From assembly GCA_017500935.1 (NCBI GenBank), contig JAFVXW010000030.1:98162-162161 (forward strand): 64,000 nucleotides of DNA, given 5' to 3'. Both the position numbers and the translations under genes were made by a program. This document shows, piece after piece, positions 1 through 64,000 of this stretch (its first letter is position 1; every line of letters starts with the position of its first letter). The notes under the pieces were generated by a model, which did not search any database, was not told where the DNA came from, and was given only the letters and a program-made list of their open reading frames with translations. The stretch comes from Lachnospiraceae bacterium (GTDB lineage Bacteria; Bacillota; Clostridia; Lachnospirales; Lachnospiraceae).

Positions 1-752
1 GCTACATATTCGGCACTTTTCATACGGCCTTCAATCTTAAAAGAATCAATTCCGGCCGCGATCAGACGCGGCAGGATCGGAAGAACACACATGTCTTTTA
101 AGCTCAGCGGATAATGTTCCTCTTTTTTTCCTTTTTTCTGTAAGCTTGTCTGATACGGCTGCCGGCAGGGCTGTGCACATCTTCCGCGGTTGCCGCTTCG
201 TCCGCCCAAAAAGCTTGAAAACAGACACTGTCCGGAATAACAGTAACACATCGCGCCATGTATAAAAGTCTCGATCTCCAATCCGGACTCCTTTTTCAGC
301 TTCTGAATTTCATCAAGCGTCAGTTCTCTGGCAGGTACGATCCGTTCTGCACCAAGCTCTTTTAAAAGGTTTGCGGCGCCGCTTTCTGTCACGGTCATCT
401 GGGTGCTGATATGCAGGGAAAGTCCCGGAAAATGCTGTCTGCATAACCTAAGAACCCCCATATCCTGAATGATCACGGCATCAAGCCCCGCTTCGTAAAA
501 GGGTTTCAGATAAGAGACCAGCTCTCTGATCTCATCATCCTTTAACAGTGTATTGACAGTCAGATACACTTTCTTATTCCAAAAATGAGCCAGCCTTATC
601 GCTTCAATGACTTCCTCATCTGTAAAATTACCGGCAAAAGCACGTGCACCGAATTTTTGTCCGCCGATATAAACAGCGTCTGCACCGGCATTGATCGCTG
701 CTTTAAAGCATTCCATATTCCCGGCAGGTGCCAAAAGTTCTGGTTTTTTCAT
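1..752 (-). CDS. Peptidase U32 family protein (partial, C-terminus off the window)
   Basis: The reading frame starts at the ATG complementary to 750-752 and is open to the window edge, giving about 250 residues. It opens with KKPELLAPAGNMECFKAAI, followed by GADAVYIGG and the cysteine-bearing block around HGAMCYCYSGQC with GNRGRCAQPCR. These are hallmarks of U32 proteins. The family includes collagenase-like proteases and the RlhA/UbiU/TrhP group, which use Fe-S clusters to modify RNA or ubiquinone precursors, so the exact substrate cannot be told from this half. It lies 59 bp downstream of zapA, with a terminator hairpin in the gap, so it probably has its own promoter. Family assignment is firm; function is not. 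Confidence 0.9.
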   Translation of the reverse strand, partial: MKKPELLAPAGNMECFKAAINAGADAVYIGGQKFGARAFAGNFTDEEVIEAIRLAHFWNKKVYLTVNTLLKDDEIRELVSYLKPFYEAGLDAVIIQDMGVLRLCRQHFPGLSLHISTQMTVTESGAANLLKELGAERIVPARELTLDEIQKLKKESGLEIETFIHGAMCYCYSGQCLFSSFLGGRSGNRGRCAQPCRQPYQTSLQKKGKKEEHYPLSLKDMCVLPILPRLIAAGIDSFKIEGRMKSAEYV

Positions 753-781
753 ATAACCTCTCAAAAAAATTTGTATGGGTT

Positions 782-805
782 AAAAAAGGCTGTCGAATGA
801 CAGCC
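782..805 (-). terminator. Rho-independent terminator after zapA
   Basis: A perfect 7-bp stem (GGCTGTC at 788-794 with GACAGCC at 799-805, loop GAAT) is followed on the minus strand by six T. It starts just past the zapA stop codon and separates zapA from the U32 gene. Confidence 0.8.
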
Positions 806-811
806 CTTTTA

Positions 812-1219
812 TTATCTGTTCTGGTTGCGCAGTTCTGTTTCCAGTCTGACAATAAGCTTTGAGCTCTCCTGCAGTTCCATCTTTGCACTGCGGAGAGATT
901 TTTCCGTATTCTCAAGCTTAATCTGCGCTGCGATCAGTTCATGCTTCAGATCATACAGCTCTTTTTCCTTGGTAAGAGCTTCTTCCTCAAGCATGGCAAT
1001 CTGCTTTTTGGCCTTAAAATAATCGTCCGCAATATTAAGTTCCAGCAGGATGTGCTGCTGTTCCACATTCTGTCTTCTGAAACTTTCCACTCTTGCATAT
1101 TCTGCGATCTTACTGTTGATATAAGATGCAACTTTCTGCAGGTATTCTTCACTTTCATATCCGCTCAATGTAAAAACATTGCCGCCGATAATAACTTCTG
1201 TATCTGTCTTGATCGCCAT
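812..1219 (-). CDS. zapA: Cell division protein ZapA
   Basis: The product is 135 residues. ZapA is a small cytoplasmic protein that binds FtsZ and bundles Z-ring filaments. The N-terminal TDTEVIIGGNVFTLSGYESEEYLQKVASYI block matches the ZapA head domain, and residues from about 55 to the end are a long heptad-rich coiled coil, as in the family. The frame stays open to a TTG at 1231, but the ATG at 1219 has GGAG at proper spacing and was chosen. It is followed by a terminator and preceded by the hydrolase gene on the same strand. Confidence 0.88.
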   Translation of the reverse strand: MAIKTDTEVIIGGNVFTLSGYESEEYLQKVASYINSKIAEYARVESFRRQNVEQQHILLELNIADDYFKAKKQIAMLEEEALTKEKELYDLKHELIAAQIKLENTEKSLRSAKMELQESSKLIVRLETELRNQNR

Positions 1220-1249
1220 GGTATTCTCCAATCTGCTTTCTTTTGCTGT

Positions 1250-1973
1250 TTACTGTCCGATGATCGCTTTTACTGCAAGTTCTTTGTATAAAGCATACAT
1301 CTCAGGAGTCAGATCGCAATGATCTTTGTCTTTTACAATATAATAGGAAATATCTTTTCCGGCCGCCTTCATGTTGGCGATAAAAAGATCGGAATGCTTG
1401 TTGATGTTGACTGCCTGATCTTTATCACAGTGGAAAATATGATAGGTAACCGAAGGCATGGTATCTGCAAGATGTACCGGAGAAAATTTCTTTAATACAT
1501 CGTTTAACGCTCCCTCTTCCTTGCAGAATGCACTGTAAATGGTTCTGGGAAGATCCGGGCGTTCTGTATAATGATAAGGAAGATCACATACCGGACAGTT
1601 TGCAATGCAGCATACAGGAGTCCGTTTTGCATATCTGGTATAAACCAGACTGGAATGACCGCCCATACTTCCGCCGTTTACCACGATGGGAAGATCTTCT
1701 GAAAACCCGTATTTTTCAAATAAGACATCTATAATCTCATCGGTATAAGCAATGGCCTGCGGATTCATCCAGCACCAGGGATTGTTATAGGGAAATACAT
1801 AAATAATGCCGTTTTCCGCATAATAAGCAGCTTCTTCATTGTCTTCGGAATACATAGCGGTACATCCAAGTCCAAAGAAAGAAATTACAATTCCGCGGAT
1901 TGGTTTTTTTACAGTTTTGGTCATTCACATAGGCGAAATTTCCCAGGGTCTCATAAGTCATGATCTTATTCAT
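1250..1973 (-). pseudogene. Alpha/beta hydrolase, prolyl-oligopeptidase-like, frameshifted near the N-terminus
   Basis: The main frame (1250-1924, about 224 residues) carries the nucleophile elbow GGSMGG, a late Asp in the CDKDQ block and a C-terminal KDKDHCD, together a plausible Ser-Asp-His triad of a small esterase/peptidase-like hydrolase. Its apparent ATG at 1924 has no ribosome binding site. The proper start appears to be the ATG at 1973, preceded by GGAGAAATT. From there the frame reads NKIMTYETLGNFAYVND and then runs into a tract of seven A (1913-1919 on the minus strand). Removing one A joins it to the main frame as NCKKPIRGIVISFFG. The gene is therefore either disrupted, phase-variable, or affected by a sequencing error. 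Substrate is unknown. Confidence 0.7.
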
Positions 1974-2216
1974 AATTTCTCCGTTCCGCAGATGTACTGC
2001 TGCCTGTTTTACTCTATGTGGCCACAAAGATGCCAGACGGATTGTTCCGTGCTTCGCACTCCCACAATCCTGCCCGCTATTCGGATATCGTGGTGCTTAC
2101 GCCCCACTTTTATCCTCATATCGAGGCCGGGTCATAAAGCCATAAAACCACTCTTGTGCAGGCACATCGTGGTTTCAGGCTTTTGACCCTGTCATTATAA
2201 ATTAATTATAGACAGG
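1974..2216. other. Intergenic region with two small hairpins, no gene seen
   Basis: I see no credible reading frame. Two hairpins are visible: GATTGT (2040-2045) with ACAATC (2064-2069), enclosing GTGC/GCAC, and GTGG..GC (2090-2096) with GC..CCAC. This could be a structured RNA element or a decayed repeat. Confidence 0.4.
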
Positions 2217-3212
2217 TCAATTTGCAATTTCAAGTCCCAAATGTTTGTAAGCTGCTTGCGTTACCACACGTCCTCGGGGCGTTCTGTCGATCAGACCGTT
2301 CATTAACAGATACGGTTCATAAACATCTTCAATGGTTCCTGCATCTTCACCGATCGCCGCTGCCAGCGTATCTAAGCCTACCGGTCCTCCCTTGAACTTC
2401 TCGATCATGGTCATGAGCATATTGCGGTCTACTCTGTCCAGACCCATACGGTCCACGTCCATCAGATCCAGTGCGGTCTGTGCCACTTCCAAAGTGATCT
2501 TACCGTCATATTTGACCTGTGCAAAGTCGCGCACTCTTTTTAAGATACGATTGGCCAGACGGGGCGTACCGCGGCTTCTTCTTGCCAGCTCCATTGCGCC
2601 TTCCGGATCGATCTCTACATTGAGAATCCTTGCGGAATGCTGAATGATCAGCTGCAGCTGTCTGATCGTATAAAACTCCAGACGGTGAATCACACCGAAA
2701 CGGTCACGCAGCGGCGCTGTCAAAAGACCTGCTCTTGTTGTTGCACCAACAAGTGTAAATTTGGGAAGATCCAGACGAATGGAACGTGCTGTCGGTCCCT
2801 TTCCGATCATAATGTCAATGCAGTAATCTTCCATTGCCGGGTACAGAACTTCCTCCACCTGGCGGTTTAAGCGGTGAATCTCATCCACAAACAAAACATC
2901 GCCCTCGGAAAGATTATTCAAAATAGCGGCCATTTCACCGGGTTTTTCAATGGCAGGACCGCTTGTTATCTTTAAATTTGTTCCCATCTCATTGGCTATG
3001 ATACCTGCGAGCGTGGTCTTTCCAAGTCCGGGAGGTCCATAAAACAGCACATGATCCAGCGCATCATTTCTCTGTTTTGCAGCTTCTATATATACTTTTA
3101 AATTTTCTTTTGCTTTATCCTGACCGATATAATCCTTCAGATACTGAGGTCGAAGATTTCCCTCAATTTTGATGTCTTCTTCGGTCACGTTCGTCTCGAT
3201 GACTCTTGCCAT
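2217..3212 (-). CDS. ruvB: Holliday junction branch-migration ATPase RuvB
   Basis: 331 residues, normal for RuvB. RuvB forms hexameric rings that, with RuvA, drive Holliday junction branch migration in recombinational repair. Walker A GPPGLGKT is at about residues 59-66, Walker B DEIH at 110-113, and the sensor/arginine-finger block GATTRAG is near 156, with the winged-helix C-terminal domain ([12 protein letters not shown]) at the end. In many bacteria ruvA and ruvB are adjacent; here they are about 2.5 kb apart, with an aminotransferase and a LysR gene between them. Confidence 0.97.
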
Positions 3213-3360
3213 TTATCCCTCCGACTCCAGGGCATAAACCTATGACACTGGAATTACGTTCTCTTTGCTCATACAAAACACTTTACACTATGGAAACCCT
3301 GTTCGTCAACCCAAACCCGAACACACTTTTGGATTTTGCCCAAATCATAAGCAATACACA

Positions 3361-3394
3361 AAAAAACAAGGTGAAATGACTTCACCCTGTTTTT
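3361..3394 (-). terminator. Terminator after the aminotransferase gene
   Basis: An inverted repeat AAGGTGAA / TTCACCCT flanked by A and T runs lies just past the aminotransferase stop on the minus strand. The remaining 3213-3360 stretch upstream of ruvB shows no gene. Confidence 0.7.
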
Positions 3395-3408
3395 ATCTGT
3401 ATCAGTAT

Positions 3409-4626
3409 TTATTTCTGTTTGTAACCATCCAGGAATTCACCCATACGTCTCATAGCATCTGCAAGCTCATCAGCCTGAGGAAGCATTACGATTCTGAAAT
3501 GATCGGGTTCATGCCAGTCAAAGCCGCTGCCGGGTACCATCAGAATGTGGGTTGCATGCAGCAGGTCGCGTGCAAACACCTTATCGCTTGTGATGTTGAA
3601 TTTCTTCACATCAAGCTTGGGGAACATATAGAATGCTGCGTCATTTTTTACAAAGGTAAGACCGTCGATCTTGCTTAATTCGCGTACAGTTGCTTCTCTC
3701 TGTTCATAAATTCTGCCGCCGGGCATGATCATGGAGGTAGGAGTTTCCATATCTTCCAGCGCTGCAGGAATTACGATCTGTGCAAGGGTATTGGAGCACA
3801 GTCTCATGGAAGTAAGCTGTACAATACCCTGTCTGTATTCCTCAGTCAGTTCTCTGGGACCGCTGATTACCATCCAGCCGCATCTGTAACCGCACAGGCA
3901 GTGAGATTTGGAAAGACCGTTCATGGTAACGATGGGAAGATCATCGCAAAGAGAACCAACAGATACATGCTGCTTGCCATCCATAACCAGACGGTCATAG
4001 ATTTCGTCAGCAAAGATCAGCAGGCCGAATTCTCTTGCCACTTCGATCATCTCTTTTAAGATTTCTACGGGATAAAGAACACCAGTAGGGTTATTGGGGT
4101 TAATGATTACCATAGCCTTGGTCTTGGGGGTAATCTTGGAACGGATATCTGCAATGTCGGGATACCAGTTAGCCTTTTCATCACAGGTATAGAATACAGG
4201 CTTGCCGCCTGCAATATATACGGAGTTGCCCCACAGGGAATAGCTGGGTGCAGGTACTAAAACTTCGTCACCGTCATCAAGCAGAGGAAGCAGTGCAAAA
4301 GAAACTACTTCACTGACACCGTTGCCGATAAATACATCGTCGGGATCAATGCCTTTGATGCCTTTGCTGGTTTCATAATCAGCGATAGCCTGTCTTGCCT
4401 TGGGCATACCCTTGAAATCACAGTAGCCAACGCCTTCGTCGATATGATTGTTTAATGCATCTTCAATGCTCTTGGGCAGTCCGAAACCGAAAGTAGCCGG
4501 ATTACCGGTATTTAAACGAAGAACATTGATACCCTGTTTCTGCATGTCCATTGCTTCAAAAAACAGAGGTCCTCTGATATCAGAGTGTACATTCAGCATT
4601 CTGTCTGCTCTTTTAATAATTCCCAT
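3409..4626 (-). CDS. Pyridoxal-phosphate aminotransferase, class I/II (AlaA/AlaT-like)
   Basis: 405 residues from the ATG at 4626, which follows AAGGGGATTGAG. A longer frame to 4662 has no such site. It is a fold-type I aminotransferase: NPNNPTG, the DEIYD block and GLSKSHCLCGYRCGW with the Schiff-base lysine are present. Overall similarity is to the AlaA/AlaT group, which makes alanine from pyruvate and glutamate, but specificity cannot be read from the sequence. It is divergent from a LysR regulator and may be its target. It lies between ruvA and ruvB but is probably transcribed from its own promoter (see 4671-4699). Confidence 0.88.
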   Translation of the reverse strand: MGIIKRADRMLNVHSDIRGPLFFEAMDMQKQGINVLRLNTGNPATFGFGLPKSIEDALNNHIDEGVGYCDFKGMPKARQAIADYETSKGIKGIDPDDVFIGNGVSEVVSFALLPLLDDGDEVLVPAPSYSLWGNSVYIAGGKPVFYTCDEKANWYPDIADIRSKITPKTKAMVIINPNNPTGVLYPVEILKEMIEVAREFGLLIFADEIYDRLVMDGKQHVSVGSLCDDLPIVTMNGLSKSHCLCGYRCGWMVISGPRELTEEYRQGIVQLTSMRLCSNTLAQIVIPAALEDMETPTSMIMPGGRIYEQREATVRELSKIDGLTFVKNDAAFYMFPKLDVKKFNITSDKVFARDLLHATHILMVPGSGFDWHEPDHFRIVMLPQADELADAMRRMGEFLDGYKQK

Positions 4627-4670
4627 AATCTCAATCCCCTTACTTTTTTTAGTTTTTTGCATTTACAATA

Positions 4671-4699
4671 ATCATACCAAAGAGGTATGATATAATCAA
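4671..4699 (-). promoter_or_regulatory. Promoter with overlapping inverted repeat, aminotransferase gene
   Basis: On the minus strand a -35 TTGATT (4694-4699) and -10 TATGAT (4671-4676) are 17 bp apart. An 8-bp inverted repeat ATCATACC / GGTATGAT (4671-4678 and 4684-4691, 5-bp spacer) covers the -10 box and spacer, a likely operator. A second palindromic stretch, ATATCGATAT, lies a little further toward lysR. Confidence 0.6.
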
Positions 4700-4752
4700 A
4701 TATCTATATCGATATAATTGTTATATTATTTTAACTATAAGGAGTCTTCTGT

Positions 4753-5703
4753 ATGTTTACCTGGAAAAAATATGTACTGGAAGTCTATAAAGAAAAAAGC
4801 TTTTCAAAAGCAGCCCAGAATCTCTATATCAGCCAGCCTTCATTAAGTGCGCGTATCAAAAAGATCGAGGACAGGATCGGTTCTCCGCTGTTTGACAGAA
4901 GCACCAGTCCTTTAAAGCTGACAGAAACCGGCCGCATCTACATTGATGGCGCAGAAGAAATAGAACGGATTGAACAAAATGTGGAAAATGCGATCAACAA
5001 TCTTAACACTCTTCGCTCCGGCCATCTTTCCATCGGTGCCAGCAATCTGTTTGCCGCTTACGCACTTCCGGCGTTGATCACTTCATTTAAGCAGCGATAT
5101 CCCCATGTGGAAATCGAACTCAAAGAAGGCAATACCACACAGTTAGAAGACATGCTTGCCCAAAATACGCTTGATCTTGTTATCGATAACTATCATTATG
5201 ATGAAAACTTATACAGCAGGGAGCTTTACTGCCGTGAAAACATTCTTCTTGCTGTTCCCAAAAGCCTTGCCTTAAATGATCACTATAAAGAATACCAGCT
5301 GTCTTATCTGGATATCAGAGACCGGGATTACGAAAGCGGCCGCATTCGTCCGATACCCTTACAGGACTTTTCACAGGTTCCTTTTATCATGCTGACACCC
5401 GGCAATGATACCCGTATCAGAGGCGACCGTTTATGCAGGGAACACGGTTTTCATCCCTCCATCGTTCTGGAACTTAATCAGCAGGCTACCGCCTATATGG
5501 CGGCCTCCACACAGCTTGGCGCCACTTTTATCAGTGATCTTTTAGTAAGCAGGCTGCCCTCTTTTGAAAATCTGGTCTATTACAGACTGGCTGGTGAGGC
5601 TGCTAAAAGAGATGTCTTTTTCTATTATAAACGAAGCAAATATCAATCCCGTGCCATGGAAGAATTTATTTCCATGATGAAACTGCAGAGGATGCAGAAC
5701 TGA
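4753..5703 (+). CDS. LysR family transcriptional regulator
   Basis: 316 residues, the normal LysR size. The N-terminal winged helix-turn-helix (residues about 1-60, KSFSKAAQNLYISQPSLSARIKKIE) is followed by a substrate-binding domain from about 90 to 300 (HLSIGAS..., then EIELKEGNTTQLEDML). AAGGAG precedes the ATG. It is transcribed divergently from the aminotransferase gene, with a 126-bp shared regulatory gap, the classic arrangement for a LysR regulator and its target. The effector is unknown. Confidence 0.93.
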   Translation: MFTWKKYVLEVYKEKSFSKAAQNLYISQPSLSARIKKIEDRIGSPLFDRSTSPLKLTETGRIYIDGAEEIERIEQNVENAINNLNTLRSGHLSIGASNLFAAYALPALITSFKQRYPHVEIELKEGNTTQLEDMLAQNTLDLVIDNYHYDENLYSRELYCRENILLAVPKSLALNDHYKEYQLSYLDIRDRDYESGRIRPIPLQDFSQVPFIMLTPGNDTRIRGDRLCREHGFHPSIVLELNQQATAYMAASTQLGATFISDLLVSRLPSFENLVYYRLAGEAAKRDVFFYYKRSKYQSRAMEEFISMMKLQRMQN

Positions 5704-5706
5704 TTT

Positions 5707-6309
5707 TTAAAACAAATGTTTCAATGCCGCTTTTAAAAGCTCTTCCACATTCATATCTTCTGCTTCCACCGCTTTTACAGCACGCAGTGCATCTGAGGGT
5801 GCATATCCAAGTGCTGTCAGCGCTTCCACCGCTTCTGTTCTGATCTGACTGCCGCCTGCCGACACAGCCTGTGCTGCTTTAGACTGCTGGGTGATAAGGG
5901 TATCTTCCATGGAAACCTTATCTTTCAGATCAAGAATGATCCTCTGTGCTGTTTTGGCACCGATACCGGGTGCTTTCGAAATTGCCTTTGCGTCCTGTGA
6001 AAGCACTGCCAGACGGATACTGTCCGCGTCCATCACGGATAAAATCGCCAAGCCTGCCTTGGGACCGACTCCGTTTACCGTAATCAGAAGCTTATACATC
6101 ATAAGATCATCTTTTGTCAGAAAACCAAAAAGAGAAATGGCATCCTCACGCACACTTGTATAGGTATAAATTTTAATCTCTTCACCGATTCCGGGCAGCT
6201 GACTGATCACGCTGGAAGGCACTTTAACGTTATATCCGATATGCCCGGTTTCTATTACAATCGTATCCGTCTCAACATCGGCAAGTTTACCGATCAGATA
6301 TGCAATCAT
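5707..6309 (-). CDS. ruvA: Holliday junction DNA helicase subunit RuvA
   Basis: 200 residues, the usual length. The OB-fold N-terminus (MIAYLIGKLADVETD...VIETGHIGYNVKVP), central helix-hairpin-helix motifs (GVGPKAGLAIL, APGIGAKTAQRIILDLKDK) and a C-terminal UBA-like RuvB-binding domain (EAVEALTALGYAPSDALRAVKAV) are in order. RuvA binds the four-way junction and loads RuvB. It ends 4 bp from the convergent lysR stop and is preceded by the DUF4037 gene 23 bp upstream, so it is probably the last gene of that operon. Confidence 0.97.
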   Translation of the reverse strand: MIAYLIGKLADVETDTIVIETGHIGYNVKVPSSVISQLPGIGEEIKIYTYTSVREDAISLFGFLTKDDLMMYKLLITVNGVGPKAGLAILSVMDADSIRLAVLSQDAKAISKAPGIGAKTAQRIILDLKDKVSMEDTLITQQSKAAQAVSAGGSQIRTEAVEALTALGYAPSDALRAVKAVEAEDMNVEELLKAALKHLF

Positions 6310-6332
6310 ATATTCCTCACCTTACCCCCTTC

Positions 6333-7325
6333 TCAGCCAAACATCACCGGCAGGGCTGCAATCCGGGGATCCCTGATTTTTTTCATAATATCGTAAGCAT
6401 GGGTTTCCAAATACATATCATGTACCTCTGAAAGCCCCTGCTCATGCAATTGACGTATCACAAGCTGACATATCGTTTCGATCAGAACAGCTTTCGTGTC
6501 AGCCGTATTTAAAAAGCCATACAAAAATGCAGAAGAATCTGCATTTTTCCATGCACCTCTGTAATCCGTATCCTCTGTCAGCTGGTCCAGCAGATCATAA
6601 ATTTCTGAAAGCAGCGGCATTTCCTTTAAACTTCTGTGCATCCATTTGTAAAAAGGAACATATCGTTTATTCAGAAGATGCACCATATGACAGGTATGTT
6701 TTATAAATTCATGCAAAGCAATGGATGCCCCTGTCCATTCTCCCCTTTTACAAAGGCGACTGTAATTATACTGGCCTGACTGTGCCATCAAAACAGCCTG
6801 TGCCGCAATCTTTTTTAACCGGATATCTTCCGGATAATAAGATAAAAGTGTATTGCGCATAGAGGAAAAATAGCCGTTTTCATCCAGAAACACTTTACCG
6901 TTTACCGCCGCTGCCAGCGCAGAATCCTGTAAAAAAAGCCAGTCTCTGTTGGTTTGGGGAATCTGATCTGTTCCGATCAGGGAATGATAAAATGCCTGCG
7001 CATTTAAAACACCTACCCGGCCGCCTCCCTGTTCCATGGTATTTCTGGGCAAAAATCCGGCAAATTCTTTCGGCAGACTGTCGTAGGCTTTTTGGCAGAC
7101 ATCTGCATATTTTTCATAGACAGGCTGTGTCAGCCAGATGCAAAAAGAAGGGCCAAAATCGTGATCTGTTGAAAGCTGATCATCAAATCCCAGGCATTCT
7201 GACCCCTGACCAACAAGACCTGCTGCAAACTGCCCGTCCAGTTCCGGATATGTTTCTTTTAAAGACCGGAGCATGGAAATCCCATAGGTTTCAAAGTATC
7301 TTTCTGATAATTCAAGTCCTTTCAT
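6333..7325 (-). CDS. DUF4037 protein with nucleotidyltransferase-like N-terminus
   Basis: 330 residues. The N-terminal region contains GQGSECLGFDDQLSTDHDFGP, where the glycine/serine pair and acidic residues resemble the active-site loop of polymerase-beta-type nucleotidyltransferases. The C-terminal 200 residues are helical and match what I know of DUF4037. Biochemical function is not established. Its start overlaps the stop of the upstream TPR gene by 4 bp (ATGA), implying translational coupling, and ruvA follows. Family assignment is reasonably good; the catalytic role is inference. Confidence 0.75.
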   Translation of the reverse strand: MKGLELSERYFETYGISMLRSLKETYPELDGQFAAGLVGQGSECLGFDDQLSTDHDFGPSFCIWLTQPVYEKYADVCQKAYDSLPKEFAGFLPRNTMEQGGGRVGVLNAQAFYHSLIGTDQIPQTNRDWLFLQDSALAAAVNGKVFLDENGYFSSMRNTLLSYYPEDIRLKKIAAQAVLMAQSGQYNYSRLCKRGEWTGASIALHEFIKHTCHMVHLLNKRYVPFYKWMHRSLKEMPLLSEIYDLLDQLTEDTDYRGAWKNADSSAFLYGFLNTADTKAVLIETICQLVIRQLHEQGLSEVHDMYLETHAYDIMKKIRDPRIAALPVMFG

Positions 7326-8182
7326 GAAATGGCCCCGTTGATTACCTGCTGCTGTTTTTCATAAAAGGCAGCTTTTTCGTGATCTCCCAGCTGTTTTGCC
7401 ACTGCTGCGCAGTTGCCGCATAACAGGGCATAGCTGTCGTTTTTGCCAAAATGCTTTTCTACTTCTGCCAAACTCTGCTCGTAAGCCTCAAGTGCTTTGG
7501 AAAGACGCCCCTGGCGATACCAGGCCTCTCCCATTCCTGCAAGTGCTGCCGAAAAATGAGGATCTGTATTTTCACCGTTTTCTTTGAAAACAGAAATTGC
7601 CTCATCCAATTTATGTTCTGCTTCGGAAGCTTTGTCGAGTTTAAAATAGATAAGTGCCAGATTTGTCAGCGATGTGGCATATTCCATTCTGCTGTCGCCT
7701 CGTTTTGATACGATCGCAATCGCTTTTTCCAAAAACAGAGCAGCTTTTTCATTTTCACCCATCTGCTCCAGCAAAATACTCATATTATTGTAAAGTCCGG
7801 CAAAGCGGTAATCATCCGCCGGAAGCTTCTTTTCATAGATCATCAGGGCACGCATATAATACTGATAACTCTCTGCGGTCCGTCCGGCAGCCCGGTATGC
7901 AGTTGCCACATTTAAAAGTGTGGTTGCAAAATGCTCCGTATCTTCAAGCTGCATCTCTTCCATCAACAAAAGTACATCTTCTGATATATTAAAGGCTTTC
8001 TCAAACCAGGATACACTTCTGTAAAAACCGATCATCTCATTGCCTACGGAGATATAAATTCCGTATGCCTGTTCTTCCTTTGCCTGCTCCAGACAGGAGA
8101 TTAAAAAAGGCTCTACTTTTTCAAGCTTATTTTCCGCAAATAAAGTATCCAGTTCCTGATAAATCTGTTCTATTGTTTTCAC
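7322..8182 (-). CDS. Tetratricopeptide-repeat protein
   Basis: 286 residues made mostly of tandem TPR helices, for example ATAYRAAGRTAESYQYYMRAL, GLYNNMSILLEQMGENEKAALFLEKA, TSLTNLALIYFKLDKASEAEHKL and GMGEAWYRQGRLSKALEAYEQSL, spaced by about 34-42 residues. There is no signal peptide or membrane segment, so it should be cytoplasmic, probably a scaffold. It overlaps its neighbours by 4 bp on both sides, which suggests that it works with the DUF4037 protein and the membrane protein. Confidence 0.85.
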   Translation of the reverse strand: MKTIEQIYQELDTLFAENKLEKVEPFLISCLEQAKEEQAYGIYISVGNEMIGFYRSVSWFEKAFNISEDVLLLMEEMQLEDTEHFATTLLNVATAYRAAGRTAESYQYYMRALMIYEKKLPADDYRFAGLYNNMSILLEQMGENEKAALFLEKAIAIVSKRGDSRMEYATSLTNLALIYFKLDKASEAEHKLDEAISVFKENGENTDPHFSAALAGMGEAWYRQGRLSKALEAYEQSLAEVEKHFGKNDSYALLCGNCAAVAKQLGDHEKAAFYEKQQQVINGAIS

Positions 8183-8964
8183 TCAGTTTCCTCACTTTCA
8201 GTATTTTCCGGAATCAGACAGCTTTCCCATCCGTCTCCCAGATCATAGGCGATGCATCTCCAGGCTATTTTTCGTTCTTCATTATATCTGGGAGCACTTC
8301 TTTGCCTGTTCATCGGCAGTTCATATAACAGTGATATGATCTCACCGTTTTCAGAATAAGCACAAGTATATATCAGATATTGTCTCATGGGATCTTCAGA
8401 ATAGGCAAAGGGCAGAAAAACACTGTCTCCCTGACTGTCTGCAAAGGAAAATACCGGAGTTTTGATCTCATAGCGTTCATAAAGTTCCTCAATCGTTTCC
8501 TCTGTCTGCTGTGTCTCATCTTCCTGTGTCTGTGTATCTTCTGCTTCCTGCACTTCTTCGTTTTCTTCTGATGTGTTTTCTCCAGATTCTGTTTTCTGAA
8601 GATATTCTATCATTTCTTCCAGCTTCTTTTTCCTGATTTTCTCTATTGCCTGCTGCGGGATCAGCTCTGTCCTTCCAAACAGATCCTTTTGAAACCGGTC
8701 AAGCTTATTGGTATCTGTAAAGGCAGCATAATCCTTCCACTGTGTACTGAGTTTTTCCAGTGCTATGTTCTCAACACGAAGGTCATAATTGATCTCTCTG
8801 GAATCGATCAGATCCGCATTCAGCTGGGCATTCTCCTGTTCCATCACCTGCATCCGGTTCCGCTCACTCTGCAGCATATAAGCTTCAAAAGCAATAATTC
8901 CAAGCAAAACGATCACAGTAATATAGTTAAAAATCTTGGCAACCACTTCTTCCCGATATTTCAT
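8179..8964 (-). CDS. Membrane-anchored coiled-coil protein of unknown function
   Basis: 261 residues. One membrane segment near residues 12-28 (IFNYITVIVLLGIIAFEAYML) is followed by a coiled coil (about 30-75), a strongly acidic Glu/Thr/Gln-rich linker (about 125-160) and a C-terminal globular part ending in GDGWESCLIPENTESEETE. I do not recognise the C-terminal domain. The topology is probably a short cytoplasmic tail with the rest outside. It is first in the three-gene set with the TPR and DUF4037 genes, overlapping the TPR gene by 4 bp. Confidence 0.65.
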   Translation of the reverse strand: MKYREEVVAKIFNYITVIVLLGIIAFEAYMLQSERNRMQVMEQENAQLNADLIDSREINYDLRVENIALEKLSTQWKDYAAFTDTNKLDRFQKDLFGRTELIPQQAIEKIRKKKLEEMIEYLQKTESGENTSEENEEVQEAEDTQTQEDETQQTEETIEELYERYEIKTPVFSFADSQGDSVFLPFAYSEDPMRQYLIYTCAYSENGEIISLLYELPMNRQRSAPRYNEERKIAWRCIAYDLGDGWESCLIPENTESEETE

Positions 8965-9025
8965 GTTTCCTCCGAAAAATCACATATTTTATTTATCATA
9001 CACCTAAAATACCGAAAAATCAAAT

Positions 9026-9076
9026 GGGGCTTGCCTGTATGTGAAATTTACTTACACTCACATCCAAACACGCCCC
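9026..9076 (-). terminator. Hairpin, possible terminator after the ABC ATPase gene
   Basis: GGGGC (9026-9030) pairs with GCCCC (9072-9076), and an inner ATGTGA (9039-9044) pairs with TCACAT (9058-9063). A T-rich stretch follows on the minus strand. It lies between the ATPase stop and the start of the next operon. Confidence 0.5.
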
Positions 9077-9091
9077 GAATTTACAACTGTT

Positions 9092-9754
9092 TTATTCCGA
9101 AAGCTGACCGTCTATGATATGTACGATCCTCTGCGCAGATGATGCGACGTTCATATCATGAGTGATCATAACGATCGTATTTCCCATTTCATGAAGCTGG
9201 AAAAAAAGTTTTAATACTTCTTTGCCGCTGGCAGAATCCAATGCACCAGTCGGTTCATCGGCAAGCAGGATAGCAGGTTCCCCAACCAAAGCTCTGGCAA
9301 TGGAAACACGCTGTTTCTGACCGCCGGAAAGTTCGTTTGGTTTATGTTTTAAACGATGGTCAAGTCCAAGAAGCTTAATTGTGGGCATCGCTTTTTCTGC
9401 TGCTTCCTCAAAACTCATACCGCGCACCAAAAGCGGCATGGTTATATTCTGCAAAATATTGTAAGTGGAGATCAGCTGATAGTTCTGGAAAATAAACCCG
9501 ATCTTCCGGTTTCTGATCACATTCATCTTGCTTTCCGGCAGTTCATGAATGGCTTCTCCATCCAGAAAATAAGTTCCGCTGTCCGGAAGATCCATGCATC
9601 CGATCATGTTCATCAGTGTTGTTTTACCGGAACCGGACGGACCCAAAATCGCTGTATATTCCCCTTTTTTAACGTTAAAATCAATATCGCGCAATACAGG
9701 AACCTTTTCATCTCCCAACATATAGCCTTTATTGATCTGATTCATGATAATCAT
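9092..9754 (-). CDS. ABC transporter ATP-binding protein, MacB/LolD type
   Basis: 220 residues. It has Walker A GPSGSGKTT (about 39-47), Q-loop FQNYQLI, signature LSGGQKQR, Walker B ILLADEPTGALD and the switch histidine in ITHD. The MacB/LolD-type loop GALDSASG is typical of ATPases that partner FtsX-like permeases in export of peptides or antibiotics. It starts 14 bp past the end of the permease remnant. Since that partner is deleted, the ATPase is probably an orphan without a matching local permease. Confidence 0.9.
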   Translation of the reverse strand: MIIMNQINKGYMLGDEKVPVLRDIDFNVKKGEYTAILGPSGSGKTTLMNMIGCMDLPDSGTYFLDGEAIHELPESKMNVIRNRKIGFIFQNYQLISTYNILQNITMPLLVRGMSFEEAAEKAMPTIKLLGLDHRLKHKPNELSGGQKQRVSIARALVGEPAILLADEPTGALDSASGKEVLKLFFQLHEMGNTIVMITHDMNVASSAQRIVHIIDGQLSE

Positions 9755-9768
9755 ATTGGTTCCCTCTC

Positions 9769-10530
9769 TTATTCCTGATTCAGTGCTGTTACAGGAAGCA
9801 GTCTGGAAGCCTTATACGCCGGATAGAATCCAAACATGGTACCTGTCAGTACACCAAACAACAAAGATAATACTGCTCCGAATACAGAAAGTTCAACTCT
9901 GACTGACAGCTGTTCAATAACAGGTGATATTGCCAGTGAAAACAATGCGCCAAATACTGCACCAACAAGACTGATACAGCCTGCTTCAAGCAAAAATTCA
10001 AGCAAAATATCCTTTCTGCTGCATCCGATCGCTTTTAAAATACCGATCTCATTGGTTCTTTCACGCACGGAAACAAACAATACGTTCATAATACCAATAC
10101 CGCCGACAATAAAGACGATGACTGCCATTGCTGCAAGCAGCATGGTAAGTGTTTCATTGGATTTGGAAGCTGCTTCCATATCACTTTCATCAACAGAAAG
10201 GGTAATGGTAACTGCTTTATAATTGTTTACGCTGATCAACTCCATATTTCTGGAAAGACTGTCACCAACGGCTACAGAGACACTTGTGACTACACCGTCA
10301 TTTTCAGCCAGCAAACATCCGTCAGGAAGATAACTGTCCAAAACAGAAAGCTTTTCCTGTGCTTCTTCGTAATCGGTCAGTGCGGTCTGATGAGTAGGTA
10401 GATCGGACTGCAGGGAAATAATTTCTTCCTGCAGATCAGCGATTGATTCATTTTTTATAGTAAAAACCCATCGCGGACATATCCATGTCAAAAGCGACGG
10501 AAAGACCTATACCAGTTTTATTGTGACGCT
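9769..10530 (-). pseudogene. Remnant of a MacAB-like exporter: adaptor fragment fused to permease C-terminus
   Basis: An open frame from 9769 to 10491 joins two incompatible halves. The first ~105 residues are part of a HlyD/MacA-type periplasmic adaptor, with a coiled coil and lipoyl-like piece AENDGVVTSVSVAVGD and VTITLSVDESDM. The rest is the C-terminal half of an FtsX/MacB permease with three membrane segments (GGIGIMNVLFVSVRERTNEIGILKAIG onward). The adaptor C-terminus and permease N-terminus are missing, consistent with one in-frame deletion. Upstream, adaptor-like sequence (LSVAFDMDMSAMGF) continues in another frame to about 10530, separated by a one-base shift at a T run. There is no credible start. 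I call it a pseudogene. Confidence 0.8.
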
Positions 10531-10540
10531 TCCATAATAG

Positions 10541-10588
10541 AAAAACGCTGCCAGCTACTGTGTTCTCACAGTTTTGACAGCGTTTTTT
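10541..10588 (-). terminator. Terminator of the ilv-leu gene cluster
   Basis: AAAAACGCTG (10541-10550) pairs with CAGCGTTTTTT (10578-10588), and an inner ACTGTG/CACAGT arm extends the stem. Runs of T are present on either strand, and it lies directly after leuD. Confidence 0.85.
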
Positions 10589-10590
10589 GA

Positions 10591-11079
10591 TTATTTTTCG
10601 TTAATATAATTGATCAGACCGCCTGCGGCAATGATCTTTTGCATAAAGGGCGGAAATGCCTGTCCTTTAAATGAAGTACCTTTTGTCTTATTGATAATGA
10701 TACCGGAATCAAAATCCACTTCCACTTCATCACCTGCTTCGATGCCTTTGGAAGCTTCCGCACATTCAATGATCGGAAGTCCTATATTGATGGCATTGCG
10801 GTAAAAGATTCTTGCGAAGGTCTCAGCAATGACACAGCTTACGCCGGCAGCCTTGATCGCGATCGGCGCATGCTCTCTTGATGAGCCGCATCCGAAGTTT
10901 TTATCTGCAACAATGATATCACCGGCTTTTACCTTTTTGATAAAATCCTTATCAATATCTTCCATGCAATGCATGGCAAGTTCCTGCGGATTGGAAGAAT
11001 TTAAGTAACGGGCAGGAATGATAACGTCGGTATCAACATTGTCTCCATATTTGAAAACAGTTCCAACTGCATTTTTCAT
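10591..11079 (-). CDS. leuD: 3-isopropylmalate dehydratase small subunit
   Basis: 162 residues, the short form typical of clostridia. LeuD pairs with LeuC to isomerise 2- to 3-isopropylmalate in leucine synthesis. The swivelling domain signature [20 protein letters not shown] is present, as is the N-terminal [15 protein letters not shown]. It begins 18 bp after leuC and is followed by a strong terminator, so it closes the cluster. The related homoaconitase/citraconate small subunits look alike, but the ilv context supports leucine. Confidence 0.93.
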
Positions 11080-11097
11080 TTTGTTGTCCGCTCCTTT

Positions 11098-12360
11098 CTA
11101 TAATCTCTCAGGGCAGGAAATCACGCCGGTCACAGCACTTGCAGCAGCTACCGCAGGGCTTGCCAGATATACTTCTGATTCCACATGGCCCATTCTGCCG
11201 ACAAAGTTTCTGTTGGTGGTGGAAACACATCTTTCACCGGCTGCCAGAACACCCATATAGCCGCCAAGACAGGGACCGCAGGTAGGGGTACTTACCACCG
11301 CGCCTGCTTCGATAAAGATCTTTAACAATCCCTCTTCCATTGCCTGCAGATAGATTGCCTGGGTAGCAGGAATCACGATACAGCGCATGCCGGGAGCCAC
11401 TTTTTTGCCTTCCAACACCTTTGCTGCAATACGAAGATCGTCAAGACGTCCGTTGGTACAGGAACCGATCACAACCTGATCGATACGGATATCTTCTGTG
11501 ATTTCATCAATTGTCTTTGTATTTTCAGGCAGATGCGGGAATGCGATCGTAGGACGAAGCGCAGACAGATCAATCGTATATTCCTCGTCATAAACAGCGT
11601 CTTCATCCGCTTCATAAACAGTCCATGTTTTTGTGGAATGTTCTTTCATATATTCAATCGCTTTTTCATCCACAGGGAAAATACCGTTTTTGCCGCCCGC
11701 TTCAATCGCCATATTCGCAATGGTAAAACGGTCATCCATGCTCAGACTTTCAATTCCGTCACCGGTAAATTCCATTGACTTATATAAAGCACCGTCTACA
11801 CCGATAATACCAATAATGTGCAGGATCACATCTTTTCCGCTTACCCATTCGGAAAGCTTTCCTGTCAGATTGAATCTGATCGCAGAAGGCACTTTAAACC
11901 ATGCTTTTCCGGTTGCCATACCGGCTGCCATATCGGTACTTCCAACACCTGTTGAAAATGCGCCAAGTGCACCGTAAGTACAGGTATGGGAATCTGCGCC
12001 GATGATCACATCACCTGCAACCGTGAGTCCTTTTTCCGGCAAAAGTGCATGCTCAATACCCATCTGACCCACTTCAAAATAATTGGTGATCTGGTTTTTA
12101 TAAGCAAACTCTCTGACACATTTGCAGTGTTCAGCAGATTTAATATCTTTATTCGGGACAAAATGATCCGGAACCAGTGCGATCTTATCTTTGTCAAACA
12201 CACCGGATACGTTCATTTTTTCCATTTCCTTGATCGCAACAGGACTTGTAATATCATTTCCAAGGACAAGATCCAGATCAGCTTCGATAAGCTGACCTGC
12301 TTCCACATAGTCAAGCCCTGCATGTGCAGCAAGGATCTTTTGTGTCATTGTCATTCCCAT
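11098..12360 (-). CDS. leuC: 3-isopropylmalate dehydratase large subunit
   Basis: 420 residues. It carries the Fe-S cluster cysteines C301 (IGSCTNGR), C361 and C364 ([10 protein letters not shown]), and the substrate-side [23 protein letters not shown] block near 121-143. This is the short archaeal/clostridial type of large subunit. It works with the LeuD subunit encoded next in the operon. leuA and leuB, the other dedicated leucine genes, are not in this window, nor is ilvD, so the pathway is completed elsewhere. Confidence 0.93.
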
Positions 12361-12400
12361 GGCTGTATCTCCTTAATAAATGGGATCGTTCCCTGAATAT

Positions 12401-13195
12401 TCAGTTCTGATTTTCTTCCTCTGTTTCCACCTCTTTTTGAAAACGGGGAAGCACAAAAATCATAAATAATCCAAACAGACAGATAAAGAGGGAAATAAAC
12501 TGTGAAGTCGTAAAGCTTCCCACATTACCTCTGATCAGATCACCGCGGAAATATTCCAGAACAAATCTTCCGATACTGTAAAATGTCAGAAAACAACCTG
12601 CAATCTGACCGTCTTTTTTAAGCTTTTTTGACAGAATCATCAGCACTGCAAAATGAAGAAGGTTAAGCAGACTTGATATCAGCTGTGTCGGAAGAAGCGG
12701 AACATTGTTTGGAGCATATGCAGAGTTTGTAAAAGTAACTGCGATCGGACAGGAATTTGAAACTTCCATTCCGTAACAGCAGCCTGCAAGAAAACAGCCG
12801 ATTCTTCCTATACCCTGTGCAAGTGCAAAAGCAGGCGCCGTAAGATCAAAAAGCTTTAAAAAAGGCATTTTTTTGTTCCGGCAGTAAATATAAGCCCCCA
12901 GCACACCGCCAATAATGCTTCCGTATACCACAAAACCGTCTTTCAGACAATCCATAAAAATGGAGGGATCTTCGATCAGATCCTGCAATCTGGTGAAAAG
13001 GTAAAGAATCTTTGCACCCAGTAAACCACAGACCACACCGGTCAGTGCCATGTAAAATACATGATCACTGTCACTGATTCCTTTCTTTCTGGCACGGTAA
13101 TCCACCATCCAGTATGCACTGATAATTCCAAGAGCCATCATCAGGCCGTAACCGTAAAAGGTAAACGGCCCAATGCTGAAAAGTTCATTTTTCAT
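12401..13195 (-). CDS. lgt: Prolipoprotein diacylglyceryl transferase
   Basis: 264 residues with about seven membrane segments. Lgt transfers diacylglycerol from phosphatidylglycerol to the lipobox cysteine of prolipoproteins. The family motif is seen as ALAQGIGRIGCFLAGCCYGMEV, and the N-terminal FSIGPFTFYGYGLMMALGIISAYW is typical. It sits between ilvC (19 bp) and leuC (40 bp), so this membrane enzyme is probably transcribed with branched-chain amino acid genes. A substrate candidate, the lipoprotein at 18.9 kb, is close by. Confidence 0.95.
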   Translation of the reverse strand: MKNELFSIGPFTFYGYGLMMALGIISAYWMVDYRARKKGISDSDHVFYMALTGVVCGLLGAKILYLFTRLQDLIEDPSIFMDCLKDGFVVYGSIIGGVLGAYIYCRNKKMPFLKLFDLTAPAFALAQGIGRIGCFLAGCCYGMEVSNSCPIAVTFTNSAYAPNNVPLLPTQLISSLLNLLHFAVLMILSKKLKKDGQIAGCFLTFYSIGRFVLEYFRGDLIRGNVGSFTTSQFISLFICLFGLFMIFVLPRFQKEVETEEENQN

Positions 13196-13214
13196 TCTTT
13201 ATTCCTTAAAAGTC

Positions 13215-14773
<1,559 letters not shown>

Positions 14774-14790
14774 GGTTTACCTCCAAATAC

Positions 14791-15276
14791 TTATTCGTTA
14801 TCGCGGCATTTGGGAAGCGCAACCGTACCTGTACGTGCAACTTCTGCAATGCTAACTGACTGCAGCATGTTGATAAACAGCTGAATTCTTTCAGGTGTAT
14901 CACATAACTGGATCAGCATCTGATTCTTTGACATATCGACGATATCAGCCTTCATAATGCTGCAGATTTCCATAACATCCTTACGGTTGTTACGGTTGTA
15001 TTTCACCTTGATCAGCATCAGTTCACGGATAAAACATTCTGCTTCTTCAAATGTTTTGACTTTGATCACATCCAGCTTTTTATTCAGCTGTTTTTCGATC
15101 TGCTCATGAGTATGCGGATCTCCTGTGGAGACAATGGTCATACGGGACATGGACGGATCATCAGTCTCTCCTACAGCCAGGCTGTTAATGTTAAAAGCTC
15201 TTCTTGAGAAAAGGCCGGAAACTTTAAACAGAACACCGGAACGATTCTCTACAAGAACGGAATAAATCTTTTTCAC
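14791..15276 (-). CDS. ilvN: Acetolactate synthase small subunit, first copy
   Basis: 161 residues from the GTG at 15276, which has AAGGAGG eight bases upstream. A longer open frame would overlap ilvB and has no better site. The ACT domain reads KKIYSVLVENRSGVLFKVSGLFSRRAFNINS, followed by DDPSMSRMTIV and the C-terminal domain. It lies 16 bp after ilvB and 17 bp before the second ilvN. Two small subunits next to one large subunit suggest mixed or alternative regulation of a single catalytic enzyme. Confidence 0.9.
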   Translation of the reverse strand: MKKIYSVLVENRSGVLFKVSGLFSRRAFNINSLAVGETDDPSMSRMTIVSTGDPHTHEQIEKQLNKKLDVIKVKTFEEAECFIRELMLIKVKYNRNNRKDVMEICSIMKADIVDMSKNQMLIQLCDTPERIQLFINMLQSVSIAEVARTGTVALPKCRDNE

Positions 15277-15292
15277 AAGTGTTTCCTCCTTT

Positions 15293-16906
15293 TCAGACAA
15301 GATCCATGGGATCGATCACACATTCCATCAGGATAGTCTCATCCTTTTCAAGGAATCTGTCGATCGCTTCATCCGCCTGCTCCATATTGGTTACCCTGAT
15401 AAAGGGAATTCCATATGCTTCGGCGATTTTGGAAAGATCCGGACTTCCGGAAAGATCCACAACCGAATATCTGCCGTTGTACGTCTTATACTGATACTGA
15501 CGCACCATGCCAAGATACTGGTTCGACATTACGACAACCTTGGTACGAAGATCATGCTGACACATAGTCGCAAATTCCATCATGGACATCTGGAAAGAAC
15601 CGTCGCCGCATACTGCAACAGACTGTCTGTCAGGCGCCCCCGCCTTTGCTCCCATTGCAGCAGGGATGGAATAACCCATGGTTCCCATACCGCCTGATGT
15701 CATGAAAGTACCGTTTTTTACGATATGGTTTTTGCAGGACCAGATCTGATTCTGTCCTACGTCAGCCACATAAATGCCGGTATCCGCCATCTTTTCAGAA
15801 AGCTTTTTGATAAATTCTGCAGGATCCACAAAAGCAGGATCAGGATTTCTCTTAAGCTTCATGGATTCACGGTATCCGTTCAGAGTATCGATCCATTCCT
15901 GATGATTGCAGGAAATATCAATATTGAGCATTTCTTCGAAAATACTCTTCGCATCGCCAACAAGAGGAATGGTGGGGCCTGCATTTTTACCGATTTCTGC
16001 AGGGTCAACGTCCATATGTACCAAAATCTTGTTGCGTGTTATGATCTCGGGCTGATTAACAGCACGGTCAGCTACACGTGCACCGACCATGATAAGCATA
16101 TCAGCTTCATTCATGGCGCGGTTTGCATAAGTCGCACCGTTATTTCCTACCATGCCATAACAGAGCGGATCCTTTGTCTGCATGGCACCGATTCCCATCA
16201 TGGTGGAAACGACGGGCACCTGATATTTCCTGGCAAATTCTCTCAGCTGATGCTGCGCATCACTTAAAAGAACACCGCCGCCTGCACAGATAACAGGGCG
16301 TTTTGCCTTTTCAAGCTCTGCCATTACTTTTTTAATCTGTACAGAATGTCCTTTAACGGTAGGTTTGTAAGATCTGATGGAAATATTCTCAGGATATTTA
16401 AACTTTTTAACTGCTGCATTCTGTACATCGATGGGAACATCGATCAGTACCGGTCCTTTTCGTCCGGTATTGGCAATATAAAACGCTTCTTTGAAAATCT
16501 GGGGAATATCCTCAGGATTTTTCACCAGATAACTGTATTTTACAAAAGATTCGGCTGCTCCCGTAATATCTGCTTCCTGAAATACGTCACTGCCGATCAG
16601 CTCAGAATTGACCTGCCCTGTGATACATACAAGCGGAATGCTGTCTGCATACGCTGTCGCGATACCTGTGATCAGGTTGGTGGCTCCGGGACCGCTGGTT
16701 ACGGCACATACACCGACTTTTCCGGTCACACGCGCCATACCGCTTGCAGCATGCGCCGCATTCTGTTCTGTTCTGATCAGGATTGAACGAACACTGGAAT
16801 CAAGTACAGCATCATAAAAAGGACATATTGCAACACCGGGATAGCCAAATATCATTTCAACGCCTTCGTTTTCAAGGCACTTAACCATAGCCTGTGCACC
16901 ATTCAT
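15293..16906 (-). CDS. ilvB: Acetolactate synthase large (catalytic) subunit
   Basis: 537 residues, a ThDP-dependent enzyme condensing pyruvate with pyruvate or 2-oxobutyrate. The catalytic Glu is E47 (IRTEQNAAHAASGMAR), and the central FAD-type domain and the C-terminal ThDP motif GDGSFQMSMMEFATM with the later NQYLGM are visible. First gene of the ilvB-ilvN-ilvN-ilvC-lgt-leuC-leuD series, all closely spaced on the same strand. Its ATG follows AAGGAGGAAG. Confidence 0.95.
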   Translation of the reverse strand: MNGAQAMVKCLENEGVEMIFGYPGVAICPFYDAVLDSSVRSILIRTEQNAAHAASGMARVTGKVGVCAVTSGPGATNLITGIATAYADSIPLVCITGQVNSELIGSDVFQEADITGAAESFVKYSYLVKNPEDIPQIFKEAFYIANTGRKGPVLIDVPIDVQNAAVKKFKYPENISIRSYKPTVKGHSVQIKKVMAELEKAKRPVICAGGGVLLSDAQHQLREFARKYQVPVVSTMMGIGAMQTKDPLCYGMVGNNGATYANRAMNEADMLIMVGARVADRAVNQPEIITRNKILVHMDVDPAEIGKNAGPTIPLVGDAKSIFEEMLNIDISCNHQEWIDTLNGYRESMKLKRNPDPAFVDPAEFIKKLSEKMADTGIYVADVGQNQIWSCKNHIVKNGTFMTSGGMGTMGYSIPAAMGAKAGAPDRQSVAVCGDGSFQMSMMEFATMCQHDLRTKVVVMSNQYLGMVRQYQYKTYNGRYSVVDLSGSPDLSKIAEAYGIPFIRVTNMEQADEAIDRFLEKDETILMECVIDPMDLV

Positions 16907-16960
16907 ACTCCGACTTCCTCCTTATACCGGTAATTTCTTTTCTCAAATTATTATTTTACC

Positions 16961-16990
16961 ACTATAAAGTATAAAACTATGGTTCGTCAA
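16961..16990 (-). promoter_or_regulatory. Promoter of the ilv-leu cluster
   Basis: TTGACG (16985-16990) and TATAGT (16961-16966) on the minus strand with 18 bp between them; a 17-bp alternative TTATAG overlaps. The transcript leader to the ilvB ATG would be about 50 bases, too short for a T-box or a leader-peptide attenuator, and I see neither. Confidence 0.6.
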
Positions 16991-17015
16991 CTCTTATTTT
17001 TAATTTATAGTCTTT

Positions 17016-18758
17016 TTATGAACGAATTTTTTCAAAATAACGTGATACCGCTTCTTCCTTTGCGGCAAAAAGATCTGCTGTAATAACAGCATCACTGACT
17101 GCCTTCTGGGAAGGATTCATAAATGCCATATGAAGTCCGCTTCCGGCAGCAAGAGTCATAAAGGCAGCGTTTAACTGGCTTCTGTTGGGCATGCCATAGG
17201 AAATATTGGAAATACCGCATACACTGGCAATTTGGTTTTCCCTGCAGTATCTGATCACTTCCAGGGCTTCTTTTGCTGCTTCCGGATTGACAGCAAGGGA
17301 AGTCACAAGGGCATCGATCACAATGTCATCTTTGGAAAAACCAAGGTCATATGCTTTTTTGAGTATATTTTCAATGATTTCTTTCTTTTCTTCAAAATCA
17401 AGAGGTACTCCTGCCTCTGTATAAGGCATCACGATAAACATGGCGCCGTATTTTTTCACAGCCATAAGAAGTCTGTCTGTTTTGCCCTCTTCCAAAGTAA
17501 CAGAGTTTACCAGGGCTCTGCCGGGATATCTGCGCAGTGCTGCTTCCAAAACATCTGCATCAGAAGAATCCAGTACAAGCGGAAGTTTTGTCACGCCTGC
17601 AGCTGCATCCATTGCCAAAAGCATGGTTTCCTTTTCATCGATACCGGGCATACCGCAGTTGATGTCCAAAAGCTGGGCACCCATTTCTTCCTGCTCAGAT
17701 GCCATATCTTCCAGGGTATAGAATTCCCCTTCCATAAATTCTTCCTGCAGGTCCTCTTTTCCCGTGGGATTGATACGCTCGCCGATCACAACAAGCGGAT
17801 CATTTAAGCCAAAGCTTACTGTTTTGCGCTCTGAGGTAAGGTAATGCATACCTGCAGCTTTGCGTGAAGGCTTTACATCAGGCATTTTTACTGTTTTAGT
17901 CAGCGCACGGATATGATCCGGTGTGGTTCCGCAGCAGCCGCCAAGGATCAAGGCACCTGCATCCGCAAGAAGCTGCATTTTCTCACCAAACTCCTCTGCG
18001 CCCATTTCATATACGGTCTGTCCGTTTTCATCCAGACTTGGAAGTCCTGCATTGGGTTTTGCAATGACAGGAATTTTGGTTACAGCCACAATTTTCTTTA
18101 CCACTTCAGCCATTTTTTCAGGTCCTGTGGAACAGTTGACACCAATGGCATCTGCGCCAAGACTTTCCAGCACCACCGCAGCAGTCACCGCATCCGTTCC
18201 ATAAAGAGTCTTGCCGCTTTCTTCAAAGGTCATGGTAACCATAATCGGCAGATCGGGTGCGGTTTCCTTTGCTGCGATCAGCGCAGCACGGCACTCCTGC
18301 AGGCTCATCATGGTTTCCACAATCAGAAGATCAACGCCTGCCTGCTCAAGACAGCCGATCTGCTCTTTGTAAATATCGATCAGTTCCTCAAAAGAAAGTG
18401 TTCCAATTGGCTCTAACAGCTCACCGGTCATGGTAAGATCACCGGCTACATACGCTTTGTCACCGGCTGCTTCTCTGGAAATGGCAACCAGTGTTTTATT
18501 CAGTTCTTCTGTTCTGTCTGCCAGACCGTATCCGTCCAGTTTGATGCGGTTTGCAGAAAAAGTAGGGGCATAGACAACATTGCTGCCGGCTTCCACATAT
18601 TCTTTCTGCAGACCGATCAGCACTTCTTTATTCTCTGTGATCCATAATTCCGGGCAAACACCGGAAGGCATACCTCTTTTTTGAAGGTTTGAACCGGTTG
18701 CGCCATCCAAAAATAAAAACTTATCCTTTAAAATATTTTGAAATTCCTGCTTATTCAT
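17016..18758 (-). CDS. Methionine-synthase-like protein: homocysteine methyltransferase plus pterin-binding domains, no B12 domain
   Basis: 580 residues. Residues 1-285 are a homocysteine S-methyltransferase domain with zinc cysteines in GVNCSTGPEK and ILGGCCGTTPDH. Residues about 315-570 are a methyltetrahydrofolate (pterin)-binding domain starting VVIGERINPTGK and including DINCGMPG. The cobalamin-binding and reactivation domains of full MetH (about 1200 residues) are absent. Such proteins are thought to use a corrinoid domain on a separate polypeptide, but none is encoded here. It is upstream of ilvB, whose own promoter lies in the gap, and divergent from the lipoprotein gene. Confidence 0.88.
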   Translation of the reverse strand: MNKQEFQNILKDKFLFLDGATGSNLQKRGMPSGVCPELWITENKEVLIGLQKEYVEAGSNVVYAPTFSANRIKLDGYGLADRTEELNKTLVAISREAAGDKAYVAGDLTMTGELLEPIGTLSFEELIDIYKEQIGCLEQAGVDLLIVETMMSLQECRAALIAAKETAPDLPIMVTMTFEESGKTLYGTDAVTAAVVLESLGADAIGVNCSTGPEKMAEVVKKIVAVTKIPVIAKPNAGLPSLDENGQTVYEMGAEEFGEKMQLLADAGALILGGCCGTTPDHIRALTKTVKMPDVKPSRKAAGMHYLTSERKTVSFGLNDPLVVIGERINPTGKEDLQEEFMEGEFYTLEDMASEQEEMGAQLLDINCGMPGIDEKETMLLAMDAAAGVTKLPLVLDSSDADVLEAALRRYPGRALVNSVTLEEGKTDRLLMAVKKYGAMFIVMPYTEAGVPLDFEEKKEIIENILKKAYDLGFSKDDIVIDALVTSLAVNPEAAKEALEVIRYCRENQIASVCGISNISYGMPNRSQLNAAFMTLAAGSGLHMAFMNPSQKAVSDAVITADLFAAKEEAVSRYFEKIRS

Positions 18759-18893
18759 GGCGACCTCCTTAAAAATATTAAAAATTATCTTATCACAATT
18801 TTCCCCAAAAAGGAAGAGATTCTTGCTTTTGTATGCACTTTATGATACTTTTTAAATATCCTTTCACACAAACATCCTCAGGAGGCATTCATC

Positions 18894-19421
18894 TTGAAAC
18901 ATACATACAAAGCACTTACCCTTACACTTGCCTTATCTTTGTTTACAGCCGGCTGTACCCAGAATCCTGCCATGACAGCCTTTCATGAAGAAATGAACGG
19001 TTTTTATGAATCTCTTTTTGCCGTAACCTCTTCTCTCAATGCCATTGATCCTGTTTCTGAAACCGCAGCATCCGAATTGTTAGTCCAGGTAGACCAGATG
19101 GAGGCTCTGTTCCAGACTCTTGCAGCCATCGAAGTTCCCGATGACTTTGAAGACCAGTTCGGCAACATTGAAGAACTGGCAGATGAAGCGGCTGAATACA
19201 TGGTGGAAGCAAGCGATCTGTATCATGAAGTTTATGAAGATGACGGTATAGACGAAAGCGTACTGATGGCTGCTGATGAATACTATTCCCGCGCCATGAA
19301 GCGTGTCAACTATATCGCACAGTATCTGCAGGGACATGTTCCTGAAGGCTCCAATATTACCGTTATCGAAAATACCGATGAACCTGACTGGACCGGCGGC
19401 GATCTTCCGGCTCAGGAGTGA
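18894..19421 (+). CDS. Small extracytoplasmic lipoprotein of unknown function
   Basis: 175 residues starting at a TTG that follows AGGAGG. The N-terminus is a lipoprotein signal (KHTYKALTLTLALSLFTAGC) with lipobox LFTAGC, so the cysteine near residue 21 should be lipidated by Lgt. The mature part is acidic and helical (MTAFHEEMNGFYESLFAVTSSL, VDQMEALFQTLAAIEVPDDFEDQFGNIEELADEAAEYM), ending in a short polar tail. I recognise no catalytic motif. It is a monocistron between metH-like and suf genes, ending at a terminator. Confidence 0.8.
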   Translation: MKHTYKALTLTLALSLFTAGCTQNPAMTAFHEEMNGFYESLFAVTSSLNAIDPVSETAASELLVQVDQMEALFQTLAAIEVPDDFEDQFGNIEELADEAAEYMVEASDLYHEVYEDDGIDESVLMAADEYYSRAMKRVNYIAQYLQGHVPEGSNITVIENTDEPDWTGGDLPAQE

Positions 19422-19462
19422 TTTACGATCATAGAATTTATATAAAAATATGCGCAAAAAAC

Positions 19463-19499
19463 AGCTGTACTCCCATCAATGAAGTACAGCTACTTTTTT
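19463..19499 (+). terminator. Terminator between the lipoprotein and suf genes
   Basis: A perfect 9-bp stem, AGCTGTACT (19463-19471) with AGTACAGCT (19483-19491), is followed by a T run on the plus strand. An A run on the other side could make it serve the converging suf genes as well. Confidence 0.85.
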
Positions 19500-19526
19500 G
19501 CGCCTTGCACGCTTTTTTTCGATTTT

Positions 19527-20444
19527 TTATCTTAAAAATCCTTCCACAATCTTTTCTTCCGCTTCGCTTTCTGTCAGACCAAGGGTCATAAGCTTAATGA
19601 TCTGCTCACCGGCGATCTTACCGATCGCAGCTTCATGGATAAGTGCTGCATCGGTATGGTTTGCCTCAAGCTGCGGGATCGCGCTGATCTTAGCATTGTC
19701 CATGATGATCGCATCACATTCCGTATGACCGCTGCAGGCTTCATTGCCGATCAGGGTAGACACAAACTTCTGATAGGAATCTTCCTTGGCAACTGATCTG
19801 GAAATGATGTTGGCGCCGCAGTCCTTACCGTTACAGTAAACATCAAAATAGCTTTCCGCATGCTGCCTGCCGTGGGTCATAAGGCGTTCCATCACCACAA
19901 GCTTTGCGCCTTCTCCCAGTGTTGCGGTGGTTTTTCTGTTGGTGGAATCCACACCTTTGATCTGAACGGTATCCATCTCCATATAACTGTCAGCGTCCAT
20001 ATGGATAATGGTTTCGGGATTCATGATACGCTCACCGTTGCCGTCACCGCTTCCGTAATGCTTTTCCACATATTTTACTTTTGCATTTTTTCCAATATAA
20101 AAGCTGTGAATGCCGTCATGTTTACTGGGATCTTTTCCGGGATTATGGATACCGCAGCCTGCAATAATGGTTACATCCGCATCCTCTCCCACATAAAAAT
20201 CATTGTAAACCACCTCAGAAAGTCCTGACTGACTGATCACAACCGGCATATGAAGACTTTTTTTCTTCGTACCGGGCTTAATGCGGATCTCCAGCCCCTT
20301 CTGATCTTCTCTGGATTCGATCAGAATCTCGTCTGTAGAGACTCTGCCGATGCTTTTTCCGTTTTCTCTGATATTATAAGCGCCTTCCGGAATGCCGTGA
20401 AGCTCTGCCACTTCCTCCAGAATATGCTGTGTGATCTTTTCCAT
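19527..20444 (-). CDS. SufB/SufD-family Fe-S assembly protein (SmsB-like)
   Basis: 305 residues, shorter than classic SufB (~470) or SufD (~430). The conserved core GHTECDAIIMDNAKISAIPQLEANHTDAALIHEAAIGKI is present near the C-terminus. These proteins form the scaffold on which SufC ATPase drives cluster assembly. It follows sufC by 23 bp, and there is no second SufB/D gene, no SufS and no SufU nearby. That fits the minimal two-component SufBC/SMS-type system found in anaerobes, where a homodimeric SufB-like protein serves both roles. Confidence 0.88.
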   Translation of the reverse strand: MEKITQHILEEVAELHGIPEGAYNIRENGKSIGRVSTDEILIESREDQKGLEIRIKPGTKKKSLHMPVVISQSGLSEVVYNDFYVGEDADVTIIAGCGIHNPGKDPSKHDGIHSFYIGKNAKVKYVEKHYGSGDGNGERIMNPETIIHMDADSYMEMDTVQIKGVDSTNRKTTATLGEGAKLVVMERLMTHGRQHAESYFDVYCNGKDCGANIISRSVAKEDSYQKFVSTLIGNEACSGHTECDAIIMDNAKISAIPQLEANHTDAALIHEAAIGKIAGEQIIKLMTLGLTESEAEEKIVEGFLR

Positions 20445-20467
20445 ACTTATACTCCTTAGAATCAGAT

Positions 20468-21196
20468 TTATGCTTCCTGCATTCTGCTGCAGCCGCAGGC
20501 AATGGAATTCTGCAGAATAGAAGGCAGAATTTCATCCTTTGAACCTCTGTTGACAAGCTTACCGTCTGCGATCAGCAGAATTTCATCTGCAATGTTTAAA
20601 ATTCTTTCCTGGTGAGAAATGATCAGAATAGAACCCTGATTCTTATTATGCATTTTCTCAAAAACAGAGATCAGCTTCTGGAAACTCCACAGGTCAATGC
20701 CTGCTTCCGGTTCATCAAAAACTGTCATCATGGATTCTCTGGCCATAACAGTGGCAATCTCAATACGCTTTAACTCACCGCCGGAAAGACTTGCGTTTAC
20801 TTCTCTTTTTACATAATCCTTGGCACAAAGACCTACTTCCGCCAGATAATGACACGCTTCATCAAAGGTGATCTTTTTTTGACAGGCAAGTTGGATCAGA
20901 TCAAAAACCGTAATTCCCTTAAAGCGCACAGGCTGCTGAAATGCATAGCTGATTCCCATTTTTGCACGCTCTGTAACGGACTTGTCCGTAATATCTTCCC
21001 CGTTAAAGAAAATCTGACCGCTTGTGGGCTTTTCAATACCCGCGATGATCTTGGCAAGGGTAGATTTACCGCCGCCGTTTGGACCTGTAATGACTGTAAA
21101 TTTATTATCTTCCAGCGTAAAGCTGATATTTTTTAAAATATCCTTCTGTTTGCTGTCCTCTGACACGCCAAAGGATACGTTGCGTAATTCCAGCAT
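20468..21196 (-). CDS. sufC: Fe-S cluster assembly ATPase SufC
   Basis: 242 residues. The ABC-type ATPase has Walker A GPNGGGKST (about 39-47), signature LSGGELKR, Walker B MTVFDEPEAGID and the switch histidine ISHQ. The DEPEAGID variant and ERAKMGISYAFQQPVRFKG Q-loop are typical of SufC rather than transporters, and no permease is encoded. It works with the SufB-like protein encoded immediately downstream. Confidence 0.92.
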   Translation of the reverse strand: MLELRNVSFGVSEDSKQKDILKNISFTLEDNKFTVITGPNGGGKSTLAKIIAGIEKPTSGQIFFNGEDITDKSVTERAKMGISYAFQQPVRFKGITVFDLIQLACQKKITFDEACHYLAEVGLCAKDYVKREVNASLSGGELKRIEIATVMARESMMTVFDEPEAGIDLWSFQKLISVFEKMHNKNQGSILIISHQERILNIADEILLIADGKLVNRGSKDEILPSILQNSIACGCSRMQEA

Positions 21197-21310
21197 AATT
21201 TAACCTCCGGTATCTTTTGCGTCTTAAAAATAAGCACAATCGCATTATAAAGCATTGCCACGAAAAATACAAATAAACTTTTTATTTTGCTGATAAAAAA
21301 ATGTGCGCAC

Positions 21311-21348
21311 AAAAAAAGAGCCCGAACTTTTCATTCTGACTCTTTTTG
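21311..21348 (-). terminator. Terminator after the c-di-AMP receptor gene
   Basis: On the minus strand AAAAAGAGTC pairs (one G-T) with GGCTCTTTTT, followed by more T. It lies just past the receptor gene stop. A palindrome GTGCGCAC abuts it. Confidence 0.6.
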
Positions 21349-21368
21349 TCATGATAGAAACGAATAGA

Positions 21369-21707
21369 TTAAAACTTCTCGTATTTATCTACATCAAGTA
21401 CAAATACGGTACATCCGCCAACCTTGGTATCGATCGGAATCATGGAATTCGCAGAGGGACCGATATTGCCGGTGGACATAGTCGGTGCGGTATATTTGAT
21501 GGACTGACGCTGTCCTGCACATTCATGAAGGATCTGAATCGCACGCTCTACTTTGTCATCATCCGTACCAATTACCAGCGTTACGTTCTTATTCTTTAAA
21601 AAGCCGCCGATAGTGGAAAGCTTGGTAACCCAATAGGAATTGCGGTTAAGTTCTTCTACAGTATCATCTACATCTTCGCCATGCAGCATTGCAAAAATCA
21701 TTTTCAT
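21369..21707 (-). CDS. Cyclic-di-AMP receptor, DarA/PstA family
   Basis: 112 residues from the ATG at 21707, preceded by GGAGGT. A longer open frame to 21737 lacks a site. The sequence MKMIFAMLHGEDVDDTVEELNR, STIGGFLKNKNVTLVIGTDDDKVERAIQIL and the C-terminal GGCTVFVLDVDKYEKF follow the PII-like fold of DarA/PstA (formerly DUF970). Family members bind cyclic di-AMP as trimers; the output partner is unknown even in model species. It is a single gene between terminators. Confidence 0.88.
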   Translation of the reverse strand: MKMIFAMLHGEDVDDTVEELNRNSYWVTKLSTIGGFLKNKNVTLVIGTDDDKVERAIQILHECAGQRQSIKYTAPTMSTGNIGPSANSMIPIDTKVGGCTVFVLDVDKYEKF

Positions 21708-21790
21708 GGTGTATACCTCCCCGGAAATTACTTTCAATTTCTTCTATTATATCATTAAAATCAAAAAAATCCACAAAAAAATACTCTCTT

Positions 21791-22222
21791 TTATAACTTT
21801 TTTGTCAGATAATAATAAGTATGACCCTTGGGCATATCCTCGATCATACCGCAGACCTGATACCCGCATTTTTCATAAAAAGGTTTTGCCTGAAAATCAT
21901 AGGTATCCACCACGCTGCGGTAGCATCCTAGTTCTATGGCCTCATCTTCCACTTCTGATAAAAGCTTTGCTGCTATGCCGTTTCCGCGGTATTCTTCACT
22001 GACCCAGACGGATTCTATATGCAGTACATGCCACAGCACCATACATGCAAGTACACCGCCGATCACATTTCCGTCTTTATCCTTTGCGCAGCGGCAGATC
22101 TTTAAAAACGGTTCTTCCTGCGTTGGCGGCACACTTTTAAGATTATGCACCATCAGCTCATCGTCGATAAGCTCTTCCTCTTCCTGATCCGGTATGCATA
22201 TCTGATATTTTTTAAGTTTCAT
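21791..22222 (-). CDS. GNAT family N-acetyltransferase
   Basis: 143 residues. The acetyl-CoA site is YRGNGIAAKLLSEVEDEAIELG, and the late FYEKCGYQVCGMIEDMPKGHTYYYLTKKL block matches GNAT motif B. The N-terminal half includes an acidic segment (DQEEEELIDDE). The substrate cannot be inferred. It follows queA on the same strand, 20 bp downstream. Confidence 0.88.
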   Translation of the reverse strand: MKLKKYQICIPDQEEEELIDDELMVHNLKSVPPTQEEPFLKICRCAKDKDGNVIGGVLACMVLWHVLHIESVWVSEEYRGNGIAAKLLSEVEDEAIELGCYRSVVDTYDFQAKPFYEKCGYQVCGMIEDMPKGHTYYYLTKKL

Positions 22223-22242
22223 GGTATTGTTCCCTTTTGCGG

Positions 22243-23280
22243 TCAGCTGATGATCATCGCATCTCCAAAGGAGAAGAAACGATATCTTTCACGAATGGCT
22301 TCTTCGTATGCATTCAGGACATTATCACGTCCTGCAAGCGCAGAAACCAGCATCACAAGAGTTGATTCCGGAAGATGGAAATTGGTGATCAGGGCATCTA
22401 AAATCTTAAAGGTATAGCCGGGATAAATAAAGATATCCGTACTGCCGCTTCCGGGTAAAATCGTTCCATCAGCTTCCGCAGCACTTTCCACTGTTCTGCA
22501 GCTGGTAGTTCCCACACAGATCACCCTGTTTCCGTTCTTTTTTGCACGGTTTATCTTTTCTGCAGCATCTGCTGATACCTGATACATTTCGGTATGCATA
22601 TGATGTTCCAGAATATTGTCAACTTTCACAGGGCGGAAGGTTCCAAGTCCTACGTGAAGTGTTACATAGGCAATCTCAACACCCATATCTTCCACCTGCT
22701 TTAAAAGTTCAGGGGTAAAATGCAGTCCCGCAGTAGGAGCAGCCGCAGAGCCTTCAAATTTAGCATAAACCGTCTGATAACGGTTCTTATCCTGCAGCTT
22801 ATGGGTAATATAGGGAGGCAGCGGCATTTCACCCAGAGAATCCAGAACCTCTTCCCAGATTCCGTCATAGAAAAACTGAACCAGGCGGTTTCCTTCTTCC
22901 ACAACCTCCAGAATTTCCGCTTTTAATCTTTCGTCACCAAATGTCACTCTGGCACCCGGACGCAGCTTTTTGCCGGGTTTTACAAGTGCTTCCCAGATAT
23001 CATCCTGATGGCGTTTTAATAGAAGTATCTCAACTGCTGCGCCGGTATCTTCTTTCACGCCTAAAAGCCTGGCGGGAATGACCTTGGTGTTATTCAGCAC
23101 CAGGCAATCACCAGGCTTTAAAAAATCACAGATATCCCGGAAGACATGATGGGTCACACTGCCGCTTTCTTTATCAAGTGCAAGGAGTCTGGAAGAGCTT
23201 CTGTCCTCCAGCGGGTCCTGCGCGATCAGCTCCTGCGGCAGATCAAAATAAAAATCAGATGTCTTCAGAGTTGTATTCAT
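22243..23280 (-). CDS. queA: S-adenosylmethionine:tRNA ribosyltransferase-isomerase
   Basis: 345 residues, the normal size. QueA transfers the ribose of SAM to preQ1 in tRNA to make epoxyqueuosine. Diagnostic stretches include [59 protein letters not shown] and [18 protein letters not shown]. It starts 1 bp after the aminopeptidase stop, suggesting co-transcription with that gene. Confidence 0.96.
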
Positions 23281-23281
23281 A

Positions 23282-24667
23282 TTACAGGCACGCTTTCTCT
23301 AAGAATGCTGCATAACCACATTTTGTTTCATAAATGTCTGCTTTGCTGGTTACTTCCCAGGGTGCATGCATGCAAAGAACGGGCACGCCGCAGTCAATTA
23401 CATTCATACCGTAAGCAGCCATAATGTAGGCAATGGTTCCGCCGCCGCCTGCATCTACACGGCCAAGCTCTGCAGTCTGGAAGTTTACGCCTGCATCATC
23501 CATGATCTTTCTGATGTGTGCAATATACTCCGGATTTGCATCGTTGGAACCGGATTTGCCGCCTGCACCGGTGTATTTGTTAAATACCATACCGCGTCCG
23601 AAGAATGCAGTATTTTTCTTTTCAAATACAGAAGGGAAATTGGGGTCAAATGCAGCACTTACATCGGAAGAAAGCATGTCGGATGCTGCCAGACATCTTC
23701 TTAAGTTCAGTTCGCTGTATTCTCCTGCCAGATTCAGCACTTCTGCCACAACATTTTCAAAGAATCTGGAAGTCATGCCGGTTGCACCGCGGCTTCCGGT
23801 TTCTTCCTTGTCACAAAGGATGCAGCATGCGCATCTGTCAGTCTGACCGATTTCCAGCATTGCCTTTAAAGAGGTAAATGCGCATACTCTGTCATCCTGA
23901 CCGTAGCCCATGATCATACTTCTGTCAAAACCGGCTTCTTTGGTCTTGCCGGCAGGTACGATCTCAAGCTCAGCAGAGAGGAAATCTTCTTCTTCAAAAT
24001 CGTATGTATCCTGTAAAATCTTGAAAACGCCTGCCTTTACAGCTTCTTTTTCTTCGCCTTCAAGAGGCTTGCTGGCAATGATCAGGTCAAGCGCTTCACC
24101 GCCGATGATGTCTTTTGCAGATTTGCTCATCTGCTCGCCGGCAAGATGGATCAGAATGTCAGAAATAAAGAAAACAGGATCGTTTTCATTGTCACCGACA
24201 TTGATCTCAATGATGGTTCCGTCTTTTTTCACAACGACACCGTGCAGTGCAAGGGGATGTGCGATCCACTGATATTTCTTGATGCCGCCGTAATAATGGG
24301 TATCAAGAAGTGCAAAACCGTTGTCCTCAAACAGAGGATTCTGCTTTACGTCGATTCTGGGGGAGTCGATATGTGCGCCCAGAATATTCATGCCTTCGGT
24401 CATGGGTTTTGTGCCCATCTGGAACATAATGATAAATTTATTCATTAATACAGCATAAACCTTATCACCGGCAGAAAGCTTCTTACCGCTTCTGATCAGC
24501 TCTTCCAGTTCCACATAACCTTCTTTTTCGATCATGTTGACAGTGGTGTCAACACATTCACGTTCTGTCTTGGAATGATCAAGATATTCCATGTATTCTG
24601 CAGAAAGTGCATTCACAAAGCTTAATTTTTCTGCATCATAGGTTTTCCATGCATTCTTTCTTTCCAT
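23282..24667 (-). CDS. M18 family zinc aminopeptidase
   Basis: 461 residues. M18 (aspartyl-aminopeptidase-like) metallopeptidases form large cytoplasmic shells and trim N-terminal residues. The zinc site is visible as [12 protein letters not shown], the DQNPL-like region is replaced by [10 protein letters not shown], and the catalytic [12 protein letters not shown] and the late [20 protein letters not shown] complete the site. It is placed between a small unknown gene and queA with near-zero gaps. Confidence 0.93.
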
Positions 24668-24961
24668 TTATCTCTTACCGTCCTTCTTTTTAGGATTTTT
24701 CTTCTCGCCCAGCACAGAGCTTACCAGCTTCTTGGCACGGGGAACTTCTGCATCATGAATCCGGAATACACAGACAATCTTTTCCGCAGAACCAAAAAGC
24801 GGAATCTTATTCAAAAGTCCACGGTCCTCAAAACGGCAGCAATAAGAAATTCTGTTGGCCAGAAGGATTTTCTCCACCTTATTCTTTGTTTCCATGTCGT
24901 AAACTTTACAGAAATCCACTTCATTATTCACGGTCTGGTTGATAAATGCATTCTTTTCCAT
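24668..24961 (-). CDS. Small conserved protein of unknown function
   Basis: 97 residues, cytoplasmic, with a basic C-terminus (GEKKNPKKKDGKR). The middle, ETKNKVEKILLANRISYCCRFEDRG and VCVFRIHDAEVPRAKKLVSSVL, has the look of a small alpha/beta (ferredoxin-like or DUF2007-like) domain, but I cannot name the family. Its stop directly abuts the aminopeptidase ATG, so the two are coupled. The 106 bp upstream shows no gene. Confidence 0.65.
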   Translation of the reverse strand: MEKNAFINQTVNNEVDFCKVYDMETKNKVEKILLANRISYCCRFEDRGLLNKIPLFGSAEKIVCVFRIHDAEVPRAKKLVSSVLGEKKNPKKKDGKR

Positions 24962-25067
24962 AACTTGTACAAAGCCTCCGCTCTACTGAGCTTTCAAAAA
25001 TATTTCATTATGTATCTTATTTTATGAAATTTCACCAAAAAGGTCAACACTTTTCCTGTCGCGTTTT

Positions 25068-25886
25068 TTATGATTTCCATCGATACAAACCTACAAAATG
25101 ATTCAGATGCGCACCTGCCAAAAGCAGATACATACAAAAATAAAGCCAGATCATGACAACCGCAATGGCTGTCAGACTTCCATAGATACTCAGTCCGTTA
25201 AAATGATCGATATAGACTGAAAAACCAAAGGAAAACACATTCCAGCTCAATGCAGCAAAAATGGCTCCGGGTATCTGATATTTTAAATTTCTTTTTCCTG
25301 ATGGAACATACGTATACAGGATCACAAAGAAAAAGGTCAATAATCCCCACATTAATACCGGACGGAATACTACAAAAAGCTTCATCATATCCTCCCAGAC
25401 CGGAAACATCCGGCTAAAGAATACCATGATCACATTTCCAAATACCAGGATCAGCAAAGAGCCCAGAATCAATGCCAGCATGATCAGCGTATAAAAGGAG
25501 GCCACCAGACGCTGCAGAAAATATCCTCTTGTTTCAACGGTGCCGTTTACTGCATTCAAGCCCTTCATCAAAGCCAAAATCCCTTTTGCCGCAGACCATA
25601 CCGTTACCAGTGCGGAAATACTGATAATTCCAACGGTACTGCCATAGACGGATTCTATCATTCCCACCAGATACGGAATCAAAGTGGAGGGCATAAAGGA
25701 AACTGCATAGAAAAGATCCGATTTTGTCAGCGGTGTATACGGCAGCAGGGAACATAACAGGATTAGAAAGGGAATCAGGGAAAGAAATGTAAAAAAAGCT
25801 GCACCTGATGCATAAATGGTCACATGCAGATGGTTCATCTGTCTGAAAAATCCGCGCAGCAGCCGATAGCTTTTTTTCATTCTCAA
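25068..25886 (-). CDS. YihY/BrkB family membrane protein
   Basis: 272 residues with six predicted membrane segments. The family blocks SGAAFFTFLSLIPFLILLCSLLPYT, SALVTVWSAAKGILALMKGLNAVNG, GAIFAALSWNVFSFGFSVYI and YGSLTAIAVVMIWLYFCMYLLLAGAHLN match the YihY/virulence factor BrkB family. Its old naming as RNase BN is wrong and its function is unsettled. It starts 17 bp after the SpoIID-domain gene on the same strand. Confidence 0.9.
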   Translation of the reverse strand: MRMKKSYRLLRGFFRQMNHLHVTIYASGAAFFTFLSLIPFLILLCSLLPYTPLTKSDLFYAVSFMPSTLIPYLVGMIESVYGSTVGIISISALVTVWSAAKGILALMKGLNAVNGTVETRGYFLQRLVASFYTLIMLALILGSLLILVFGNVIMVFFSRMFPVWEDMMKLFVVFRPVLMWGLLTFFFVILYTYVPSGKRNLKYQIPGAIFAALSWNVFSFGFSVYIDHFNGLSIYGSLTAIAVVMIWLYFCMYLLLAGAHLNHFVGLYRWKS

Positions 25887-25903
25887 ATTCCCCTTTCCAC
25901 ATA

Positions 25904-28186
25904 TCAGTAAGATCCGTAAATATCCGCCTGTTTGCAGCCCTCAAAGAAAAAGTCCAGGATCTCCTGATGATCCATTCCAGCCAGTGCCATCTGTCTGGCA
26001 GCATTCTGGGACATGCCAACACCGTGTCCGTATCCGCCGCCCTCTAAAAGATAGCCTTCTACATTTCCGTTCTCTGCTGACACCTGCATGTCAAAAAAAG
26101 CACTTGGCAGAATTGTCGCCATTTTGACACTGCTTCCGTCATTTCGAATCACTTCACAGTCCGGATCACACAGCAGATATCTGATATTATATTCACCGCA
26201 TACGAAAAATATTTCTTTTTCTCCCTCGATCATGAGAGAAACTGCAATATTTCCCTCTCCTTTTTCTGTAATTTTCATATCCTTTATCGCTCCCGGCTCC
26301 TGAATCGGCACCGACAGAAAGGTTCCATCCTCTTGTTTTGTCAAAATGCTGTCTGGATCAGCTGCATACCGCGCCTTAAGCCGTTTTGTGAACTGATCGT
26401 GATTCATGTTCTTTACTTCATATTTCCAGCGATACCAGGGCTCAGTTTCTTCAAAGTCCGTCCGGGTCTTCTCATCTTTGATGATTAATGATTTCAGATA
26501 CGGATATTTATCTGCATTTCCCTCCTGCCAGATATCCGGATCAGTTCCCACACCGCAGGATGTGGAATAGTAAAATACTTCCGCCGGCTGCTCTTCCCAA
26601 AACAGCGTAATTCCCTGCGTTTCCTTCACCGCTTTGGTGCTTTCTGTCTGTTCGGGCTGCGCATGATAGACCTGAAAAGCCGTACTGTCATCTACATGGG
26701 CTCCAAATCCGGGCAGACCGGCATTGCACATTTTCTGATAAGCATAGGTTCTCGCACAGACTGCCTGACTTTTTAATGCTTCTATTGGGTAGGAAGACGG
26801 CATTTCACTGGGAAGCACCGCATACAGATACTCCTCCAGCAAAAGCTCATTGATCACAACCAGTTCCTCGCCGCTTTTTTGAATCTCCATACAGCCGCGG
26901 TAACCGCTATTATTTTCATAACGTCCGACTTTTGGCAGATAAATAAGTCCTGTCAGAACCTGCGGTACGATCCGGATTCTTTTGTTTGCATTAAAAATGC
27001 TGTTTTTTGCTGACAGCTTTAAGGTATCATGGGCTTTCAGCAAATGTGATGCTCCGGTTTCTTCATATATGATACAGTCACAGTCTGCATACAGTTCAAG
27101 CTCCTGATGCTTATGTCCGGAATAATCAGAAGCCTGCAGCAGCACACGTATATATTCCATTTTTTCTTCTTTCACAGTCAGGGCCGCCGCAATTTTCCCT
27201 TTCTCAAGTACAAAATCAGAAAATGCATACCCTATCTTTAAGTCTTTTGCCTCCAGATTTTTAAGAGTTCCATACAGTCTGTAAAGGGCCGGTTCCTCTG
27301 AAAACGCCAAAAATCCGCTGCCTTCCAATTCTATTCCTTCTGCTGTGACAGAGATGAGCTTTCCCGATACTTTCTCTTTCTTCTGCTCTTCGATTCTTAG
27401 TTTTCCGTTTTCGATCACAAGATCTGCAACCGTTTCCTTACACCTGCTGTCTTTTTGGTTTTTTAAAAAATTCCCGTTTACTGCTACCTCACAGTTTTTC
27501 CAGAAAAAAACAGCTTCCTGTTCATCTGCATGCAGAATCCATGCATTTTTCAGTGTTTCCTTCTGCTCGCCAAACACTTCTCTGATGGCATAAAGCGCGC
27601 CGTTACAGCTGATTGCTTTCAGCTTTTTAAATAAAAATGCTTCCTGCTCAAACAAAGGTGTATGATACGGAAAAAGCCCTTTTTGTGTCATTAGGATATT
27701 GTTCCGGTTCTGATCTTGTGCAGGCTGTATCTGATCTTTACTTCCTAAAACCACAATTTCTTCATCCTTTATCACATCTAAAAGACCACGCTTTTTTCTG
27801 ATCTGATCAAACCAGTCCATAAAATCCTGCGTTTTCACATGTTCCTTTTGCCGGTATCCGGATAAATCCCCAGAAAACTCATCCAGACATGAGGAAAGCT
27901 TTAAAAACTGTGCATAATTTAACGGCGCATCATATTCTCCTTCCAGCGCATACACTGCCTTTTGCACACGCAAAAGCTCTGCAGAATCCGTCTTTTCATC
28001 CGTGTCTGATACATCAGCCAAAAGCCAGACAAGATTTCCCGCCTCTTGCAAAGTAATGTATACATGCTGTTTTTCAAGAATCGGTTCCGTGATATGTACA
28101 ATACTTTTTCCGATCAAAAACAAAAAGAAAAAGCATCCGCCAAGAAATAAGAGAAATTTTGACCAGATACGAATTTTGGTTCCCAT
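25904..28186 (-). CDS. SpoIID/LytB domain protein
   Basis: 760 residues from the ATG at 28186, which follows GGAGGTACT; a longer frame to 28258 has no such site. Residues about 10-30 are one membrane anchor. The N-terminal half is an unrecognised, strand-rich region. The SpoIID domain begins near residue 440 (LLLEEYLYAVLPSEMPSSYPIEALKSQAVCARTYA), with YSTSCGVGTDPDIWQ and the closing GGGYGHGVGMSQNAARQMA. SpoIID is a lytic transglycosylase for spore engulfment, but this protein is about twice its length, so a general wall-remodelling role is equally likely. Confidence 0.88.
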   Translation of the reverse strand: MGTKIRIWSKFLLFLGGCFFFLFLIGKSIVHITEPILEKQHVYITLQEAGNLVWLLADVSDTDEKTDSAELLRVQKAVYALEGEYDAPLNYAQFLKLSSCLDEFSGDLSGYRQKEHVKTQDFMDWFDQIRKKRGLLDVIKDEEIVVLGSKDQIQPAQDQNRNNILMTQKGLFPYHTPLFEQEAFLFKKLKAISCNGALYAIREVFGEQKETLKNAWILHADEQEAVFFWKNCEVAVNGNFLKNQKDSRCKETVADLVIENGKLRIEEQKKEKVSGKLISVTAEGIELEGSGFLAFSEEPALYRLYGTLKNLEAKDLKIGYAFSDFVLEKGKIAAALTVKEEKMEYIRVLLQASDYSGHKHQELELYADCDCIIYEETGASHLLKAHDTLKLSAKNSIFNANKRIRIVPQVLTGLIYLPKVGRYENNSGYRGCMEIQKSGEELVVINELLLEEYLYAVLPSEMPSSYPIEALKSQAVCARTYAYQKMCNAGLPGFGAHVDDSTAFQVYHAQPEQTESTKAVKETQGITLFWEEQPAEVFYYSTSCGVGTDPDIWQEGNADKYPYLKSLIIKDEKTRTDFEETEPWYRWKYEVKNMNHDQFTKRLKARYAADPDSILTKQEDGTFLSVPIQEPGAIKDMKITEKGEGNIAVSLMIEGEKEIFFVCGEYNIRYLLCDPDCEVIRNDGSSVKMATILPSAFFDMQVSAENGNVEGYLLEGGGYGHGVGMSQNAARQMALAGMDHQEILDFFFEGCKQADIYGSY

Positions 28187-28216
28187 AGTACCTCCTGACA
28201 GCAATTTTACCAACGT

Positions 28217-28237
28217 AAAAAGCAGCCTTACGGCTGC
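28217..28237 (-). terminator. Terminator of the 6S-like RNA
   Basis: A 6-bp stem GCAGCC (28222-28227) with GGCTGC (28232-28237), loop TTAC, followed by five T on the minus strand. Confidence 0.75.
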
Positions 28238-28239
28238 CC

Positions 28240-28427
28240 TTTTCTTTCGTATCCCCAAAATGACGCCCCCTATATTCTGACTCCTAGCCTAAGCCAGGTG
28301 GGTAACCGCAACCGGCGCTTCTGCCTTCCCCTGCGCAATGAGGGCCTGACATCTACCCGGCAATATAGGAATCCCGTTTGAAGTAATGTAGGTTCAAAAC
28401 AATAGAGGTTATCGTTCATCTCAGGTT
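28240..28427 (-). ncRNA. ssrS: Probable 6S RNA
   Basis: A 180-190 nt noncoding stretch has its own promoter (28434-28462) and terminator (28217-28237). The minus-strand sequence can fold into a long interrupted hairpin: TTCCTATATT near 28375 pairs with AATATAGGGG near 28270, and GGGTA..CAGG pairs with CCACC..TACCC around a GC-rich terminal loop. This resembles the 6S RNA shape that mimics an open promoter and sequesters sigma-A RNA polymerase. The assignment comes from recalled similarity to clostridial 6S RNAs and the rod shape, not from a covariance search. Confidence 0.65.
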
Positions 28428-28433
28428 ACTTTT

Positions 28434-28462
28434 ATTATATCCAATCACCCATAAAAAAACAA
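28434..28462 (-). promoter_or_regulatory. Promoter of the 6S-like RNA
   Basis: A consensus -10 TATAAT (28434-28439 on the minus strand) has TTGTTT 17 bp upstream. Transcription should start near 28427. Confidence 0.65.
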
Positions 28463-28466
28463 CAAA

Positions 28467-28507
28467 AAATTGCCCGGAAACTTCTGGAATTAGTATTCGG
28501 GCAATTT
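28467..28507 (-). terminator. Terminator of the nucleotide-sugar operon
   Basis: A perfect 10-bp stem AAATTGCCCG (28467-28476) with CGGGCAATTT (28498-28507), 21-base loop, is followed by T-rich sequence on the minus strand, just past the small gene at 28516. Confidence 0.75.
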
Positions 28508-28515
28508 ATGATCAG

Positions 28516-28689
28516 TTATTCGATTATGGTATACTGTAAAAACTCGTATTTAAGCTTGGTGCCTTCCCTGATGGTATCGGGCAGCAGCGCTCTTGCCACA
28601 AGCTTTAATTCTTCTTCATATGCATCCGTTCTCTGCAGATGTGCATAATCTCCGTCAATGCTGACTACAACATATTCACAGCTTAACAT
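28516..28689 (-). CDS. Small protein of unknown function, last gene of the GDP-sugar operon
   Basis: 57 residues, starting MLSCEYVVVSIDGDYAHLQR and ending EGTKLKYEFLQYTIIE before TAA. It has regular coding character (strand-turn-strand, an acidic helix in the middle, then LLPDTIREGTKLKYE), resembling the small beta-barrel proteins of DUF3006 type. It lies 12 bp beyond the glycosylphosphotransferase gene, in the same direction, and precedes a strong terminator, so it is the distal gene of that operon. Function unknown. Confidence 0.65.
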   Translation of the reverse strand: MLSCEYVVVSIDGDYAHLQRTDAYEEELKLVARALLPDTIREGTKLKYEFLQYTIIE

Positions 28690-28701
28690 CGCCTTTTCTC
28701 C

Positions 28702-30117
28702 TTATCTTGCACCATCCTTGGCAAATACTGCCATTACCGTCTTTAACAGAATCTTGATATCCAGTCCGATGCTCCAGTCGTCGATATACTCCACATCCAG
28801 ACGCACAATTTCTTCAAAATCCGTGATATCACTTCTGCCGCTGACCTGCCACATACCGGTAAGCCCCGGTCTGAAGCTTAAACGCTTCTTATGGTAGGGA
28901 CTGTACTGTACAAATTCATCCAGTGTGGGCGGGCGTGTTCCCACAAGACTCATATCTCCCATCAGGATATTGATAAACTGCGGAAACTCATCCAGGCTGG
29001 TCTTTCTTAAAAACTTACCGATCTTTGTAATTCGGGGATCATTTTCCATCTTAAACATCAGGCCGCTCATCTCATTCTGGGACATCAGCTCTTTTTTGCG
29101 GGCTTCTGCATCGGCATACATGGAACGGAACTTGTACATTTTAAAAATACGGCCGTTACGTCCCACACGTTTCTGGGAAAAGAAAATCGGTCCGGGAGAT
29201 TCCAGCTTGATCAAAGGTCCCACTGTTACTGTAAGGAGCGCAAGAATCACACAGCCAAACAGCGCACCGCAGATATCCATAATACGTTTTAATAAAACCT
29301 GTCCCACCGGCACAAAACGATGGGCATAAGTAACCGTCTGATAGCCTCCAAACTGGGAAAGTACCTTTCTGCGCGCTTCCTTTAATTCCGGAACATTGAT
29401 GCGGTAATGGATCGCAATTCCCATCTGTGCGATCACTTCCATATCAGCAAGCACTTCACCGGTGCGTACAGATTCAACTGCGATCAGCACTTCATCCAAA
29501 GAAGCATTTCTGCAAAACTCCAGCAGATTCTTTTTGTCGGTCACAACCGGAATACCGGAAATCTGCTTGTCCTCCTGCCCACCGTCAAGAAGTGCACAGC
29601 CAAACAGCTCGTAGGAAAAGTCCATCATACTTTTTACATTCTTAACAGCATCTTCTGCATTTGCCTTATCTGTGATCAAAAGCAGCTTTCTGGTCTCCCA
29701 GAATTTTTCATACAGATACGGAAGGATCGCCTTCCAGATCTGATGCACGACAAACATAAACAGCGTACTCAGCACAATAAAGTAAACAAATACCATACGG
29801 GAATACGCATCCAGAACCTTCAAAAAGTACAGTACGATTGTCACACCGCCAAGCAGCATCAGATTGTTGGCCACGATACAGAAAAACTCGTCCAGCGGAC
29901 CTCTTAAATGCATCTTTTTATAAATATTGTGGAACAGATTAATGGCCAGAAACAGCAATACACATACAGTATAGAAAAAGCCAAAATTTACCCTGTCCAG
30001 GTTGTAAAACCAGAATTCATTTCGGATATAGTTACCGATCATCAGGGAAAGCAGTATACAAAGGCAATCTAAAACCAGAACGATCATGCCCTGCAGTCCG
30101 GACTTTCTTTGGTACAT
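28702..30117 (-). CDS. Polyprenyl glycosylphosphotransferase (priming sugar transferase)
   Basis: 471 residues, the WbaP/CpsE layout: four to five N-terminal membrane segments (about 10-125), a CoA-binding-like central domain and a C-terminal PglC-type catalytic domain with KRIMDICGALFG, the membrane re-entrant helix, FFSQKRVGRNGRIFKMYKFRSM and KTSLDEFPQFINILMGDMSLVGTRPP. It moves a sugar-phosphate from a UDP-sugar to undecaprenyl phosphate, the first step of capsule repeat assembly. It is the likely priming enzyme for the locus at 40-64 kb. The donor sugar is not defined. Confidence 0.93.
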   Translation of the reverse strand: MYQRKSGLQGMIVLVLDCLCILLSLMIGNYIRNEFWFYNLDRVNFGFFYTVCVLLFLAINLFHNIYKKMHLRGPLDEFFCIVANNLMLLGGVTIVLYFLKVLDAYSRMVFVYFIVLSTLFMFVVHQIWKAILPYLYEKFWETRKLLLITDKANAEDAVKNVKSMMDFSYELFGCALLDGGQEDKQISGIPVVTDKKNLLEFCRNASLDEVLIAVESVRTGEVLADMEVIAQMGIAIHYRINVPELKEARRKVLSQFGGYQTVTYAHRFVPVGQVLLKRIMDICGALFGCVILALLTVTVGPLIKLESPGPIFFSQKRVGRNGRIFKMYKFRSMYADAEARKKELMSQNEMSGLMFKMENDPRITKIGKFLRKTSLDEFPQFINILMGDMSLVGTRPPTLDEFVQYSPYHKKRLSFRPGLTGMWQVSGRSDITDFEEIVRLDVEYIDDWSIGLDIKILLKTVMAVFAKDGAR

Positions 30118-30179
30118 AATTTTTATCTCCTTTTACAGTCGATTCCTTAACTGTATTATTATAACACCAATTTCTTACA

Positions 30180-31175
30180 TTAACAACTTACTTTTAAAAT
30201 CTGTGCCCTGCCATGCAGCTTAAAGGCTTCACAGCCTGCCGGCACGAAAATACAGTCGCCTTTGAAAAAATGAAGAGATTCCATCTCCTCTGCCATCAGC
30301 ACGCCGCAGCCTGCGGTACACAAAAACACCTGAAAGGAATTGCTGCTTCCAAAGAATTCTGCCATATTTCTGCACCGTTCCGTGTTGATGATCTGACGTT
30401 CCACCTGAAAATACTTACAGCGGCATAACAGTTCTCCAGCGCAGCCTTTTTTGTAATGCAGCACACGCATGGGCTGTCTGGGTGCCGCAGAGCCTTTTAA
30501 ATCCGCCACTTCCAGAGCCTTTTTGATATGAAGCTCACGTTTATTTCCGTATTTATCCACGCGGTCATAATCATAAAGCCTGTATGTCAGATTAGAATTT
30601 TCCTGAATCTCTGCGATCAGCGCTCCCGCACCGATTCCGTGCACAGTACCTGCCTCAATGTAAAAAACATCATCTTTTTTCACAGGTACTTTCTGCAGAT
30701 ATTTTTCCACCGTTCCATCCTGCAGACTCTCATATAAAGTGTTTTTGTCGATATCATGGTAAAAACCGTAGATCAGGCTGGCATCCCTGGTGGCATCCAG
30801 CACATACCACATCTCAGTTTTTCCCAGACTTCCGTTTTCATGTTCAAAAGCATAGGCATCATCAGGATGCACCTGCACAGACAGATTCTGCTTTGCATCA
30901 ATGAACTTGATCAGGATTGGAATCTGCCCTTCTTCATTATATGGATGTGTCCCCAGATATTCGGGATGTTCCTTTAAAATATCCGTAAGCAGCATACCCG
31001 CAAATTCTCCGCTGGCAGCAATGCTTGGACCGTCAGGATGTGTGGAACACTCCCAGGTTTCTGCCAGAGGCTGTAAGTCGATTTCTTTGGAAAAATCATC
31101 GTTTAACCGCGATCCGCCCCAAAGATAATCCTTGGCAGCAGGTTTTAATAAAAAGGGCTTAGATTTCGAGTTCAT
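30180..31175 (-). CDS. manA: Mannose-6-phosphate isomerase, class I
   Basis: 331 residues. It interconverts fructose-6-P and mannose-6-P. Zinc-ligand blocks are visible: QVHPDDAYAFE, GKTEMWYVLDA and IEAGTVHGIGAGALIAEIQ, with the catalytic Arg near TYRLYDYDR. It overlaps the manC 3' end by 17 bp. With ManC, Gmd and Fcl it makes the de novo route to GDP-fucose; a phosphomannomutase is missing here. Confidence 0.92.
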   Translation of the reverse strand: MNSKSKPFLLKPAAKDYLWGGSRLNDDFSKEIDLQPLAETWECSTHPDGPSIAASGEFAGMLLTDILKEHPEYLGTHPYNEEGQIPILIKFIDAKQNLSVQVHPDDAYAFEHENGSLGKTEMWYVLDATRDASLIYGFYHDIDKNTLYESLQDGTVEKYLQKVPVKKDDVFYIEAGTVHGIGAGALIAEIQENSNLTYRLYDYDRVDKYGNKRELHIKKALEVADLKGSAAPRQPMRVLHYKKGCAGELLCRCKYFQVERQIINTERCRNMAEFFGSSNSFQVFLCTAGCGVLMAEEMESLHFFKGDCIFVPAGCEAFKLHGRAQILKVSC

Positions 31176-32463
31176 ATTTTTTCTTATCCTCTACATTGAT
31201 CTCTCTGCCCAGCTGTACCTCAATCACATTCAGTTCTGTCTCTGCAATGATGGTATGACGGCATCCTGCCTGCATGGTGATGACATCCCCTGCACAAACT
31301 GGCTGTTCCATACCGTCCACAATGATCCTTCCTTTTCCGCCGATGATATTCCAGACCTCATCTCTTCTCTCATGGCTATGGTAGTTCATACTGTGACCGG
31401 GATTTAAAGTAACCTTTATGGTCATACTTTCCTCTTCGACATCAAGAACCCGGTAACTGCCCCATGATTTTTCCGCGATCATGACCTTTTCATCGATCTG
31501 ATCCACAAAAGGCTCAATATAACTGGAATTTTGCTTGTCTGATATCAAGATTCCCTGCGGTCCGACAGAAACCACCACATCAGAAAGACCCATACACAAT
31601 ACGGGCATATCCAGTTCATTGATCACATGGATATTTTCACATTTCTGATCCATGATCACATTGCCGATGAACGCATCCTCCATGGACTCTGTCAGTGTAT
31701 TCCAGGTACCAAGCTTTCTCCAGCTGCCCAAAACGCCAACTGCCTGCAGGGTTTCCTTACCTTCCAGCACCTGTTTTTCCCAGGAAATCTCCGGCAATTT
31801 TGCAAAATCATTGTATAAATCTTCAAAATCATAAAAATCCCAGTATTTGTGGGAAAGTTTTAAAAACCATTCCAGTTTTGCCCCAAAAACACCGCTGTTC
31901 CAAAGAGCACCCTCGTCCATATATCTTAGAGCCGTCTTTTCATCCGGACGGTCCCGATAGATATACTGATTTTCTTTCACAGGCAAAAGATATCCGTACT
32001 TTTCGCTTGGATAGGTGGGAACCACCCCTGTCAGGATCGGGAACTCATCCGCCTCCCCGCTTTTTTGACAGAGCTTTTCCAAAACACAAAAAAATTCATC
32101 CTCCACAAAAAGATCTGCCGGACATACAATCACGGTTTCTGACGGATCGGTTTTCCTTTTATCAGCAAGGTAAGATGCTGCAAGACCGATCTGCCAGAAT
32201 TTTCCCTTTTTACCGGGGGTATCACATACAAAAACAGATTCGCCCAGCTGATTGATTACCGCAGAAACCTGTGCGCGTCCGGTCACCACCGTGATCTTCA
32301 CATCCTGATACTGCTTTTTGATCTGTTTTACGGTTCTCTGGATCATGGACTCATAGCCGCCGTCCTGCGTTTTTAACAGTTTTAAAAACTGCTTGGAACG
32401 GACACCGTTTGATAAGGGCCACAATCTTTTTCCGGATTCCTCCGAAAGCAAAATAATATTCAT
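31159..32463 (-). CDS. manC: Mannose-1-phosphate guanylyltransferase with C-terminal cupin (type II), divergent signature
   Basis: About 434 residues. The N-terminal nucleotidyltransferase domain contains LWPLSNGVRSKQFLKLL, YPSEKYGYLLPV and GALWNSGVFGAKLEWFL. A C-terminal cupin (NPGHSMNYHSHERRDEVWNIIGG) resembles the type II phosphomannose isomerase domain. The usual GG-x-GTRLWPLSR...PKQF loop is altered to SEESGKRLWPLSNGVRSKQF, so a changed substrate or a reduced activity is possible. The ATG at 32463 was chosen; a GTG at 32481 would overlap fcl further. GDP-mannose supply is inferred from context. Confidence 0.8.
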   Translation of the reverse strand: MNIILLSEESGKRLWPLSNGVRSKQFLKLLKTQDGGYESMIQRTVKQIKKQYQDVKITVVTGRAQVSAVINQLGESVFVCDTPGKKGKFWQIGLAASYLADKRKTDPSETVIVCPADLFVEDEFFCVLEKLCQKSGEADEFPILTGVVPTYPSEKYGYLLPVKENQYIYRDRPDEKTALRYMDEGALWNSGVFGAKLEWFLKLSHKYWDFYDFEDLYNDFAKLPEISWEKQVLEGKETLQAVGVLGSWRKLGTWNTLTESMEDAFIGNVIMDQKCENIHVINELDMPVLCMGLSDVVVSVGPQGILISDKQNSSYIEPFVDQIDEKVMIAEKSWGSYRVLDVEEESMTIKVTLNPGHSMNYHSHERRDEVWNIIGGKGRIIVDGMEQPVCAGDVITMQAGCRHTIIAETELNVIEVQLGREINVEDKKKYELEI

Positions 32464-32467
32464 CTTC

Positions 32468-33412
32468 TTATCTTTCCGCACGCATGGGATTGTTTAAGAA
32501 ATCCTCATAAGCGAGTCTGATACCGTCTTCCAGTTCTACCTGATACTTCCAGCCTAATTTTTCAAGCTTGGATACATCCAGAAGCTTTCTGGGAGTGCCG
32601 TCGGGTCTGTCGGTATCCCAGAGTATTTCACCTTCGTAACCGATGACTTTAGCGGTCAGTTCGGTCAGTTCCTTAATGGAAAGCTCTTTTCCGGTACCCA
32701 CATTGACAGTTTCATTGCCGGAATAGTTGTTCATCAGAAACAGGCATGCATCTGCAAGGTCATCCACGTATAAAAATTCACGCAAAGGTGTGCCGGTTCC
32801 CCAACAGGTCACGGATTTTACACCGTTTACCTTCGCCTCATGGAAACGGCGAATCAGCGCAGGCAGTACATGGCTGTGCTCCGGATGATAGTTGTCATTG
32901 GGGCCGTAAAGATTGGTGGGCATCGCAGAAATATAGTCGGTTCCGTACTGTTTGTTTAAGTATTCGCAGTATTTCAGACCGGAAATCTTTGCCAGCGCAT
33001 AGGCTTCGTTGGTCTTTTCCAGTTCAGAAGTCAAAAGACAGCTTTCCGGCATGGGCTGGGGCGCCATTCTGGGATAAATACAGGAAGAACCTAAGAATAA
33101 CAGCTTCTTGCAGCCATTTTTCCATGCAGAATGGATTACGTTCATCTCCAGGATCATATTTTCATACATAAAATCTGCCAGTGCGGTGGAGTTTGCAATG
33201 ATGCCGCCTACTTTTGCAGCTGCCAGGAATACATAATCCGGCTTTTCTTCTTCAAAAAAACGTTCCACCTGATCCTGTCTGCAAAGATCCAGTTCCTTAT
33301 GGGTTCTGGTAATGATATTTTCATAACCTTCTTTTTTGAGTGCACGCACGATTGCGGAGCCTACCATGCCGCGATGGCCTGCAACGAAGATTTTTGCATT
33401 TTTTTCCATCAT
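32468..33412 (-). CDS. fcl: GDP-L-fucose synthase
   Basis: 314 residues. An NAD(P)-dependent epimerase/reductase converting GDP-4-keto-6-deoxymannose to GDP-L-fucose. The Rossmann start [14 protein letters not shown], the [16 protein letters not shown] block with the catalytic Ser/Cys, and NEAYALAKI with the Y-x3-K pair are present. It follows gmd by 4 bp. The gene is also known as wcaG. Confidence 0.95.
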
Positions 33413-33416
33413 ATTT

Positions 33417-34472
33417 TTATGCCTCTAATGCTTTCTTTAAAGCAGCTTCTCTCTTAGCCAGTGCTCTGTCGTGTTCTGCCATGATTCTTACCAGTTCAGG
33501 ATAGCTGGTCTTTTGAGGATTCCAGCCAAGAACAGTCTTTGCCTTGGTGGGATCGCCCCAAAGATTGTCTACATCGGTGGGTCTGTACCAGATGGGATTT
33601 ACGGATACGAGGAGCTTGCCGGTTTCTGCGTCATAACCCTTTTCGTCAACGCCTTCGCCTTCCCAGCGGATGGTCATACCGTTTGCCGCAAAGGCACGCT
33701 CGGTGAAATCTCTTACGGTGTGCTGTTCGCCGGTTGCGATCACGAAATCATCGGGAGTATCCTGCTGTAAGATCAGCCACATACATTCCACATAGTCCTT
33801 TGCATAACCCCAGTCACGCAAAGAATCCATGTTGCCCAGTTCCAGATGATCCTGTAAGCCTTCTGCGATACGGCCAGCAGCCAGTGTGATCTTTCTGGTC
33901 ACGAAATTCTCACCGCGGCGCTCGGATTCGTGATTAAATAAGATACCGTTTACCGCAAACATGCCATATGCTTCACGGTATTCCTTGGTGATCCAGAAGC
34001 CGTACTGTTTTGCAACCGCATAAGGGCTGTAAGGATGGAAAGGTGTGGTCTCTCTCTGCGGCACTTCTTCTACTTTGCCGTAAAGCTCGGAAGTGGATGC
34101 CTGATAAAATTTGGTCTTCTTTTCAAGGCCAAGAATTCTGATTGCTTCCAGCACACGCAGAACGCCGATGGCATCTACATCACCGGAGTATTCAGGCACA
34201 TCAAAGGAAACCTGTACATGGGACTGTGCTGCCAGGTTATAGATTTCATCGGGCTGAACCAGATTGATGATGCGGATCAAGGAAGAAGAATCGGACAAAT
34301 CGCCGTCATGTAAGGTGATCGCCTTTTTCTCGATCAGATGATCAATACGTGCGGTATTGGAAATGGACGCACGGCGGGTAATGCCGTGTACTTCATAACC
34401 TTTTTCCAATAAAAACTCTGCCAAATAGGAACCGTCCTGACCGGTGATACCGGTGATAAGTGCTTTTTTCAT
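33417..34472 (-). CDS. gmd: GDP-mannose 4,6-dehydratase
   Basis: 351 residues. It removes water from GDP-D-mannose to give GDP-4-keto-6-deoxymannose. [23 protein letters not shown], the Thr-Ser-Glu active site ([19 protein letters not shown]) and [14 protein letters not shown] with Y-x3-K are clear, as is the [16 protein letters not shown] block unique to Gmd. It lies 25 bp after the FKP-like gene and immediately upstream of fcl. Confidence 0.96.
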
Positions 34473-34497
34473 GATTTAAAATCTCCTCTATGTTAGT

Positions 34498-37400
34498 TTA
34501 TACAAAAGTGGAATCCCATACATCCACGCCGCTGTTCTGGAAAATATTCTGCAGACGCACACGTAAGTCTTCCTTGGTCACGCCTTTTTTCAGAATTACC
34601 TGTAAAAATCCGCCGCCGCCGGCACCGCAGATAAACTTGCCGTCGATCAGATCCTCACAGGCTAAGAAAATCTGGTCGATACAGGTATTGGTGGCAGAAG
34701 GGTCAAGCTGCTTTGAAAGCTCCCAATGCTGATTTAACAGTTCTGCAAAGGCATCGATGTTGCCGCGCTCTAACTCAAACTTCATTAAAATACTCAAAGG
34801 CTGCATATCATGCAGTGCTTTTCTGGAAGCGGGTCTGTTGCCGATATAGTTACCGATCACATTGCGCAAAAGATTTCTTGCAAGGCGTCTCTGACCGGTA
34901 TAGATCAGAGCAAAACGCTCCTGCAGTTCTTGTGCCGCATGTTCATCCAGCGTTACCTGTTCCACATGGATCTTTTGCTGAATGCCGGGTCTTGTGGTGA
35001 TAAACTTGATGCCGTCAGTCAGACCGCCCACCTGATCCTGCCAGCCGCCGCCGGTGCTCATGATCTGCTCCATGCCAAGCACGGCTTCATAAATCTCATC
35101 ATTGGTCAGAGGCTCGCCCAGAAACTCAAAGATTGCCTTGATACATGCACCTGCTAAAATACTGCTGGTGCCAAGACCGGAGCCTTTGGGAATGCCGATT
35201 ACCTGTGTTGACAGGTAAATACCGCCGCCCAGCTTTTCCAGTAAATCCTGCAGACAGATATCTCCCTCCATGGGAATCAGACCGGATGCGATCAGCGCTG
35301 CTTTATGCAGTGCAAAGGAATCAAAGGGATTGTGACAGTCCCTGATCTCTTCCACGGTATTTGCAATGCCGAATACGCCGATATCGGTGCTTTCAAACTC
35401 GATATGAAGCTTGTCCAGCTTTCTGATTTCCACCTGTACCGGATATATGCCGTTTAATTTCAGCGCCGCATTCAGCACGATACCGCCGCGCTCATTGCAG
35501 TGAGGAGGCGTATCGGTCCAGCCGCCGCCCCAGTTGACACGTACAGGAAGCTCCACCTTTACCTGATCCTTGCTGATCTTATATTCATTGCCATTACGGA
35601 TATGCTGCAGCGCAGAATCATAAATTACCTGCTGAATCGTTGCAAAACATAGATTTTCTGTCACTTCATAATTATCTTTGCCGAACTTAAGCTTATTATC
35701 CAGCATAAAACGGGATACCGCGTAATAGATACGGATCTTTAAGCTAAAATCGGATTCTGCCGCATCCTCCAGAAGGGTTCTGTAAATCTCTTCCGTGATC
35801 CCTCTTTCCCCGAATACTTTCAATGCTTCCTGATAATAAATATCCGTCTCTAACAGATTGATAAACTTTCTGGACAAAATCCGCTGCTCCAGCTCCCGCT
35901 CCCAATCGGTGGCCGCTTTGGTATCTGCCTTGTTAAAGCTGGAATAGAGGCTTTCTCTCTCTGCCGCTTTCCATCTTTCGATTTCTTCTGCAGATGCACT
36001 GCCGCATGCCATTTTATAAAGGATCTGGGCAAAATCAATGGCTTCCTGCATGGTATCACATACCGGATACAGATCTGCAAACCACAGATAATGCTCTTCA
36101 TTGGACCAAAAATCAGCAAGCGCCAGGCCGTTGTTTTCTATCAATGCAGGCAGGGTTGTGCCCAGGAAAGGTGCATTCTTCTCATAAATGGACTTGGGAT
36201 TGTCCTGCACACCGTAAATACGCACCACATGTTTGCCGCCCTGCAGCATCAGCCCGTGCAATACGACGTCTTCGGGTACATTTTCGTTGCGCAGCTTCAC
36301 ATTGGAAAGAATGCTGCGGCTGCCTACTTTTGAATTTTCCAGCACATAGCAGTTTTCCAGATAAGTATCTGAAGCAACCTGCGCACGCTTACCCACATAG
36401 GCATTATAGGCACCGTATTTTTCCTCTTCTTTGGCAGTGGTAATGACATGTCTGTTCCAGTCAAGGAAAGTATAATCACCAATATCCTCAGTCATGAGCT
36501 TTAACAGCTCTCTGGTGGTGCCAAAATGAATAAATTCTGCCGGAGACAGACATAACAGACGCATGGAAAACTCATGAAGCACTTCCCAAAGCTTTGTTCT
36601 GCAGTCGATCAGCTGCTCGTTGATGGTACCCTCTGCTGCTTCCTTATAATAATCTTCCAGTGTGGAATCCTTTGCCAGCGGATACAGGAAATCACCATAA
36701 AAGCTGATTCTGGAGGTCTCATTGACAAACTGTGCAAACTTTACATCATCCACCTGATTATCCGTACTGATCACAGAAAACAGGGAATTTAACAGGGCGG
36801 CATCAAACACAACCGCACCGGTGTCCAGATCCACATTTCCCTGCTCATTGACCGCGCCAAGGGCTGCCAGCGTCTCTTCTGTCTGCTTATGTAAAAACTT
36901 ACCCACAAAACCATTGCCGTCATTTAAGAAAACGCCATGATTTTTACCGGTAGAAACATGCTCTTTGATAGAAATCGCTGCTGCGCCCTGATACTGTAAG
37001 TCAATCTGTAAAGGGTTAAACAGCAAAAGCACATCGCCGGAAAGTACCAGCATACCTTCTTTGATACGGGAAGGGACACCTGCCATGGCAACCATAAACT
37101 CATCAAACAAAGTAGATGCATATCCATTGGGCAGTTCTCTGGGAACGGGCGAAAATAACTTGCCCACTGCAGAATACTGGGGCACACGCTTAGAGTCACC
37201 GCCGGAATGAATGACTAAAATACGCTTGTTGGCAAAATGATCCTCTGCCTTAGGAGACTGCTCTGCGATATATTTTAAGACATTAAAAGTCGCACCGCCG
37301 CTTCCAACACGCTTGCCGTCAGGATCAGGCAAAATCACATACTCTGTCTCAGCCGGCAGCTGATGATTCTTTAAACGGTATGCAATCTGCTCCCTGTAGG

Positions 37401-37545
37401 TCTGCGCCTGCTCCTCATTGGAGGCAGTCAGGATGATGTAATCCCATTTGATATAGTTTTCCTCGCGGAGACTGCGCTCATAGTCTTCCCAGGAATCCAA
37501 GTAACTTTGACGTAAAAATAAGTTTTTTAAGGTTTTGTAGGTCAT
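34498..37545 (-). CDS. fkp: Bifunctional L-fucokinase / fucose-1-phosphate guanylyltransferase (FKP-like)
   Basis: 1015 residues. The N-terminal fucose-1-P guanylyltransferase domain has GSGGAT at 81-86 and HSGGDSKRVP at 113-122. The middle includes a left-handed beta-helix-like stretch (SKVGSRSILSNVKL). The C-terminal GHMP kinase domain has VNWGGGWTDTPPH, the ATP loop PKGSGLGTSSILAG (about 786-799) and CGAGGGG (973-979). Size and order match FKP of Bacteroides, which makes GDP-fucose from free fucose. It is the first gene of an operon that also holds the de novo route. Confidence 0.9.
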   Translation of the reverse strand: MTYKTLKNLFLRQSYLDSWEDYERSLREENYIKWDYIILTASNEEQAQTYREQIAYRLKNHQLPAETEYVILPDPDGKRVGSGGATFNVLKYIAEQSPKAEDHFANKRILVIHSGGDSKRVPQYSAVGKLFSPVPRELPNGYASTLFDEFMVAMAGVPSRIKEGMLVLSGDVLLLFNPLQIDLQYQGAAAISIKEHVSTGKNHGVFLNDGNGFVGKFLHKQTEETLAALGAVNEQGNVDLDTGAVVFDAALLNSLFSVISTDNQVDDVKFAQFVNETSRISFYGDFLYPLAKDSTLEDYYKEAAEGTINEQLIDCRTKLWEVLHEFSMRLLCLSPAEFIHFGTTRELLKLMTEDIGDYTFLDWNRHVITTAKEEEKYGAYNAYVGKRAQVASDTYLENCYVLENSKVGSRSILSNVKLRNENVPEDVVLHGLMLQGGKHVVRIYGVQDNPKSIYEKNAPFLGTTLPALIENNGLALADFWSNEEHYLWFADLYPVCDTMQEAIDFAQILYKMACGSASAEEIERWKAAERESLYSSFNKADTKAATDWERELEQRILSRKFINLLETDIYYQEALKVFGERGITEEIYRTLLEDAAESDFSLKIRIYYAVSRFMLDNKLKFGKDNYEVTENLCFATIQQVIYDSALQHIRNGNEYKISKDQVKVELPVRVNWGGGWTDTPPHCNERGGIVLNAALKLNGIYPVQVEIRKLDKLHIEFESTDIGVFGIANTVEEIRDCHNPFDSFALHKAALIASGLIPMEGDICLQDLLEKLGGGIYLSTQVIGIPKGSGLGTSSILAGACIKAIFEFLGEPLTNDEIYEAVLGMEQIMSTGGGWQDQVGGLTDGIKFITTRPGIQQKIHVEQVTLDEHAAQELQERFALIYTGQRRLARNLLRNVIGNYIGNRPASRKALHDMQPLSILMKFELERGNIDAFAELLNQHWELSKQLDPSATNTCIDQIFLACEDLIDGKFICGAGGGGFLQVILKKGVTKEDLRVRLQNIFQNSGVDVWDSTFV

Positions 37546-37630
37546 GTTGTTTCCCCCGATTTTTAAGCAAAACTCAAGATAATATATTTTACTCCTAATT
37601 CATTTCTTTTTTAAGTGTTTATCTTGAAAC

Positions 37631-37641
37631 ATTATAGCACA
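37631..37641 (-). promoter_or_regulatory. Extended -10 promoter of the fkp operon
   Basis: On the minus strand TGCTATAAT (extended -10, box at 37631-37636) lies about 80 bases upstream of the fkp ATG. No good -35 is seen, suggesting activator dependence; the divergent AraC regulator is the obvious candidate. A GCCGCC/GGCGGC hairpin lies in the AraC leader near 37711-37726. Confidence 0.5.
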
Positions 37642-37754
37642 ATCTTGCGTTTTGTGGTATTCTTCCTTTATATACTACAAAATGTAACATAATCACATTA
37701 AACTTCCATGCCGCCTGACGGCGGCTCCACTATAAATGCAGGAGTCTCCCAACA

Positions 37755-38618
37755 ATGCACACTTCCCTCTTTACCGGCGACCTTGTCCATTCCAACCGTA
37801 TCCTGTATACCCCCTCCAATTTCGCAAAAACCAACCTCCTTCACTTGCAGGAAGTCGGCAGCCTGCAGGCAAAACAGCCGCATATCAGCCGCAGAAGCAA
37901 TCTTTCCTCCTATTTATTCTTTGTGGTGGAAAAAGGAAGCGGCATACTTACCTATGAAGAACAGACATACACACTCCATGCCGGAGACTGTGTCTTTTTG
38001 GACTGCCGCCATGCCTATTCCCATCAAACTGCAGAAAATGATCTCTGGACACTGCACTGGGTCCATTTTTACGGTCCCAACATGGCCGGTATTTATGAAA
38101 AATATGCCGAAAGAGGCGGCAGCTGCACCTTTGCACCAGAGGATTCCAGCGCATATATAACTTTATTGGAACAGCTCTATACTCTGGCCGCATCCTCCGA
38201 CTATGTCAAAGACATGAAAATCTGCGAAAAGCTGACAAGCCTTCTGACTCTTCTTATGCAGGAAAGCTGGCAGCCTGAAAAACGCAGCATTCCTACCGCA
38301 AAACGCCGCAGCCTGCAGGATGTTAAGGACTATATTGACCTCAACTATGCGAAAAAGCTGTCCTTAGACAGCCTTTCAGAAATTTTCTTTATTAATAAGT
38401 TCTATTTATCCCGTATCTTTAAGGAACAGTTCGGGGTAACCATTAACAATTACCTGCTGCAGGTTCGCATCACCCACGCCAAACAGCTCCTGCGCATTTC
38501 TGACCTGAACATCGAAAAAATCAGTCAGGAATGCGGAATGAATGATGCCAACTATTTTGCACGGGCGTTTAAGAAGATTGAAGGGGTGACACCCGGGGAG
38601 TATCGGAAGCGATGGTAA
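37755..38618 (+). CDS. AraC family transcriptional regulator
   Basis: 287 residues: an N-terminal cupin-like ligand domain (SYLFFVVEKGSGILTYEEQTYTLHAGDCVFLDCRHAYSHQ) and a C-terminal double helix-turn-helix (residues about 185-287, LSLDSLSEIFFINKFYLSRIFKEQFG then ISQECGMNDANYFARAFKKIEGVTPGEYRKRW). AGGAG precedes the ATG. Divergent from the fkp operon, so it probably responds to a sugar, possibly fucose. Its product may activate the weak fkp promoter. Confidence 0.92.
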   Translation: MHTSLFTGDLVHSNRILYTPSNFAKTNLLHLQEVGSLQAKQPHISRRSNLSSYLFFVVEKGSGILTYEEQTYTLHAGDCVFLDCRHAYSHQTAENDLWTLHWVHFYGPNMAGIYEKYAERGGSCTFAPEDSSAYITLLEQLYTLAASSDYVKDMKICEKLTSLLTLLMQESWQPEKRSIPTAKRRSLQDVKDYIDLNYAKKLSLDSLSEIFFINKFYLSRIFKEQFGVTINNYLLQVRITHAKQLLRISDLNIEKISQECGMNDANYFARAFKKIEGVTPGEYRKRW

Positions 38619-38621
38619 GTT

Positions 38622-40205
38622 TTAAACCACAGCCTCTACCAGCAGCTTTTCCCCTACCATTACATGCTTTACGCCAATTTCCTTATTTTTATTGAAACTA
38701 AAACTCAGCATATACCCTTTGGTCAAATGATAATGTTCCAGATATGCCGCCAGCTGTGCCTCCCCCCGTTCATGATAGGAATTTCCGCGCCAGATCTTTA
38801 ATTCGACAATATACTGCTCGCCATTGTAATCTACAATGACATCTGTCCGCTCCATATTCCGGGTGCGGGATTCAATATAATAGTTTCCCGTTCCATTAAT
38901 GATCGGTCTGAGATATAAAAGGAAATATCGGCGTCCGTCCTCTTCCTTGAAAGAATCCGGCTGATCCCCGTACAATTCATCAAAATGCATCACAAACCGT
39001 GCCAAAATACGTTCCATATTCAAATGACCGTTTTCGATAAACTGGCTCTTATCCCGGACAGCTTCCTTGTAAATTTCTGTATTGTGAAGTTCTGACGAAG
39101 TCAGAAACATATTGTAAAAGACTGTTTCAAAAATACGATTGGCGACCGTTACCAATCCATGAGTGTTCTTTATAAACCCGAACATGGCTGCCATATCTAT
39201 CACAGGATCCAATGCATTGTAGGAAATACTCCTGCCCGTAAACAAAATCGCCTGAATTATGTCTTTTAATTCTGTATATTGTGAAAGCTTTGCCGTCATG
39301 GATTCAAACAAAGTATTCTTATCAGAGACCAGAATTTTAACAGCCTCCAAAAAGCCTTCTGCTGTCCAGGCAGCAGCACCACAAATCTGCTCATCCAGAA
39401 TCTTACACAATCTTGATACAAGATAGGGATACCCTGCTGTATAATCATAAATCAGTTCCGACATCACATTTACATCCATACCAAACTTATGATCCGAATC
39501 ATATTCCTGCAGCATCTGCGCAATTTCCTCTGCAGAAAAACTCATATCAATCGTAAAATCCGCGGCAATATTCCAGGGACTGTTTAACCTGTGCTCATCT
39601 TCCGGCCGCAATTTTCTTCTCAGATTCTTCACATCATGAACACCGGCTAAAATGACAGACTGAAATGTTGCACTTACATCACGCTTAATAAACAATGCGC
39701 GCAGCTGCGACAAAAAATCAAGAAATACCTGATTGTTCGAAGCATTATCCACCTCATCGATCATCAAGACAAGCTTTTTATCCGCACAGGCACAAATATT
39801 ACTGATGTGTTCAAACAACTCCTGTAACGAAAAATACGGATTACCGTAATATGCATTTTTCTTTAACTCATTACAGGCTGCCTCTAAGTCAGCTGACTTT
39901 ATCATAATATTATCCAGTAAATTTTTGAGAAATTTTTTGGCAAAGGAAACTGAAAAAATCATTCCATCCGCAAATTTTGCATCATCAAATTCCTGAAAGT
40001 CCATAAATACCGCATGGTAATCCCGCCGTAAATAATGATACAGCGCCCACAAAGTCGTCGTTTTCCCATATTGTCTGGCTCTGTTTATCGTAAAATACGC
40101 ACCATTGTCCACCATTTCCTTAATCGCCAAAAGCCTTGTATCAAGGCTGACCATATAATGCTGATCCGGTTTACAATGTGCCGTAATGTTGAAATACTTA
40201 TTCAA
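38622..40205 (-). CDS. AAA-type ATPase with C-terminal PD-(D/E)XK nuclease-like domain
   Basis: 527 residues from a TTG start preceded by AAGGAG. N-terminal P-loop RARQYGKTTTL (about 43-53), Walker B KLVLMIDEVDN, and a C-terminal domain with TDVIVDYNGEQYIVELKIW, a D..E-x-K motif of the PD-(D/E)XK fold (AAA-ATPase-like/DUF1703-type proteins). The role of this family is unproven; proposals include mobile-element or defence functions. It stands alone between the GDP-sugar and capsule operons and is convergent with araC (3 bp apart). Confidence 0.8.
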   Translation of the reverse strand: MNKYFNITAHCKPDQHYMVSLDTRLLAIKEMVDNGAYFTINRARQYGKTTTLWALYHYLRRDYHAVFMDFQEFDDAKFADGMIFSVSFAKKFLKNLLDNIMIKSADLEAACNELKKNAYYGNPYFSLQELFEHISNICACADKKLVLMIDEVDNASNNQVFLDFLSQLRALFIKRDVSATFQSVILAGVHDVKNLRRKLRPEDEHRLNSPWNIAADFTIDMSFSAEEIAQMLQEYDSDHKFGMDVNVMSELIYDYTAGYPYLVSRLCKILDEQICGAAAWTAEGFLEAVKILVSDKNTLFESMTAKLSQYTELKDIIQAILFTGRSISYNALDPVIDMAAMFGFIKNTHGLVTVANRIFETVFYNMFLTSSELHNTEIYKEAVRDKSQFIENGHLNMERILARFVMHFDELYGDQPDSFKEEDGRRYFLLYLRPIINGTGNYYIESRTRNMERTDVIVDYNGEQYIVELKIWRGNSYHERGEAQLAAYLEHYHLTKGYMLSFSFNKNKEIGVKHVMVGEKLLVEAVV

Positions 40206-40262
40206 TCAGAACATCTCCTTTAAAACTTAATCTGCTGGATCCCGCCAATCGCTGACATCACA

Positions 40263-40300
40263 AAAGAGAAGCAAAAAAGATTTGCTTCTCTTTATTTTAC
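40263..40300 (-). terminator. Terminator of the capsule operon
   Basis: A perfect 13-bp stem AAAGAGAAGCAAA (40263-40275) with TTTGCTTCTCTTT (40281-40293), loop AAAGA, with flanking T-rich sequence on the minus strand. It lies between the LCP gene and the AAA gene. Confidence 0.85.
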
Positions 40301-40332
40301 TATAGCCTTTATTGATTCGCAAGAGAGGATGT

Positions 40333-41418
40333 TTACTCTTCTCCATAGATAATCTCCTGCAGCGCATCCTGATTCTTCTTTAAATCAATTCCCAAAACCG
40401 CCATTCCGTTGATACGCATATGCTCATAGGAGCCGTCAACAGGCAGCCGATAGGATTCCAGGTCATATTGGAGGTAGGATAAGGCATTGACCATCAAAGA
40501 TAAAATCTCACCTTCGGTCAGGTTTGTCTTGATCTGCGGTAAAAATGCATTTAAAAGATCATTCATTTCCAACAGATTCAGCGTCTTTACCTTTTCAAAT
40601 ACCTTTGTGATCACGGTTCTCTGACGTTGTGTCCGTTCAAAATCTCCATTACCCACATAACGGATACGCGCATAGGCAAGCGCCTGTGTACCGTTTACAT
40701 GCTGTGATCCGGGCGCAGAAACCAGATACGCATTCGGATCTCTTCCATTCAAATTATTGATGGATTTGATATACTTGTTGAGCACCGGAATCTCCGCTTC
40801 ACTTATCGAAAGCTCTATGCCGCCGATACTGTCAACAATATCTACAAATGCATAAAAATCAACTGCAACATACTTGTCCACATCCACCGCAAAGTTGGTT
40901 TCTATGGTATCCAAAAGCAAACTGCCGCCGCCAAAGGCATAGGCTGCATTTAAGCGGTTATTGCCTTTGCCCGGAATCGATACATAACTGTCACGCATGA
41001 TGGAGGTCATGCTGATCTTCTCTGTTTCTTCATTTAACGATACCAAAATCATGGTATCAGAACGACCGACACCGCCTTTTTTGCGGGTGTCACAGCCGAT
41101 CAGAAGAATATTGAAAACATCCTCGCTTTTCTGAATGATTTCGTCTTCTGCGTTTGTATCCAATTGTTCTTCCATCTGAGATTCTAATTGCAGAATTTCT
41201 TCTTTAGCAGAATCTTCCGCATCTGTTTCCGCTTCCTCTTCCAGAAATTCTTGCATGATTTGTTCATCCGTTAATTGTTCTGTATGAATAATATTGTTTT
41301 GATCTGCTTCATTTTCAATTTTTCCGAGGTATGATTTAGCTATTAACAAAAGAACAAGGAGAAATAATATAACCAAAATAAATATAAAAATACTAAATCT
41401 TTTCAAATTGTTTTTCAT
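40333..41418 (-). CDS. LytR-CpsA-Psr (LCP) family glycopolymer ligase
   Basis: 361 residues: one N-terminal membrane anchor (SIFIFILVILFLLVLLLIAKSYLG), an acidic linker (about 45-85), then the LCP domain with DVFNILLIGCDTRKKGGVGRSDTMILVSLNEETEKISMTSIMRDSYVSIPGKGNNRLNAAYAFGG, and RIRYVGNGDFERTQRQR near residue 265. LCP enzymes transfer polyprenyl-linked capsule or teichoic acid to peptidoglycan. It is the last gene of the capsule locus and probably attaches its product to the wall. Confidence 0.93.
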   Translation of the reverse strand: MKNNLKRFSIFIFILVILFLLVLLLIAKSYLGKIENEADQNNIIHTEQLTDEQIMQEFLEEEAETDAEDSAKEEILQLESQMEEQLDTNAEDEIIQKSEDVFNILLIGCDTRKKGGVGRSDTMILVSLNEETEKISMTSIMRDSYVSIPGKGNNRLNAAYAFGGGSLLLDTIETNFAVDVDKYVAVDFYAFVDIVDSIGGIELSISEAEIPVLNKYIKSINNLNGRDPNAYLVSAPGSQHVNGTQALAYARIRYVGNGDFERTQRQRTVITKVFEKVKTLNLLEMNDLLNAFLPQIKTNLTEGEILSLMVNALSYLQYDLESYRLPVDGSYEHMRINGMAVLGIDLKKNQDALQEIIYGEE

Positions 41419-41527
41419 TACTTCAATTTAACTTTCTATATTATGCTCATTATATAGTGAATTACTGATAAAGAAAGAATTAAATCATATCGTAATCGAT
41501 GAATAAATCAGCGTATATACTTACCGA

Positions 41528-41743
41528 TCACAGAAATTCTTTTGCCGTCTTTATCGGGCAAACATTAACACACTGGTAACACCGAATACATTTACTTTCA
41601 CCAATCTTTGGATAATCAAATCCCTCTTCATCCATAACCATACTTATTGCATTCTTCGGGCAGATAGCATAACAAGCTGTACAGCCACAACATTCTTCTT
41701 TTTTATTGTATAAAATTGGAATCATCTTTTTCACGTTTATCAC
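41528..41743 (-). pseudogene. Detached 2[4Fe-4S] ferredoxin domain of an F420-dehydrogenase-like protein
   Basis: 71 residues from a GTG, with CCGCTACYAICP and CIRCYQCVNVCP clusters of cysteines for two [4Fe-4S] centres. The sequence IPILYNKKEECCGC...EEGFDYPKI is the usual N-terminus of coenzyme F420 hydrogenase beta-subunit-like proteins found in polysaccharide loci, but it stops a few residues after the second motif. The matching body at 42257-43210 lacks such a domain. It may be a remnant of a second copy or a separate electron carrier. Confidence 0.6.
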
Positions 41744-41779
41744 ACCACCGTCACGCTCTTTTACTATTTTATTCTTCTA

Positions 41780-42190
41780 TCATCGTTTTATATATCGCAA
41801 TTTCATTTTTCTTTTCACCTCAGCGCCAACATATACATACACAGCACTTATAGTAAATACAACTCTAACATAACCAACACTTTCTAATACCAATTCTGCA
41901 TACAATAAAAGTAAGGATATTACCAAAACTGGGTGTATGATATAGAGCCATGCAGACCAATTACTAATTTGGGCAAACCAGTTATTTATGCATCCCTTAT
42001 ATTAAAGCACTAAGCTCAACACCGATATTCACAGTGATATACTGTTCATTTGTAATATTAAGTCAATTCCTTACAAGCAGAAATCATTCGAGTATGGTTC
42101 ATTGCACTCTCTTGATTATAAAAATATCCAGATATCATCAAGAAAATTGGAACACCAATTCTACATACTACTACGCAATACCCTCCTTAT
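41780..42190 (-). pseudogene. Remnant of an acyltransferase family 3 (OafA/YrhL-type) membrane protein
   Basis: Two fragments in the minus-strand direction. One (42058-42190) reads GGYCVVVCRIGVPIFLMISGYFYNQESAM and stops at TAA; the other (41780-42003) reads NWFAQISNWSAWLYIIHPVLVISLLLLYAELV and stops at TGA. Both are typical N- and C-terminal transmembrane blocks of acyltransferase_3 proteins, with the middle (about 200 residues) missing. The intact paralogue is at 45760. No gene explains the remaining bases to 42256. Confidence 0.7.
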
Positions 42191-42256
42191 GATTTTCGCA
42201 GTCATGTGAATACACACTATAAAGAATCAATAAATTGTTTTATCGCGTCTATACTC

Positions 42257-43210
42257 TTATTTCTTCAGCAAAGCTTTTACAGTTTTTTTCATCTTTCTAG
42301 CAATACGTCTAATTAGCGAAGGCTTAGGAGCATATTTTTTAAGAACAAAGTTAATGCCCTTGGTTTTGTAATCTTTCCAAAACTCGTCTCTATGCGGCGA
42401 CCTCTCTGTTGGCTTAACCAGATTTGGCTGTAGGCAATCAATTACATGACTTTCTCTCCATTCAACGTCATTCTTAACTTTTTCAAATACTTCTAGCCCC
42501 TTCTCCGTATGAACTAGAACCAAGGAAACGCCTCCGGAGATATCGAAATCTGGTAGTGCTTTTTCAACCCCCCAGAAATCGCCGATTGTTAAGTCTACTT
42601 CCCTTTCCGTTGTTGCATATGGACATTGGTAGCAGGATGGCCGAAGTGCACATTTGTTGTAGAAAATGGTAAGATAGTCCTGAATACTTTTTTCTCTGCC
42701 ATTAATTTCTACATGAGCAACTGGTCTATGCCAATCATTTCTCTTGTCTCGGAAATTCAGATTGGCTATGCTCCCCATTTTCTTGGCATAATCCTTCCAT
42801 ATCATTGGTGACGAAGATCCATGGCAGATGATTCCGACAATCGTAGCTCTATCTCGCAGTCCACGCACTTCCATATATCTTCGAAACCCATCCGCTTGGC
42901 ATCCAACTCCAACAAAAAGTAAATCTCCATCATTTTTCCTCAACCATTTTTCTGCTTCCCTGAAGGTATTTAGAGGATATGACTGCATATATTTTGATCC
43001 TCTAGCTTCATCCCGTTTCTTGGGTGATCGATATATTTCAAATTCGGTCTGACAAGTTTCATAATTATAAATTGGAGAAATAACAGCATCACCATTGGTT
43101 AAAAATACATCCGAAATTGCTGTAAAAGCGCCTCCTGATGAACTGCTCTGTAATTGCTGCTTATCCTTTAGTTTTACAGCAAATGCTCTAGTTTCACGTA
43201 ATCGGCTCAT
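42257..43210 (-). CDS. Coenzyme F420 hydrogenase/dehydrogenase beta-subunit-like protein, lacking the ferredoxin domain
   Basis: 317 residues. The beta-subunit N- and C-terminal domains are recognisable: FAVKLKDKQQLQSSSSGGAFTAISD, LLFVGVGCQADGFRRYM, GIICHGSSSPMIWKDY and CALRPSCYQCPYATTEREVDLTIGDFWG with conserved cysteines. Family members in capsule loci usually begin with a 2[4Fe-4S] ferredoxin; this one starts directly at the SSSGGAF domain, with a strong GGAGG. They are often next to a polysaccharide pyruvyltransferase, as here (50681). Redox role is inference. Confidence 0.82.
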   Translation of the reverse strand: MSRLRETRAFAVKLKDKQQLQSSSSGGAFTAISDVFLTNGDAVISPIYNYETCQTEFEIYRSPKKRDEARGSKYMQSYPLNTFREAEKWLRKNDGDLLFVGVGCQADGFRRYMEVRGLRDRATIVGIICHGSSSPMIWKDYAKKMGSIANLNFRDKRNDWHRPVAHVEINGREKSIQDYLTIFYNKCALRPSCYQCPYATTEREVDLTIGDFWGVEKALPDFDISGGVSLVLVHTEKGLEVFEKVKNDVEWRESHVIDCLQPNLVKPTERSPHRDEFWKDYKTKGINFVLKKYAPKPSLIRRIARKMKKTVKALLKK

Positions 43211-43213
43211 GTA

Positions 43214-44338
43214 TTATACCTCCAAATATGCTGAATAACAACGAAGCATCAACTCATAACGTATCTTGAGTAACTCAGTGGTTTCCTCTGAGAATGCTCC
43301 ATAATCTCTTTCTATATAGAGATTTGTAATATCCACCAAGTACAGCATGTAGCTAAAATAAACATTTTCAAATAGCGTGCTCAGCTTTCCCCGGACAAAC
43401 AACTCCATGAAATCTTTCCAAATCTTTTCTGCATTCTCTCCATTCTCATACATTTTGACTTGAGTGAAAAAATGAAAAATATCCAATAGCTTCGGGTACG
43501 TATACTTCGCATACTCAAAATCAAAAGCTTCCAAGGTGTCGTTTTCTGTTAAATATGTATTCCAAGGTGTAAAATCTCCATGGTAAAAGAAGTAATCCTT
43601 CACCTTCTGCATCTCGCACTCAATAATTTGTATCAACTTCTCGACAGACTCTTTGTCATAGGCGAAAGGGAATTTATGGTGATTCTTCTTGAAATCACAC
43701 AAAAATTTGTAGTAATCTGTTTCTGAAAACTCACATTTTTGCCGTGTCTTTTCGGATACATCTAGCAGAAATAAGATTTGTCGTTGCGTAATCACATGCT
43801 GCGTAGAGGCGCCAAAACGTTTTCCCGTACTCTGTATGAAAACTGTCTGTCCATCATCGATTTCTTCAAGCAATAATACCTCCGGAACTGCCCTTATACC
43901 TTTTCGGTGGAGATTCTTTAAGCACTCAGCTTCTCTCCGAAAAGCATCACATATTCTAGGATTTGCAGAATATTTACAATAGCCTAGTATTTCCTTTGCT
44001 GTATACAATTGAATTGTCGGTTTATTATCTCTTCCAGGTGTACCAAGAAATATCGAGTAATAAATATCTTCTTTGTCAAACAAATCGTCGATACTCTGAG
44101 CAAAATCCTCATCTATATGAATGTGTACAATATGAACTCCAAATTTCTCGATTATGAAAGGAAGAAATTTGAAAACTGAAAGGTACTTTTTCAGTATATT
44201 CCCTTTCTTTGAGGATGGCTGATACAGTTCTAACCCTTTTCTTACGCTGGAAAAGGGAACAAGCCACACTTTCCCTCCTGAATTTCGGATCTCCAAGTAT
44301 TTAATTCCCATATCACAGCGTTTAAATATCGTTTTCAT
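43214..44338 (-). CDS. APH/choline-kinase-like phosphotransferase
   Basis: 374 residues. The C-terminal part holds the kinase catalytic loop FFYHGDFTPWNTYL (HxDxxxxN) followed by AFDFEYAKYTYPKLLD with the metal-binding Asp, as in aminoglycoside phosphotransferase-type folds. The N-terminal 150 residues are unusual and not recognised. It overlaps neither neighbour but lies 3 bp from both. In a capsule locus it may phosphorylate a sugar or a lipid-linked precursor; substrate is unknown. Confidence 0.7.
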   Translation of the reverse strand: MKTIFKRCDMGIKYLEIRNSGGKVWLVPFSSVRKGLELYQPSSKKGNILKKYLSVFKFLPFIIEKFGVHIVHIHIDEDFAQSIDDLFDKEDIYYSIFLGTPGRDNKPTIQLYTAKEILGYCKYSANPRICDAFRREAECLKNLHRKGIRAVPEVLLLEEIDDGQTVFIQSTGKRFGASTQHVITQRQILFLLDVSEKTRQKCEFSETDYYKFLCDFKKNHHKFPFAYDKESVEKLIQIIECEMQKVKDYFFYHGDFTPWNTYLTENDTLEAFDFEYAKYTYPKLLDIFHFFTQVKMYENGENAEKIWKDFMELFVRGKLSTLFENVYFSYMLYLVDITNLYIERDYGAFSEETTELLKIRYELMLRCYSAYLEV

Positions 44339-44341
44339 ATA

Positions 44342-45757
44342 TCACTTCTTCCTTATCTTGTACACCAGCTGTTTCAAAATTATTGAAAAGTCCCTCATGA
44401 AATCTCTCTTGATGAATAAAACCACCAGCATTAGGATGAGCGAAAACCAGAATTCTTTACTGTCATCTGTGCAGGCGTTGCACACCTGAATCAAAAGAAT
44501 AACATTACAGATAATCTCTTTGCCCCAGTTTACTGAAAGCTTCATAATCTTCTGCGAATCTACAACGCGGATCATCCACACAATCACATAGCTGATACAA
44601 GTAGCCCAAGCTGCACCAAGACCTCCATATAACGGAATAAAGATGATGTTGAGAACGATATTTGACAACGATGCAATTACCGTCGATATAAAGACCATTT
44701 TTGTCTTTTTTGATGTGGTGTAAATCGTTCCTAAAAATCCGGACATGATCTGAAATGTTACTGCGTAAAGTAATACTGGCACATTTATCCATGCCTGATA
44801 AAAATCCTTGGAAAAAGCAATCCTGCAAACTGCCTTATTAAACGCTATTAGCACAGTAGCCAGAAACATGCAGATCGTGGAATATTTGTAGTAGATATCA
44901 CTGAAATACCTTCTATTCTCCTCGCTGCCAAATCCATCTACCGCAGATATCTGCCATGCGTTTGAGAAAATACTCGAACATGTCGTAATTAGTGATGGAA
45001 TCTTGTAACTTACGGAGTAAATACCATTTGCAGCAACACCACATACATAAGATACAAGCAACTTATCAGATGAATTACTGATCCACCAGCTAATGGAATT
45101 CGGAATCAGCGGAAGCGCATAACTTATCATTTCTCGTCGCTTGCTTTTATCGATAGCAGAGAGAGGTATAATATACTGCCCAAATTTTCCAAGAGAAAAC
45201 TGTATGATTCCAGTGAACAGAAAGGAAAGAATAAATGACAGCAGATACCCGCGGACCCCCCACTTGAACACCAGTAAGAACAATAGGTTACAGGAAATGG
45301 CAATGAAGCTGGAAATAATACCTGTCAACGAGAACAGTTTTGTTTTCTCCAGTCCCCTAAGTGCATATGAGAAAAAACTATTCACAGAATATGTAAAATA
45401 GTACATCACAAAGAGTAAATAGTATTCTTTCAATACATTTACCAATAATACAAGGGGAGACATACACAGCATAATTAAGAAACCAAACAGATTAATGTAA
45501 AACCCAATGCTGATTATCTGCTCTTTCTTTTCATTTTTATCCAGGGAAAAGCGAAGAACTGCGTCATCAATCAATAAGGTAAACAATGGCCAGATCATGG
45601 TGCTTATGGTAATAATCAAATCTGATGTTCCATAGTCTGATGTAGACAGCAGATATGTGTAAAATGGCACAAGCAAAAATGCCATTGCTTTTTGCGTAAA
45701 ACTCCCCAATGCAAATAGGAGCGTGTTCTTACCTAGTTTTTTGTAATCTGCTTTCAT
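44342..45757 (-). CDS. wzx: Wzx-type oligosaccharide flippase
   Basis: 471 residues with 12-14 membrane segments, of the MOP superfamily polysaccharide transporters. N-terminal GKNTLLFALGSFTQKAMAFLLVPFYTYLLS and SYALPLIPNSISWWISNSSDKLLVSYVCG match Wzx flippases. It would move the lipid-linked repeat unit to the outer face. It is adjacent to the acyltransferase and Wzy polymerase. Confidence 0.9.
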   Translation of the reverse strand: MKADYKKLGKNTLLFALGSFTQKAMAFLLVPFYTYLLSTSDYGTSDLIITISTMIWPLFTLLIDDAVLRFSLDKNEKKEQIISIGFYINLFGFLIMLCMSPLVLLVNVLKEYYLLFVMYYFTYSVNSFFSYALRGLEKTKLFSLTGIISSFIAISCNLLFLLVFKWGVRGYLLSFILSFLFTGIIQFSLGKFGQYIIPLSAIDKSKRREMISYALPLIPNSISWWISNSSDKLLVSYVCGVAANGIYSVSYKIPSLITTCSSIFSNAWQISAVDGFGSEENRRYFSDIYYKYSTICMFLATVLIAFNKAVCRIAFSKDFYQAWINVPVLLYAVTFQIMSGFLGTIYTTSKKTKMVFISTVIASLSNIVLNIIFIPLYGGLGAAWATCISYVIVWMIRVVDSQKIMKLSVNWGKEIICNVILLIQVCNACTDDSKEFWFSLILMLVVLFIKRDFMRDFSIILKQLVYKIRKK

Positions 45758-45759
45758 TT

Positions 45760-46803
45760 TTAAGTACTCCGTTTTCTCATTGGAGACATTCTTTTCAGAA
45801 CAAGACTAAATAGGTAGGCAATCAACAACGCAAATAGATAAATCATTGCTGTATATGCCACTCCCCCCAAAATTCCGTTGTAGAAGACTAAATGACACTT
45901 TTGTAACAGTCTTAATACCATCATATGCAGTAAGTAAATATCAAAACTATACTGACTGCAGAGCTTAACTATCCGAGTATTTGACATAGACCAATCTTGC
46001 CCCAGCGCGGAAATAAGTACAATCGACCAGGAGAGTAAGTTTTTCACATTCTCAAGAAAAATACTATCCATGGAAACAAAGAATGCCAAGAAGAAACCGA
46101 AAGCAAAAACTCCTAAAGAAAGAAGCTTGCTCTTATCAATCCATGCGCCAATCTGGTCTATGTACAGATATATAACCACTCCTGCAATAAAGTACTGTGC
46201 CCACATAGCTATGTTGCAATTTGTTATGCTTCCAGCATTTGCAAAATATGTTCTTGCGCTGTATGACAAGAAAACAGCAACGAACAGACTTATCCATCCT
46301 CTCTTCTTTGTCCATGTACAAAATACGATAAATGGATATATAATGTAGAATGCAAATATCACGTCCAATGCCCAACCAACACCAACAATGGAAATACTTG
46401 AAGCTGGCAGGAACGAGTATACCAGTGTCAAATCAGCCATACTCTCAAAAACAATTCCTATTGTCTCCAGATTGTGAGTAACAAAGAGATATCCCGCTTC
46501 TACTAAGACAATGGCTGCAAACAACGGTAGAATTCGACGATATCTTTTGGAAAAAAAATCGTTCATAGAAATGTTGCCATCTTTTACTCTGTGATAATAA
46601 CCACAAGAGATAGAAAAGCCACTTATGAGGAAGAAAAGCGACACAAACTTTTCCATCCTCATCAAAAAGAGGGCGTAAATATATCCATATACTCCTTGTG
46701 AAGGCATATCGTAAAAATCGATGTTCTTCAGCACATGAACCATCACGATTCCCAAGGAAGCTATGAATCTCAAAGAATCTATGTTTATGTATCGTCTTTT
46801 CAA
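45760..46803 (-). CDS. Acyltransferase family 3 membrane protein
   Basis: 347 residues with about ten membrane segments. It opens KRRYINIDSLRFIASLGIVMVHVLKN, the Acyl_transf_3 start, with LFFLISGFSISCGYYH and a later SQYSFDIYLLHMMVL. Such enzymes O-acetylate surface polysaccharides. It ends 3 bp before Wzx, so translation is probably coupled. It is the intact member of the type; a decayed one lies at 41780. Confidence 0.88.
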   Translation of the reverse strand: MKRRYINIDSLRFIASLGIVMVHVLKNIDFYDMPSQGVYGYIYALFLMRMEKFVSLFFLISGFSISCGYYHRVKDGNISMNDFFSKRYRRILPLFAAIVLVEAGYLFVTHNLETIGIVFESMADLTLVYSFLPASSISIVGVGWALDVIFAFYIIYPFIVFCTWTKKRGWISLFVAVFLSYSARTYFANAGSITNCNIAMWAQYFIAGVVIYLYIDQIGAWIDKSKLLSLGVFAFGFFLAFFVSMDSIFLENVKNLLSWSIVLISALGQDWSMSNTRIVKLCSQYSFDIYLLHMMVLRLLQKCHLVFYNGILGGVAYTAMIYLFALLIAYLFSLVLKRMSPMRKRST

Positions 46804-48066
46804 TTACACCCTCTCCTTTGCCTTCCTAATCATATATCTATAGTAATATGTAATGATACCGCATGATGTCACATACGGGAATAACGTCTGAAAATCGTAC
46901 AAAGGGTTACCTGTCATCCCATACAGTAAAAAAAAGGTTTCTATCATAAAGGATGCACAAATCACAGTCTTTTCATTTATGGTATAGTCGAAATGCTTTA
47001 CTCTTTTTATCATTCTCCAAGCTATAACATAATTGTAAATAAAGAAAGAAAAATACAGGACTGCTCCAATAATACCAGTTTCGCAAAGCAATTGAATATA
47101 TATGTTGTGTACATTGATAAAATAAGTCAACGACTGTGCAAAATAATACGAAGACCCGTTCCACCCAATTCCCAAGATTGGGTTGCTCAGGAAAATCTGC
47201 ATCGACTCAGCAAACCTTGCGGCCCGTCCGAGTGTTACATCACCCATTTTAGCAGTTTGCTGGAATCTTTTTATAAAGTTCGCTAATTCAGGCACAAACT
47301 GTGCCGCAATATTGAAGATAACAAGTGAAACAATAACAATCCCGCACAGCTTAAAAATCCTAGTAACCTTCTTATCGCTATTATAGAGATAGTACATCAA
47401 CAGGAAGGCAAACACAGATACAATCAACTGAGACCTCTTTCCTGTTAACAATAAAGCAGAGATACAAATCAGCACTGGAATATAACGCCTCGTTCTTGAA
47501 TTGTTCATGAGCAAGCTTACTGCTGTACAGAATCCCATTGCTATGTATACCGCATTTGTGCTATATGTAGGTGCTATACCGGGTGCCCATCCATTCTGAA
47601 ACTCTCGCAATGCTGAACTTCCCCAAGTTCCAAGAAGTGGTACTACAGTCGCACTATAAAGTCCCGGCACTATTTTGAAAAGCCAAGTAGCCATTGCATG
47701 AAACAGTCCAAAAAACATACACAGCCTAAGAAAAGGCTTGTGCCACCTACAGTCTCTCAGCGTGAGTATATAAAACAACCATGCCAACATATATGTTAAT
47801 GTATTATAAACCAGAATCGTTCCAAACTGACGATTATCCTGATTATTATACAACATTATCGCAACCAATATGAATGCCCATATCGACAGGTTATCACGAA
47901 GAAATCCTGTTCTCAGGTCCCACACCAGAAAAATGCCAAAGAGCAATACAAGGATTGCATTATTCAGACCGCCGAGCAAAACAGGATGCAAACCTGTTGT
48001 AAAAGCAAACAAGCAAATCATGAACATTCCAAGATAAATTCTTAACGTCTTTTTTCCAATGATCAT
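46804..48066 (-). CDS. wzy: Wzy-type O-antigen/capsule polymerase
   Basis: 420 residues with about 10-12 membrane segments. Family features are the large extracytoplasmic loop with GRAARFAESMQIFLSNPILGIGWNGSSYYFAQS and NVHNIYIQLLCETGIIGAVLYFSFFIY, characteristic of O-antigen ligase/polymerase. It joins repeat units on the outer face of the membrane. It overlaps the GT61 gene by 4 bp. Confidence 0.85.
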   Translation of the reverse strand: MIIGKKTLRIYLGMFMICLFAFTTGLHPVLLGGLNNAILVLLFGIFLVWDLRTGFLRDNLSIWAFILVAIMLYNNQDNRQFGTILVYNTLTYMLAWLFYILTLRDCRWHKPFLRLCMFFGLFHAMATWLFKIVPGLYSATVVPLLGTWGSSALREFQNGWAPGIAPTYSTNAVYIAMGFCTAVSLLMNNSRTRRYIPVLICISALLLTGKRSQLIVSVFAFLLMYYLYNSDKKVTRIFKLCGIVIVSLVIFNIAAQFVPELANFIKRFQQTAKMGDVTLGRAARFAESMQIFLSNPILGIGWNGSSYYFAQSLTYFINVHNIYIQLLCETGIIGAVLYFSFFIYNYVIAWRMIKRVKHFDYTINEKTVICASFMIETFFLLYGMTGNPLYDFQTLFPYVTSCGIITYYYRYMIRKAKERV

Positions 48067-49364
48067 CTGCTTGCCTCTTTTAGATAGTGATAGAGATTTG
48101 TTGCAAAACTAATACAATTGGTATTTGTATTAATTTCTTTCAGTTTTTCTCTGTAGAAGAAATAGATAGACTTATCAGCAAAGTTCTCATCCGGCCTTGC
48201 AGCACCAACTACGGAACCACCAATATCCAAATAACGGTCTCTGAGGCGCACATACATCAACACATATTGCTTCAATCTCTTCGCCCTTTTTTGTCTGCGA
48301 CAATACTCAACAATCCAGTTTTGAGAAGTAACCATCATCGGCAGTTTCAAACCATTTTGTTTCGCATATCGGATAAAGTTATCCTCAATCTCCATCCAGA
48401 ACGGTCCTGAACCCGGACTAGCTGGGAACAAGCATATATTGGTGTCTACATAAATCGGGCTGATCCCCGCCTGTGCATTCAACATCAGCTGAATCGTGTT
48501 AATTCGATAGGTTTTATTGAGGATTACAACCCTGGTATCCGGCTTTGCAAAAACAATATTATGCGGGATTGTACCTGATAGCGAGACAAACTCTTTGCAG
48601 TTCGAAATATAGAAAACCAGTTCTTTAAAACTACACCGTTCTGGATAAATAATCTTGTATCCGTTTTTACGATATATGCGCTCAATCTCGGGTTCTCCAA
48701 TTTCCGTCATAACAGCCTTTTTCAGCTTGGAACGAGAGAAATATATCTTTTCATATATTGGATAGCTTCTCGTTGCCGTCGCTTTCTCTACGATGTAGCG
48801 GTACAACTCTTCAGATTGTTTTGAATAATAAACCGGCCTTACCATAGACATTTCAGGAACAATGATGCTGCTGTATCTTTCTGGCTCATAAACATAATGA
48901 ATCTTATCCTCTGTAATACCAAAAAGGCTGAGCAACTCTAAGAAATTCCCATTGATTCTCGATTTCCGATTGCTGGTTAGTATCAGCAATTTTTCACCAT
49001 GATAATTTTGCTGAAAAAACCAGAGACGGGGAACAATATCAACTAAAAAATGTCCCCACTGCATAATATAGTAGCCCAGATAAATCACTGATTCATCATA
49101 GAACTTAGGCTCTCGCTCCAATTCATAGCCGCAGGGCATGAGATTCTCCTGTGAAGTTGCAGAAATATTGACATATTGGCCATTTTCGTCCAGAACACCT
49201 CCCATCCCCTTGGTAGAACAGTTCAAATCGGGCCGAAATGGAAGCACAATAGCATTGCGATATTTCTGGGCATAAATATCATCTCTGTATGAATATCTTC
49301 TTCCCGAAAGCGTAATAAACTCATCCCGAAAGAAATCATCAATAAAGTCTAAGTTGTATTTCAT
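48063..49364 (-). CDS. Glycosyltransferase family 61 (DUF563) protein
   Basis: 433 residues. The GT61/DUF563 core is YLGYYIMQWGHFLVDIVPRLWFFQQ, IYFSRSKLKKAVMTEIGEPEIERIYRKNGYKIIYPE and VSLSGTIPHNIVFAKPDTRVVILN. Eukaryotic GT61 members transfer xylose or GlcNAc; bacterial ones sit in capsule loci with unproven sugars. It starts 14 bp after the next GT gene. Confidence 0.82.
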   Translation of the reverse strand: MKYNLDFIDDFFRDEFITLSGRRYSYRDDIYAQKYRNAIVLPFRPDLNCSTKGMGGVLDENGQYVNISATSQENLMPCGYELEREPKFYDESVIYLGYYIMQWGHFLVDIVPRLWFFQQNYHGEKLLILTSNRKSRINGNFLELLSLFGITEDKIHYVYEPERYSSIIVPEMSMVRPVYYSKQSEELYRYIVEKATATRSYPIYEKIYFSRSKLKKAVMTEIGEPEIERIYRKNGYKIIYPERCSFKELVFYISNCKEFVSLSGTIPHNIVFAKPDTRVVILNKTYRINTIQLMLNAQAGISPIYVDTNICLFPASPGSGPFWMEIEDNFIRYAKQNGLKLPMMVTSQNWIVEYCRRQKRAKRLKQYVLMYVRLRDRYLDIGGSVVGAARPDENFADKSIYFFYREKLKEINTNTNCISFATNLYHYLKEASR

Positions 49365-49378
49365 TTTCCTGCCTCAAC

Positions 49379-50662
49379 TTACTTACCGCAGCACTTGTTT
49401 TTTAAGTGATACAGGTAGGCTTTCTCCACAATTTTTCTTTTGATGCCCAGTTTTTTGCAGTCCATGGGCTCTATTGTTATTCCATCATCCATTGACAAAA
49501 TAATGATTTCATCGTTTTCAACTAATTCCAGAGGGCCATATTCTCTACGCGCCCTGTAATCTTTAACCAGCTTCCATAGCTTGTCAGAATCAGATAGCAG
49601 ATCAACAAGCTCGTCCCTTCCCGACAAGACAATTCCATTGCAATTTTTGATTACCTGTTTAGCTATATTCCCGCTCAAAGCATTTGCGAGAATGAACGTG
49701 TTAGCAGCAAAACACTCATAATACACATAGCTGTAGGTTTCAGGCCACCCTGACCACAGGATAACACAATCGGCCTTTAACTCCCGCAACATTTCTGTCA
49801 TCGTTTTGCGCCCATTTTGGAACCCAACAGGGCAATTAATGATGTGCACATATTCTTTGTCTTTTTTACCTAGATGATAAAATTGAACATTCGCCCCTCT
49901 CTGTGTAGCAATCTCAGTTGCATAAAGAAAGTCTTCCCATCCTTTGATCCGAATGGGAAGTCCGCAAAAAGCGACTCTCAATGGTTCTCCTGGAACAGAA
50001 TCTCGATTCCCTGTATATTCGCCAATTGCCTTTTGGTGGTAAATAATACGAATACGACTTCTGATCTCAGGTATCGTATCTCCGATGATCTCTGCAGGAC
50101 ATTCCGAAGGTGCGATGAAGATCATCCGATTGAGGTACTTCTGTATAAATTTTCTTCTTTCTTCCGCATGCCAGTGGAACTTCCACAAGGCACAGTCCCC
50201 ACATTTCTCCTGGGATGGTACACCAAATCCGCAATATTTGTCCGAAGAATCCATGAGTGAATACGAATCACATACCAGGTAGTAATCATGCAGATAGAAA
50301 AAAATCTCTGCCTCTCGGATGTAATCCAGAATTTCTGAAAGCTGATCCAGCAAAATACTTCTAAGATGATGAATATGTACCTTCATCAAAAAATACTCGC
50401 CGTTCTCCGAACAACTCAGGAAGGATAGCAGCGCCTTTGTTTCAAAGATACCCACCATCGCTCCGTCTAACACAACACCCCAGTAGTAGTACAGCTGAAA
50501 TCCTGCAATTTTCTTCGTCACTGGGTAAATATAGACGTAAGATATCCCGGATGCATTGAACATTTTCTGATGAGTTATAATAACCTTCTCCGTTCCACCC
50601 AGTGATGTAAGTATATTCCCCCCAGAAATGGATAAGATATACTTTTTATTTGCTAATTGCAT
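49379..50662 (-). CDS. GT4-like glycosyltransferase
   Basis: 427 residues with a GT-B appearance. The N-terminal half contains a cysteine-rich segment (SDKYCGFGVPSQEKCGDCALW), the middle FIAPSECPAEII, and a C-terminal LRVAFCGLPIRIKGWEDFLYATEIA and DCVILWSGWPETYSYVYYECFAANTFILA with the GT4-type E-x7-E region. The donor and acceptor are not predictable. Part of the capsule GT set. Confidence 0.75.
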   Translation of the reverse strand: MQLANKKYILSISGGNILTSLGGTEKVIITHQKMFNASGISYVYIYPVTKKIAGFQLYYYWGVVLDGAMVGIFETKALLSFLSCSENGEYFLMKVHIHHLRSILLDQLSEILDYIREAEIFFYLHDYYLVCDSYSLMDSSDKYCGFGVPSQEKCGDCALWKFHWHAEERRKFIQKYLNRMIFIAPSECPAEIIGDTIPEIRSRIRIIYHQKAIGEYTGNRDSVPGEPLRVAFCGLPIRIKGWEDFLYATEIATQRGANVQFYHLGKKDKEYVHIINCPVGFQNGRKTMTEMLRELKADCVILWSGWPETYSYVYYECFAANTFILANALSGNIAKQVIKNCNGIVLSGRDELVDLLSDSDKLWKLVKDYRARREYGPLELVENDEIIILSMDDGITIEPMDCKKLGIKRKIVEKAYLYHLKNKCCGK

Positions 50663-50680
50663 ACTCTGTACTCCTCGTTA

Positions 50681-51745
50681 TTATATCAATGTTTTCGATA
50701 GAAACTCCTTGCCTGTCTGGCCATAAGCCGCAATACTACTTTCCGGTATGTTTACAAGGTTATACTCATTTATGCCATCGAGGAAATTCATCCCCAAAAA
50801 ATTAAATAGGGATGCTACTCTGCTCCCAAGACCCTTTACAGAATCATATACCAATGTCTTTCCGTACAACGCAGAAAAAGCAGTGGCATGGAAAGAGTTC
50901 GAGTACACTTTTTCCGCATGCTGTATCAGCCACACAAACTCCCTTGGCCCTACATCAACCAGGTGAATCCCTTTATTTGTCATCCTCTGGGCAGTAGGAT
51001 GTATTACATACATTGGGATTCCCTCCGCTTCAGCATAACAGGTAGCGGCTTTTTCCAGACTATTGTTTTCAGACAGTCCGTACATCAGGATAAATCTGTC
51101 AGTATTTGTCACAGATTCAGGCTTTCTTGCGAAGACATCCCAGTCCGCTCTGTTCAACAAGAACACTGGATCGCAAACCAATTCTGATTGAATACTATTT
51201 CTTTCTAATATTCTCTGTGCCTGTAATTCCCTGACTGATACTTTTGAATACATTGGAAGGCTTTCATTTACTGCATTCTTCTGGAATTTATTTAGATCAT
51301 CCGTACCAAAGCTGGCTGCGTAAGAAATTTTCTTTACATATACATCTTTTTCCAGAAAGTAGCTCTTGATCTCTCCAGTGATGTCAGTATTCCAGACTTG
51401 ATCGCTGCCTACAGATACAATATCACAGGCATTCAGGGCAGTAATCAACTGATCTACGGCAAAAATCTTCTGCCCCAACCCGAGTTCATTGTTCTGGAAC
51501 TGAATGAACAGTCTGTTCTGTTTTCTTCTTCGATAGTTTCTCACCGTTAGGCTCAATACAATCTTGAGATTCTTCGAATAGTCAAAGGGATTCATTGAGT
51601 ATTCCTTGCGCAGCTTATCCGGGATATAGTTGACAACTACAGCATTATGTCCCAATTGATCCAGATAGCATTTCAAAGCATATGTCTGTAATATAGCCCC
51701 ATAATTATGGGCAAACTGAAAAGTCAATATTCCTATTTTCATCAC
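50681..51745 (-). CDS. Polysaccharide pyruvyl transferase family protein
   Basis: 354 residues. GILTFQFAHNYGAILQTYALKCYLDQLG, IVSVGSDQVWNTDITGE and EKVYSNSFHATAFSALYGKTLV are the CsaB/PssM family markers. Members add a ketal-pyruvate to a sugar from phosphoenolpyruvate, giving negative charge; in some loci they act as glycosyltransferases. It overlaps the GH99-like gene by 4 bp. An F420-dehydrogenase-like gene is also present, a frequent pairing. Confidence 0.85.
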   Translation of the reverse strand: MMKIGILTFQFAHNYGAILQTYALKCYLDQLGHNAVVVNYIPDKLRKEYSMNPFDYSKNLKIVLSLTVRNYRRRKQNRLFIQFQNNELGLGQKIFAVDQLITALNACDIVSVGSDQVWNTDITGEIKSYFLEKDVYVKKISYAASFGTDDLNKFQKNAVNESLPMYSKVSVRELQAQRILERNSIQSELVCDPVFLLNRADWDVFARKPESVTNTDRFILMYGLSENNSLEKAATCYAEAEGIPMYVIHPTAQRMTNKGIHLVDVGPREFVWLIQHAEKVYSNSFHATAFSALYGKTLVYDSVKGLGSRVASLFNFLGMNFLDGINEYNLVNIPESSIAAYGQTGKEFLSKTLI

Positions 51746-52878
51746 TTGCCTTCATCCCATGTATGGAACTCTCCATTATCCATCAGTACGTTTCGAATTG
51801 CTTCAAGATATGCAGTACCATATCGTTCTGTGGGCTCAAGGATACCACCTTCAGCCCACTCGTTCCATGCAAACATGACAAGCCAGTCAGTTTTATACTC
51901 CTTCTTTACATGCTTTATCTGCAGGTCAAAATAGTACTTAAACTTTTCCGGAGAAGCCCCAACATATACATCTCCACGTTCTGCTTTCCGCGGTGTATTG
52001 TCCCAGTCAACAAATGCGCCGGGTATACAGGTATCATCCTGTGGATGAATTGCCAGAACCTGCTTCCACTTTTCATCGTAGCTACTCTTATGAACTTCTT
52101 TTTTGGGAAGCTTGATATAAATGTGGAGTTTGTTCTGAAGGAACAGAGACAATTTTACTTTCAATCGAATCCACATTGCGCCTTTTTTCCCTTTTTCCAG
52201 ATGGTTGATCATGGAAGGTTGGAACTCAATTGCATAATCAAATCTGCTCTTGTCCACGCTTTTATCCAAATGCCAGAAGGGACTCTGTGAAATAAACTTG
52301 ATTCCCGGCAAGCCATTCTGTTTCGCTAGTTCCTGCCATCTATCCAGCATCTCATTCAAGGGGCCAATGATATTGGGGAGATAGATAACATACAGGGGCT
52401 TTCCATCTTCCTTGATGTATCGTTCATCCTGGAAAAAGGGCAGCATATAATAGAAATGATTATCCCAGTCCTCCCTATCTTCGAAATTCTGCGCCATCAG
52501 GATCTTGTTTTCTCCAGATACCCAAGCATTGCTCCAATGTTCATTTGCCCAACAAAAGCAAAACGGAAAATCCAGAGACTTGTCTTCCAGATATTGCTCC
52601 ATAGGCTTTTCCAGCAATTTCTTGCCACAAAACCAATAATGATATACACAGAATCCATAGATTCCATACTTCTTCGCCAGATCGATTTGCCACTTCTTAA
52701 CTGAATTATCCAACAGATTGTAGTAATTCTGTTTCAATGGAGTTCTGGGTTGATAATGCCCTTCAAACAGCGGTTTTGCCTTTTTTACATTCACCCACTC
52801 TGTAAAACCTTTGCCCCACCATTCATCATTTTCAGGAATAACGTGAAACTGAGGTAAATATAACACCAAAATTTTCAT
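51742..52878 (-). CDS. Glycoside hydrolase family 99-like (WbsX-type) protein
   Basis: 378 residues. LVLYLPQFHVIPENDEWWGKGFTEWVNVKKAKPLF, FPFCFCWANEHWSNAW and VMFAWNEWAEGGILEPTERYG match the WbsX/GH99-like domain found in capsule and O-antigen loci. It may be a transferase or hydrolase acting on the glycan; there is no signal peptide. It overlaps the pyruvyl transferase by 4 bp. Confidence 0.85.
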   Translation of the reverse strand: MKILVLYLPQFHVIPENDEWWGKGFTEWVNVKKAKPLFEGHYQPRTPLKQNYYNLLDNSVKKWQIDLAKKYGIYGFCVYHYWFCGKKLLEKPMEQYLEDKSLDFPFCFCWANEHWSNAWVSGENKILMAQNFEDREDWDNHFYYMLPFFQDERYIKEDGKPLYVIYLPNIIGPLNEMLDRWQELAKQNGLPGIKFISQSPFWHLDKSVDKSRFDYAIEFQPSMINHLEKGKKGAMWIRLKVKLSLFLQNKLHIYIKLPKKEVHKSSYDEKWKQVLAIHPQDDTCIPGAFVDWDNTPRKAERGDVYVGASPEKFKYYFDLQIKHVKKEYKTDWLVMFAWNEWAEGGILEPTERYGTAYLEAIRNVLMDNGEFHTWDEGK

Positions 52879-52895
52879 AATTAACTCCTTATTTC

Positions 52896-53192
52896 TTATT
52901 TTCGCTTCCGTACAACTCTTGCCGGACTACCAGCAGCAACGGAATAGTCTGGAATATCATGTATATCGACAGAATTTGCGCCAATGATGACATGGTTGCC
53001 AATATGTACTCCAGTTCCAAAGTAGGCCATGCTCTTTATCATAATGTTTTTTCTGTATTGTTTAAAAAGCTTACGGGCACACCAACTTCTTAAAGCATTA
53101 CCTGATTTATATCCTTGAATCGGTTGATATGGTAGTCTTCTGAAAAACGAATAATACAGCGCAAAAAGAATCTTTTGTTCTATCTTCTTCAT
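52896..53192 (-). pseudogene. Hexapeptide-repeat acetyltransferase with internal deletion
   Basis: 98 residues. The N-terminal part (GYKSGNALRSWCARKLFKQYRKNIMIKSMAYFGTGVHIGN) is the start of a left-handed beta-helix acetyltransferase of the WcaF/CapG kind, and the end (IPDYSVAAGSPARVVRKR) is the normal C-terminus. The central repeats (typically about 90 residues with the catalytic His) are missing, joined in frame at HVIIGANSV. Probably inactive, although short enough to be expressed. Confidence 0.7.
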
Positions 53193-53196
53193 ATAT

Positions 53197-54420
53197 TTAT
53201 TTCCCCATTATCCTATCGTATTGATCGAGTAACCATTTGCATTTATTACTATACAAATACTTATCGTTTATACTGTTGTACGCCAGTTTTCCCATCGCCT
53301 CTCTTTTCTCCTTGTTCTCAATCAGAAAAGCAATTCCTTCTGCCATTTCTTTCACCAGTAGGGAATATGGTTTTGGATCAATTTTTACTGCATATTCATC
53401 TTCTGTCATGCACTTAACACCGCCTGTATTCAGGCAAACAATTGGCAGTCCAACACTCATTGCTTCCATTGCAACCAGACAGCCAGAATCTCTCATTGCC
53501 GTGTTGATGAGAAAATCGTGTTCTTTATAAAAATCTGATATTTTATCATGGGGCACTTTCTCAACAAAACGAATTTTTCGACCTATATATTTCTCACATT
53601 TCTGTTTGTATTCTTCTTCATATGGTCCATTGCCTAGAATCGTGAAATCAACATTATCATAACGGTCAATGATTTCTAGAATCGCATCAATGCCAATTCT
53701 GACACCTTTCAAGTAGACAAACTTTCCGCTTAACAGAGCCTTTACCTTATCATTCTCCTCATGGTTTCTAATTGACCTAACTCTGTCTATTCCGATTGCT
53801 GATGTAATAACAACCTTATGCTTATATTCTTCTGGAATCAAGCTTGCTGTTTCTTCTGTCGTTACCAGAAGAAGAGAAGATTTCTTCATCGCTGTTCGAA
53901 TTCTATGTGAATACATTGCCTTCTTTTGTACAAGCCCTCTAACAAATTCATACATCTTCTCTTTGACAGTCATCTGATACCCTATGTCTTTGCTGATGTT
54001 CTCTCCTCCGGCTACAGTCCATACAAAAGGTGCGTTCAGCTTATACAGGAAACAGGGCTGCGTCAGGGAAACAAAGGTAACGCTATGCACAATATCAAAT
54101 CTTTCTGCCTTATGCAGCTCTTTAGCAATTGCATATGCCTTCTTAGCCCAAAGATAATAATACATTCTCATTCCGCGGTTTCCTTTTTTCCAGAATACCA
54201 TCCACTTAGGCAAATGCACATAAAGAAAGTGCATATTGTCCCATGGAATCTTCTCAGAAGTACTACGTTTATATTCTTCTATTGTTTCCTTGTTGTTTTC
54301 TTTCGTAAGTATCCAGACTTCATGCTTCTGCGCAATATTAATTGCCCATTGCCACCCCACTTCGGGTTCAGAGCCTTTATTCGGCTCACACGCATATGCA
54401 GATAAAAGAATTTTCGCCAA
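53197..54420 (-). CDS. Glycosyltransferase, GT4 family
   Basis: 407 residues from a TTG start with AGGAGGGG upstream. AKILLSAYACEPNKGSEPEVGWQW is a common GT4 N-terminus, followed by LLSGKFVYLKGVRIGIDAILEI and the EAMSVGLPIVCLNTGG (E-x7-E) catalytic region. In other species related proteins transfer mannose or other hexoses; the sugar is unknown here. Its upstream junction with 56201 was broken by an insertion element. Confidence 0.88.
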   Translation of the reverse strand: MAKILLSAYACEPNKGSEPEVGWQWAINIAQKHEVWILTKENNKETIEEYKRSTSEKIPWDNMHFLYVHLPKWMVFWKKGNRGMRMYYYLWAKKAYAIAKELHKAERFDIVHSVTFVSLTQPCFLYKLNAPFVWTVAGGENISKDIGYQMTVKEKMYEFVRGLVQKKAMYSHRIRTAMKKSSLLLVTTEETASLIPEEYKHKVVITSAIGIDRVRSIRNHEENDKVKALLSGKFVYLKGVRIGIDAILEIIDRYDNVDFTILGNGPYEEEYKQKCEKYIGRKIRFVEKVPHDKISDFYKEHDFLINTAMRDSGCLVAMEAMSVGLPIVCLNTGGVKCMTEDEYAVKIDPKPYSLLVKEMAEGIAFLIENKEKREAMGKLAYNSINDKYLYSNKCKWLLDQYDRIMGK

Positions 54421-54437
54421 TGCTGAACCCCTCCTTT

Positions 54438-54451
54438 TATTTAATCATTAT
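54438..54451. repeat. Left copy of 14-bp direct repeat flanking the insertion
   Basis: TATTTAATCATTAT at 54438-54451 recurs exactly at 56202-56215, where it forms the 3' end of the kinase-fusion gene (stop codon region). It brackets the transposase remnant and looks like a target-site duplication. Confidence 0.75.
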
Positions 54452-54472
54452 TAGGCGTTTGCGAAACGCCAA

Positions 54473-54497
54473 CCCCCGCATATAATGGGGATTTTTC
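54473..54497 (+). terminator. Terminator-like hairpin at the left end of the insertion
   Basis: CCCC (54474-54477) pairs with GGGG (54487-54490), followed by ATTTTTCTT on the plus strand. Such hairpins shield transposase genes from outside transcription. Confidence 0.5.
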
Positions 54498-54585
54498 TTG
54501 TTACAGAATAAAATAACTCCTCACTGGATATGGTATAATAGAATTGTCCAGAAACCATTAACCATCACCTAAGAAAGGAGTTATT

Positions 54586-56063
54586 CTGATACTTATTATA
54601 CCATATAAACAGCTTTCTTTAACAGATATTTTTCAAGATTGTCAAAATAAATTGGATAATGACAAACCTGCGTTTCTGTCTCTATTGGAAACTCATATTG
54701 ACATTGATGAAATTATTCCGATTTCATTTAGAAATTATTTCTATGCATCAACGGGCAAGACCCGTAAATACCCTTTGCAAGCTTTCCTGTGTGCTTTGAT
54801 CATTCAACGCATTTTCTCTATCCCTACAGACCAGCTTCTCTTGACTTTTCTCTCTTACTCAAAACCTCTTCGTGAGTTCTGTGATTTTACTAAAGTCCCG
54901 GACGCTTCCAAAATCACCCGTTTCAAACAGGATTTTTTGGATGATTAACAGCTCGTTTTCGATAACCTTGTTGATGTTACAGAACCTATCTGTCAAGCTA
55001 TTGATTCTGTCAAAGCTGATATAACTATTTTTGATTCTTCTGGTATTGAAGCTTTCGTGACGGAAAATAATCCTAAATACGCAAACCGGATCATCAAGCA
55101 GTTAAAAGCCTTTGCCAAAGCCAATAACATCAATAACAATTATGACCCATATAAAGCTGCTTATAGCAATATGCCCTCTCATGCAGCTGCAAATCCCGAG
55201 ATCAAACAGCTCTATATTAATGGTCATTTTTGTTATGTTTTTAAGTCCGGCTTCGTAACCAACGGGCTTGGCATCATCCGCCATATTTCTTTCTATGATA
55301 AAGAATTCATGGACTGACTCCCTGAAATCGTGATTGAGAAGAAGTCTGATTCTCCAGATGAAGATAAATGTGTACACGATTCAAAACTGTTGATCCCTAC
55401 ACTGAAAGATTTCTTTGCAAAACATCCGCTTATCAGCCCTAAAACTTTCCTGGGCGATGCTGCTTTTGATACTGTTCAGCTATATAAAGACCTTCTTACT
55501 GGTGATACTTTTGGTAATAACCGGCACTTCTCACAGGTTTACATACCACTTAACACCAGATCACACCTTGAAAATGTTGATTATACTATTAACGAACACG
55601 GAATTCCCTGTTGTCCCAATGACGATTCACTTCCAATGAAACTGGAAGGAACCAAAATGCGGGGCACCGTTAAAACCTTTAAATTTGTATGTCCCAAAGT
55701 CAAGTGGATCTACGATAAACATAACAAAAAGTACACAGGGAATGTCAATGCGAAAATCCTTGTACTTCATCCAAATGTGGACGTATGGTGTATATTTATC
55801 CAGAAAAAGATCTCCGTGCTTATCCCGGCACCATTCGCGGTACCAAAGAATGGGATGATACATAGAAAGTTCGAACGGTTATTGAACAGGACATAAACCA
55901 TATCAAAGAGAATCTTTGCCTTGTCGGCCGCCGTACGCAGAATGAACGTACCTTGTATGCTGATCCGATCCTTGTAGGAATTACCCAGTAGATTACAGTT
56001 GTGTTAGCTGACAAAATACATCACCATAAATTTATCCGCAGCTTAAAGCCTCTGATTGTATAG
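54586..56063 (+). pseudogene. DDE transposase remnant with stops and frameshift
   Basis: The frame starts near 54586 (CTG after AGGAG) with IIPYKQLSLTDIFQDC, then FRNYFYASTGKTRKYPLQAFLCALI, FDSSGIEAFVTENNPKYANRI, INGHFCYVFKSGFVTNGLGIIRHISFYDKEF, then FLGDAAFDTVQLYKDLLTGD and, after a frameshift near 55750, GRMVYIYPEKDLRAYPGTIRGTKEW and EQDINHIKENLCLVGRRTQNERTL. Stops at about 54946, 55315, 55862 and 55988 break it. It is a DDE transposase of the type common in Lachnospiraceae (IS1182-like by appearance; family not confirmed). Confidence 0.85.
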
Positions 56064-56134
56064 GACTTACCACTCAATAAAGCGAACAAAGTTTATTAAA
56101 GTGCGCCTAAAAATCAAATCCAAATCTTATCTTT

Positions 56135-56157
56135 GAAATCCTGCACAACAGGATTTC
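56135..56157 (+). terminator. Terminator-like hairpin at the right end of the insertion
   Basis: A perfect 9-bp stem GAAATCCTG (56135-56143) with CAGGATTTC (56149-56157), followed on the plus strand by TTCCTTGTTT. Confidence 0.6.
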
Positions 56158-56200
56158 TTCCTTGTTTGGAATCAAGATTGCGAACTTGTTTCGCAATTAC

Positions 56201-57535
56201 CTATTTAATCATTATCTTTTCCGTTTGATTTGCTTGTTTCTTCAGAATTTTTTCTGTTACCACAGATAGTACACTTTCCTTATCAGCATTGGTATCGATC
56301 ACAATGACATTTGAATATATCTTTGTCAGTTTTCTATACTCAGTACGCTGTCTATCGATTTCAGAGATGGGCAGTTCCTGTTTTCTTCCGAATATAACGT
56401 TGCTCGGTGCATCCAAAACAAATATCAAATCAGGCTTCGGAATTATATATCGAAACGCCTTGGCCCACTTGGAATCAATGGAATATTTGTACCGTTTCAT
56501 ATCGACAAAGTAATCATAATAGTAACGGTCAAAAATCACTAACTTTTTTTTCATCTTGTCAACATTCACTTTCAATGATGTTCCAATAATGAAATCCAAA
56601 TTATAGAAAAGAAATCTGATAATTGACTTTAACTTTCCATCAGGCACGACACCATGTGGATCATTGTTTGATGTTGCTTCTTCAGAAGGGTTCAGTTTGT
56701 TATAGTGTCCCAGGTTCTTAAAAAAATGCGGACGAAAATAATAATTGCTTACACCGTAAAAACTTCCCGAACAAGTCTCATTAATACCGCTAATTATCGT
56801 AGATTTGCCCGCCCCATCTGGAGAAAGGAATACAACTGATAACCCACATTTATGAAAAATGCGCTTCGTTGGATAATTAATGGCAATGAATGCACTTCTC
56901 TTAATTCTATCTATCATGCGGTAATTACGATTACTCATTGCTTTCACGGAGTTCCTGATTACATCGTAATTTTGCTCAAAAACAGATACCGATTCTGTCT
57001 TAATCATGGTTTCAATCAATTCCGAAACTTGTTTCCCAAAATCTGACGATAAACGCTCTTGATCGCCTTCCATAAACAAAGTAATCAATTTCTGCAAATG
57101 CCCCACAGAGAAATCATTTTTTAATGCTCTGCGTACAATTATATATCGCAGTTCCTCGTACCTGCCGGGAATATACATATTTTTATACAATCTTTTATTA
57201 GCAAGCAAATCCTCTGCAAGCAATGCATTGTGAATATCACCTTTTGAAATCACTCTATAAAAATCTAATTGCAACTGAAAAAAACTTGCAGGAAATGGAT
57301 CAGACAGAATATACGTATATTCACCGTAGTCCTGTACGATTTTCTGTGTAACCAACAAGTCATTTTGTTTGGCTATTTCCAATACAATTCTGTCTAAATC
57401 TCTTTCACTAGCATTCCTGTACATCATATCGATGTCAGAAGGAATTTCCTCCGGCATCATTTCATACTTATTCTGGACACAGTAGTCCAAACCACTTTCA
57501 TTTATTATCTGAAACACGCTTTCAAGAAGCAGCAT
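56201..57535 (-). CDS. Nucleotidyltransferase-like plus thymidylate-kinase-like P-loop protein
   Basis: 444 residues. The N-terminal ~200 residues resemble a nucleotidyltransferase-type fold (EEIPSDIDMMYRNASERDLDRIV). The C-terminal domain has Walker A LSPDGAGKSTIISGINE, IFDRYYYDYFVDMKRY and a lid region DRQRTEYRKLTKIYSNVIVIDTN, as in thymidylate kinase-like proteins seen in capsule loci. Its role is unknown. The stop codon was partly rewritten by the insertion. It overlaps the GT gene by 14 bp. Confidence 0.75.
   Translation of the reverse strand: MLLLESVFQIINESGLDYCVQNKYEMMPEEIPSDIDMMYRNASERDLDRIVLEIAKQNDLLVTQKIVQDYGEYTYILSDPFPASFFQLQLDFYRVISKGDIHNALLAEDLLANKRLYKNMYIPGRYEELRYIIVRRALKNDFSVGHLQKLITLFMEGDQERLSSDFGKQVSELIETMIKTESVSVFEQNYDVIRNSVKAMSNRNYRMIDRIKRSAFIAINYPTKRIFHKCGLSVVFLSPDGAGKSTIISGINETCSGSFYGVSNYYFRPHFFKNLGHYNKLNPSEEATSNNDPHGVVPDGKLKSIIRFLFYNLDFIIGTSLKVNVDKMKKKLVIFDRYYYDYFVDMKRYKYSIDSKWAKAFRYIIPKPDLIFVLDAPSNVIFGRKQELPISEIDRQRTEYRKLTKIYSNVIVIDTNADKESVLSVVTEKILKKQANQTEKIMIK
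56202..56215. repeat. Right copy of 14-bp direct repeat flanking the insertion
   Basis: TATTTAATCATTAT, identical to 54438-54451. It includes the last codons and stop of the kinase-fusion gene on the minus strand. Confidence 0.75.
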
Positions 57536-58730
57536 TTTCTGTCTCCTTTACTAAAAAACTGTAGATTTCTAAAAGCTGCTGGTAATTATCCTCTGGGAGA
57601 TATTTTCTTTCATAATCCAGTCTAGCATTTTCACCCAAGGAGTGAATCTGCTCTTGATTAACCCATAGCTCACGAATTGTCTTTTTAAAGCCCTCTACGC
57701 TGCCGAGAGGTACTTTGAATCCGTTGGCTCCATTCTCAATTGCTTCCTGAGAAAAGCCCAAATCTGTAGCGATTATTCCCTTTCCAAGACTTTCCGTTTC
57801 AATTTCAACCATCGAACAGCCTTCATACCAAATGCTCGGGAAAACAACAAACTCAGCTCTTTTCACAATACCGAGGCACATATCATGCTGCGTATACCCC
57901 AGATAAAACACATTTTCCTTCTTCTCAGCCCAATTCTGAATTTCCTCTTCAAGTGGTCCTCCGCCCATAACCACCAGTGGAATGTCATGGATTTCATTCC
58001 AAATCTGCATTAAAATCCGAATTCCCTTTTCTTCTCCAATCCTTCCGTAGAAGACAACATAACGCTCCGGCAGTTCCGTAGTTGCTGCGTTTTCAAGATT
58101 TACATCTACATCTGGAACAAAATTGTATTTCTTTACGATTTTTTTCTCATCAAATCCAATGTTCTTCAGCAACTGAATCTGATTCTCATTAAGGCAAATA
58201 TAGCAATCAATCTGCTTATAAAAACTCTTTCTAATTCTATGATAAGTAAAAATACATGCAACAATAAGGCTCTGTAACCTACTGCCCTTGAAGCATCCAT
58301 ATTTACACATACGGAAATAGTTCCCATCACCGCATTGATTACATAGTTCGGTTCCTCGCAGTGATGTTGCACACGGACAGATAAACCTTGTATCATGTAA
58401 TGTGGCCACAACCTTGGCACCAGCCCTTTGGGCTGCATATAGTACTGCTGGAGAAAGCAGCGGAAAAAAGGTATGAATATGTACAATGTCTGGTCTTTCT
58501 GACTCAACTAATCTTTTGACCCTTTTGTAATTGTTAAAACTCCACATCATTCCAAATGTTGCTGCAACTTTCCCAATGAATCCGGACTTATCAAATTCAT
58601 CATTTGTAACCGTATATCGAATCACATCGTGACCATGTTCTTCTAACAAAGCTGTCTCGCTCTTAAAGACTTGGTCGTCACCGCTTGCGGATCCTTTCCG
58701 ATGAAAGTTATGAATAGCCAATATCTTCAT
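57522..58730 (-). CDS. Glycosyltransferase, GT4 family (cysteine-containing N-terminal segment)
   Basis: 402 residues from the ATG at 58730; the open frame extends further but overlaps the next gene. KILAIHNFHRKGSASGDDQVFKSETALLEEHGHDVIRY, VVFYGRIGEEKGIRILMQIW and FVVFPSIWYEGCSMVEIETESLGKGIIATD fit GT4. A CATSLRGTELCNQCGDGNYFRMCKYGC segment is typical of capsular GT4 members. Sugar unknown. It lies 4 bp after the DUF1972 gene and overlaps the kinase-fusion gene by 14 bp. Confidence 0.87.
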   Translation of the reverse strand: MKILAIHNFHRKGSASGDDQVFKSETALLEEHGHDVIRYTVTNDEFDKSGFIGKVAATFGMMWSFNNYKRVKRLVESERPDIVHIHTFFPLLSPAVLYAAQRAGAKVVATLHDTRFICPCATSLRGTELCNQCGDGNYFRMCKYGCFKGSRLQSLIVACIFTYHRIRKSFYKQIDCYICLNENQIQLLKNIGFDEKKIVKKYNFVPDVDVNLENAATTELPERYVVFYGRIGEEKGIRILMQIWNEIHDIPLVVMGGGPLEEEIQNWAEKKENVFYLGYTQHDMCLGIVKRAEFVVFPSIWYEGCSMVEIETESLGKGIIATDLGFSQEAIENGANGFKVPLGSVEGFKKTIRELWVNQEQIHSLGENARLDYERKYLPEDNYQQLLEIYSFLVKETENAAS

Positions 58731-58734
58731 TATC

Positions 58735-59976
58735 TCAATTTCTCCATCCTCCAAATGCATCTTCATACTTTCTGCATATTCTTTGCCATGTATACTCTTC
58801 TGCTACACGCTTTCTGGCTTTACGTCCAATCTCAGCTATATCATTGGTACTCATGGAATCTGCGTAATTAATCAGATTCGCCAGAGCGCCATCATCACAA
58901 CTCCAGTACAAAGCACAATCTTCTGCCACTTCTTTATTAAAACAAACATCCACCACTAGATTCAAATCCGTACTTCCCAGCGCTTCAATAAGTGATGGAT
59001 TTGTTCCCCCGACGGTATGTCCATGAAAATATGCATACGCTTTTTCTCTAATTTTTTTCAGCAACTCATGGTCATATACCGTACCAACGAACTTAATTCT
59101 CTTATCACTTTTGAAATGCAGTTTTCCCTCAAGCTCATTCAGGAACCTGTCATTTACATTCGTAATGATGGCCAAGTCCTTCTTACTGTTACTCATCATG
59201 AACTCATGAATCATAATCTCAAAAGAGTTTTCCGGTACAAATCGACCGACGACAAGGTAATAATTCTTTTTTGTCAGTCCTTTTTCCTTATACCAATCCA
59301 TCAACTTCTCATCATTGTCTGCCAACTTACTGAAAGCCAAATCCGCACCATAAGCAATAAACTTAGTCTTGGGATTTCGTCCTTTTATTCCCTTACCGTC
59401 ATACTCTTCATGTATGTACTTTTCTATATTCATCGAATCGCAGATAACAAGGTCAGACCATTTGACCATCATCTGTTCTGAAATTTTCCAATATTTCCTT
59501 ACTGGAGCAGACCACTTTGCTCTCAACCACTCATGTCCATCAGGATTCAAATACACCATCCCCCCAAATTTGTGGATTGACTTATAAAAGTGTTTCATAA
59601 ACGGCCCGATACGGCAGGCCATAATATAAACAATAGGATGTTCAATCTTCTGTTCCCGAATGATTCTACAGCACTCCAGCAAAGAAACAACATCATAGTA
59701 AATCGCCTGAGCGGGTCCTAACTTCTCTGGGACGTGAATTCTAAAACACTCCGCATTGTGATATACAAATTTTCGTTCTGAAACAATTTCTGCGCCGCCT
59801 GTATTATAAGGGTCCATGCAGCCATCACCGTTTGCTTTACACGCCACATGATATTCGATTTTTTCATTATTCTGATGATACTCGGTTAACTTGTTAATGA
59901 AAGTCTCGTATCCACCATATGCACCAAGACTTTTTGCACCCACCAGAAAAACGTGCTGTACTTGATTCCCCTGCAT
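58735..59976 (-). CDS. DUF1972 glycosyltransferase (rhamnosyltransferase-like)
   Basis: 413 residues. HVFLVGAKSLGAYGGYETFINKLTEYHQ is the DUF1972 start, followed by GTVGG-type SHTVGGTNPSLIEALGSTDLNLV (glycine-rich GT-B domain). Characterised members such as Cps2T transfer L-rhamnose to the first sugar on undecaprenyl-PP. No dTDP-rhamnose genes are in this window. GAGGAG precedes the ATG. It is the most operon-proximal GT to the regulatory genes. Confidence 0.87.
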   Translation of the reverse strand: MQGNQVQHVFLVGAKSLGAYGGYETFINKLTEYHQNNEKIEYHVACKANGDGCMDPYNTGGAEIVSERKFVYHNAECFRIHVPEKLGPAQAIYYDVVSLLECCRIIREQKIEHPIVYIMACRIGPFMKHFYKSIHKFGGMVYLNPDGHEWLRAKWSAPVRKYWKISEQMMVKWSDLVICDSMNIEKYIHEEYDGKGIKGRNPKTKFIAYGADLAFSKLADNDEKLMDWYKEKGLTKKNYYLVVGRFVPENSFEIMIHEFMMSNSKKDLAIITNVNDRFLNELEGKLHFKSDKRIKFVGTVYDHELLKKIREKAYAYFHGHTVGGTNPSLIEALGSTDLNLVVDVCFNKEVAEDCALYWSCDDGALANLINYADSMSTNDIAEIGRKARKRVAEEYTWQRICRKYEDAFGGWRN

Positions 59977-60339
59977 TATTTCTTCTCCTCAAAACTTGAA
60001 TATATCCTTCAACCCAAGCCATTTCTAATCTTTATCGCTTTGCTGTAAAAATAGTACTAATAAAAATGAGGTTTCTCCTAAAACCTCCATGCCCGCACAT
60101 CAAGCACCACTTTAAATGAAATTATGCAGGCTACTGAATATTTATTTTGCTTTTCACACCGTATATATTTTATAGCAACGGCAAAGATCGTTTTCATTTT
60201 TGGCACGTAACTAGTTCCCAAAACTACTTACAGGCACTCTCATTTGCACTATAATATCTTCAGCTTTTAGCTGAAGGACGTATAATAAAATGATAACAGC
60301 CATAATGCCGTGCTATAAGTTCATCCTGGAGATGCCTTC
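59977..60339. other. AT-rich noncoding region upstream of the IS110 remnant
   Basis: No gene seen. A perfect 8-bp hairpin CTTCAGCT / AGCTGAAG at 60258-60276 with a TTT loop may mark the left end of the dead element downstream. Confidence 0.4.
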
Positions 60340-60850
60340 ATGGATAAAATTTACGACAAATGTTGTTTATTAATGTGCACAAAAAATAATTGTTGCCTGT
60401 TATAGATGCCACCTAAAAAAGGAAATAGGAGAGTTTAGTGCAATGATCAAAGAACTTCTAAAACTGGCTGAATAGATCAAGCAAAGCGGCTGTCAAATGG
60501 TCGCCACAGAAAGCACAACTTCTTATTGAAACCTCTGTATTACATTATTGAATCATCAGACCAAAATTCAATTTTATGGTAATCATGCACACCATATCCA
60601 AAATGTTCCCGCTGTATTTTTAAATATCTGCTTACAGTTGAATCCATTGACTAGGCATAATATGAAGAGATGTATACCAGAAAATCATTGTTAATAACCT
60701 CAAAACTACCAAGACACAGATTTTTGATAATCTAATAGTGTCATGTCTCCTCCACAGCGACGGATAACGAAAGAACTTCTCGTTCATTTGGATGAACAGA
60801 ATATGCACATCAATAATTCAGATGATGAGATTGAAAACTTTTTACAATAG
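60340..60850 (+). pseudogene. IS110-family transposase remnant
   Basis: Reading across frameshifts on the plus strand gives DKIYDKCC, then IVACYRCHLKKEIGEFSAMIKELLKLAE, IKQSGCQMVATESTTSY, then KPLYYIIESSDQ and HAHHIQNVP, matching the N-terminal RuvC-like domain of IS110 transposases (usual sense: GLDVHKK..IVAC, EST..YWKPLYNILE, NAHHIKNVPG). Later fragments near 60760 resemble a downstream segment. Several stops and most of the C-terminal domain are lost. It is dead. Confidence 0.75.
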
Positions 60851-60889
60851 TAACGATGTACGCTCAACTTAAATATCTACAAAATCTAT

Positions 60890-61231
60890 TTATGAAATGG
60901 ATAACTTAATCTCTGATTTAAACTTTCTTGAACTTTTAACTACATTATTTGAAGAGTCCAACGCTGCATAAGTAACAATCGCTTCTCCCTCAGCAGTAAT
61001 AGAAACCTTCTCAATAATCAGGCTCTCCGTCACATCACCATCTACAGCATCATATGCAGTTACACCTTCCAGCAGCTTCTCCATATCCATGTCGCTTTTA
61101 TAGACAATCTCATTTTCTTCAAATGTAATCACCGGTGCATTGTTGTCCACCTGCATATAAAGGTAGACTGACAGCGCGATCAGCAGTATATCTAAAATAA
61201 AGAAAGTGATTGTAATTCCTTTACCTTTCAT
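60890..61231 (-). CDS. Membrane-anchored Ig-like (DUF5011-type) protein
   Basis: 113 residues: one membrane segment (TITFFILDILLIALSVYLYM) then a single beta-sandwich domain (DNNAPVITFEENEIVY, EGVTAYDAVDGDVTESLIIEKV, GEAIVTYAALDSSNNVVKSSRKF) resembling DUF5011/Ig-like repeats. It would face the outside. It lies downstream of the CpsD gene by 16 bp and is probably part of the regulatory end of the operon. No capsule protein I know has this exact form; function unknown. Confidence 0.7.
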   Translation of the reverse strand: MKGKGITITFFILDILLIALSVYLYMQVDNNAPVITFEENEIVYKSDMDMEKLLEGVTAYDAVDGDVTESLIIEKVSITAEGEAIVTYAALDSSNNVVKSSRKFKSEIKLSIS

Positions 61232-61247
61232 CTTCTTTTATCTCCCA

Positions 61248-62129
61248 TCAATCGATTTGCTCAAATTCCAATCCGGAATCATCCCGTTCCGGTGTGCTTT
61301 GTACCTCAATTTCACTTACAACAGGTTCTGATGCAGCTGCAGCATCTGAGGGCTGGCTTTCACTTTCCAAAACTTCAGCGCGATCACTGACAACTTCATC
61401 ATCTTTTGCCTTTTTGCTCTTTGTTAAGGTTTCAGCATTGTCATTTCCATAATATTTTCCATAATACTTGCCGTAGTATTTTCCGTAATAAGCATTATGC
61501 TTCATATCCACTTTATTGAGGATACAGCCTAAGATACGGCAGCCTGCTTTTTCCAGCTGTTCTTTGACGCTCTGGGCAAATTTATAGCTGATGGCATTGG
61601 ATTCAATGACAATTGCCACACCGTCACATTCTCTGGAAATAATGGCACTGTCGATAACACTTCCCAGCGGAGGGGTATCCACTACCACATAGTCATAGTC
61701 CTCACGCAGTTCATGGATCATGTCCTTAAACGCTTTGTTTCCCAGAAGTTCACTGGGGTTGGGCGGTACGGGACCGGCAAAGATAATATCGAAATTTTCC
61801 ACATTGGTAACGCAAATGGCATCATCCAGCTCTGCCTGTCCGCTTAAGTAATGGGACAGACCGTATTTCTCATGGGTTGCCTTGTAGCGGCCGCGCATAA
61901 CGGATTTTCGCATGTCGGCGTCAACGAGGATCGTTCTTTTTCCAGCTTCCGCTAAAGAAAGTGCAAGCTGGAAGGATACACTGGTCTTTCCTTCATTAGG
62001 GGTACAGCTGGTCAGCGCCACTACCCTTACTGATTTTCCTGCGAACTCCAGATTGGTGCGCAGGGTTTTGTATGCTTCTTTTGTTCTGAAATCCTGTTTA
62101 TCTATTGATTTGATTACTACATTTTGCAT
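61248..62129 (-). CDS. cpsD: CpsD/CapB-type tyrosine-protein kinase
   Basis: 293 residues, BY-kinase with Walker A CTPNEGKTS (about 42-50), Walker A' ILVDADMRKS (67-76) and Walker B VVVDTPP (148-154). The tyrosine cluster AYYGKYYGKYYGKYYG (residues 213-228) is a fourfold 12-bp repeat (61449-61493). Unlike usual, it is followed by an acidic Ser/Glu tail of about 65 residues. It pairs with the Wzz-type protein encoded upstream and is dephosphorylated by CpsB. It controls capsule chain synthesis. Confidence 0.92.
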   Translation of the reverse strand: MQNVVIKSIDKQDFRTKEAYKTLRTNLEFAGKSVRVVALTSCTPNEGKTSVSFQLALSLAEAGKRTILVDADMRKSVMRGRYKATHEKYGLSHYLSGQAELDDAICVTNVENFDIIFAGPVPPNPSELLGNKAFKDMIHELREDYDYVVVDTPPLGSVIDSAIISRECDGVAIVIESNAISYKFAQSVKEQLEKAGCRILGCILNKVDMKHNAYYGKYYGKYYGKYYGNDNAETLTKSKKAKDDEVVSDRAEVLESESQPSDAAAASEPVVSEIEVQSTPERDDSGLEFEQID

Positions 62130-62165
62130 ATTTTCTTCTCCATTCCGCAGTGTAGGAATCGTGCT

Positions 62166-62894
62166 CTAATTTCTGCGATTTTTCTTTTTTGATTTTTTCT
62201 CGCCTTCACCCAGAGGAATCAGGGCAAGGGTAGAAAGACCCAAATATTTCTCAACATCTTCTGAGGTTTTGATGGTATCGTTTAATAAGAACAGAAGAAT
62301 TGCGATACCTGCAATCAAAAAGACACCTAAGACGCCGCCGATAAAGGTATTCTTGAACACGCTGGGACTTGCCTTTTCACTGGGAAGATTTGCGGTCTCA
62401 GCCACATTGACAGCTTCAATATCCATAACATTGGTGATATGTACAGAGGCAGCTTCACGAATAGCATTGGCGATATTCATCGCCAGCACAGGGCTGCTGT
62501 CAGATGCCTTGATGGAAATGATTCGGGTATCGGAAGGAGTGGTCACTGTCACTTTACCCACAAGCTGTTCGTAAGTAAGATCCAGATCAAGCTGGTGGAT
62601 AACCTCTTCCAGCACATAGCGGCTCTTGATCAGCTCCGCATAGTCCTTGGTCAGCTGCGTACCCATCTGCAGGTCGGAGTAAGTGACATTGCTGTTTTCC
62701 TGTTTATTTAAGATATAAACCTTGGTGGTGGATTCAAAGGTAGGTACAAGCACAAATTTGCTCACAAGAAAGGTTACAAGCGCAAAAAACAACCCCACTG
62801 CCATCATCATGGGGATTTTTCTTACCAGCACCATAAAAATGGCGCCAAGGTCAATTTCCAATTCGTCGTTTTCCTGATTATAGGTATTAGCCAT
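62166..62894 (-). CDS. wzz: Wzz/CapA-type chain-length determinant protein
   Basis: 242 residues with two membrane segments (about 27-50 and 180-205) and the extracytoplasmic loop between them. ELEIDLGAIFMVLVRKIPMMMAVGLFFALVTFLVSKF and SEKASPSVFKNTFIGGVLGVFLIAGIAIL are the Wzz family ends, with the Pro-rich SPSVF just before TM2. It ends in a basic KKSKKKNRRN tail that would contact CpsD. It activates CpsD and sets chain length. Confidence 0.92.
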   Translation of the reverse strand: MANTYNQENDELEIDLGAIFMVLVRKIPMMMAVGLFFALVTFLVSKFVLVPTFESTTKVYILNKQENSNVTYSDLQMGTQLTKDYAELIKSRYVLEEVIHQLDLDLTYEQLVGKVTVTTPSDTRIISIKASDSSPVLAMNIANAIREAASVHITNVMDIEAVNVAETANLPSEKASPSVFKNTFIGGVLGVFLIAGIAILLFLLNDTIKTSEDVEKYLGLSTLALIPLGEGEKKSKKKNRRN

Positions 62895-62915
62895 TTTCAG
62901 TTCCTCTTTTTCTCT

Positions 62916-63644
62916 TTATAATTCTTCATCGGCAAATATCGCTTCCGCATTCTGATACAGTAGTTTTGCTGCTGCCTGGCTTCCAAGCTTTTTATCCAGC
63001 CATTTTGCACAGTTTTCCATCTTCGGAACGCGTTTTCCTTTATCGGAATGGGCATCCGTTCCCAGAAAATGCACCAGGCCTTCTTTCATGATTTTTCTTG
63101 ACGCATGTTTTAAGCCAAATCCCCAGTCACCGGTAAGGCTTCCGGCGTTCATCTGGATATAGCAACCCATCTGGATGAGTTCATCAATGTTGTCAAGATC
63201 TTTGACCAGTGCGTGGCACCGCTCTGCGTGCGCAATGATCGGCCAGTAGCCGGCACAGATCAGATCATAGAGTCCGTTTCTGATATACTGCATGTCTTCA
63301 TTGGGCAGAAACTCCGTAAGGGCATAATGAGACCCGGCCATGGTACATACTTTTTGTGCTTCGAGTCTTTCGGTAAGTTCTGAATGATAAAGCAATTCAC
63401 TGCCGGGGTACAACTTAATATCAATATGATTCTGCCTTAACGTATCCTGCAAAACTGCAATTCTTTTATAGGTTCCTTCCACGGAAACGCAGTGTCTGTC
63501 GGGCTTTTGGTGAGGGGTCAAAATGATCCTTCCAATATTTTCCTTCTCCGCTGCTTTCAGCATGCGCAGACTGCATTCCATATCTTTGGAGCCATCATCC
63601 ACACCATATAAGATGTGGGAATGAATGTCTGTATAACGAGGCAT
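62916..63644 (-). CDS. cpsB: CpsB/CapC-type tyrosine-protein phosphatase (PHP family)
   Basis: 242 residues, a manganese-dependent phosphatase. PHP motifs DIHSHILYGVDDGSKD (about 6-21), ILTPHQKPDRH, IIAHAERCHAL and GTDAHSDKGKRVP supply the metal ligands. It dephosphorylates CpsD. First gene of the capsule operon, with AAAAAGGAT upstream and a strong promoter 43 bases further. Confidence 0.94.
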   Translation of the reverse strand: MPRYTDIHSHILYGVDDGSKDMECSLRMLKAAEKENIGRIILTPHQKPDRHCVSVEGTYKRIAVLQDTLRQNHIDIKLYPGSELLYHSELTERLEAQKVCTMAGSHYALTEFLPNEDMQYIRNGLYDLICAGYWPIIAHAERCHALVKDLDNIDELIQMGCYIQMNAGSLTGDWGFGLKHASRKIMKEGLVHFLGTDAHSDKGKRVPKMENCAKWLDKKLGSQAAAKLLYQNAEAIFADEEL

Positions 63645-63693
63645 CTTTTATCCTTTTTCTTAAATCTTTATTAAATATAAACTATCAAGATAA

Positions 63694-63722
63694 ATAATAT
63701 ACAACTATTCCTGCTTTGTCAA
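63694..63722 (-). promoter_or_regulatory. Sigma-A promoter of the capsule operon
   Basis: On the minus strand TTGACA (63717-63722) and TATTAT (63694-63699) are exactly 17 bp apart. Transcription would start near 63687, leaving a leader of about 43 bases to cpsB. Confidence 0.8.
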
Positions 63723-63836
63723 CTTTTATGAAAAATTGGTACAAAATGTCATAATTTGTATAGATAAATTGATTCAGATTCGTCATTTTTTAATACTATA
63801 TGCGTTTTAGCGCAAAAAAAGGGGTAATCAAAGTTT

Positions 63837-63933
63837 TTGATGGGCAGTCTTTTTGATGGTTTAGTTTGATGGCTAAACTTGATGGTCTACTTTGATGGGC
63901 TGGGTTGATGGGCAAACTTGATGGTTTGATTGG
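63837..63933. repeat. TTGATGG repeat array upstream of the capsule promoter
   Basis: Seven exact TTGATGG copies begin at 63837, 63853, 63866, 63879, 63892, 63905 and 63918; steps are 16 and then five times 13 bp. A near copy TTGATTGG starts at 63926. The six bases between copies are not conserved. It sits 115 bp and more upstream of the -35. No CRISPR-type longer repeat or spacer structure is present. Confidence 0.85.
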
Positions 63934-63951
63934 AAATTTAATATTTAACGT

Positions 63952-63993
63952 AAAAACCAGGGATATCACATCGATTTCCCTGGTTTTCTTTTT
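63952..63993. terminator. Terminator at the window end
   Basis: AAAACCAGGGA and TTCCCTGGTTTT (63954-63986) form an 11-bp stem, with T-rich sequence on either side, so it could stop transcription entering from the right or leaving to the right. Confidence 0.7.
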
Positions 63994-64000
63994 GAGGGTA

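Follow-up and report, generated by a model that had tools for sequence, protein, structure and literature searches.

From the comparisons of the window, i.e. the whole stretch of 64,000 nucleotides that was analysed, with its own genome and with related genomes, we conclude that the array of TTGATGG words near its end is very likely the transposase-proximal end (end A) of an insertion sequence of the ISL3 family, which lies 178 bp upstream of cpsB, where the capsule operon begins, and points away from it. The array is part of a dispersed repeat located at four contig ends of the window's genome (G000). The putative assignment of the window copy to ISL3 rests on relatives of the element and on target-site duplications, both of which are described below.

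The word array and its surroundings at the contig edge

Seven exact TTGATGG words start at positions 63837, 63853, 63866, 63879, 63892, 63905 and 63918, with a first step of 16 bp and five subsequent steps of 13 bp, which places six words in register. Together they form an array of probable transposase-binding sites (63837-63924, + strand), a classification based on the word positions and on an alignment across elements, and the seventh word is directly followed by a degenerate further copy (TTTGATTGG, 63925-63933, + strand). The array was thus confirmed at the place given in the sequence-only reading of this DNA. That reading had also described the word as conserved and the filler as variable, and had regarded a conserved filler as the mark of a simple repeat; the five fillers that were compared show a mean identity of only 33%, while the words are exact. 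Over the whole window TTGATGG occurs 21 times versus 15.6 expected, and at least 21 occurrences were reached in 12 of 100 shuffles, i.e. the word as such is not clearly enriched. At a spacing of 13 bp, five pairs and four triples of the word were observed on both strands of the window, and pairs were found in none of 200 dinucleotide-shuffled sequences. A step of 13 bp corresponds to about 86 degrees past one full helical turn, so that the array returns to almost the same face of the helix every four steps. As RNA, the array folds weakly on the capsule-sense strand (z -2.4).

Contig C13 of G000 ends with the last position of the window, 64000 (contig position 162161). On the other side, the array overlaps the outer tip of end A (GGGTAATCAAAGTTTTTGATGG, 63822-63843, + strand), a quasi-palindrome in which one half-site faces outward and the other inward, recognized by tip comparison; the same tip is located in contig C29, and related tips are located in C32 and C33 of G000 and in the relatives L078, L082, G433, G483 and G249. 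Counted from the tip, the TGATGG words of the window have offsets of +16, +32, +45, +58, +71, +84 and +97. The presumed 8-bp target AAAAAAAG (63814-63821, + strand) adjoins the element end. Downstream of the array, a hairpin followed by a T-rich stretch (63953-63987, + strand; -19.4 kcal/mol, z -4.2) is terminator-like and separates the array from the transposase gene expected further on. The array had been described as lying between a terminator and the capsule promoter; the hairpin indeed folds stably, but it is part of the same repeat and was absent from the output of a consensus terminator scan. Comparable hairpins are present at the equivalent place in G433, G483 and G459, as judged by eye from unfolded sequences, and the element-borne hairpin would keep outside transcripts out of the transposase gene. 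A lone TTGAGGG at 63992-63998, past the hairpin, corresponds to the word type of the Butyrivibrio elements and is also present in the C29 copy.

The neighbouring host gene outside the element, the first gene of the capsule operon, encodes CpsB/CapC (62916-63644, - strand; Pfam PF19567, E 1.1e-88) and is followed by genes for Wzz (62166-62894) and a P-loop NTPase (61248-62129), both assigned by Pfam search. The predicted promoter of the operon (TTGACA-17-TATTAT, 63694-63722, - strand; 11/12 matches in a consensus scan) lies in host DNA and is intact, but the call is only suggestive, since the stretch harbors two promoter-like sites versus 2.4 expected in shuffled sequences. On the upstream side of the operon, the element begins 178 bp from the cpsB start codon and about 100 bp from the predicted promoter, and by analogy with relatives it appears to point away from the operon. 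The insertion may have cut off or added upstream control of the capsule genes; any such effect would be incidental to the element. Inside the capsule gene cluster, broken transposase frames at 54652-55896 (+ strand) represent an unrelated second IS remnant, in which the first frame matches the transposase domain DUF772 (E 1.4e-10) and the last frame has no Pfam match.

Copies within the genome and their flanking sequences

Three words at a spacing of 13 bp gave 11 matches in G000, which are restricted to the contigs C13, C29, C32 and C33 and are all located at a distance of up to about 150 bases from a contig end. The last 141 bases of C13 (63860-64000 of the window, + strand) are identical to those of C29, and the last 141 bases of C32 are identical to those of C33; the two A ends share 98% identity over 185 bp and the two B ends are identical over 141 bp. 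In the Butyrivibrio genome G433 the same figure of 141 was observed on three further occasions, from which we infer that a short-read assembler working with a word length of 141 halted at the repeat. The end of C13 would accordingly be an assembly fork past which the element continues. The remaining sequence is different in each of the four contigs, with the capsule operon at C13 and other genes elsewhere according to the reading frames, including a frame beside the C33 copy that resembles a sugar nucleotidyltransferase. The switch from unique to shared sequence occurs at the tip, which reads GGGTAATCAAAG in C13 and C29 (A) and GGATCATCAAAC in C32 and C33 (B).

Neither a further copy of the end nor a contig representing the interior was seen in G000, and searches of this assembly for an LCxxNW gene (E 0.01), which accompanies some of the relatives described below, and for a transposase of this ISL3 group (E 1e-15) gave no match, so that the ISL3 attribution rests on homology of the ends. 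Upstream of the C29 insertion (L010:6580-8418) we observed another transposon remnant. One of its frames weakly matches ISH6, and another is split, with a match to IS481/IS3 transposases in one of the halves. The integrase-type transposase in this region was rejected as the element's gene, because it belongs to this separate remnant.

If A and B are the ends of one element, reverse-complementing the eight bases next to a B end should give those next to the matching A end, and a target duplication of 8 bp is typical of ISL3. Perfect 8-bp pairs, containing one to four G or C, were found in 4 of 25 comparisons: one of four in G000 (C29/C32, CTAAAATA) and three of 21 in G433 (C5/C77, CAAAATAG; C18/C57, TCCCTTTA; C53/C68, GCTCTATC). 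The simulated chance of a perfect pair is 5.7e-5 per comparison at 72% AT. The flanks of the G483 element, GAAATCTA and AAAATCTA, agree in seven of eight bases. The flank of the window copy has no matching partner among the assembled B ends, the C33 flank AGTATAAA included; the other flank may be missing from the assembly, or the copy may have undergone a deletion or a recombination event. The duplication expected for ISL3 is thus present for four pairs of ends, and for the window copy no partner was found.

ISL3 transposases and a fixed ruler of words in relatives

At E 0.001, the 186-bp end was not matched in any of 60 other genomes, which vary in completeness and include 12 members of the same genus. 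When up to two mismatches were allowed, the pattern of three words at a spacing of 13 bp was found in 3 of 397 family genomes including the window's own; another of the three, G238, was seen only as a match line. In a genome collection, 65 stretches contain three exact words at this spacing, and the tip is also present in two of them, L078 (Lachnospiraceae bacterium RGIG2185) and L082 (Butyrivibrio RGIG9232, genome G433). The 63 tip-less stretches were discarded as relatives; by eye, most are tandem repeats with near-constant filler, and a few show more variable filler. Viral candidates were also dismissed, as the pattern match L104 has no tip and the tip matches L137 and L138 have no array in the stretch inspected. 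No DNA similar to the element ends was found in the plasmids or phages searched, and a search of viral contigs with the transposase fragment described below revealed no relative. An irregular array of TTGATGC and TTGATGG words in G289 of the family sample (L105:1470-1610), in which no element tip was seen, was noted separately.

Searching G433 with the tip pattern revealed additional copies, most of them located at contig ends, in which TGAGGG takes the place of TGATGG. One end-A copy in this genome (contig C139; L139, about 5717-5953) matches the C5 copy over 237 bp and then diverges; it lies beside a response-regulator-like gene and could represent a truncated copy or a MITE. The gene beside L082, which we take to encode an Rpn-like nuclease, was considered as the element's gene and rejected (one EF-hand match at E 0.098, none in NCBIfam).

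The gene before the L078 array is 66-70% identical to proteins annotated as 'mobility-associated LCxxNW'. Such genes were found in 9 of 397 family genomes at E 1e-4, and eight loci were inspected, one of which has the tip (L158, genome G249); the other seven lack it and mostly show, by eye, short repeats of another kind. The LCxxNW gene alone is therefore no marker of the element. L162, L164, L165 and L166 stayed outside this comparison. In G249 the end of an ISL3 transposase (PF01610, E 1.2e-14) is followed by the LCxxNW gene (NCBIfam, 119 bits at a cut-off of 40), a hairpin, the array and the tip. A search with this transposase fragment matched 2 of the 397 family genomes (E 1e-15) and 5 of 79 genomes of the genus of G433 (E 1e-12). 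G483 harbors a single 2183-bp element bounded by both tips and both arrays (end A and end B), in which the transposase is split into two frames with 75% identity to the G249 fragment; its accessory frame differs (112 aa, no Pfam match). The transposase of G459 is intact (469 aa, L175:3187-4593) and reaches 190.9 bits with the ISL3 equivalog model, i.e. above the family cut-off of 180. Close to its N-terminus, the ISL3 zinc ribbon is matched, albeit below the threshold. An end-A array precedes this gene, and an LCxxNW gene and an array follow it, behind which the B tip was not seen. B-type ends are also present in G449, G435 and G156. In G499, which was found via its transposase, tip and array are absent from the stretch fetched. 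Searching solved structures with the transposase sequence gave only unrelated weak matches (best E 0.13).

The inverted tips, which start with GG as in ISL3, are thus found in G000 in the same two kinds that bound the G483 element. Based on these arrangements, we interpret the two array kinds of G000 as opposite ends of a single kind of IS, with A before the transposase and B after the accessory gene, and the window copy would have the same interior as the elements of the relatives.

In all of the 11 A ends, TGATGG or TGAGGG is located at 16, 32, 45, 58, 71, 84 and 97 bp from the tip (once also at 110), as far as each array of four to eight words reaches; one word is mutated in C29. The ruler of the B ends is different: words at 16, 36 and 49 bp are followed by a gap and then by words at 81, 94, 107 and 120 bp (in some at 133), so that both ends return to steps of 13 bp from different beginnings. 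This pattern holds to each array's reach in 8 of 11 B ends, including short ones, as C77 covers the first three positions only and the arrays of C57 and C68 are truncated where the contig stops; the G156 end shows the first two positions only, as TTAGGG. The three deviating B ends are those of G483 (off by 1 bp after the gap), G435 (shorter gap) and G432 (degenerate). Between elements, word columns are more conserved than filler columns, with 92% versus 59% identity for six A ends and 84% versus 52% for five B ends, a comparison from which near-identical copies and the B ends of G483 and G435 (shifted), G156 (short) and C77 (diverging) were omitted. The identity of the word columns peaks at the true offset among the 13 offsets tried. 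These values agree with the earlier suggestion of selection on protein-binding sites.

The word type is uniform within the end in 10 of 11 aligned ends, the exception being G432, which is mixed and has its third word off the ruler. Where both ends are known their words agree, with TGATGG in G000 and TGAGGG in G433 and G483 (one TTAGGG in G483); G433 additionally contains one TGATGG copy (C66) beside its TGAGGG copies. A ruler that stays fixed while word and number drift in concert looks like protein sites kept in register, and the words are probably multiple binding sites of the transposase.

Alternative explanations and proposed recognition of arrayed ends

The sequence-only reading had proposed that the array is a switch for the capsule, i.e. 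that a host regulator binds the TTGATGG words and controls the capsule promoter. The location about 100 bp upstream of the predicted promoter and the conserved words between variable fillers would fit such a role. However, the same repeat kind is present at three other places in G000 with different neighbours and is thus not confined to capsule promoters, 8-bp duplications bound four insertions, and the repeat accompanies transposases in relatives, where it forms an IS end. The lack of a match in the 60 other genomes leans in the same direction with respect to the expected presence of the array in close relatives, with the limit that these genomes were searched irrespective of a homologous capsule promoter. 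The data gave no evidence for a dedicated capsule switch, which we consider extremely improbable. Another family of insertion sequences, e.g. IS21, which combines repeated sites with LCxxNW genes, is just as hard to reconcile with the data: in a plasmid of Ruminococcus albus, an LCxxNW gene does follow istA and a gene for an ATP-binding protein, with end repeats of about 22 bp (by eye), but the transposase beside the matching ends is of the ISL3 type, the tips start with GG and the duplications comprise 8 bp. IS21 was dropped as a source because the matching ends in G249, G483 and G459 adjoin ISL3 transposases in place of istA and istB.

Slippage is a further explanation, in which the array would be a plain tandem duplication without binding function. 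Unit number varies within G433 (five to eight words in A ends of the TGAGGG type, four in C66) and some neighbouring units are identical there, as slippage would predict; against this, the window fillers are dissimilar between exact words, both the ruler and the gap of 32 bp in end B are found again in different genomes, and the words agree at the two ends of the element, which face opposite ways. Slippage is therefore improbable in our view. Somewhat more room, at a level that we would still call unlikely, is left for the window copy being a relic, truncated or MITE-like, whose array has no present function, which is compatible with an ISL3 origin. Solo or truncated copies exist elsewhere (C139 of G433, L082, L078 and G156), no transposase of the group was found in the G000 assembly, and no target duplication was found for the window copy. 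On the other hand, the exact words of the window, the near-identity of the A ends, the identity of the B ends and the C29/C32 duplication point to recent movement in G000.

For the preferred reading, an ISL3 end with an array, ordinary ISL3 elements (NCBIfam NF033550, Pfam PF01610) provide the closest comparison, as they share the transposase family, the 8-bp duplications and the inverted tips starting with GG. Six were fetched and five analysed, four of which have an inverted-repeat pair (L185 was left out because of its short transposase frame, and L184 has no inverted repeat). The Parageobacillus element L180 has a similar quasi-palindromic tip and a perfect 8-bp duplication, ATAAAACT; it is the only one with matching flanks, so that the ends chosen for L181, L182 and L183 are uncertain. 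These ordinary elements appear to have the tip but no array: in the four, the most frequent 6-mer is present at most 2-3 times in the outermost 160 bp of an end, versus six to seven times in the arrayed elements, from which we conclude that ISL3 transposition does not generally depend on arrays. The arrayed group differs by a hairpin, an accessory gene that varies between elements and, at each of the two ends, an array with 13-bp spacing.

Multi-site ends are also known from other elements. In the eukaryotic hAT transposons Hermes, Tol2 and Ac, a zinc-finger domain of the transposase recognises subterminal repeats including a quasi-palindrome near the tip, and the target has 8 bp (PMC10368747). 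The arrayed ISL3 ends appear similar in having several short sites inside the end, a two-site quasi-palindrome near the tip and an 8-bp target, with a zinc ribbon that is detected here at a sub-threshold level only. However, the hAT transposase is unrelated, so the analogy is one of mechanism only, and in Hermes the zinc-finger domains are bound by the left end only. IS21 (IstA), Mu and Tn7 have several copies of the transposase-recognised sequence at each end (PMC10122671), which is a likeness in the multi-site ends, but with another transposase. IS21 elements can in addition carry an LCxxNW accessory gene, as in the Ruminococcus albus plasmid pRUMAL02, where an IS21 with an LCxxNW gene has, by eye, the repeats of about 22 bp at both ends (L151:5540-5680 and 8380-8490); the accessory gene thus travels with different IS families having multi-site ends.

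In the mechanism that we propose, the TGATGG words are candidate binding sites of the element's own transposase. Several transposase units would load on the phased words and the quasi-palindromic tip and thereby find and hold the end; the loaded end A would then pair with end B, which has its own, differently spaced array, and the transposase would subsequently cut and insert at 8-bp targets. Arrays of this type in ISL3 elements were not found in the open-access literature, judged from titles and abstract openings among the matches listed, and ISL3 elements with arrayed ends appear to be new as a variant within the literature searched.

Where a short-read contig stops in a regular array, a mobile element may have one of its ends there. 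This represents a general trap, and in the present case a false lead for capsule regulation is removed. More tentatively, and with somewhat less than even confidence, we propose that a lineage of ISL3 elements in Clostridia has evolved long asymmetric arrays, on which the transposase would form a higher-order, partly helical complex that distinguishes the two ends, with the switch between TGATGG and TGAGGG accompanying changes in the DNA-binding domain, as a bacterial counterpart of end recognition in hAT transposons. The natural variants in word, number and spacing make end recognition in the ISL3 family directly testable.
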